A DNA stretch of 31,003 bases from a virus, in the IMG/VR virus record IMGVR_UViG_3300035698_001676, positions 1-31,003 of that record; one strand, given 5' to 3'. This document shows, piece after piece, positions 1-31,003 of the stretch (its first letter is position 1; the number at the start of each line of letters is the position of its first letter). Under the pieces are notes generated by a model that was not told the DNA's origin, did no database searches, and worked only from the letters and a program-made list of their open reading frames with translations. The translations under genes were made by a program, and so were the position numbers.

Positions 1-173
1 GTAGCTACCCAAATCTTATCATCAGTGGATATTTCTGCCACATCCAAAAGCTTTAAGCATTGGGGAATTGTGCGGCCCTTCTTGAAATACTTCTTTATTT
101 GTTCCTCGTGGCCGGGACAAGGTTTTTTTGCAAGTACCATTTTAGCTGTTATTTTCTTCATTTTCGTACTCAT
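1..173 (-). CDS. hypothetical small phage protein, partial (runs off left edge)
   Basis: An open minus-strand frame starts at the ATG complementary to 171-173 and runs to the window edge with no stop (57 codons seen). The ATG overlaps the TGA of the upstream gene by one base (TGATG), which implies translational coupling. The visible protein begins MSTKMKKITAKMVLAKKPCP, followed by a basic stretch with YFKKG and, near residue 50, a STDDKIWVA segment. This layout (a start like 'MVLAKKPC' followed later by 'DKIWV') reminds me of an uncharacterised family of small phage proteins in accessory regions; that is memory, not a search. No function can be assigned. Coding is supported by the coupled start and the open frame. 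Confidence 0.6.
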   Translation of the reverse strand, partial: MSTKMKKITAKMVLAKKPCPGHEEQIKKYFKKGRTIPQCLKLLDVAEISTDDKIWVA

Positions 174-505
174 CAATCCTCACTTTCTAAGGCTTTTTCT
201 GCGGCCTTAATGGTTGTTTCGGGAATAACCACCTCAAGCTTCTCGCCGATGGCCTTTATAAGCTCGTTCTGTCGCCGTACAAGCCCTTTAAGTGTGGTGG
301 CGGTACTTTCCAGCATGTTCTGGTGTACGAAGCCCATGAGAGCCTGCTGCATAGTTGGATAGAAGGCATAAGGCACAAGGTAAACGTCACCTTTTTTCCG
401 CTTGGACTTACCCTTGCCGTCAGACTGGGCTATCCTCTTCTCGTTCAGGATGATATTGTGAGCGTCAGATGTAATCACAATCTTGTCCGTTAGTTCTATT
501 TTCAT
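173..505 (-). CDS. hypothetical phage protein, 110 aa
   Basis: The frame is open further upstream, but the ATG at 505 is the better start: on the minus strand it is preceded by AGGAG seven bases away, and the protein then begins MKIELTDKIVI. There is a strongly basic patch near residues 30-38 (GKGKSKRKKGD), then a VYLVPYAFYPTMQQAL segment and a predicted helical C-terminal half rich in Leu, Lys and Glu, ending ALESED. It has no signal peptide or membrane segment. It is the first gene of a two-gene minus-strand unit with the partial gene at the left edge, coupled through TGATG. It resembles small uncharacterised phage proteins of accessory regions (DUF5405-like, from memory). No biochemical role is visible. 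Confidence 0.7.
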   Translation of the reverse strand: MKIELTDKIVITSDAHNIILNEKRIAQSDGKGKSKRKKGDVYLVPYAFYPTMQQALMGFVHQNMLESTATTLKGLVRRQNELIKAIGEKLEVVIPETTIKAAEKALESED

Positions 506-543
506 TATCAATCTCCTGAAATTAAACTCGTTCAACTGCCCTA

Positions 544-572
544 AGTCTAATCAACTTATCGACCATGTGCAA
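544..572 (-). promoter_or_regulatory. putative sigma70-type promoter for the left minus-strand genes
   Basis: On the minus strand TTGCAC and TAGACT are separated by 17 bases, about 40 bases upstream of the ATG at 505. The stretch beyond it (573-600) is AT-rich. Position and spacing fit, but both boxes are imperfect. Confidence 0.35.
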
Positions 573-679
573 GTAAATAATTAATAAATTTTATAATTGC
601 AGGGCGAAATAGGGCTTAACTACAGGCTGGGCAAGGGCTTAAGTAGGTGAAAAAAACTTTCAAATAGAGCAGAATTAGT

Positions 680-707
680 TTGCTTTTGGTTCTACGTGGT
701 GTATACT
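680..707 (+). promoter_or_regulatory. putative sigma70-type promoter upstream of the small gene at 813
   Basis: TTGCTT and TATACT are separated by 16 bases. The -10 box is good and the -35 box is half-consensus. The gene-free 536-812 interval separates divergent genes, so a promoter on each strand is expected. An A-rich leader follows (727-750). Confidence 0.4.
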
Positions 708-812
708 TTGGGTATGTTCAAGGGCGAAAAAAAAGTTTCGTTAAAAAAAGGATTTAAGGGTTGCAATATGAAAAATGTATGATAAAATAAGAGGGGCTAA
801 GGAGTAATACTT

Positions 813-1046
813 TTGAATGGAGTCAAAATGTCAGCCTTACATAAAATAAAAAAGTGGGACACATACAACGGATCGCCTTTAGTTGATAGCGGCGCCGAAT
901 GCGATACAGGCTTCCAAGTCATTCCGACAGGGAAGGATTACATAGATTTCGAGCGTACAAGATCATTTCAAGAGGCCTTCCCATTCGGAGAGATATACTT
1001 AGCTAAGAATTCATTCTCGCAAACGCGGGAAACAGACATAATTTGA
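813..1046 (+). CDS. hypothetical protein, about 72-77 aa
   Basis: This is a small plus-strand reading frame. Two starts are possible: TTG at 813, eight bases after GGAG (801-804), or ATG at 828, five bases after a second GGAG (819-822). The product is hydrophilic with a KIKKWDTYNG start, one Cys, and an aromatic/acidic middle (DYIDFERTRSF). I recognise no domain. After the TGA the same frame stays open for another 22 codons (to 1115) with Trp-rich, protein-like composition, so this may be the intact start of a formerly longer gene. It stands alone between divergent minus-strand genes and a gene-free stretch. Confidence 0.45.
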   Translation: MNGVKMSALHKIKKWDTYNGSPLVDSGAECDTGFQVIPTGKDYIDFERTRSFQEAFPFGEIYLAKNSFSQTRETDII

Positions 1047-1065
1047 AGTAACGGGGTGCGGTGGT

Positions 1066-1089
1066 CTTGGCCTAATATTTTAGACCAAG
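1066..1089 (+). terminator. hairpin after the small gene, possible terminator
   Basis: CTTGG C CTAA (loop TATT) TTAG A CCAAG forms a 9-bp stem with one C/A mismatch, 20 bases after the TGA at 1046. There is no following T-run, so it could be a processing site, a weak terminator or chance. Confidence 0.25.
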
Positions 1090-1275
1090 CAGCCAGCCCA
1101 GCAGTTGACAATTGAATAAGCAAAGCAGTGTTCTGTGGTAAAAAAAGCTAATCCGGCACATGGACAAATGACGTGCAGATGTCGCCACGACGGGGAAAAC
1201 TCAGCCCTATAGATGGCGTGTCAAGTAGAACAGCAGGCGTATTCCGATACTACCCTTGTGTTACGGATGTGAGCA

Positions 1276-1303
1276 TTGAGTAAATATATGCTCTGGTTAT
1301 AAT
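1276..1303 (+). promoter_or_regulatory. putative sigma70-type promoter for the HNH gene
   Basis: TTGAGT and a perfect TATAAT are separated by 16 bases, giving a leader of about 210 bases before the proposed CTG start at 1519. It is the best -10 box in the left part of the window. Confidence 0.5.
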
Positions 1304-1518
1304 GTATTAAGCTTCGCCTTACTGCCAGCATGTTGCTTCCAGGCTTACGCCTGTAGAAACTCTGCTTTTCTATAATTAAGTAATTCTGGCTGAACCATAC
1401 TAAGTCAGTTAGGTATCATTAACATTAAGTCCCACCCTTTTATGGGGGTATAGAGATTGAGCAAAAGGCATAATTTATAAACTGTAGATAGCAATTAGTT
1501 CTTTGATAAGGCGTTAAG

Positions 1519-2187
1519 CTGAAAACAAAAATCAAACAACCTAAAATCTGTGTTCAATGCGGGGCGGTTTTCACGCCCGATTACGCTGGGCATAAATACT
1601 GTTCGGACGAATGCCGCGCCCTGATGATACGAGTATATCGCAGGGTATACAAAAAGAAACACAGGGCCAGAGTAGCATTAGAGGACGCAAAATGGCTTTC
1701 GGAATATCACAAGAAACACCCCGAGCGAATGAGGGCGGCGGTAGACAAATATCAGGCCGCTAATAGAGATAAAGTTAACGAGCAGGGTAGGTTGTGGCGA
1801 AAAAACAACCCTGAAAAATTTAGTGCCTGTGCTAAGGCTTGTTATGAAAAAAGAGGTCTAAGGCCAGAGGTTGGAATGCAGCGCAGGCTGTCCGGCCGGA
1901 TACGCCACGGTCTTGTTAGGGGCAAAAACGGCCAGAAAACAATAGATATACTCGGCTATAGCATGGACGACCTCAAACATCATTTAGAGGCTCTTTTCGT
2001 GGGCGGTATGTCTTGGGATAGATTTGACGAAATACATATAGACCATATTATCCCTGTCAGTTTTTTTAAGTTTGATAGCGTAGATGATGTGGAATTTAAG
2101 ATGTGTTGGCGGCTTGAAAACCTCCAACCTCTTTGGGCGGCTGACAATATAAGAAAAGGCAATAAGATTTTGGCAATGTCGGCCTAA
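1519..2187 (+). CDS. HNH endonuclease with N-terminal zinc ribbon, probable CTG start
   Basis: The first ATG in this frame is at 1624, but 35 open codons lie upstream and encode a clean zinc ribbon: CVQC (residues 11-14) and CSDEC (28-32) from a start at CTG 1519. Upstream of that CTG are AAGG seven bases away and an in-frame TAA at 1507. The middle (about residues 40-110) is Lys/Arg-rich and helical, as in phage HNH proteins that carry repeats of the 'YHKKHPER...NRDKVNEQ' type. The nuclease core follows at about 173-217: IHIDHIIPVSFF, then NLQPLWAADN and RKGNK, which supplies the D-H, N and final metal/active-site positions. Its role may be homing (a selfish nicking or cleaving enzyme). HNH proteins near terminase genes can also assist DNA packaging, and the small terminase gene is about 1.1 kb downstream. 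The domain call is firm; the start and the role are inference. Confidence 0.85.
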   Translation: MKTKIKQPKICVQCGAVFTPDYAGHKYCSDECRALMIRVYRRVYKKKHRARVALEDAKWLSEYHKKHPERMRAAVDKYQAANRDKVNEQGRLWRKNNPEKFSACAKACYEKRGLRPEVGMQRRLSGRIRHGLVRGKNGQKTIDILGYSMDDLKHHLEALFVGGMSWDRFDEIHIDHIIPVSFFKFDSVDDVEFKMCWRLENLQPLWAADNIRKGNKILAMSA

Positions 2188-2237
2188 CTAAATAGTTGCT
2201 CTTGCACGAAAAAATTTCATAGGGTCTATAAAATAAT

Positions 2238-2264
2238 CCCTCAGCGGCGGGATGCCGCTTTGGG
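2238..2264. terminator. bidirectional hairpin between convergent genes
   Basis: AGCGGC-GGGAT-GCCGCT is a perfect 6-bp stem, extended by CCC/GGG across a 2-base internal loop. It lies 50 bases after the HNH stop and 80 bases after the end of the minus-strand remnant. Read on the minus strand it is followed by the T-rich ATTATTTTATA, which fits an intrinsic terminator for the minus-strand genes. Confidence 0.45.
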
Positions 2265-2342
2265 GCTGTAGCGTGTGTAATTTGCTCAAAATCAAGCCCT
2301 GAGGTCGATTCTAAGCGGCTATAATTCTTTTTTAGTAGTATG

Positions 2343-2492
2343 CTATGCCTGTTTTTCAGCTTTAGTGATAGCTTGCTCAATCTGCATGATGTGTATTCCG
2401 CCAATTTCCGGAGGTGCATAAGTATGGATCAAGTTAAGGCAGTCTTTGCAGGCATCCACCAAGTAATCTCGGACGGCTTCAACAAAAAAAGT
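2343..2492 (-). pseudogene. C-terminal remnant of an Ea22/Ead-like phage accessory protein
   Basis: On the minus strand a 49-codon open frame ends in TAG (2343-2345) and reads as the tail of a phage protein: VEAVRDYLVDACKDC, then APPEIGGIHIMQIEQ, then AITKAEKQA. No credible start or ribosome-binding site lies before it; the frame begins after a TAA and a run of seven T on that strand. It lies directly downstream of the minus-strand gene at 2514-3005, which ends in a similar helix (AETAIAKATKAE). The simplest reading is the leftover C-terminus of a paralogue or an alternative 3' end left by recombination. A translated short product from TTG (2462) is possible but unsupported. Confidence 0.5.
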
Positions 2493-2513
2493 TTAATTTC
2501 GTTTATATCGTCA

Positions 2514-3005
2514 CTATTCCGCTTTAGTAGCTTTGGCGATAGCGGTTTCGGCAATTCTGCAACTTTCGGCCTGCTCGTAGTTGGGTATTTCGAGCAAAGC
2601 AACTTCCAGAACCAGCCTCAACGCATCCAGAAGAACGGGCGAGGCGGCTATGAGGTTAGCGTTTTCTTGTTCGGCAGCTATGGCGTTGTCAAGGCCACAA
2701 GTACATATATCGCCATCGGTCAGGCGGCCGAATATTTCGATATTGCAGTTCCATTTGTGCTTGCCATATTTCCGCAAAGCTGTTTCTTGTTCCATTGTAA
2801 AGCTCCTTAAATAAGTTATAGTTTCAAATGGTGTATCAATTACCCTTTTAAGCGTTTCAACTAAGCCGTACATCGTTTTATCGCCCCATGCAGTATCAAC
2901 GCGGCCTTTTCCGTTACGCTTTAGGCCCAGCAGCAACGCTATGTATCGGCCTTTTTCTTCTTGAGATACAACATTATCTTTAACCATTTGCGTTTTAGTT
3001 TCCAT
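2514..3005 (-). CDS. Ea22/Ead-like phage accessory protein, 163 aa
   Basis: Residues about 88-120 contain CNIEIFGRLTDGDICTCGLD, then ENANLIAASPVLLDALRLVL. The CTCGLD motif and the 'NA.LIAA.P.LL.AL' helix are the recurrent signature of small uncharacterised proteins in phage accessory regions; this is recalled from the family, no search was run. It ends with an Ala/Lys-rich helix (AETAIAKATKAE). The start ATG at 3005 has a GTGAG-like ribosome-binding site. It is probably transcribed from the minus promoter at 3157-3185 together with a tiny upstream frame. The function of such proteins is unknown; they are mosaic and often recombine at the conserved helix, which fits the remnant found immediately downstream. 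Confidence 0.75.
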   Translation of the reverse strand: METKTQMVKDNVVSQEEKGRYIALLLGLKRNGKGRVDTAWGDKTMYGLVETLKRVIDTPFETITYLRSFTMEQETALRKYGKHKWNCNIEIFGRLTDGDICTCGLDNAIAAEQENANLIAASPVLLDALRLVLEVALLEIPNYEQAESCRIAETAIAKATKAE

Positions 3006-3047
3006 AACGTTCTCACTTTCCAGCCTTGCGGCTCAATTTATAAATAA

Positions 3048-3119
3048 TCAAACTCGTTTCTCGAAAATCGCGGAAATCTTGGTATCATACTCGTTTTCAA
3101 TAGCGTTATAAGTTTTCAT
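3048..3119 (-). CDS. possible 23-aa microprotein or leader peptide
   Basis: On the minus strand ATG at 3119 is preceded by AAGGA eight bases away and encodes 23 residues (MKTYNAIENEYDTKISAIFE, then KRV). It lies between the minus promoter at 3157-3185 and the 163-aa gene, so it would be the first frame on that transcript. It is short and unrecognised, and chance is a real possibility. Confidence 0.3.
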   Translation of the reverse strand: MKTYNAIENEYDTKISAIFEKRV

Positions 3120-3156
3120 AGTCATAATCCTTAATAGGCACAATTGCCATATGTAT

Positions 3157-3185
3157 AGTATCGGCTATCGAGCCCAATAAGTCAA
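3157..3185 (-). promoter_or_regulatory. putative sigma70-type promoter for the minus-strand gene at 2514-3005
   Basis: TTGACT and GATACT are separated by 17 bases on the minus strand, upstream of the minus-strand gene and divergent from the small terminase gene. Both boxes are close to consensus and the spacing is ideal. Confidence 0.5.
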
Positions 3186-3283
3186 CAACAAAATAATGGA
3201 ATAATGAATAAACTTATAGACCCTACGAAATAAAGCTAAAAACGAACATTTAACTAAATACAGATAAGATGGGCAAGGACGAT

Positions 3284-3766
3284 ATGCCAAGTATAAAAGA
3301 CGAAAGCACAGTAAATAAGATCGCAGAAGTGTTTTGCGGAGAAGGTAAGCGATGTAAAGCCGAAACACTGCGAATAGTGGGGTACAAGCCAAGTTACTGC
3401 AATAACCACGGCACGGGCATCGTATATACTAACAACAGGGTGATTAAAGCTATTGCTGCTATAGATGCCAAAACAAGCAAGAAATGCGAGTACAACAGAG
3501 ATATAAACATCTCAACTCTCCTCTCCGACCACGCCCGCCTGCTTGAAGCAGCCAATTCCGGCAATGTCCAAGCGATCCAAGCCCGTACAGCTATTAGTCG
3601 GGAGTTGAACGCAAGCACTGGCCAGCATTCAACCACGCTACATACAGATGATGCCACGGGTACGGAGCACAAGACTGGTAAGGACGAGATAGCCTTCCTT
3701 GAGGCCAGGCTCAAGCGGCTCAAGCGAATGGCGAGCCTGCCCGATGCAATAGAGCGTGCAGTATAG
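3284..3766 (+). CDS. terS: terminase small subunit
   Basis: This is the DNA-recognition subunit of the packaging motor, which binds the packaging-start site and hands DNA to the large subunit. The N-terminal third carries a helix-turn-helix-like pattern typical of small terminases: AETLRIVGYKPSYCNNHG, then NNRVIKAIAAIDAK, equivalent to 'A...AGY....A...G......V..AI..I'. The later SDHARLLEAANSGNVQAIQA segment is like the helical 'H.RLL..A...GD...A' segment of such proteins, and the tail is basic and helical. ATG 3284 is preferred over ATG 3269 because AAGGA lies just before it, while nothing precedes 3269. It opens the plus-strand structural block. The large subunit is not next to it but near 27963, which is unusual. 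Assignment is by pattern recognition. Confidence 0.75.
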   Translation: MPSIKDESTVNKIAEVFCGEGKRCKAETLRIVGYKPSYCNNHGTGIVYTNNRVIKAIAAIDAKTSKKCEYNRDINISTLLSDHARLLEAANSGNVQAIQARTAISRELNASTGQHSTTLHTDDATGTEHKTGKDEIAFLEARLKRLKRMASLPDAIERAV

Positions 3767-3879
3767 GCATAGACGAGCAACAGGTAGGCGCCAGTGTGTT
3801 AACTATCGCAATGAGTACTATGGGGCGGGTAAGGCATGGCAAGGCCGTGACGGGGCTGTGAGGCCGACCCCCGAACAAT

Positions 3880-3911
3880 AGGGTGGTAGAGGGTATATAT
3901 GATAACACCCT
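3880..3911. other. inverted repeat in the 234-base gap after the small terminase gene
   Basis: AGGGTG (3880-3885) and CACCCT (3906-3911) bracket 20 AT-rich bases (GTATATATGATAA inside). The G/C-rich stretch before it (3840-3873) can also fold. This spot, between the small terminase gene and the virion genes, is a reasonable place for a transcription signal or packaging-recognition site, but nothing in the sequence decides between them. Confidence 0.25.
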
Positions 3912-4000
3912 TCACACTACAGCGCCTTGATTTTGCCTATGCCCTAAGTTCCAAAAAAATATTTTCAGTTTTCTGAGCAATGTTAAGATAGGCAACCATT

Positions 4001-4516
4001 ATGGGAATGCAGCATACAATACAGGCCAGTTACGAGAAGGTTAGAAGCGGTTTTGTTACCTCAGATGACACGGTCTTGGACGGGATTACGTCTGGCCTAA
4101 CTTACAAGTCTTCTGACCGCCCTGCCTCTGAATGCTGGGAATCCGGCCCTGCCGTTGGTGCTAACACTGTACTTTTCATAGGCAACGGTGCGGAAAACAC
4201 CACATTTAGTTGGAAGATGTACGGATATCGGACTGCTGCTGAGGATGGCGTTGGTCCTGCCGAGATAATTGCTGAAGGCACTGGAATAATGGGAACTGCC
4301 TTGGCCGAGGTTGGTACACGGTACGCAGATACTGTGGTAATCACAAATCCTGGCAGCTGGTTGGACGTTCCAGTGGCCATAGACAGCGGAAATGATAGAA
4401 TATGCAAGGTTTGTTACGACTTTTGCGGATTTAAATATTTATACACAGAGTTCACGAATATTGGCGGTGGTGGCGGCGAAGTCACATCCATTCAGGCTTA
4501 CGTAGCCTATTTTTAG
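4001..4516 (+). CDS. hypothetical virion-region protein, 171 aa
   Basis: The protein is Gly/Thr/Ala/Val-rich with alternating hydrophobic residues typical of beta-strands, few charges, no signal peptide and no transmembrane helix. It has a short Cys-containing stretch (CKVCYDFCGF, about residues 130-140) and a Gly run (GGGGGE) before a final strand ending AYVAYF. I recognise no family. It lies between the small terminase and the portal, nine bases before the next small beta-rich gene, whose ribosome-binding site AGGGGA starts inside the TAG stop of this one. A minor capsid/decoration role is an inference from composition and place. Confidence 0.6.
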   Translation: MGMQHTIQASYEKVRSGFVTSDDTVLDGITSGLTYKSSDRPASECWESGPAVGANTVLFIGNGAENTTFSWKMYGYRTAAEDGVGPAEIIAEGTGIMGTALAEVGTRYADTVVITNPGSWLDVPVAIDSGNDRICKVCYDFCGFKYLYTEFTNIGGGGGEVTSIQAYVAYF

Positions 4517-4525
4517 GGGATTATT

Positions 4526-4954
4526 ATGGCAAGTGGTGATGTATCGGGTTGTCTTGAAGTTAGTTTGGGATACGGGAATTTACTTAGATTTGATAGCGGA
4601 AAGTTTGGGATAGAATTTGACAGCACCGGTGGAATTGACGAAAGGGTTTGGGGAAAAGACCCAACTGCTGACGTAACTGCACAGGCTTTTTACCTTGAAT
4701 GTGTCCATCTTTCATCTGGTGACTCATCTGGTGGAACCGTGTCGCTAACTGATGGTTCTGGTGGCGCTAAGATAGTTACTTTACAGAGTGGTGATGCTTC
4801 CTATAGTGGCGGATTAAGCCAGAGTTGGGACTTTCGTGGTGATCCGCTGAGATGCCTTACGGCCGAAAGCACACAATCAGTGTGCATGAGTTCCACTGTA
4901 AACGGACTTTGCGGTGGATTTATTAAGGGTTATTGGGGGCCGGCAGGACTATAA
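4526..4954 (+). CDS. hypothetical beta-rich virion-region protein, 142 aa
   Basis: The start ATG has AGGGGA upstream. The product is Ser/Gly/Thr-rich with repeated short strand-like segments (SSGGTVSLTDGSGGAKIVTL) and a Cys-containing C-terminal third. The compact, low-charge composition is like phage decoration or neck proteins, but no family is recognised. Its TAA overlaps the ATG of the portal gene (TAATG at 4952-4956), so the two are translationally coupled. This suggests it is made with the portal, perhaps as a minor head component. Confidence 0.6.
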   Translation: MASGDVSGCLEVSLGYGNLLRFDSGKFGIEFDSTGGIDERVWGKDPTADVTAQAFYLECVHLSSGDSSGGTVSLTDGSGGAKIVTLQSGDASYSGGLSQSWDFRGDPLRCLTAESTQSVCMSSTVNGLCGGFIKGYWGPAGL

Positions 4955-7068
4955 TGATAGATGGATCTTTCATAGCAATGATTAAGGCCAAAGAAGACTC
5001 TGGCATGAATAAGACAAAGGATTGGGTATCCATGTGGCAGGAATCGCTCAGGTACTTTTTCGGCGACCAGCTTCATCATAAGAAAGAGCATAAGGAATGG
5101 GATTGGATTGTAATTAACTACATCTGGCCATCTGCTATGCAGGAGATAGCCAAGTTAAGCAAGAACTTCTCTGACATAAACGCTCTTCCGTGGGAAGAAA
5201 CAGACGCCGAAGCTGCCGAGGCATGGCAGAATATACTCCAATGGCAGTGGGAGAAGGGCCTTAATAACAACACTGGCATGCGTCTTGAGCAGATAATGGC
5301 CATACTTTGCGGCAAAATATTCGGCTATAGAGTCAGTAAGATATTCTGGGATGAGAAATGCTATTGGGACGACGATCAGAAGAAGTGGATGGGCGATGTT
5401 AAGCATAGACTGTGGCATCCCGCCGAGTTCTGGGCATCTGATAACGAGAAGATAGAGGAAGGTGACTGCGGTACTGTCCGATACGTAGAGGCTGAGTGGG
5501 CGATGTCGAGATGGCCTAGGTATAAGAAAGAGATTGAGTTAAAGGCAAGTTCCTATAAAGACCTTGCATCTGCTGGCGGGAATACAATCCGCGGTCAGCT
5601 TGCTTCTGCCGGTACATATCCGTCAGAGGGAAAGGGCGGCATAGATGCAGGAATAGGAACTTCACACAACCAGCTTCTTGACAGGATTATGAACTCTGAC
5701 AAGATGACTAACCAGACAGGTGACGACGATAGGAAGTTCGTAGAGTTAAGTGAGTGCTATTTCAAAGACTATGTAGAAGTAAAGCAAAAAGAAGAACGAG
5801 ATAGCACGGCAGAAGAGATGATGGCTAGTGGCGAGATTTACGCCCAAGGGGGGTTATTTTATGGCAAGGACGGTAAGGAGTTTCCGCAAGAAGATTGGCC
5901 TAAAATAACAATTAGAGAATGGAGCGAGCCTAAGTATCCATTTGGCCGCTATGTACTTCACATTGACGACCTTATCTTGAACCCAAAGGAAGAAGACCAG
6001 AGATACCCATACAAGCAATGGCCGTTCATTGTAACCCCTCACTACATGCTCCCGTTTATGTGGCAGGGCATTAATGGAGTTACGCTATATAAGAACGTAC
6101 AGGACATGATAAACGTCACGGTCAGCCACTTGACTAACAATATGAAGATGTTTGGCGACCCTAAGATAATCGTTGAGAAGGGTGCGATAGATACACCGCC
6201 TGGCAGGCACAAGGAGCACTTTAGAATCGGCAAGTCTGCTGGTTCTATCATCCGAGTTGTTAAGGGTGCTATAAGTGGAAATAGGGTAAAGATTGTAGAC
6301 CCAGTAACTCCATCGGCATCTGCCTTGCAGCTATACGGCCTGTTTACGCAAGAGTTCAAGAACCTCATAGGGTTGCAGGATGTAGCACAGGGCAAGGGCG
6401 GCCAGAACATGACCGCTACCGAATCCTCATATCTTGCAATTTCATCTCACGATAGAATAGCTTTACAGAACGTATACGAAACCGAATGGGTTCGTAGATG
6501 CTGTTCTCTTATTGCGGAGATATGCCAAAATAACTATGAGCCTGAACGGTGGGTACGGATTATTGGCGAGGATAAGAGTCCTGGCGTAATGCAGATTACT
6601 CAGCAGATGAGTCAGGTTAAGTTCGATATTGACATACAGCCGTCACCTGCGATACCACTTGACGCAGAGAGAAGGACTGGAAAGCTAATGAAGGCTTATG
6701 AATTACTTAGCGGTCCACCTAATCCAATGCTACCGGCGATACTAAAGGACTTGGAGGTTCCTAACTGGAGCAAGCTCTTGCAGGAGCATGGCATCTGGCA
6801 GGAGTATATGAAGTTCCAGCAGTTATACACAGCCGTTGCGGATGGCAAGATAAGCCCAGACGAGGGCGTTAGAATGTTAATAGAGGCTATCCAGCAGAAG
6901 GTTGGTAACAGTCTTAAACTTAAACAGAGGGACAATAAAGATGACAAGGGTACAGAAATCAAAACCGAGATTAAGCATGAAAAGAAAACCGACACCTCAA
7001 CTGATAGTCAAGTCCAAACCATTACCGAAACCAGACCCTCGGAAGATTCTGGAGGACAAGATAGATAA
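4954..7068 (+). CDS. portal protein (head-tail connector), 704 aa
   Basis: It would form the dodecameric portal ring at one capsid vertex, through which DNA is packaged and ejected. Length, position (before scaffold and capsid) and sequence fit a large podoviral portal: a Trp-rich N-terminal region (WQESLRYFFGDQL, then IWPSAMQEIAKLSKNFSDI), a central part with YKNVQDMINVTVSHLTNNMK, and the stem/wing pattern GQNMTATESSYLAISSHDRI followed by ETEWVRRCCSLIAEICQNN near residues 480-525. The C-terminal 60 residues are Lys/Glu/Thr/Asp-rich and low-complexity. ATG 4954 overlaps the previous stop and is preferred to the in-frame TTG at 4933. The last 128 bases also encode the start of a second gene in another frame. 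The portal call is strong; whether it is closer to the P22 or T7 type cannot be settled here. Confidence 0.85.
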   Translation: MIDGSFIAMIKAKEDSGMNKTKDWVSMWQESLRYFFGDQLHHKKEHKEWDWIVINYIWPSAMQEIAKLSKNFSDINALPWEETDAEAAEAWQNILQWQWEKGLNNNTGMRLEQIMAILCGKIFGYRVSKIFWDEKCYWDDDQKKWMGDVKHRLWHPAEFWASDNEKIEEGDCGTVRYVEAEWAMSRWPRYKKEIELKASSYKDLASAGGNTIRGQLASAGTYPSEGKGGIDAGIGTSHNQLLDRIMNSDKMTNQTGDDDRKFVELSECYFKDYVEVKQKEERDSTAEEMMASGEIYAQGGLFYGKDGKEFPQEDWPKITIREWSEPKYPFGRYVLHIDDLILNPKEEDQRYPYKQWPFIVTPHYMLPFMWQGINGVTLYKNVQDMINVTVSHLTNNMKMFGDPKIIVEKGAIDTPPGRHKEHFRIGKSAGSIIRVVKGAISGNRVKIVDPVTPSASALQLYGLFTQEFKNLIGLQDVAQGKGGQNMTATESSYLAISSHDRIALQNVYETEWVRRCCSLIAEICQNNYEPERWVRIIGEDKSPGVMQITQQMSQVKFDIDIQPSPAIPLDAERRTGKLMKAYELLSGPPNPMLPAILKDLEVPNWSKLLQEHGIWQEYMKFQQLYTAVADGKISPDEGVRMLIEAIQQKVGNSLKLKQRDNKDDKGTEIKTEIKHEKKTDTSTDSQVQTITETRPSEDSGGQDR

Positions 7069-7165
7069 TGCTATGGAGGACTTGCAGAACACGCAGGGTG
7101 GTCCGGCAAGTAGCAAAGCAAAACAAAGAATACAAGCTTTAAGAGTACAGCTTGAGCAACTATAG
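6941..7165 (+). CDS. small basic/coiled-coil protein overprinted on the portal 3' end, 74 aa
   Basis: ATG 6941 follows GAGGGA at a spacing of about nine bases and opens a frame overlapping the portal gene by 128 bases in another phase. Residues 1-40 (inside the overlap) are Lys/Pro/Arg-rich. The part beyond the portal stop (about 43-74) is a regular amphipathic helix, KILEDKIDNAMEDLQNT, then KQRIQALRVQLEQL. The helix outside the overlap looks like genuine coding sequence, which argues the frame is real. A later start at ATG 6977 is possible. Lying between portal and scaffold, it could be a small scaffold/portal assembly factor; that is speculation. Confidence 0.5.
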   Translation: MTRVQKSKPRLSMKRKPTPQLIVKSKPLPKPDPRKILEDKIDNAMEDLQNTQGGPASSKAKQRIQALRVQLEQL

Positions 7166-7209
7166 TAGCAAAAGGGAAGGAGCATGAATCATAACAGCAA
7201 AAGGGCCAG

Positions 7210-7239
7210 TTGAAAAACAGCCAAACTGCTAGCTATGAT
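7210..7239 (+). promoter_or_regulatory. putative promoter upstream of scaffold and capsid genes
   Basis: TTGAAA and TATGAT are separated by 18 bases, about 60 bases before the scaffold ATG, in a 132-base gap. The gap also holds two copies of AGCAAAAGGG (7168 and 7197 regions). A local promoter for the abundant scaffold and capsid proteins would make sense. Confidence 0.45.
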
Positions 7240-7297
7240 TAATTGTATCTTTCAAACGAAACAGACTATGTGCTGAAAACGAATTTGGAGATTTAAG

Positions 7298-8023
7298 ATG
7301 TCTAACGAAGAAACAGTAGCAATCGAAGAAACACCAGTAGAGAAACCAGCAACAGAGAATCAAGACGAGAAGTGGTCAAAAGAGAAACAGAGAGCAGATC
7401 AGGCTGAAGCCAGCACCAGAAGGTTATCTGCGGAAAAAGATGAGATTTCATCTCAGCTTGCAAGTAGAGATACTAAACTGGAAAAACTGGAACAGCGTTT
7501 GGTAGAGTTATCTGAATCTCAAGAAGTTCCTATAGAGGACTTGCTCGACCCTGACCTTGTAGATGCCAAGACCATTAAAACGGTTAGTAAGATGGCAAAG
7601 CAAATCAGGGAACAGAAGAAATCAATAGACAAGTTATCAAAACTTGCCGAAGGTTTCGAGGAAAGTTCTAGGCGAAACAGTGCTAAGTCAGAAAAAGAAA
7701 AGACCATTGAGCGTATTCTTGTTCCACTCGACGATGAATTCGGTGCTAAGTTCCGAAACTCGGCTAAGAAACTAGCAGACAAACTTGTAGATGACGGCGA
7801 AGAGAAACAACCAAGCGACGTTATTGACGCTATGAAGCTTCTAAGGAAGTGCTACAAGACTGTGGTTAAAGAGTCCGAGGAGAAGGTAACAAAAAAAGCT
7901 TTAAAGACTGATACAGGATCGTCTTCAGTATCTCTCGACGAGCATCTTCCTAAGTCTGGAAGCCGCAGGGATATATTGAAGGAGATGAAAAAAAAGGGAC
8001 TCAAATTGTTTGGGTCTGAATAA
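7298..8023 (+). CDS. capsid scaffolding protein, 241 aa
   Basis: This is a highly charged, Cys-poor, almost wholly helical protein immediately upstream of the major capsid gene, the classical place and composition of a scaffold, which templates procapsid assembly and then leaves. An acidic N-terminus (EETVAIEETPVEKPA) leads into a coiled coil at about residues 25-72 (KEKQRADQAEAS, KLEKLEQRLVELSES), a DLLDPDLVDAKTIKTV linker and more helix. The basic C-terminal hook (RRDILKEMKKKGLKLFGSE) resembles scaffold segments that bind coat protein. The ATG has GGAG seven bases upstream. No enzymatic motif or protease catalytic triad is apparent. Confidence 0.8.
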   Translation: MSNEETVAIEETPVEKPATENQDEKWSKEKQRADQAEASTRRLSAEKDEISSQLASRDTKLEKLEQRLVELSESQEVPIEDLLDPDLVDAKTIKTVSKMAKQIREQKKSIDKLSKLAEGFEESSRRNSAKSEKEKTIERILVPLDDEFGAKFRNSAKKLADKLVDDGEEKQPSDVIDAMKLLRKCYKTVVKESEEKVTKKALKTDTGSSSVSLDEHLPKSGSRRDILKEMKKKGLKLFGSE

Positions 8024-8030
8024 AAAACAT

Positions 8031-8062
8031 AAGGGGGAGAGTCGTAAAAGACTCTTATCAAT
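8031..8062 (+). promoter_or_regulatory. hairpin-bridged ribosome-binding site of the major capsid gene
   Basis: The only strong Shine-Dalgarno sequence (AAGGGGGAG, 8031-8039) lies too far from the ATG at 8063 in linear sequence. A perfect 6-bp hairpin between them (AGAGTC 8038-8043, loop GTAAAA, GACTCT 8050-8055) would bring it to about seven bases from the ATG if folded. RNA folds that shorten an over-long spacer are known in T4 (genes 25 and 38). Here it is inferred from sequence alone. Confidence 0.6.
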
Positions 8063-9094
8063 ATGGCTGTAAATGATTTATCAAATGCCACAAGGGAACT
8101 GTTTGAGCGTTCTTTGGTGGACGAAGTATATATGGCTACTCCGGTAGTTGAAGAGCTTCAACGGCGTAATCAAGTAACATATACCGGCGGCAAGTATCTT
8201 GAAAGACTTGTCGATACAGACGAGATTGACGACTTGATGCAGGAATACACTGCAAATACTGCACTTACAGATGAGGCGAAAGACACTCTAGAGTTACCTC
8301 GCTTCTTGTGGAAGTATGCACAGTTGCCGCTTAGGTACAACGTAGACGAATACACACAGAATGTACTTGCTGGTTCAGAAGAGCAAAAGTTAGACCTCGT
8401 AGACCATCTGGTCGAAAAGGGTCATAATGCTACGCGACTCTGGCTGAATAAGAAAATATTCAATAGTGGTTCAACTACTGGCGTATCTGACGGCGCAGTT
8501 GGTTTCCAGAGCTTAGTATCTGCACTTGATTCCGATACGACCTATGGAACACTAACTAGAAGTTGGTCAGGTGGAACGAATGATTGGTGGCAGGGTGCAG
8601 ACCCAGCCGGTCTTAACGTCAACACAACTACTTCGGCACAGGGTACTGCTTATAACATGAGTATCTCTAACCTCAGAAAGTGGATTACTGAAACAGACGT
8701 TTCTTTCCACATGAAGACTCCGACAGATTTATACATCTGTATGTGTCCGACACTGTTCAATAAGTTAAGAGCAGAGATGGAAGCAAAAGTTCAGTACACA
8801 CCTATGGGCGATTCACAGAAGCAAGGCTTTAATAAGATGGTGTTGGATGGACATACAATTGTTAGTGTGCCTTATCTTCAGACCACCTCCACAATGAGAA
8901 GTTGGGTATTCATCCTCAATCTTAATCATTGGGAATTGAGAATTCATACTGCACGTAATTTCAAGATGACTGATTTTAAGTGGCAGGGCGAAAACTCAAA
9001 CGGTTACGATTTCTGGCTGGCAAGAATCCTGATTTCAGGAAACCTTGTAAACTGGAAACCGAATAGCAATATGTTCTTATCGAACGTAAGCTAA
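8063..9094 (+). CDS. major capsid protein, 343 aa
   Basis: It follows the scaffold directly and has the size and pattern of a capsid protein that skips a large N-terminal prodomain. The N-terminus is helical (ELFERSLVDEVYMATPVVEE), followed by a YTGGKYLERLVD strand segment corresponding to an extended arm. A helix-rich middle leads to LRKWITETDVSFHMKTPTDLYICM and FNKLRAEMEAKVQY, like the peripheral-domain helices of HK97-fold coats. The C-terminal third is beta-rich (TIVSVPYLQTTSTMRSWVFI, then WELRIHTARNFKMTDFKWQG), typical of the axial domain. Expression is probably high: a bridging hairpin and a very purine-rich Shine-Dalgarno precede it. I do not see a cleavage site or a fused protease. 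Confidence 0.85.
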   Translation: MAVNDLSNATRELFERSLVDEVYMATPVVEELQRRNQVTYTGGKYLERLVDTDEIDDLMQEYTANTALTDEAKDTLELPRFLWKYAQLPLRYNVDEYTQNVLAGSEEQKLDLVDHLVEKGHNATRLWLNKKIFNSGSTTGVSDGAVGFQSLVSALDSDTTYGTLTRSWSGGTNDWWQGADPAGLNVNTTTSAQGTAYNMSISNLRKWITETDVSFHMKTPTDLYICMCPTLFNKLRAEMEAKVQYTPMGDSQKQGFNKMVLDGHTIVSVPYLQTTSTMRSWVFILNLNHWELRIHTARNFKMTDFKWQGENSNGYDFWLARILISGNLVNWKPNSNMFLSNVS

Positions 9095-9159
9095 GAAAAG
9101 GAAGCTAATTGCATTAACGGTTTTTGAAAATATCACACAATCTTTTAAGGAAATATATA

Positions 9160-9807
9160 ATGGCAACTGTAAGCACAAGAAGGTTAATTTTAAAGGATAA
9201 TTGGCCTGGCGTTCCTAATCCGAACCACGGTGTGCCGAAGGGTGGCTTTGACGCTACCACAGGTCACTCATGCGTAACGGCGCCAGTTTATCCGCCTCTT
9301 ACAAAGATTCAGACATACCAATCAGGTTTAGATGCTTCAATGTGTCAAGGTCCATATACAATGATTTACCTTGCGTACCATGATGCTTCAAGCGCACTAA
9401 CCCCGCTACAGGCTTCTGACCCAAGTACCGGCGCAACCCCCGTAGTTGGCCATATAGATTCAACAGCATGGACGAATCGCGGGCATTTCACTGATACATC
9501 AGATGCGCAATATTGCGTAGTTAATACAAGTGCGTGTATGGAAGTAACGTCAACAGGCGTACTCGCAGTGGCTTGTAACAAGGGCCTTAATACTGACAGT
9601 TCTTTAACTTCCTACAAATGGGGTTGGTTCTGGTGCGGCGGAGTATGCCCACATACGGACCTAACTGGACTTGACTACGATATGACAACTACTACAGCAG
9701 CATATAATCATATCCAGGCAGTTTCAGATACTGCACAGATTGTTCTTGGCACTGGTGACGCTTCGTTTGAGGGTGTTTGTGGAATCGCAACAAGGGCATC
9801 AGCATAA
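9160..9807 (+). CDS. Cys-rich virion-region protein, 215 aa
   Basis: The frame is open from 9124, but ATG 9160 is chosen for its AAGGAAA site about seven bases upstream; the protein then starts MATVSTRRLILKDNWPG. It is rich in Thr, Ser, Ala and Gly, has about nine Cys (for example HSCV, SMCQG, QYCV, SACM, FWCGGVCPH, GVCGI) and few charges after residue 25, suggesting a beta-fold with metal or disulfide bonds. It sits 65 bases after the major capsid gene, the usual place of a decoration protein or head fibre. No known family is recognised. It could carry sugars made by the downstream cluster, given its Ser/Thr content. Confidence 0.65.
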   Translation: MATVSTRRLILKDNWPGVPNPNHGVPKGGFDATTGHSCVTAPVYPPLTKIQTYQSGLDASMCQGPYTMIYLAYHDASSALTPLQASDPSTGATPVVGHIDSTAWTNRGHFTDTSDAQYCVVNTSACMEVTSTGVLAVACNKGLNTDSSLTSYKWGWFWCGGVCPHTDLTGLDYDMTTTTAAYNHIQAVSDTAQIVLGTGDASFEGVCGIATRASA

Positions 9808-9838
9808 TCGGACCATCCGGTAGAAAGGAGTACCGATT
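9806..9838 (+). promoter_or_regulatory. structured ribosome-binding site before the gene at 9839
   Basis: Two mutually exclusive stems can form around the Shine-Dalgarno GAAAGGAG (9823-9830). In the outer stem AATCGG (9806-9811) pairs with CCGATT (9833-9838), ending right at the ATG. In the inner stem CGGTA (9818-9822) pairs with TACCG (9831-9835), leaving the Shine-Dalgarno in the 8-base loop. Confidence 0.45.
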
Positions 9839-10183
9839 ATGGCTGGTGTAAATACACAGACGCAATTTAACGGGCGATTAGGTCCGTTAAAGATGGAAAT
9901 TGGCTATATACAATCTGCCGATATTACGGGAGCTACTGGCTTAACGTCTACTGATATATCTACAACACATTCAGTACCAACTACACTTAGAACAGTGAGT
10001 GCTGGATGGATGGTATGTTCTAGCACTGGCGCTGGAGTTAAGGGTTGTATCACTTCGGCAGGTTCGGTTTGTACCGGACACGCAAGTTTGATACCAGCTA
10101 TTGACTTTAGCACTGACATTAGTTGTACCGGCGGCGCAATTGGCGGCGGCTGGGGAGACTTTTACATTATACTTGGCTCATAA
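9839..10183 (+). CDS. small beta-rich virion-region protein with one repeat unit, 114 aa
   Basis: After a short N-terminal lead (NTQTQFNGRLGPLK) the protein is one copy of a unit also found in the next two genes: 'MEIGYI', then 'THSVPTT..TVSAGW', then Cys-containing turns (CITS, CTGH) and 'IDFSTDISC', ending in a hydrophobic strand (FYIILGS). The composition is Gly/Thr/Ser-rich with almost no charge, and four Cys are present. No known family is recognised. Position after the capsid gene and duplication in neighbours suggest a capsid or neck surface protein. It has a structured ribosome-binding site. Confidence 0.65.
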   Translation: MAGVNTQTQFNGRLGPLKMEIGYIQSADITGATGLTSTDISTTHSVPTTLRTVSAGWMVCSSTGAGVKGCITSAGSVCTGHASLIPAIDFSTDISCTGGAIGGGWGDFYIILGS

Positions 10184-10195
10184 AGGAGATTAATT

Positions 10196-10777
10196 ATGGC
10201 ACAGAGTGGATATGACACAGATAAGTTGTCATCAGCTCCAGCCGATACCTTTATGGTTGAGATTGGAGTAATTGATGACTCATACGTTACTGGTGATACT
10301 GCCGGTGGAATTGTGACACATAGTGTACCAACTAGATTTGATGGAGTTATTGGTGGCTGGAACTTTGTATTAGATTCAGCAAGTGCAAAAGCACAAGTTG
10401 GCGGATGTATGACATCACAACACGCACCAACAGATCACACTTATGGTAACTATATTGATTTTAGTATGGACGCTACATGTCAAGGCACTAACAATTATAT
10501 TTTGTTTGGTGGCTTTGACGTAACTCAGTCAACGCAGCGATGGGCTTCTGGTAATGCAGGCAGTCTTCGTGTAGAGGTTGGTTGTTTTAGTGGTGGTGCG
10601 GCTACAAGCCAAACCGTAGAGACTAAACTGACTCATGTAGTTGGTGGAATACTCGTCACAAAAGATGACGCATGTGGACACCCGACACCTGGTTCTACAA
10701 ATGCCGCTGGTACAGTTGACTTTACTATAGGCGACTCTACTACTGGCCCTTATTCTTATATGATTGCGGGTTGGTAA
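10196..10777 (+). CDS. virion-region protein with two repeat units, 193 aa
   Basis: ATG follows AAAGGAG at good spacing. Residues about 20-107 repeat the pattern of the previous protein (VEIGVI, THSVPTRFDGVIGGWNFVL, GGCMTS, YIDFSMDATC, ILFGGFD). Residues about 124-193 form a second, more divergent unit (LRVEVGCF, KLTHVVGGILV, GTVDFTIGD, YSYMIAGW). It is thus a tandem duplication of a small beta-rich domain, with four Cys and no signal or membrane segment. Its TAA overlaps the ATG of the next gene (TAATG), which continues the series. A decoration or head-fibre role is inferred. Confidence 0.65.
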   Translation: MAQSGYDTDKLSSAPADTFMVEIGVIDDSYVTGDTAGGIVTHSVPTRFDGVIGGWNFVLDSASAKAQVGGCMTSQHAPTDHTYGNYIDFSMDATCQGTNNYILFGGFDVTQSTQRWASGNAGSLRVEVGCFSGGAATSQTVETKLTHVVGGILVTKDDACGHPTPGSTNAAGTVDFTIGDSTTGPYSYMIAGW

Positions 10778-11049
10778 TGCAAGCAGAGTTACAAAGATGT
10801 TTTAGTGCTCATGGTGTTAAGGGTGAGTGTGGATGTGTCAAGTTTGACATAGGTTCTCGCACAGTAGATGTTCCTGTGATTGTGAAGACTGTCTTCATGG
10901 GCTTCGGCCAGATGGAAACAGGAGACTGTCTGAATTCGCTGGTATGTACTTGCGAGAACAAAGTCAAAGATGGCAAGGTAACATTCACTAGGCACGGTGG
11001 TTTTTATAATGATAGTCCCAAGATGAATTTTCTTGTCTTGGGTTGGTGA
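10777..11049 (+). CDS. small Cys-rich virion-region protein, fourth repeat unit, 90 aa
   Basis: The start ATG at 10777 is coupled to the preceding stop (TAATG); an in-frame TTG at 10771 is less likely. Residues about 20-90 resemble the second unit of the preceding protein: VKFDIGSRTVDVPVIVKTVF, a GFGQM turn, Cys pairs (GDCLNSLVCTCENK), GKVTFTRHGG and a final MNFLVLGW, parallel to YSYMIAGW. Six Cys in 90 residues, including ECGC and CTC, is striking. It ends the small-protein series; two hairpins follow before the adaptor gene. Confidence 0.6.
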   Translation: MQAELQRCFSAHGVKGECGCVKFDIGSRTVDVPVIVKTVFMGFGQMETGDCLNSLVCTCENKVKDGKVTFTRHGGFYNDSPKMNFLVLGW

Positions 11050-11071
11050 AGAAGGCTTTTTCTTCCTTTTC
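11048..11071 (+). terminator. hairpin with T-rich tail after the small virion proteins
   Basis: GAAGAA (11048-11053) pairs with TTCTTC (11060-11065), followed by CTTTTC. The stem is short and A/T-rich, so it would be a partial terminator at best, possibly lowering transcription into the adaptor and sugar genes relative to capsid genes. Confidence 0.35.
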
Positions 11072-11076
11072 GACAG

Positions 11077-11102
11077 AGGCGGGGGGCTTCGGCCCCTCGC
11101 TT
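11077..11102 (+). promoter_or_regulatory. very stable UUCG-loop hairpin just before the adaptor gene RBS
   Basis: A stem of about 10 bp (GCGGGGGGC, then CTTCGG, then GCCCCTCGC with one G/T wobble) is closed by the extra-stable C(UUCG)G tetraloop. It ends seven bases before AAGGAG (11110-11115). No T-run follows, so an attenuator, an RNase processing site or an mRNA-stabilising 5' end for the downstream adaptor/sugar transcript are all possible. Confidence 0.6.
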
Positions 11103-11119
11103 ACTGTTAAGGAGTATGT

Positions 11120-11803
11120 ATGATAAGTTCTGCTATAACAGATGAGATTCAAGCATTGTGCGGGCGCACGGGCGATACTGTTTTAATAACAGATGCTAGA
11201 TGTGCGCGATGGCAGAATGAGGCTCAGAGAATAATTGCCGAGGATGTTCCTGGCTTACACGAGTTGTCCTTTAAGAATACGATATCGTTTGATACTACAG
11301 CTACCCTTAGTTGGCCACTTGCCGAAATAACATCAGGCTTGCTAGACGTCACTACAGAAAACAGAGTAGCTCATGTCTTTTCGGTATGGTACTTAAATGG
11401 CAATGAATCTCGCAAGCTTAGGTACATACCGATAGATGAGTTTGACGAAAAATACCCAGACCCGACACATACAGATATACCGGCTACTATATGCAATATC
11501 TGGACTCGTCGAGGTAACAACATAGAGATAATGCCAATATGTCTAACCGAGAATCAAGATAAAGATTTAAGATTTGACATTGGCGTTTACCCTATAGACA
11601 TTACGGACGCACTATCCTCGTCGCTCAATGACGCTGATGAGGGATTGATAGCTTACGGAGTATGGCAGGCTTTCGTTGCAATGGGTTCTGAGAGAGCAAC
11701 TGACGCGGCTATATGGAGAGCAAGTTTCTTCGCATGGCTGGAAAAGTACATAAGCCAGAACGACACAATGCCGGAATGGGGAGGAAATTGGTACGAAGAT
11801 TAG
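11120..11803 (+). CDS. head-tail adaptor protein, 227 aa
   Basis: It would bind the underside of the portal and connect it to the short tail, like P22 gp4 or T7 gp11. The N-terminal MISSAITDEIQALCGRTG and DARCARWQNEAQRIIAEDVP helices, a central strand region (RKLRYIPIDEFDEKYPDP), the ITDALSSSLNDADEGLIAYG helix and the C-terminal AAIWRASFFAWLEKYISQND helix match the helix-bundle-plus-beta layout of podoviral adaptors ('phage adaptor' type), as I recall it. The start has AAGGAG at good spacing. It lies directly before the sugar cluster with no terminator in between, so the cluster is likely read through from it. Assignment is by pattern and position. Confidence 0.7.
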   Translation: MISSAITDEIQALCGRTGDTVLITDARCARWQNEAQRIIAEDVPGLHELSFKNTISFDTTATLSWPLAEITSGLLDVTTENRVAHVFSVWYLNGNESRKLRYIPIDEFDEKYPDPTHTDIPATICNIWTRRGNNIEIMPICLTENQDKDLRFDIGVYPIDITDALSSSLNDADEGLIAYGVWQAFVAMGSERATDAAIWRASFFAWLEKYISQNDTMPEWGGNWYED

Positions 11804-11811
11804 GAGAAGAA

Positions 11812-12168
11812 ATGAAATGTAACCACAATTGTCCAGTAGACACAAACCCTCCACCTTGCTGTATTGCGTGTCGGTCGTCGAGGAGGAACTTCATTAATGA
11901 AGAAAACAAAAAGTTCTGGAGTGATACTTACGGCTTCTGGACACCTACAGGATGTGGGCTGTCTAGAGACAATATGCCGAAAGAATGCAAAGAGTATGAT
12001 TGCAGAGATGTAAAATGGCTTATCGAGACAGAATGGATTAATGAAAGATGGGTTGTTCGTAAAGCTATGGAAATTGGAAGGGATTACGATATTTTAATAG
12101 GGAAGAAGAATGGAAATAGTAGCGGAATTAGGAGCGAGTCACAAGAGGGACTATCAGACGGCACTTGA
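11812..12168 (+). CDS. Cys-cluster protein, 118 aa, first gene of the sugar block
   Basis: ATG 11812 has TAGGAGAA immediately upstream, where the TAG is the adaptor stop; an in-frame ATG at 11713 inside the adaptor is rejected. The first 65 residues hold eight Cys: MKCNHNC, PPPCCIAC, TGCGL and ECKEYDC. This suggests a bound zinc or iron-sulfur cluster, loosely like YkgJ-type cysteine-cluster proteins (weak resemblance). The second half has a WLIETEWINERWVVRKAM helix. Its last 59 bases overlap the NeuB-type synthase gene. Role unknown; the overlap suggests co-expression with the sugar genes. Confidence 0.6.
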   Translation: MKCNHNCPVDTNPPPCCIACRSSRRNFINEENKKFWSDTYGFWTPTGCGLSRDNMPKECKEYDCRDVKWLIETEWINERWVVRKAMEIGRDYDILIGKKNGNSSGIRSESQEGLSDGT

Positions 12169-12931
12169 TTTAGTTTTCGCGGCACAGGAAGCTGGCGCAG
12201 ATACTATCAAGGTGCAGATGTTTACTCCCGACCAGATGACTCTGAATAAGGATTGGGTTATTAAGGATGGTCAGTGGGGTGGGTACAATCTGTACTCGCT
12301 GTACGAAGAATCGGCAATGCCAATAGAGTTCGTGCCTAAGTTAAAGAAGCTTGCCGAACAACTTGGTCTTGGCTTCATAGCAACAGTGTACCATCCAGAC
12401 ATGGTTGACACAGCTATGGAAATGGGAATAGAAAGGTATAAGATTTCATCTTTCGAGATACCATGGCTTTCTTTCATCGAAAAGGTTGCAAGAACAAAAA
12501 AACAAGTTATCATGTCTTTGGGTATGGCGGATTACAAAGAGATAGACCGTGCCGTGAAGATGGTAAAGAAGTACAACCAAAGCCTTACCCTATTGTGGTG
12601 CATTAGTGAATATCCAGCAGAACCGGATAAGATGAACTTGAAGACCATGACTGGGATAGGACGCTCTTTCAAAAGTAAATATGGTTTAAGCGATCACTCA
12701 CACGGATACATCGCCCCAGCAGCGGCAGTGTCTTTAGGCGCCGTAATGCTGGAGAAGCACATACAGATAGACGGTGGATTGGATAGCAGGTTCGCTCTTA
12801 CGCCTGCCCAGTTCAAAGCGACAGTAGATGTAGTAAGAGCCACCGAGAGAAGCATCGGTGAAATAGCGTATGGCGGAAAGAAAAGGTTTAGAAGAAAGGA
12901 AGTGGACGGCAAATGGGTAAGGACTTGTTAG
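12110..12931 (+). CDS. neuB: NeuB/PseI/SpsE-type nonulosonic acid synthase, lacking the SAF domain
   Basis: Enzymes of this family condense phosphoenolpyruvate with a 6-carbon amino sugar to make a nine-carbon nonulosonic acid (sialic, legionaminic or pseudaminic type). Family motifs in TIM-barrel order: AELGASHKRD (residues 5-14, metal/PEP-binding His), IKVQMFTPDQM, LGFIATVYHP, YKISSFEIPW, VIMSLGMAD, YGLSDHSHGY (SDH motif), MLEKHIQIDGG and GLDSRFALTPAQF. The protein stops at 273 residues, after KKRFRRKEVDG. The usual C-terminal SAF (antifreeze-like) domain of about 60-70 residues, which in NeuB closes the partner active site, is absent; typical members are about 340-350 aa. The start has GGGAAGAAG close by. 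It overlaps genes on both sides. Which sugar it makes cannot be told. Confidence 0.88.
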   Translation: MEIVAELGASHKRDYQTALDLVFAAQEAGADTIKVQMFTPDQMTLNKDWVIKDGQWGGYNLYSLYEESAMPIEFVPKLKKLAEQLGLGFIATVYHPDMVDTAMEMGIERYKISSFEIPWLSFIEKVARTKKQVIMSLGMADYKEIDRAVKMVKKYNQSLTLLWCISEYPAEPDKMNLKTMTGIGRSFKSKYGLSDHSHGYIAPAAAVSLGAVMLEKHIQIDGGLDSRFALTPAQFKATVDVVRATERSIGEIAYGGKKRFRRKEVDGKWVRTC

Positions 12932-13839
12932 GTGCTACAGTATTGATTACTGGCGGTACAGGTTCTCTTGGCAAGGCACTAGCCAGAAGGATTCTTGACC
13001 AGAAACCAAAGAAGCTTATCATCTTTAGTAGAGATGAGTTTAAACAGTCAGAAATGGCTAAGGAATTTCCTGATAGCGAAATACGGTTCTTTATAGGGAA
13101 CATAAGAGATTCCGAAAGATTACGTCAGGCACTAGATGGTGTTGATTACGTGATACACGCAGCAGCCCTGAAACAAGTTCCGGCAATGGAATACAATCCA
13201 GAAGAAGCAGTTAAGACAAACGTAAATGGAAGCATGAATGTTATCAATGCTTGTATAGAGCGTGGCGTAAAGAAGTGTGTCCTTGTATCTACAGACAAGG
13301 CCGTCAGCCCTGTAAATCTTTATGGTGCTACTAAGCTGTGTGCAGAGAAACTCTTTATTGCGGCAAACGCATACAACAAGACTGAGTTTGTCTGTGTTAG
13401 ATATGGTAATGTGATGGGGTCGAGAGGCTCTGTTATACCTCTATTCCAGAAGCTAAGAGATTCAGGTGTAAGGAAGATACCTATAACATCCCTTGAGATG
13501 ACAAGGTTCTGGATAACACTTGACGAGGCAGTCAACTTGGTAATGCTTGCATTGGAAGTTGCTACCGGAGGAAGGATAATAATTCCAAGAGCACCGGCCA
13601 TGAAGATAATCGACGTGGCCAGGGCTATTATGCCTGACTGTGAATTTGAGGTTATTGGCGTGCGTGCTGGAGAGAAGATACACGAGGCATTGGTATTGAA
13701 TGACTTTGAGAATGTATCTATGGTTTCTCTTGACTGTGAATCTCATTATGAATGGAGCAAGCCATACACATCGGACACAGCAAAACAGTTGGATGTAGAT
13801 GTGTTCTTGTCAAAGATTGGAGACTCTCATGTTCAATAG
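12913..13839 (+). CDS. pseB: UDP-sugar 4,6-dehydratase (PseB/CapD type)
   Basis: This is a short-chain dehydrogenase/reductase-family enzyme expected to convert UDP-GlcNAc to a UDP-4-keto-6-deoxy sugar, the first step to pseudaminic or related sugars. The NAD(P)-binding motif GGTGSLG is at residues 14-20. FSRDE follows strand 2, then NIRDSERL, the HAAALKQVPAMEYNP signature of the PseB/FlaA1 group, VLVSTDKA, and the catalytic NLYGATK with Tyr137 and Lys141. ALKQVPAMEYNPEEAVKTN is near-diagnostic. At 308 residues it is slightly shorter than usual (about 330). It overlaps neuB by 19 bases and the reductase gene by 11. Whether it inverts C5 (PseB) or not cannot be decided by eye. Confidence 0.88.
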   Translation: MGKDLLGATVLITGGTGSLGKALARRILDQKPKKLIIFSRDEFKQSEMAKEFPDSEIRFFIGNIRDSERLRQALDGVDYVIHAAALKQVPAMEYNPEEAVKTNVNGSMNVINACIERGVKKCVLVSTDKAVSPVNLYGATKLCAEKLFIAANAYNKTEFVCVRYGNVMGSRGSVIPLFQKLRDSGVRKIPITSLEMTRFWITLDEAVNLVMLALEVATGGRIIIPRAPAMKIIDVARAIMPDCEFEVIGVRAGEKIHEALVLNDFENVSMVSLDCESHYEWSKPYTSDTAKQLDVDVFLSKIGDSHVQ

Positions 13840-14506
13840 AATAGCGATAGGTACTGCCAATTGGGGACAGGAATATAACGGCACTAAGGTTGACGAAGAA
13901 GAAGTAAAGAAGATACTCGATTACTGTACGTGCTGTGGAATAAACACGCTGGACACCGCCGAGGAATATGGAAGCGAAGAAGTTATAGGTAGATTGGCAA
14001 ACTCGTCATTCCATATAGTAACAAAGGGTAATGGAGACATTGAAAAGTCTCTTGATACGCTAGACAGACCTGGAGTGTACGGCTATCTCTGGCGAACACC
14101 AAATACATTTGGCTCGTTCAATATAATGGACAAAGCATACAAGACCGGAATGTCTTTATATGATGTTCCAGACCCTGGCCAGAAGTGGATGACAAAGCCA
14201 AAGATACTACAAGTCCCATACTCTCTAATGGATAGGAGATTTGAGCACTGTATGGAATACTGGCATAGAACTGGAATTGAAATACACGCAAGGTCTGTAT
14301 TCTTGAGAGGCAAGTGCCTTGAGAAGTCTACTCCAGAAGAATGTATTGCATTCGCACTATCTAACCAGAACGTAGACAAGGTTGTTATTGGGGCAGATTC
14401 TTCCAAGCAACTTAAAGACAACCTTGACTTCATACACAAATGGAATAAAATGAAATGCGAAGACGAAGAAATTATTGACCCACGAAAATGGAAGGAAGCA
14501 AAATGA
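13829..14506 (+). CDS. compact aldo/keto reductase, probably missing the catalytic His
   Basis: ATG 13829 follows TTGGAG and opens with the AKR-like strand FNRIAIGTANWG; the longer in-frame start at 13799 lies in the dehydratase gene and adds an unrelated peptide. Family features: GINTLDTAEEYG with Asp42 and Tyr47 of the tetrad, HIVTKG with Lys66, then ILQVPYSLMDRRFE, IEIHARSVFLRG and VDKVVIGADSSKQLKDNL. The fourth tetrad residue is normally His in 'YGYL.H'; here YGYLWR (residues 84-89) has Arg. At 225 residues it lacks much of the usual 280-320. Homologues occur beside NeuB/SpsF genes in bacterial surface-sugar loci. It may be a reduced reductase acting on the keto-sugar, or a catalytically altered binding protein. 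Confidence 0.8.
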   Translation: MFNRIAIGTANWGQEYNGTKVDEEEVKKILDYCTCCGINTLDTAEEYGSEEVIGRLANSSFHIVTKGNGDIEKSLDTLDRPGVYGYLWRTPNTFGSFNIMDKAYKTGMSLYDVPDPGQKWMTKPKILQVPYSLMDRRFEHCMEYWHRTGIEIHARSVFLRGKCLEKSTPEECIAFALSNQNVDKVVIGADSSKQLKDNLDFIHKWNKMKCEDEEIIDPRKWKEAK

Positions 14507-15888
14507 GTAACTGGGAAGAAACACTAGAGTACATCCCTGACGGGGTGCAGACATTAAGCAAGATGCCTAGTAAGCATGTAGATGGGGTTTACCCTAAGTA
14601 CATCGACAGGGCCAAGGGTGCTTATATATGGTGCGGAGATAAGAAGTATATCGACTATCCACTTGGTCTTGGGCCTATAGTTCTTGGCCATGCTAACGAG
14701 CATGTCAACAGAGCTATCATCGACCAATTACAAGATGGTATAGTTTACTCTCTGCCTAATAAGAAAGAAACTGAGCTTGCCAAGAAGATATGCGACATCA
14801 TACCAAGTGCAGAAATGGTAAGGTTTGTAAAGACTGGCTCGGAGGCTACAAGTGCGGCTATTAAAGCTGCAAGGGCGTACACGGAAAGAGAGAAGGTATT
14901 ATGTTGTGGCTATCACGGATGGCACGATTGGTTCTCTATAGTAAACGACAAGAAGGATGGAGTGCCGAAGTGTCTAGAGAGTTTAATATCGAAGTTTAAG
15001 TACAACGACATAGAAGACCTAAATAGGCAGATGGGCACAAAGGATAGTTGCGACATCGCTGCCGTTATCATGGAACCGTATATCCTAGAAGAACCCAACA
15101 AGGGATTCTTGGAAGACGTAAGAAGAATCTGTACCAGCCACGGAGCTGTACTGATATTCGATGAAGTAGTTACGGCGTTCCGTACAAAGAAGTGGAGTGC
15201 TCAGGCTTACTATGGCGTTACTCCGGATATGACAACCATAGGTAAGGCAATGGGAAATGGAATGCCCATAGGTTGCGTGTGTGGCAAGAAAGATATAATG
15301 GAAACATTGCAGAGAGACTGCTTTGTATCGTCAACTTTCGGGGGGGAGTTGGCTTCCATCTCGGCAGCTATAGCAACAATTGAGTACATTGAATCCCATA
15401 ACGTAATAGACCATATATGGAAAATGGGCGAAAGGCTCAAGAGCATGTTTGCTACCATTACGGACGGTATGGGAATCTCTGACGAAGTGAAGATAATCGG
15501 ACTACCGCCAAGAACTTACTTTGTATTTCCCACGATTGCACATAAGGCATTGTTCTGGCAGGAGTGTCTTGAGCGAGGCGTGTTGCTTGGCTATGCACAG
15601 TTCATTTCTTACAAGCACGATTTGAATGTAATTGACGAAACCATACGTGCCATGCGTGGCGCAATGAAAATCGTCAGGAAGTATTGGGATAAACCAGAAG
15701 ACGCACTTAAAGGAAGAGTGCCGGAAGAAACTTTTAGATTACCGGAGATGAAGAAGAATGAAGTTAATGCCGATAAGCTTGAAGGACTTGCAAAAAGCAA
15801 GATCGTGGAGAAACCAGAATCTAAGAACACTAAGAACACCGTATCCACTAATGGAGGAAGACCAATTAAGATTCCTGCAAAACTATGA
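14503..15888 (+). CDS. class III PLP aminotransferase (glutamate-1-semialdehyde type) with overprinted tail
   Basis: ATG 14503 forms a 4-base ATGA overlap with the reductase stop and follows GGAAGGAAGC. The PLP fold is clear: IDYPLGLGPIVLGHA, VRFVKTGSEATSAAIKAARA, GYHGWHDW, VIMEPYI, VLIFDEVVTAFR (cofactor Asp) and TIGKAMGNGMPIG with the Schiff-base Lys248. It is of the GSA-aminomutase/class III type found beside SpsF-like genes in bacterial surface-sugar loci. Here it probably aminates a keto-sugar intermediate; no DegT/PseC-type aminotransferase is present. The last 45 residues or so, after ETFRLPEM, are a Lys/Asn/Ser/Thr-rich tail lying entirely over the next gene in another frame. A haem-pathway role is unlikely in this context. 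Confidence 0.85.
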   Translation: MSNWEETLEYIPDGVQTLSKMPSKHVDGVYPKYIDRAKGAYIWCGDKKYIDYPLGLGPIVLGHANEHVNRAIIDQLQDGIVYSLPNKKETELAKKICDIIPSAEMVRFVKTGSEATSAAIKAARAYTEREKVLCCGYHGWHDWFSIVNDKKDGVPKCLESLISKFKYNDIEDLNRQMGTKDSCDIAAVIMEPYILEEPNKGFLEDVRRICTSHGAVLIFDEVVTAFRTKKWSAQAYYGVTPDMTTIGKAMGNGMPIGCVCGKKDIMETLQRDCFVSSTFGGELASISAAIATIEYIESHNVIDHIWKMGERLKSMFATITDGMGISDEVKIIGLPPRTYFVFPTIAHKALFWQECLERGVLLGYAQFISYKHDLNVIDETIRAMRGAMKIVRKYWDKPEDALKGRVPEETFRLPEMKKNEVNADKLEGLAKSKIVEKPESKNTKNTVSTNGGRPIKIPAKL

Positions 15889-16258
15889 CCCAAGTAAGAG
15901 CCGATATTGGATGCTATATGTTGCAGAAGAGTTAGTAGGCATGGGTGGCTTATGTGGCATACAGTGGGAAAACAGACTGGCAGAGATAAGTCTTATCTTA
16001 GACCCTTATGTATGTTGCAAGGGACTTGGCAGTGAAGCCGTTGACCTGCTACTACTAGAGGCATTTGGTAACATGGGACTCAAGACTATATTTGGTGAGT
16101 GCTATATGTGTAATCCAGCATGGCAGTTTTGGAAGAAGATGAAGACTAAATATTCTGGACAAGAAACGATTTTGCCGAACAGAAAGTTATGGGAAGGGAG
16201 ATACTATGACAGCTTGTACTTCTCTATCGACGCTGACAGCATTATACAGCCCTCTTGA
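15758..16258 (+). CDS. GNAT N-acetyltransferase (PseH/SpsD-like role)
   Basis: This is an acetyl-CoA-dependent acetyltransferase of the GNAT fold, expected to N-acetylate the amino group added by the aminotransferase. It begins with the family-like MPISLKDLQKARSWRNQ, then RTPYPL, then VGMGGLCGIQWENRLAEISL (strands 2-4) and the acetyl-CoA loop LDPYVCCKGLGSEAVDLLLL near residues 86-105, where 'KGLG' replaces the common R/QxxGxG/A. GECYMCNPAWQFWKKM follows. Since the GNAT core starts at about residue 5, the 131-base overlap with the aminotransferase gene is real dual coding and not a mis-set start. The 3' end overlaps the next gene by 53 bases. Substrate is inferred from neighbours. Confidence 0.8.
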   Translation: MKLMPISLKDLQKARSWRNQNLRTLRTPYPLMEEDQLRFLQNYDPSKSRYWMLYVAEELVGMGGLCGIQWENRLAEISLILDPYVCCKGLGSEAVDLLLLEAFGNMGLKTIFGECYMCNPAWQFWKKMKTKYSGQETILPNRKLWEGRYYDSLYFSIDADSIIQPS

Positions 16259-17081
16259 TATAGAATATGCTCAAGAAATGAGTGGGCCTTATGAAGATAT
16301 GTCCTTCCATTCAGACGAATGTACTGTAATAGCAGCCGTCAAGGATGAAAAGATGACAGGCTTCTGGAGGCCGATGGTTGCAGTTGGCGATGACAAGCTT
16401 TTGAAATCGCATATAGAAAGACTCTATGATGTCTGCAAAGATATAAAGTACATGGACTTTTGCATTGACGGCGAACTGTCCGTGATAAGTCAGTTCTTGC
16501 TTAGACAGGGCTATAAAGCAACTCCATACTCAACACAAGTAATAGACCTAACAAAAAGCGAGCCGGAGTTAAAGGCAGACCTTAGAAAAAGCTACAAGAG
16601 TATCGTTAATAAGAATCCAATAATATCTTTAATAGGTGACATTGAGCCATATAGAAAATTGCACGCAAAGATGCGTGGCGAGACACGGCCTCCGTATAGT
16701 TGGTTCATGCAACAGAAGATGCTCTGGAATAAAAGTGCATTCTGTATATTGCAATCAAAGGCAATAAACCCAATAGTGGTGCTAACTCAGGTTGGCGGAT
16801 TGTTTTACTATAATGAACATTGTTGCTACTACGCTTCTGGTTGCTCGTTAGAAGGTGAGAATTCCCACAAGGTAATATGGGAAGCTATTCTACATGCCAA
16901 GGGATTGGGGTGTAAGGAGTTTGAAATGGGAGAGCAGGTTTTCTCTGGAGACAAGAAACTCGTAAACATAAGCAAGTTCAAGCGGGGCTTCGGTGGTGAA
17001 ACCAAGACAAGGATGATTTTAGAAAGGAAAAAGAATGAAGAAGAAGGTTCTGATATTAACAGCGAGTCCTGTAAGGGATAA
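16206..17081 (+). CDS. FemAB/GNAT-like acyltransferase, 291 aa
   Basis: ATG 16206 is preceded by GGGAAGGGAG at ideal spacing, so the 53-base overlap with the acetyltransferase gene is accepted. The C-terminal half has the FemAB-like layout: DLRKSYKSIVNKN, HAKMRGETRPPYSWFMQQ, a hydrophobic strand pair (VVLTQVGGLFYYNEHCCYYA), then IWEAILHAKGLGCKEFEMGE and SKFKRGFGGETKTRM. The last block is typical of FemAB-like proteins of surface-polysaccharide loci ('G...FD.G......I..FK..FG'). FemAB proteins join two degenerate GNAT domains and move amino-acyl or acyl groups; here it might add the second N-acyl group of a diamino-nonulosonate. That role is inference; the fold call is moderate. Confidence 0.7.
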   Translation: MTACTSLSTLTALYSPLDIEYAQEMSGPYEDMSFHSDECTVIAAVKDEKMTGFWRPMVAVGDDKLLKSHIERLYDVCKDIKYMDFCIDGELSVISQFLLRQGYKATPYSTQVIDLTKSEPELKADLRKSYKSIVNKNPIISLIGDIEPYRKLHAKMRGETRPPYSWFMQQKMLWNKSAFCILQSKAINPIVVLTQVGGLFYYNEHCCYYASGCSLEGENSHKVIWEAILHAKGLGCKEFEMGEQVFSGDKKLVNISKFKRGFGGETKTRMILERKKNEEEGSDINSESCKG

Positions 17082-18357
17082 ATTGATTGACGGCGTTATA
17101 GCCGACGAATTGCGATCTCTAGGGTGCGATGTAAAGATTAAGGCATGTCTTAGAGAAGGCAGGGACGCAGTGATGGCTTACAAGCCGAACGTAATTGTTG
17201 TTCCTCCGATACGCAATCCTTACTCACGTGACTTCGTAGAGGTCTGTAGGGATTGGGGTTGCGGTGTTGTTTCAAGACACACTGAGCCCAGTTGTGACTG
17301 GGATGATTTCAAGAAAGGTACTGAGAAGATAAAGCAAGGCGTTCTTGGTCTTTGGAAATACGACATAGATAAGGAACTAATCTGGGGCGATGATGAAGCG
17401 CAGATACTTAATAGGCGTGGCTCTGGCTTTCCAGCTATTGCTGTTGGTGCTATAGGGCTTGACATATATAAGCACAAGAAACTTCTCAAGGGTCTTGTAT
17501 CGCCTAAAGAGTTTAATGAGAAGCACAAACTCGACCCAGCCAAAAAGACGATAATCATCTCATCTCCTTGGGGATTTGCTGACAGTGCTCCAGACTTGAG
17601 CATAGACGACATAACACTTGCCAGTAAGGACTTTGAGGGTCAGGGCAAGCACATGGCCATGACTGAGCAGATGGTTCAGGCAATAGGTAAAGAGTGGAAC
17701 ATTATAGTAACGGTACACCCTGGCGTTGGAGTGGCTCCATACGAGGCGTTATCCAATAAGCTGGGAGTTGATTTTGATAGTGAGACTCCGATGATGGAGT
17801 TGATGTTACATTGTGACGCACTAATCCATGCAGGTTCAACCGCTGGTATAAGTGCCCACATATTAAACATACCATCGTTCCAGTATGGAGATGTCAACTG
17901 TAAGGAAAGCGATAGCTGGTGGGGTTTACCTGAATCTACAATATCAAAGGTTGCTCCATACTTCAATGATACAGAAAAGCTCATTGAGGCGGTTAGGAAT
18001 TGCAAGCCGGAATCAAACGCAAGCAAGGTGGCAATTAAAAAGCTGGAGACAGGACGTTACGGCAAAATGGACGGGAACGCCTACAGGAGAGCAGCAAAAG
18101 AAATCTTTGAGGTAGACGGGAAGTTTAAGTACAGGTGGCCTAGGGCGCACGTTGATTACGACACCCCGAATATAATAAAGGAACAGGAAAAGATTCTAAC
18201 AAAAGGCATGTGCGGGATATGTGAAAACACATTCTACATAGTCAATGATTCGTATATGCACAGCCTGTGTAATATGGTTGGCGGAGATATTAAGAAGATA
18301 GGGGTTCTATCTAATACGTTCTGCCCACATTGTGCTGCGAGGTTCTTTAAGAAATGA
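17035..18357 (+). CDS. GT-B-like surface carbohydrate biosynthesis protein with C-terminal zinc ribbon
   Basis: Residues 1-95 read as a Rossmann-like half (KVLILTASPVRD, PNVIVVPPIRNPYSRDF). Residues about 160-320 form a second half with TIIISSPWGFAD, IIVTVHPGVG, then LMLHCDALIHAGSTAGISAH and IPSFQYG. The 'HPG' and 'LIH.GST...A' motifs are those of GT-B-fold proteins binding UDP or CMP sugars and of proteins annotated as surface carbohydrate biosynthesis proteins. It could replace the missing PseG/NeuC step (release of UDP) or be the transferase that uses the activated sugar. The last 50 residues add CGIC (393-396) and CPHC (430-433), a zinc ribbon not expected in GT-B enzymes. It overlaps the neighbours by 47 bases upstream and 4 downstream (ATGA). 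Confidence 0.7.
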   Translation: MKKKVLILTASPVRDKLIDGVIADELRSLGCDVKIKACLREGRDAVMAYKPNVIVVPPIRNPYSRDFVEVCRDWGCGVVSRHTEPSCDWDDFKKGTEKIKQGVLGLWKYDIDKELIWGDDEAQILNRRGSGFPAIAVGAIGLDIYKHKKLLKGLVSPKEFNEKHKLDPAKKTIIISSPWGFADSAPDLSIDDITLASKDFEGQGKHMAMTEQMVQAIGKEWNIIVTVHPGVGVAPYEALSNKLGVDFDSETPMMELMLHCDALIHAGSTAGISAHILNIPSFQYGDVNCKESDSWWGLPESTISKVAPYFNDTEKLIEAVRNCKPESNASKVAIKKLETGRYGKMDGNAYRRAAKEIFEVDGKFKYRWPRAHVDYDTPNIIKEQEKILTKGMCGICENTFYIVNDSYMHSLCNMVGGDIKKIGVLSNTFCPHCAARFFKK

Positions 18358-18926
18358 TATTAGGAATCGTAACGGCCAGACTCGGCAGTACAAGATTGCA
18401 CGCCAAGGCATTACTTCCTATGGGTGAGTCTACTATGGTAGGTCGCGTATTCGATGTAATGTCTAAGAGTAAAGTAGATAAAGCGGTGCTGTGTACTCCA
18501 GACGCATTTCTCGGAAACTTTATAGATGGAGAGGTAAAGGTTTGGGGTGGCGAGAGGGACGTCCTTAGTGAGTTATTCTATGCGGCTTATAAATACAACG
18601 CAGACCACATAGTTCGCATAACGGCAGATTGCCCATTTTTAACACCAGAGATTATAGACAAGGTTATAGAAAAACACTTGGAATCTGGCGCAGACTATAC
18701 ATACAATCACCACGATCTATTCCCAACAGATACGAAAGAGGGTATAGACGTAGAGGTGGTTACATTCAACACATTAAAGGAATTGCATTGTTCGAGTGCA
18801 GATAGGGAACATCTCTGTACTAATATAGAATACTTGGATAGTTGCAGGATAGATATGGAAGAAGAGCGTGACGTATTCAGTGTGAATACCTTAGAAGAAT
18901 ACATGAAGGCATATAAGGAGATTTAA
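18354..18926 (+). CDS. spsF: SpsF-type cytidylyltransferase (CMP-nonulosonate activation)
   Basis: This is a small nucleotidyltransferase of the CMP-sugar synthetase group, expected to activate the nonulosonic acid with CTP. The N-terminal ILGIVTARLGSTRLHAKALL is the SpsF/NeuA signature ('A.I.AR.GS.RLPGK.L'), with His-Ala in place of the common Pro-Gly. Next come VDKAVLCTPD, VWGGERDVLSELF, HIVRITADCPFLTPEIID (metal/sugar motif) and EGIDVEVVTFNTLKEL. The final part, with REHLCTNIEYLDS, resembles the REHVT segment of SpsF proteins. At 190 residues it is a little short. The ATGA overlap with the previous gene shows tight coupling. It is the last enzyme of the block; the fibre-like gene starts two bases after its stop. 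Confidence 0.85.
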   Translation: MILGIVTARLGSTRLHAKALLPMGESTMVGRVFDVMSKSKVDKAVLCTPDAFLGNFIDGEVKVWGGERDVLSELFYAAYKYNADHIVRITADCPFLTPEIIDKVIEKHLESGADYTYNHHDLFPTDTKEGIDVEVVTFNTLKELHCSSADREHLCTNIEYLDSCRIDMEEERDVFSVNTLEEYMKAYKEI

Positions 18927-18927
18927 C

Positions 18928-19923
18928 ATGGGAGTACATGCTTCCGGTGATGGCGCTGCATGGGATTCTTTGGAAGCCCTCGGCGTTGACCAGCCACACG
19001 GTTTGGATTATAGAGAATCAATTCACATGGCGAAAGCGGTGCGTAAAAGACTTTCACAGGAACATGCGCTTTTCGCCGACTCTACCGTTGGTGGCGCCCA
19101 CACGCCAGGCGGGTCTGGTGTATTGATGGTGGACTCTACTGCTGATATGGACACATTTGCTGCGGCAGCAGACCTTACGAGTGCGCACGCTTACGGTATA
19201 GCCTGTTGCACAGAAGCAGACGCAACTGGCGCTACTTTGTTTTACTTCGATAGTGCCACTTCAGCTACTACACTTCCAGTATCTTGGAACAATATCAAGA
19301 CTGACGTTACGCATCTATTTGGTGCAGAGATAACTGTAGGCCCGCCAATGGTATTCCAAAATACAGTAGATTGTTCTGCTAATCTTAATGTAGACAGTAG
19401 CGCCGATTTTTCTGATGTAGCTATAACTGGCGATTTATCTATTAACGGCGATTTCATGCTTGATGGTTCGTTTTTACCAACATCCTGTGCTTCTGACTTT
19501 GGTGGATTTTTAGATGAAGATGGCATGGATTCAGACGCAACTGCTTCGGTGGCAAGCCAGCAATCTATTAAGAAATATGTAGATGACAATATCCCTGTAG
19601 GTAGTAATCCAACAGCAAATGATTCTGAATCAAATACAATGCTTAAAGCTCATGCCTATCTTGCTCAAACAGCCGGCTTTGTAACTACTTGGGCAAGTAG
19701 CACAGTTGGCAGTTTGAAAGGATATGTCGGGACAACAACAAACCCTGCTGGGGCTGGAACACAAGTGGCTCAGAATACATCCGGTGGCGGTACAGGTGAT
19801 CCATTTATTTCCTTTTTTGTTGGCAACGGTAAATATTTTGAAATAACTCAAACAGGGGGCACTGTAACAATTTTGTGGACTCCGTTAGTTTCGGGTGGTG
19901 CCGCTCCGATAGACCAAGATTAA
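18928..19923 (+). CDS. fibre-like virion protein, 331 aa
   Basis: The ATG follows AAGGAGATTTAAC. The N-terminal 60 residues are mixed helix (YRESIHMAKAVRKRLSQEHA); then follow Gly/Ser/Ala/Thr-rich segments and short strand repeats typical of tail fibres (CSANLNVDSSADFSDVAITG, DLSINGDFMLDG). The ATASVASQQSIKKYVDDNI motif is common in phage fibres just before the C-terminal head. It sits between the sugar block and the tail hub, which suggests a short-tail accessory fibre. Its Ser/Thr richness and position directly after the cluster make it a candidate glycosylation target. No enzymatic (depolymerase) motif is visible. Confidence 0.6.
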   Translation: MGVHASGDGAAWDSLEALGVDQPHGLDYRESIHMAKAVRKRLSQEHALFADSTVGGAHTPGGSGVLMVDSTADMDTFAAAADLTSAHAYGIACCTEADATGATLFYFDSATSATTLPVSWNNIKTDVTHLFGAEITVGPPMVFQNTVDCSANLNVDSSADFSDVAITGDLSINGDFMLDGSFLPTSCASDFGGFLDEDGMDSDATASVASQQSIKKYVDDNIPVGSNPTANDSESNTMLKAHAYLAQTAGFVTTWASSTVGSLKGYVGTTTNPAGAGTQVAQNTSGGGTGDPFISFFVGNGKYFEITQTGGTVTILWTPLVSGGAAPIDQD

Positions 19924-19941
19924 AACAGAATTGGATTTTAT

Positions 19942-22083
19942 ATGCCTTCTATACTTATACAAAAACTTGACTTAGGTCTGGACGCTCTCGTATCAGAGAA
20001 CATGATAGACCCTCGTGGCGCTGCGCAGGGCACAGAGAACATCCTTTACGAGTACGGTATAATGCGTACTCCCTCTGGGTTTGCCAAACTAGACCTCACC
20101 ACTACCGGACTAAGTTCCGGTGAACCAGTCTTGAAACTAATGCAGTACGAAGAGTATGATAGAACCTCTCATCTTCTGGCCATAACTAACTCTGCGATAT
20201 ACGACCACAATACAGTCAGTAGCACATGGGATGACAAGACAGGAACCGCGTTAAACTCGTACATCGAAAACCCAATAAGTTTTGTCCCAGTTGTACATAA
20301 CGATACCGATATATACCTAGATAACGATGCCGGTAAGTCGCTTCAATACTATCACCTCTTGGTGTGTGATGGCGGCAGGTCTGATATTAAAAGATGGGCT
20401 GGAAAAAACGAGACTACATTTCTTCCTCTTACTGGTGCAGATGGATACGCAACTGGTGGCTCTACGCACAGGGCATTACAGGTTGGATTGTTTAAGAATA
20501 GAACCCTTCTTATAGCCCCACTAGAGTGGAGTGATACCTCTGGTATCTGGGTAGAGAATAAGAATAGGGTTAGGTATTCAGCGCAGGCTAAGATACAAAC
20601 ATGGTCAGGCACTGGTTCTGGGTTCATAGACTTACTTGATACCGGCGACGAAAATGTATGGTCAGCACCTTTAGGTAGTACGTATATAGTTTATCAAAGC
20701 AATACTATCTGGGACTTAGGATATGTTGGTGGCACTACCGTGTTCTCACCTAGACCAGTAATACCAGACCTTGGATTACTAGCACCAGAAGCATTTGTAT
20801 CAAAAAGCAACGTACATTACTTTGTTGGAAATGACTATAATGTATATTCATATTTCGGCGGAACCATAAAGCAAAACATTGGTAGCAAGATAGCTAAGTT
20901 CCTACAAGAAGACCTCGACCCTGTGTACGAGAATAGATGCAGAATGGTAATGGGCGAGAATAATAGGTGGCTACATATCTTCATTGTGGAGAATGGCAAG
21001 TCATATATAACCAAAGCATACTCAATGAACATGGCAACTGGTGCGTGGACTGTTAGGGATTGGACAAACCTATACTCTGCTACTACTGGAATAACATCAG
21101 CATCTCTAGTCGGAGCACAGACATACACTACTGGTAAAAGTTACACAGAAGCACTTGAAAATATAAGTCCATACGATTCGGCAGATACAACTTCTGAAAC
21201 TGCCGGAGATACAACAATGCGGTATGGTGACGTACTACTTGACGGGACCATAAACCAACTTGATTGGTCTAGCCTATCTGCTGTTGCCGATTACGACTTT
21301 AGTTTCAACGAAGTAAACTCTGAGTTTAGTACCGGCGGCCTCTTTATGTGTTTCAGTTATGTAAACGACCCAACCGGTCTGATAGATTTAACGGCATCAG
21401 AGGGCACTACATATTCAGGAAAGTTGATAAGGATAGACGATGGTTCCGATTCTAATTTAATGCCAAACGGAAGCCACTATTATACAATCACAGATGTGAG
21501 TTCAGTCAAGGATGGTGTTACAACAGATTATACTGTAAAGATTAATTTTGCGCCAAGAGGTACTGGCTATGCGGTTTGCGCAACTGCGGCACAAATACCG
21601 ACATTTGGCGGAGATACCTCTGCGTCTTTGTACGACCCTTCTGGTTTGACCTATAACCGTGCCCTTCAAACATCTCTTGTATCAGCCAAGATGGTTTACG
21701 GAGATTCTAATGGCTTCGTATATCAGGCAGACGAGACAAGTGTTCTTGATGGAACTGAAAATATACTAACCAGACACCTCACGCCAGTTATAGACTTAGG
21801 TACTCCAGGCAAATTCAAACGACACAACAAGTTATCATACACAGCCAAAGAAAGAACAGACAGCAACGGTGGTATAAAAATCAGGTTTAGAACATCTAGC
21901 TTTGATACATCTGAAACTGGATGGGTAGACATATCTCAAGCACTCACAAGCGACTGGGAAGAATACGATGCCTACATAAACCGAAGCTCTAAGAGGATAC
22001 AATTTAACTTTGAGAACGTGTCTGGCTCTGACTTTGAAATGAGAGAGGCAGAGTTGCATACCGAAGAGGAGGGTAATCGCTAA
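19942..22083 (+). CDS. tail hub / packaged-DNA stabilisation protein (P22 gp10 or T7 gp12-like), 713 aa
   Basis: This is a large, beta-rich protein with the pattern of the hub/nozzle proteins that plug the short tail after packaging. The N-terminal LDLGLDALVSENMIDPRGAA and LYEYGIMRTPSGFAKLD match the arginine-containing 'd.a..l.nm....G....R.GF' start of these families. Repeated blade-like blocks follow (HLLAITNSAIYD, LFKNRTLLIAP, GSTYIVYQSNTIWDLGYVGG, SNVHYFVGNDYNVYSYFGG, NNRWLHIFIVENGK, MNMATGAWTVRDWT), as in a beta-propeller. The C-terminal portion is a beta-domain (KIRFRTSSFDTSETGWVDIS). It has no signal or membrane segment. Its stop is coupled to the next small gene (TAATG). Which of the two families it belongs to cannot be decided by eye. 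Confidence 0.75.
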   Translation: MPSILIQKLDLGLDALVSENMIDPRGAAQGTENILYEYGIMRTPSGFAKLDLTTTGLSSGEPVLKLMQYEEYDRTSHLLAITNSAIYDHNTVSSTWDDKTGTALNSYIENPISFVPVVHNDTDIYLDNDAGKSLQYYHLLVCDGGRSDIKRWAGKNETTFLPLTGADGYATGGSTHRALQVGLFKNRTLLIAPLEWSDTSGIWVENKNRVRYSAQAKIQTWSGTGSGFIDLLDTGDENVWSAPLGSTYIVYQSNTIWDLGYVGGTTVFSPRPVIPDLGLLAPEAFVSKSNVHYFVGNDYNVYSYFGGTIKQNIGSKIAKFLQEDLDPVYENRCRMVMGENNRWLHIFIVENGKSYITKAYSMNMATGAWTVRDWTNLYSATTGITSASLVGAQTYTTGKSYTEALENISPYDSADTTSETAGDTTMRYGDVLLDGTINQLDWSSLSAVADYDFSFNEVNSEFSTGGLFMCFSYVNDPTGLIDLTASEGTTYSGKLIRIDDGSDSNLMPNGSHYYTITDVSSVKDGVTTDYTVKINFAPRGTGYAVCATAAQIPTFGGDTSASLYDPSGLTYNRALQTSLVSAKMVYGDSNGFVYQADETSVLDGTENILTRHLTPVIDLGTPGKFKRHNKLSYTAKERTDSNGGIKIRFRTSSFDTSETGWVDISQALTSDWEEYDAYINRSSKRIQFNFENVSGSDFEMREAELHTEEEGNR

Positions 22084-22280
22084 TGGATATACAAGAAATT
22101 GCACCACTGATACAAATAGATAATTCAAATGATAGCGATGCTATTAAACAAATAACTCTTTACGTAGATACGGAAATTAGTAGAATACAAAGAGAAGTAT
22201 TTGCACTAAGGCAGTTCTTGGAGCCAGCTATAAAGAATAACGAAAACGCACCTGACCAAGTATTTAATCCGCTGACGTAA
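22083..22280 (+). CDS. small helical protein, 65 aa
   Basis: The ATG overlaps the TAA of the hub gene. The protein is a single acidic helix-forming stretch (EISRIQREVFALRQFLEPAI) between polar ends (MDIQEIAPLIQIDNSN and NAPDQVFNPLT). It may form a trimeric coiled coil, as in small tail-needle or neck components, but it is far too short to be a P22-type needle. No family is recognised. The coupling suggests stoichiometric expression with the hub. Confidence 0.55.
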   Translation: MDIQEIAPLIQIDNSNDSDAIKQITLYVDTEISRIQREVFALRQFLEPAIKNNENAPDQVFNPLT

Positions 22281-22326
22281 CAATGGAAACTAGAATATTC
22301 ACAGGAAATGTTGAAGAGGAGATTTG

Positions 22327-22746
22327 GTGGACGTTCTTAGGGCACGAAATCCAGAAGTAGTTGAGTTGATGAATTTTATCACAAATGATTACTCGGAAGA
22401 AGGTGAGTCTTGTGAAGAATTAAAACAAATGATGACACAACGCAAGGATGACGTATGCGTGGCGGTGGTATTTGATAAAAATAAACTTGTGGCACATACT
22501 TGTGGATATAAACATAAGGATAGAAACTATATATGGTCTTTTAATTCTTGGGCTAAACATGGCTTAGAGAAAAAATATGCCGTTATGTGCTTTAACATAA
22601 TAAAAAATTGGAGCATTAGCCATTTCGGAATATACAAAATGAAGTGTGAAACGATTCGCAACCCAAGAGTTATGAAAAGGGCTTATGGGTGGGAACTTCA
22701 CAGCAGTATAATGGAACTTAATTTTAAGGAATATAAAAATGGGTAG
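22327..22746 (+). CDS. GNAT-like phage protein, 139 aa
   Basis: GTG 22327 is preferred because GAGGAG lies five bases before it; the in-frame TTG at 22324 is too close. An out-of-frame ATG at 22284 gives only 25 codons. The order VRVEDKNKL-like strand (VAVVFDKNKLVAHTCGYKHK), a YIWSFNSWAKHGLEKKYAVM helix, then MKCETIRNPRVMKRAYGWEL is the layout of small GNAT-like proteins found in podovirus virion regions (compare T7 gp13, an internal virion protein annotated as acetyltransferase-like). An acetyl-CoA loop is not obvious, so it may be a structural relic. It overlaps the next gene by 8 bases. Confidence 0.6.
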   Translation: MDVLRARNPEVVELMNFITNDYSEEGESCEELKQMMTQRKDDVCVAVVFDKNKLVAHTCGYKHKDRNYIWSFNSWAKHGLEKKYAVMCFNIIKNWSISHFGIYKMKCETIRNPRVMKRAYGWELHSSIMELNFKEYKNG

Positions 22747-23671
22747 TAGCGGCGGAAGTTCTAAGTCCACCTCCACAAGTTATACACCAAAACAACAACA
22801 GTGGATGGGAACTGCTCTTGATACTTATGGCCCACAATTAGGGCAGGGGCAGACATCATATCAAGGAGATAGGGTTGCTGGGCCTACTCAAACTCAGCAA
22901 GACATATTTAGTATGTTGCCGGACTATCTCCAGTCTATTAATGGTGCTGGCCCTGGTTCGCTACAGCCCCAGCTAGAGCAGACGGCTGGCGGATTGCTTC
23001 GTGGAGAGGGTGGTGCGCAGCCGATTACTCAAGACCAACAAAATGCTTACTTCGGTAGTAGCATACGAGATCCCGCAATGAAAGAATTCCAGCAGACAAC
23101 ACTTCCTGGCATTAATGAACAGTTCGCTGGCCCAGGATATTGGGGCAGTGCAAGAGCCAGTGAAGGCTCTGAGGCATATCAAGATATAGGGGACTGGCTC
23201 GGCACGCAGAGGTCTGACCTTGCTTGGGACACTCTTACCAGGAATCAACAGATACAAGACGCACAGGCCAATAGGTCTTTGGCGGCAATTCCTTCAGCCA
23301 TGGCTGTTCAGGACGCTCCGATGCGAAGAGAGCTTGCTAAATTAGCAGGCGGCGAAGAGATATTTAAACTATCAAGTATGGACCAATCACAGCAGCAGGC
23401 AGAAATAAACTCAACCATGCAGAAGTTCCAAGAGGGGCAGAGATTGACAGACCCAGAATCAATGCAAATCATGCTTGCTCTTTTGGGAACAAGTATGCAG
23501 ACAACAAGCACAACCCAAAGTTCCGGTAGTAACCAAGCCGGACTTGGAAGCGCCTTGGGTGCTGGTTTGGGAATGTTACTTGCTGCTCCAACTGGAGGCA
23601 TGAGCATGGCTACGGGTGGAATGCTCGGCGCAGGTATAGGTGGCGCGGGTGGTTCGGCTTTTGATTTTTAA
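22739..23671 (+). CDS. DNA-ejection / internal virion protein with Gly-rich hydrophobic C-terminus, 310 aa
   Basis: The start has AAGGA upstream. The N-terminus is a Ser/Gly/Thr linker (SSGGSSKSTSTSYTPKQQQW), followed by repeated Gln/Gly/Ala segments (SGYGSQ-like: LPGINEQFAGPGYWGSARAS) and a Gln-rich helical middle. The end is a long Gly/Ala/Met hydrophobic segment (GLGSALGAGLGMLLAAPTGG and following, residues about 268-305). This organisation, with the opening tag and the Gly-rich hydrophobic end, is that of podoviral ejection proteins (P22 gp7/gp14 role), which leave the virion and form a conduit through the host envelope. No catalytic motif is seen. Confidence 0.7.
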   Translation: MGSSGGSSKSTSTSYTPKQQQWMGTALDTYGPQLGQGQTSYQGDRVAGPTQTQQDIFSMLPDYLQSINGAGPGSLQPQLEQTAGGLLRGEGGAQPITQDQQNAYFGSSIRDPAMKEFQQTTLPGINEQFAGPGYWGSARASEGSEAYQDIGDWLGTQRSDLAWDTLTRNQQIQDAQANRSLAAIPSAMAVQDAPMRRELAKLAGGEEIFKLSSMDQSQQQAEINSTMQKFQEGQRLTDPESMQIMLALLGTSMQTTSTTQSSGSNQAGLGSALGAGLGMLLAAPTGGMSMATGGMLGAGIGGAGGSAFDF

Positions 23672-23683
23672 AGGAGATTTGTA

Positions 23684-24694
23684 ATGGCATATCCAGTAAA
23701 CCCTTATGGGCTGGCAGGAGTTTTTGGCAACATGGCGTCCCTAAAGCAAGGGCAGCAAAAAATAGACTTGGCGGGAAAAGCCCAAGGCCAGGCCGATATT
23801 AAGCAATTATTCCAGTTGGTGCAAGGGGCTAAATCTCCAGAGGATAGGCAACAGTTAATGCTTAACTTCTTTAAGCAGAATCCAGATACAATCCTAAAGG
23901 GTGTTAAGGACATTGAGGGGGTCGCCCTGGGTGACGGCGCAATGGGTGGAATACCTGCTGGTGGCCAAGTAGATAGATTCACTACAAAGACCGCTACTGG
24001 TTCCGTTGGCGGTAAGATTATAAATCCAAACACGCAGTTTGAGGGCTTGAAAGAAAATATAAGGTTCGCAGAAGAATCAGAAGATAGCGACATGGTAAGA
24101 TATTATCAAGGCAGGCTTGAGAAAAATCCTGTATATCAGAAAAACCAAGCCAGTAAAGCCAGAGGCGATTGGGCAGGCACAATAAAGGAATTACTTAAAG
24201 GACAGCCAAAAGAAACTATAGAAAAAAAGTTTGCACCGGATGACAAGGTATTTGGGAAGAAGGCTTACAGTGCGGTACTTGATTCGCTTGGCAGTAGTTA
24301 CTCTGGAATACCTCAAGAAGAAAGTATAGCTGCTTTAAATAGTTATTGGGATGCTGGCCTTGAATCTGAAAAGGGTGATAAGTACCAAGAGTTTGGTGAA
24401 CGACCACCCACTATACAGGAAGCTAGGGATAAAGGCATAGCAACTGTAGTGGATGCCCCAACAAAAGAAACAAGCGTGCCTTACAACAGTAAGGATAGGT
24501 CTTACTTTGAATCTTCACTCAAGGAATACAAGAGGAAGAACAAGGCCAGTAGAATAACGGTAATGAGTATTAAAAAAAGTCACCCAAAATCTGTTGGGAG
24601 GATTACCAAAAGCGCCTCAAGTAGTATGGTTAATGATATATTAAAGGCAATTGACCAAGGATTTACTGACGAACAAATTTCGGCAGCACTATAA
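23684..24694 (+). CDS. probable internal virion/ejection protein, 336 aa
   Basis: ATG follows AAGGAG. The N-terminus (YPVNPYGLAGVFGNMASLKQ) is followed by Gln/Lys-rich helix (KQLFQLVQGAKSPEDRQQLM) and a Gly-rich central loop region (GDGAMGGIPAGGQVDRF). The rest is charged and helical, ending in a VNDILKAIDQGFTDEQISAA helix. It lacks a transmembrane segment or enzyme motif. Position between two ejection-type proteins and composition suggest the second of three ejection proteins (like P22 gp20 or T7 gp15), but I do not recognise the family. Confidence 0.6.
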   Translation: MAYPVNPYGLAGVFGNMASLKQGQQKIDLAGKAQGQADIKQLFQLVQGAKSPEDRQQLMLNFFKQNPDTILKGVKDIEGVALGDGAMGGIPAGGQVDRFTTKTATGSVGGKIINPNTQFEGLKENIRFAEESEDSDMVRYYQGRLEKNPVYQKNQASKARGDWAGTIKELLKGQPKETIEKKFAPDDKVFGKKAYSAVLDSLGSSYSGIPQEESIAALNSYWDAGLESEKGDKYQEFGERPPTIQEARDKGIATVVDAPTKETSVPYNSKDRSYFESSLKEYKRKNKASRITVMSIKKSHPKSVGRITKSASSSMVNDILKAIDQGFTDEQISAAL

Positions 24695-24702
24695 GGAACG
24701 CA

Positions 24703-27700
24703 ATGGCATACGACTCTAACTCATTTTTTAGCAAACTTAATGGCGCAACCGCTGTTGAACCTGCTCCAGAGGTTAAAGATTACAGTAGTGATGCGTTCAG
24801 GGCTAAGCTTGGCGAAGTATCTACTCCTCAGATTCAAGCAGATACTAATGTCGCACAGCCTAGGCAATACGAGGGATTTTGGGGCGAGCTTGGGACAGCT
24901 ATTAAAGCTGGTAGCCTGAACGCGGCAAGTGGACTAACGGGAACACTGGCAACAACGATAGATAAGCCAACAAGGGGTGGTGTTGGATTTGGAGCAACTG
25001 GCTTTTTCGACAGACCAGAATTTTCAAAGCCTAGGAAAAAGTTTGCAGAAGATTTAGAAGTCACGGCGCAGGGATTACATGAAAAATCTCAATCTCCTGA
25101 ATATGCACCAGGAAAAGATGGTGGGGTTCCCGGGTTTATTGCTAATGCAGTAGGGCAAGCACTACCATATATGGCTGCGTCTACAGTAGCAACGGTGGCA
25201 AGTGGTGGCAATCCAGTAGCTGGCTTTGCTGTTGGTTTTTCAATAGAGGGAGACAACGCATACAGGGACGCTATCAAAGCAGGTGCGTCTAAGGAAGATG
25301 CCCAGCTTAATCGAATAATTGTCGGAACAATAAATGGTGCAATTGAAAGCTTGCAGGTCAGCAATATAATAAAATTCGCAAAGGCAGGCAAGGGATCGGT
25401 CAAGGAATTAATAAAGGCGGCATCCGAGAAGTCTATTAAGAAAGCAATTAAGGCCGGTAAGGATTTAACTCTAAAAGGCCTACAGAACATGGCACGGGAG
25501 GGCATTGAGGAGGCGGTTCAGGAAACTACCAGTATTGCCGCAGAGGCAAGAATAAACACTGATGTTTTAAAGGGCGCTGGAAAACGAATAGGTTCTGCCG
25601 CGTTGGGTGGTGCTATAGCTGGTGGAGTGTTTGGTGCTGGTGGTGCATTAGTCAGCCGTGCTGGAGAAGATACTGCCGCTATTCCAGTTAAGATTCACTC
25701 AAAGCAGTCTCTAAATGTTGCGCAAGCAGAACCAAGTGGTCAAGAAGTAACACCAACGGTTGAGCCAGAAGTTCAAAAGAATATGCCATTAGAGGCGAAG
25801 ACTGCACCAATAAGATTAACATCTGACTCAAAGGATACATCCGCATTACTAGACACTTTCTATGCAGAGCGAGACGACAAGGAAATGGCAACTAATGTTG
25901 CAACGCAGAACCATCAAGAAGAACTAAAGAGAGTATCTGGAACAAAGAAGTTTGGGCCTGTTGCTAAGGGATGGGACATGGCAATGCAGGTCTACATTGA
26001 TCTAAAAGATAACCCAAGTCAGCTTAAATACTACAGTAAACTTAGTGACACTCAAAAGAAGATGGTAGACCAAGCACAAAATCTTCCGCCAGAAATAAAG
26101 ACATTGGCAGATAATATCATAGCAGAGAATAAACAGTTTGGTGATATAGCGGTAGATAACGAGGTTATAAGGAACTCTAAAGACAATTACTCCGCAAGAC
26201 TCTGGGGGAAAGAATCTACTAAGGGTGGATTGTTTAAGAAATTCGGAACCACAACGGCAAGGGCTAAGGGTAGAACTCTTGAGGGAATATTGCATGGGTG
26301 GTCACTTGGAAAGGTACTGCAAATACAAGGCGCTACAAGTGCGCAGAACACTGCACATCGCCAAGTAACGCAGGCAGTAGTTGATAAGCAGGTACTGAAA
26401 CTTGCTAAAGACTGGGGACTTGCAAGCCCGCAACAGTTAAATGATTGGCGAAGGATAGAGCACCCCAACTTTACTACGTGGAAATATGCTGGGAAGGCCA
26501 AAAAAGGAGAGGCTTACGGACAGAACTTCTTCGTAACTGACGATAACAGACTAATGGAACGCGTGCCTATGTATGCAGAGCCAAAGCTTGCAAAGAAGCT
26601 CAATACCGCACTAGAGGGTTCATGGCTTGGTAAGATACCTGGAGTAGACTGGCTCACCAAATGGAATTCAATAATTAAACAGAACATTCTAATGACGTCA
26701 TTCTTCCATCATCAAGCGTATCTTAGATCGTATGTAGGCGGCGCAAAGACTGGCCTTAAAAATATAAGTCCTATTGCTGCCTATAAAAAAGGCGGAGAAG
26801 CCATAAGGAACTATGCCCCAGAAGTACAGCAACTCGTTAGAGGTGGCTTAACCATAGGAAAGATACAGGACTGGGATGAATCTGTATTGGATAGAGATGG
26901 AACTGTTTTTAATAGGGTTGCTCGTCATTTCAAGGCAGGAGATAAGGGTCTTGACGTAATAGATAAAATAAGGAAACAGCAAACCGACTTCCTATTTAAG
27001 AGGTTGGGACCTCAGTTAAAAATACAGGCAGCACTATTAGAGTACCGAGCACAATTAAAGAAAAACAATACCAAATTAGAGCAGGGAAAGATTACACAAC
27101 ACGACATAGCCAAGCAGGTATCTGATTTAATGAACGATGACTTCGGCGGATTAAATCTAAGAAGGATGGGTCGCAACCAGGCTGGGCAACACTTATTCAG
27201 ATTGATAGCATTAGCCCCAGACTGGACAGAATCTAACATAAGAACAATGGTTAAGTCTTTCAACTCTAGAAATGAAGGCGCTATGTACCGTGCGTTTTGG
27301 GGGCGGATAGCACTGAAGTTAGGCTTGTCAACCATTGCCTTTAACTATCTTATGGCGGCATTTGATGATGACGATTTCGTAGAAAGATATAAGAAGGCAT
27401 GGGAAGCAGGGAATCTAAAGTGGTTGGATGTTGATATAACACCTATATATAAAGCACTGGGGGGAAAGTCCGGTTCTCGAAAATACTTTTCCATTCTTGG
27501 TCACTTCAAAGACCCTATCAAGTTCATGGTACATCCGGTAAGGTCAGCAAAGCATAAGAGCAGTGTTGTCACTAGAATGTTAGCAGACGTATTTTCTGGA
27601 GAAGACTGGGCTGGGCGACAATTCACATCATTTAGCGAACTTCTTGGCATAGATAACAAAGGCAGATACAAAACTACATCTCGCAGGGGTGGCTACAGTA

Positions 27701-27963
27701 AGGGTCAGAAGAAGGGTGGTAAACTTAAGGGTTCCTTAACTAAGTTCTCATTTAAAGATGGCGGCCCAGTTGAGTACGATCAAGTGTTATCATTCTTACT
27801 TTATGAGTTGAGAGCGTCCCAGCCAATACAGGTTCAGAACGCACTAATGTTTTTATCTGGTGAATCTGATGCCTTCGACGCTATATCCAAGAGTATTGGT
27901 CTGTCAATATCGTCAACAAGAAAACAAGAGAAGGGCAGAGTAAAGTATAAAAAGGTAGACTAA
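24703..27963 (+). CDS. large internal virion/ejection protein with LPD-like regions, 1086 aa
   Basis: This is the largest gene of the window and the third of the ejection set. It has a polar N-terminus (residues 1-95) and two Gly/Ala-rich, potentially membrane-inserting segments, at about 144-183 (FIANAVGQALPYMAASTVAT and following) and 297-319 (GSAALGGAIAGGVFGAGGAL). Between them are Lys-rich helices and the GIEEAVQETTSIAAEARINT signature common in large phage polyvalent proteins. The C-terminal half has the KRLGPQLKIQAALLEYRAQL, LFRLIALAPDWTESNIRTM and AFNYLMAAFDDDD blocks that I associate with the 'large polyvalent protein associated' (LPD38-type) region. I see no lysozyme/transglycosylase Glu motif. 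It probably forms the pore or conduit for DNA entry. Confidence 0.7.
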   Translation: MAYDSNSFFSKLNGATAVEPAPEVKDYSSDAFRAKLGEVSTPQIQADTNVAQPRQYEGFWGELGTAIKAGSLNAASGLTGTLATTIDKPTRGGVGFGATGFFDRPEFSKPRKKFAEDLEVTAQGLHEKSQSPEYAPGKDGGVPGFIANAVGQALPYMAASTVATVASGGNPVAGFAVGFSIEGDNAYRDAIKAGASKEDAQLNRIIVGTINGAIESLQVSNIIKFAKAGKGSVKELIKAASEKSIKKAIKAGKDLTLKGLQNMAREGIEEAVQETTSIAAEARINTDVLKGAGKRIGSAALGGAIAGGVFGAGGALVSRAGEDTAAIPVKIHSKQSLNVAQAEPSGQEVTPTVEPEVQKNMPLEAKTAPIRLTSDSKDTSALLDTFYAERDDKEMATNVATQNHQEELKRVSGTKKFGPVAKGWDMAMQVYIDLKDNPSQLKYYSKLSDTQKKMVDQAQNLPPEIKTLADNIIAENKQFGDIAVDNEVIRNSKDNYSARLWGKESTKGGLFKKFGTTTARAKGRTLEGILHGWSLGKVLQIQGATSAQNTAHRQVTQAVVDKQVLKLAKDWGLASPQQLNDWRRIEHPNFTTWKYAGKAKKGEAYGQNFFVTDDNRLMERVPMYAEPKLAKKLNTALEGSWLGKIPGVDWLTKWNSIIKQNILMTSFFHHQAYLRSYVGGAKTGLKNISPIAAYKKGGEAIRNYAPEVQQLVRGGLTIGKIQDWDESVLDRDGTVFNRVARHFKAGDKGLDVIDKIRKQQTDFLFKRLGPQLKIQAALLEYRAQLKKNNTKLEQGKITQHDIAKQVSDLMNDDFGGLNLRRMGRNQAGQHLFRLIALAPDWTESNIRTMVKSFNSRNEGAMYRAFWGRIALKLGLSTIAFNYLMAAFDDDDFVERYKKAWEAGNLKWLDVDITPIYKALGGKSGSRKYFSILGHFKDPIKFMVHPVRSAKHKSSVVTRMLADVFSGEDWAGRQFTSFSELLGIDNKGRYKTTSRRGGYSKGQKKGGKLKGSLTKFSFKDGGPVEYDQVLSFLLYELRASQPIQVQNALMFLSGESDAFDAISKSIGLSISSTRKQEKGRVKYKKVD

Positions 27964-29657
27964 TGGAACCAACAGACACCCTTAGTAGTATAAACTGGAT
28001 AGCGGAGAACTTGGAAATTATTAACAAGGACGGGCAATTAGTCCCCCTTGACCCCAATGACGGCCAATTGATGCTTGCGTCCGTAATACAAAGGCAGAGA
28101 GATGCAGGCTTCCCCGTAAGGATACTCCTGCTCAAGCCCAGACAGGTAGGGTGGAGTACATGGAGTGAAGGTGAGGGCTTCTACGAAGTCAACTCACGCA
28201 AGAACTGGACGGCTCTATGCGTATCTGCTGATACAGAGTCTACGGATATGGTCTTTAATATGACCAGAACATTCCAGTCACATCTTCCCAAGAAAATACA
28301 AAGACCAACAGTAGCAAGTAACCGCAAGGAGATTAGGTACAAAGAACCTCACGGCTCTAAGTTCCTGACCCAGACTGCCGGTAAAGATGTTCTTGGCCGT
28401 GGCGGTACGATACATTTCTTTCACGGCTCAGAGGTTGCGTTCTGGCCTAAAGCCAAAGAGGGTTTGGCGGCTGTCTTGCAGATGGTTCCGAAGAACCCCG
28501 ACACAATAGTGATCTTAGAGACTACGGCCAATGGTGTTGGTGGTGCATACTATGATATGTACTGGCAGGCGGTTGACAGGATGAAGGCAACTGATTCACT
28601 AGAGGGCTATCTTCCAATATTCTTTCCTTGGTACAAGTTCGCAGACTACGCTACAATCACTCCAGACAATTTCGTGGCAGACGAAGATGAGAGAATAGTA
28701 CAGAAAGAGTTCGAGCTTAATGATGCACAGATATATTGGCGCAGGCTAAAGATACAGGAGCTTGGTGGTGACGAGGCCATGTTCCGTCAGGAATACCCAG
28801 CTACAGCAATGGAGGCTTTCCAGACTGCTGGTAATCCAGTTTTCCTACAGTCAATGTTCAAGTATCAAAAGCAGTTCATTAAGAAGCCGAGAAGGTGTGT
28901 ACTTACTCAGGATGGATTAGAAGATGTCCAGAGAACATTTAACTGCTGGAAGATAAGGCAATTGCCATGTGCTAATCACGAATACGCAATTGGTGTAGAT
29001 ACGATGGAGTCAAGAATATCTGACGTAGCAGATATAAAGAGTTCCCTTGACGCGGATGGCGTTGCTATATTTGACAGGACTTCCGGCGAGTATGTAGCTA
29101 TATACCAAGGTCGTGGCGATCAGGTTGACTTGGGTTGGCAAGTGTACTATGCGGCCACGTTCTACAACGAGGCATACATAGCCCCTGAAATACCAAACGG
29201 CATGACCCTGCTCAACATCTTTAAGAATAAGGGTTACGACAATATATATAATAGGCAGGTACATGACCAGCAACTAACCATACAGGATTCCGAGAATCTA
29301 GGGTGGAGAACAGATATGGTTACTCGTAAATGGCTTGTGGATGACTTCAGAAGCGCTCTAAGAGAAAACAGTTTCATACTAGGATTCGACGAGATACTAA
29401 ACGAAATGATGTCGTTCTGTTACGACAAGAGCGGCAAGCCTATTCATTTACCTGGCAAGCATGACGACCTTTTGTTTGCTGCAATGATAGCATTTCAGGT
29501 ACATAAGAGATGCCCGATTGGGGAGAAGCCTTACAGCCATGCGTTTACTGGCGAAGAGACTGAGAAGAGAAACAGCGTACAGTCTTTGGCTACAGTTGGC
29601 GCTATAGATATGGGAGTGGAGGAGGAGGAATATAATGACGATTCTTTTACTGACTAG
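27963..29657 (+). CDS. terL: terminase large subunit, 564 aa
   Basis: This is the ATPase-nuclease of the packaging motor. ATPase: Walker A variant KPRQVGWST at residues 58-66 (Lys58), the IHFFHGSEVAFW Walker B/SE block near 157-168, and motif III ILETTANG about residue 181. Nuclease: RNase H-like acidic residues in AIGVDTMES (Asp346), then PEIPNGMTLL and PGKHDDLLFA (Asp501/502). Length and motifs fit the P22/T4-like large terminase superfamily. The ATG overlaps the ejection-protein stop (TAATG). Its place at the far end from the small subunit, behind the ejection genes, is atypical. The last 23 bases overlap a small membrane protein gene. Confidence 0.93.
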   Translation: MEPTDTLSSINWIAENLEIINKDGQLVPLDPNDGQLMLASVIQRQRDAGFPVRILLLKPRQVGWSTWSEGEGFYEVNSRKNWTALCVSADTESTDMVFNMTRTFQSHLPKKIQRPTVASNRKEIRYKEPHGSKFLTQTAGKDVLGRGGTIHFFHGSEVAFWPKAKEGLAAVLQMVPKNPDTIVILETTANGVGGAYYDMYWQAVDRMKATDSLEGYLPIFFPWYKFADYATITPDNFVADEDERIVQKEFELNDAQIYWRRLKIQELGGDEAMFRQEYPATAMEAFQTAGNPVFLQSMFKYQKQFIKKPRRCVLTQDGLEDVQRTFNCWKIRQLPCANHEYAIGVDTMESRISDVADIKSSLDADGVAIFDRTSGEYVAIYQGRGDQVDLGWQVYYAATFYNEAYIAPEIPNGMTLLNIFKNKGYDNIYNRQVHDQQLTIQDSENLGWRTDMVTRKWLVDDFRSALRENSFILGFDEILNEMMSFCYDKSGKPIHLPGKHDDLLFAAMIAFQVHKRCPIGEKPYSHAFTGEETEKRNSVQSLATVGAIDMGVEEEEYNDDSFTD

Positions 29658-29808
29658 CGGGGGAGTCTTGTTTTTAGTGGGAGCCTTAACGGGCGCGGCG
29701 ATAATGAGATACGGCATAGGGCTTGGCAATAGACTATCAATATCAAGTGTCGAAGAAATACCAATAGATGAAAAGATTGTCACAATAAAACAAGGGAATA
29801 CTGATTAA
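29635..29808 (+). CDS. 57-aa single-span membrane protein, possible holin or spanin-like
   Basis: ATG 29635 follows GAGGAGGA and starts inside the end of terL. Residues 4-25 (LLLTSGGVLFLVGALTGAAI) form one hydrophobic span, followed by MRYGIGLGNR with Arg residues, so the C-terminus is probably cytoplasmic. The C-terminal half is polar and ends KQGNTD. It is coupled to the next gene by TAATG. In T7 a one-span class II holin lies beside the terminase genes, so a holin is a reasonable guess. A small membrane-anchored virion or exclusion protein is the alternative. No endolysin is in the window. Confidence 0.6.
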   Translation: MTILLLTSGGVLFLVGALTGAAIMRYGIGLGNRLSISSVEEIPIDEKIVTIKQGNTD

Positions 29809-31003
29809 TGTTTAAGCGGTCAAGATACGATTTCAATAAACGGTTCCTTTTGGGTGCGTTCAGGGGTTGGGGGTGGCAGGATTTCACTATACCTGTTGGT
29901 GCTGGCGATCTCACAATAACCGCTAACGAGAATGGGTCTTATGGCTTGTTTGAGTCTGATAAGGTGGTGGCTGGAACAGCAACTATAACTGTAGCGGCAA
30001 CTCCTGGTAGTAAGCCATACACATCCGCCATTAAGCTCTTTGGTAGCATGGTGACTGCGGCTAATACCATAAGTGCTACGAGCATAGTTCTATCAGGTAC
30101 TCCAGATGCTTCTTACGGAACGCTCAGGGTCTACTATCTCTATGACTATAAGTATGGAATGCCAGCAGATTACGAAGTACCCTCTCGCCACATTACGGAT
30201 ACGGCATGGTCTGAAATAGAAAATGTCGTGGATGACTACGTACAACTCGACGGCGAAACCACGAACATAACCAACGGCACGTTTAATCTTACGACTACAG
30301 GAACACTTGGCGCTGGTGCAACTACATTGACCGGCAACCTCGCTATGGGCACGCATGATATTACTAATGCCGGTTCAGGGACGTTTGCTGGTGATTTACG
30401 TGCTGATAGGTTTATCTCGGAAAATGGTAGCATTGGCATAGGAGAAGTATTTCTTGTAAATGTTGCGGGAAATATGAATAGAGTAGGTAACATAAATTCC
30501 AGTGGGAATATCCAGTCAAAAGGCACAATTACAGCCGCTGGTGTTAACGGTGCTGATTATCCTGCTACCATTACAGATGGTGGACAAGCTTTTTATGCTA
30601 CCAGTGGTGATGGTGGAGATGTCGCTTTAGGATATGGTGATGGTGGATATGGGTCTGAGATTAATGTTTCTGGTGCTACTGCTGGATCATCTACACAAGG
30701 TGGAGATGGTGGAGCTATCACAATTTCATCAGGAATTGGCGGTGATTCTGTTACACCTGCCATCGGTGGCACCGGCGGTGATGGTGGAGATATCACTATA
30801 CAAAGCAATGGTGGGGGCCATGGTAATAATACTGGAGGCGATGGTGGGGACCTTATTCTACAAAGTGGTCTTCTTGGCACTGGAGATGTAACTAACGGTA
30901 GCGATGGAATATTAACGCTTCAAGCTCTCGGTGGTGATTTAACTATAGGTTCCGACTTTGCCCTTGACGCTGACGGCCATATCACAGACGTAGGGAATAT
31001 AAC
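29808..31003 (+). CDS. tail fibre/adhesin with Gly-rich repeats, partial (runs off right edge)
   Basis: ATG 29808 overlaps the previous stop, and the frame is open for 398 codons to the window edge. The start is basic (MFKRSRYDFNKRFLLGAFRG), followed by a beta-rich N-terminal domain (DLTITANENGSYGLFESDKV) that may attach it to the tail. Next come short fibre-like repeats (FNLTTTGTLGAGATTLTGNL, then NRVGNINSSGNIQSKGTITA). From about residue 264 there are Gly-rich repeats, with GDGGD followed by a short strand and Gly/Ser-rich spacer. This pattern is known from phage receptor-binding tips and polyglycine-II-type adhesins. The missing C-terminus probably holds the receptor-binding or chaperone domain. 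Being next to terL and a putative holin resembles the end of a podovirus late block. Confidence 0.75.
   Translation, partial: MFKRSRYDFNKRFLLGAFRGWGWQDFTIPVGAGDLTITANENGSYGLFESDKVVAGTATITVAATPGSKPYTSAIKLFGSMVTAANTISATSIVLSGTPDASYGTLRVYYLYDYKYGMPADYEVPSRHITDTAWSEIENVVDDYVQLDGETTNITNGTFNLTTTGTLGAGATTLTGNLAMGTHDITNAGSGTFAGDLRADRFISENGSIGIGEVFLVNVAGNMNRVGNINSSGNIQSKGTITAAGVNGADYPATITDGGQAFYATSGDGGDVALGYGDGGYGSEINVSGATAGSSTQGGDGGAITISSGIGGDSVTPAIGGTGGDGGDITIQSNGGGHGNNTGGDGGDLILQSGLLGTGDVTNGSDGILTLQALGGDLTIGSDFALDADGHITDVGNI
30598..30880 (+). repeat. tandem imperfect repeats coding for GDGGD segments
   Basis: GGTGATGGTGGA and close variants recur at about 30606, 30639, 30703, 30777 and 30840, each opening a unit of about 20-25 codons ending in a short hydrophobic strand (VAL, AITIS, DITIQS, DLILQS). 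At the DNA level these are recombination-prone direct repeats; at the protein level they build the Gly-rich part of the fibre. Confidence 0.7.

Follow-up and report, generated by a model that had tools for sequence, protein, structure and literature searches.

A hairpin that likely bridges the over-long Shine-Dalgarno spacer of a viral major capsid gene

The major capsid protein gene of a viral record of 31003 bases (IMGVR_UViG_3300035698_001676, taken whole and referred to here as the window) is preceded by a strong Shine-Dalgarno (SD) sequence that lies much further from the start codon than ordinary spacing allows, and a perfect hairpin sits directly between the two. The observation of the hairpin and of the over-long spacing is confirmed, and bridging of this long spacer by the hairpin is likely. 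The site is probably an accommodated (split) ribosome-binding site of the kind known from phage T4 genes 38 and 25, independently acquired. The computational basis for this assignment is the geometry of the leader, its rarity, its predicted stability and the fact that the leader is longer than those of close relatives by the length of the hairpin.

Anatomy of the capsid leader

The features of the region, all on the + strand, are as follows.

7298..8023, +, upstream gene, 241 aa, ending 14 nt before the hairpin
8030..8037, +, Shine-Dalgarno TAAGGGGG, -9.9 kcal/mol with the anti-SD, one G-U pair, raw aligned spacing 24
8038..8043, +, hairpin 5' arm AGAGTC (from sequence and fold)
8044..8049, +, hairpin loop GTAAAA (from sequence and fold)
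8050..8055, +, hairpin 3' arm GACTCT (from sequence and fold)
8056..8062, +, residual spacer TATCAAT, 7 nt, from hairpin to start codon (from sequence)
8063..9094, +, major capsid protein gene, 343 aa, matching PHROG 9953 'major head protein' (E 2.2e-12)

The capsid start at 8063 is secure, because an in-frame TAA lies upstream of it at 8045-8047 and because the capsid proteins of most relatives start at the same place or within a few residues. The leader letters at 8029-8037 read ATAAGGGGG. Pairing was scored against the common anti-SD, ACCUCCUUA, and no run of at least three pairs with it occurs at an aligned spacing of 2-12 before the capsid ATG, in agreement with the first-pass annotation, which had stated that no closer site exists. 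The SD had been placed there 23-25 bases from the ATG, and this distance holds as well: 25 nt separate the ATG from the last G of GGGGG, or 23 nt when the SD is taken to extend to the end of GGGGGAG. The hairpin (8038-8055) spans 18 nt with six perfect Watson-Crick pairs, to which a G-U pair 8037-8056 may be added, and lies flush against the SD. Once it is excised, 7 nt remain to the ATG, which bears out the earlier description of a perfect 6-bp hairpin reducing the effective distance to about seven bases.

The upstream gene has no PHROG or Pfam match, and its position suggests that it may encode a scaffold. Over its last codons lies a second stem-loop (7997-8017, GGACUCAAA-UUG-UUUGGGUCU) with predicted pair probabilities of 0.54-1.0 and a counterpart, GGACUU...AAGUCC or similar, in three close relatives of the window (L001, L002 and L015), with an A-U pair replaced by U-A in L002; one pair is broken in a fourth (L003), and the window has two pairs on gaps and one G-U pair. 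Further upstream is a P22-like portal gene (4933-7068), and a terminase large subunit-like gene (27963-29657) lies well away from it, towards the opposite end of the record. Downstream of the capsid gene, a nucleotide-sugar epimerase-like gene (12913-13839) and a class III aminotransferase gene (14488-15888) possibly form a sugar-modification pair. Relatives were not found in the bacterial genomes scanned (genome_contigs), nor among annotated phages compared by capsid or portal protein, and the window contains no Rfam 15 match at the gathering score.

A chance origin of this geometry is unlikely. The fold of the 25-nt spacer (-7.7 kcal/mol) has P values of 0.0012 against 5000 mononucleotide shuffles and 0.0025 against 2000 dinucleotide shuffles, and the fold in 60-nt context has a z-score of -3.7, with none of 200 shuffles equally stable. 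Bridged leaders were defined by a loose criterion (no proximal SD, a distal SD, a hairpin at most 3 nt from the SD and 5-12 nt left to the ATG) and by a strict form in which SD and hairpin each lie at or below -7 kcal/mol. Shuffling of the 60-nt leader produced the strict form in 13 and the loose form in 589 of 60000 sequences, figures that rank the leader more than they prove it, since the thresholds were set after leaders had been read. Across both strands of the window, 15 of 1075 ATGs have the loose form. The capsid ATG comes top by summed energies, though narrowly (-17.6 versus -17.5 for the ATG at 10868, which has a weak SD); among the 12 matches listed, it has the best SD and alone has both energies at or below -7.

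Predicted folding and ribosome binding

In the proposed mechanism, the anti-SD of the 30S subunit would pair with TAAGGGGG at 8030-8037, while the 18-nt hairpin would remain folded, flush on the SD:anti-SD helix, looping out the extra spacer. The 7 nt of TATCAAT would then cover the remaining distance to the P-site AUG, just as at an ordinary SD with 7-nt spacing. Ribosomes would use this bridged site, and the stem would raise capsid translation. Folding calculations are consistent with such a complex: the hairpin is predicted at a probability of 0.97 with SD and start bound, and the cost of opening the SD, the start and the remaining spacer is 9.2 kcal/mol with the hairpin kept and 16.6 kcal/mol with the hairpin melted too, so that the ribosome would gain by the hairpin staying folded.

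The minimum free energy (MFE) structure of the free 60-nt RNA extends beyond the 6-bp stem and pairs G residues of the SD as well as UAUG with CAUA. The hairpin might accordingly act chiefly to inhibit or regulate, with the extension (GG/UC and CAUA/UAUG) sequestering part of the SD and AUG and keeping capsid translation low until opened by the ribosome or by a factor. Freeing the SD together with the start is predicted to cost 9.1 kcal/mol in the window versus 7.0 kcal/mol in T4 gene 38, hence some damping of capsid translation is possible. However, freeing the SD itself costs 4.7 kcal/mol and is outweighed by the -9.9 kcal/mol of the SD duplex; gene 38, whose site has been tested, has an almost equal SD cost (4.8 kcal/mol), and in three leaders of a second capsid clade described below the cost is just 0.3-1.3 kcal/mol. 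A mainly inhibitory hairpin is thus held to be unlikely.

Under the preferred bridging model, the site looks constitutive rather than a switch. The first-pass annotation had tied capsid translation to RNA folding, for example through temperature or ribosome unfolding. The bridging part of this proposal is supported by the geometry, the rarity, the 18-nt gain, the analogous leaders and the T4 precedents; the regulatory part is not. Temperature control is unsupported because the stem is predicted to be closed from 10 to 55 °C (pair probabilities of 0.96-1.0), which would make it no thermometer at equilibrium, and an RNA thermometer was rejected on these values. Control by ribosome unfolding finds no support either: the upstream gene stops at 8023, outside the stem, and a ribosome terminating there would reach the SD, not the stem. 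Pairing of the 5' arm with GACTC at 7998-8002, within the upstream gene, was also rejected, with a predicted probability of at most 6e-6.

Capsid leaders of the relatives

Protein scans of IMG/VR returned 38 contigs with a capsid relative, which together with the window give 39 leaders; a further scan brought no more. Removal of nine identical or near-identical ones (L004, L010, L014, L022, L023, L074, L077, L079 and L081) left 30 distinct leaders, comprising 22 with an ordinary SD, 4 without SD, 1 with a distal SD inside a stem (L009) and 3 that are bridged (the window, L005 and L027). Counted from the last paired base, 21 of the ordinary leaders have a gap of 4-10 nt and the remaining one, L012, a gap of 12 nt; the looped-out gap of the window is 7 nt. 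Only 4 of 400 shuffled leader sets held three bridged members; the excess over chance in the 30-leader set is modest, and L005 and L027 are related. Among leaders with a distal SD only, three of four are bridged, compared with 176 of 2779 in shuffles. In L009 (4420-4494) and L010, a 7-bp repeat, GGAGTCC/GGACTCC, surrounds the sole good capsid SD and would hide it, not bridge it; both were rejected as bridging cases (spacer fold P 0.74-0.94, with the repeat read by eye as enclosing the SD).

The four leaders without SD (L007, L008, L011 and L076) have none better than -0.8 kcal/mol within 50 nt, indicating that an SD is dispensable in some members of the family. By extension, the distal SD of the window could be unused, an A/U-rich leader and S1 being sufficient and the insertion a tolerated neutral event. 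Yet the window SD is the fourth strongest among the 39 leaders, behind L013 and the near-identical L078 and L079, and an insertion free of selection would rarely fold exactly and still keep the gap normal; an unused SD is accordingly judged very improbable. L014, too, has a capsid leader with no SD-like site in these 50 nt, in contrast to most of the family.

The closest relatives, L001, L002, L003 and L015, have capsid proteins 85-87% identical to that of the window (over 149 residues for L015), and their leaders carry A(A)AGG at ordinary spacing without a hairpin. Each shows an 18-column gap between the SD region and the start when aligned with the window. Eighteen columns is the length of the hairpin, and the aligner places the gap at window positions 8036-8053, 2 nt before the hairpin. 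With the hairpin absent from these four distinct relatives, the lineage of the window provides no covariation for its pairing. Conservation among near relatives, as reported for T4 gene 25, was not found in these four, and is a mark of the gene 25 case rather than a condition of the bridging mechanism. The conserved pairing in relatives that the first-pass annotation had named as a test is thus missing from the four distinct closest ones, which have an ordinary SD and no hairpin, and present in another capsid clade: pairing is not conserved in the window's own lineage, yet the architecture recurs in the family.

In this second clade (L005, L027 and L012), the leader has a GGAG followed by a hairpin, with 8-10 nt remaining before the ATG. 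L012 was classed as ordinary because GAGG in its 3' arm lies at an aligned spacing of 11. The spacer folds are each, taken alone, weak to moderate by their P values against mono- and dinucleotide shuffles (0.028 and 0.063 for L005, 0.054 and 0.054 for L027, 0.008 and 0.030 for L012). The three leaders align without gaps through the hairpin and share the loop CYTAAKAAG. All 15 of 15 cells pair in the five outer pairs, three of which are changed on both sides (C-G to A-U, A-U to C-G and G-C to C-G) and one further pair on one side. In slid versions of the stem, 13-67% of cells pair, and 25 of 500 column shuffles were as good as the stem, a value thought to be near the limit attainable with three rows. 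Predicted fold support in context is uneven: at 37 °C, pair probabilities in a -60..+40 context are 0.55-0.81 for L005, 0.03 for L027 and 0.02-0.03 for L012, and mean values in a -60..+35 context are 0.90, 0.69 and 0.83, rising to 0.96, 0.75 and 0.95, respectively, with SD and start bound.

The capsid tree (28 rows, with L080 and L090 left out) joins L005 with L012 (89/81), beside L027, L041 and L050 (89/92), the last two having ordinary SDs. The window and four ordinary relatives form a set of their own (five rows, 100/100), and the deeper forks are not settled. Three changes on this tree are required to account for the three bridged rows. Together with unlike stems, we read this as bridged sites having arisen at least twice, in the window and in the L005/L012/L027 clade, with repeated loss as the alternative.

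The inverted repeat might instead act on the DNA or the transcript, as a terminator, operator or RNase processing site. Indeed, GGGAGAGTC-N6-GACTCT matched in 30 stretches of viral_contigs, and other phage contigs contain similar GGGAGAGTC-N6-GACTCT(CCC) repeats, with T-rich sequence behind several of them. At the capsid site, however, no T-run follows the hairpin and there is no terminator-like match, and the stems of L005 and L012 occupy the same position with sequences unrelated to that of the window stem. We regard a role of this kind as the remotest of the explanations considered. An intrinsic terminator at 8038-8055 was specifically rejected, as the stem is followed by TATCAATATGG, and no promoter was found at the hairpin site.

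The GGGAGAGTC-N6-GACTCTCCC repeats were seen in L094, L095, L101, L103, L104, L106, L107, L117 and others, and those with T-rich flanks are perhaps terminators. Just two frames of more than 30 aa start 5-12 nt behind the repeat: one of 106 aa in L103, opening with TTG, and one of 45 aa in L100, opening with ATG. In L094, an ATG frame of 145 aa starts 15 nt behind the repeat, the stem of which includes GGG; in L096 and L102 the repeat is followed by long frames, but an SD-like AAGGA(G) stands between the two.

Comparison with phage T4 and significance

The bridging mechanism is already known, and the window adds a probable example. According to the review PMC3014915, RNA folding in T4 genes 38 and 25 places a remote SD at a distance from which it can function, and destabilising changes lower initiation; bridging in gene 25 is confirmed by reporters and DMS probing. 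The review counts spacings of 22 reduced to 5 in gene 38 and of 27 reduced to 11 in gene 25, and attributes the 'accommodated' ribosome-binding site of gene 25 to Nivinskas 1999 and to Malys and Nivinskas 2009. Both T4 leaders are recovered by the criterion used here, with SD-hairpin and hairpin-AUG gaps of 1 and 7 in gene 38, 1 and 8 in gene 25, and 0 and 7 in the window. The window thus displays the marks of a split site: an SD beyond linear spacing (aligned 24) with nothing proximal (2-12), and a stable hairpin (-7.7 kcal/mol) leaving a normal gap (0 and 7).

Gene 38 resembles the window in having a strong SD (UAAGGAG, -7.5), a 22-nt spacer and a stable hairpin (-8.6) that directly follows the SD and leaves 7 nt before the AUG in the computed fold; its SD costs 4.8 kcal/mol to free, as against 4.7 in the window. 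It differs in being a tail-fibre assembly gene of a phage without detected kinship to the window and in having a UUCG tetraloop instead of a 6-nt loop; moreover, its function has been tested by mutation in T4, whereas the window is known from sequence. Gene 25 shares an 18-nt hairpin between SD and AUG, with 8 nt left in the computed fold, and is bridged in one part of its phage group and not elsewhere in it. The gene 25 site differs in falling within the end of the gene 26 coding sequence and in its SD, a weak GAGG (-3.7); the window site is intergenic, has a strong SD, serves a capsid gene and is without a hairpin in its closest relatives.

A background scan applied the loose criterion to the first ATG of each ORF. 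In two T4 pieces it picked out 2 of 16 ORFs, and these were genes 38 and 25 themselves. Over all genes there is no enrichment for the loose criterion, which was matched by 4 of 201 ORFs in the capsid relatives (48 of 2010 shuffled) and by none of 201 in the 30 contigs sharing only the repeat pattern (49 of 2010 shuffled). The four matches in the relatives divide into 3 of 25 capsid starts versus 1 of 176 others (one-sided Fisher 0.006, with thresholds set afterwards), and in the sole non-capsid match the first ATG belongs to an ORF close to the beginning of locus L006. In an earlier scan, in which the start was chosen by best proximal SD, 4 of 227 ORFs were distal-only and L005 was not listed. 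Start-choosing programs that use linear SD spacing will misjudge such genes, as happened here with L005.

The tested hairpin-bridged sites found in print are those of T4 genes 38 and 25; subscription papers were thinly covered and others may exist. A literature search joined to 'major capsid' found no paper. The window is apparently an independent and clean example of this known, rare arrangement, in a capsid gene.

A capsid gene needs to be translated in very large amounts. A broader and rather doubtful reading is that bridged sites arose at least twice in the family and that a hairpin flush on the SD:anti-SD helix may be favoured, not merely tolerated, at the capsid start, perhaps because it makes the initiation complex or the mRNA more stable. 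A T4-like anatomy in a different phage group, beside closely related capsid genes without the hairpin, provides a natural with-and-without comparison of one gene.
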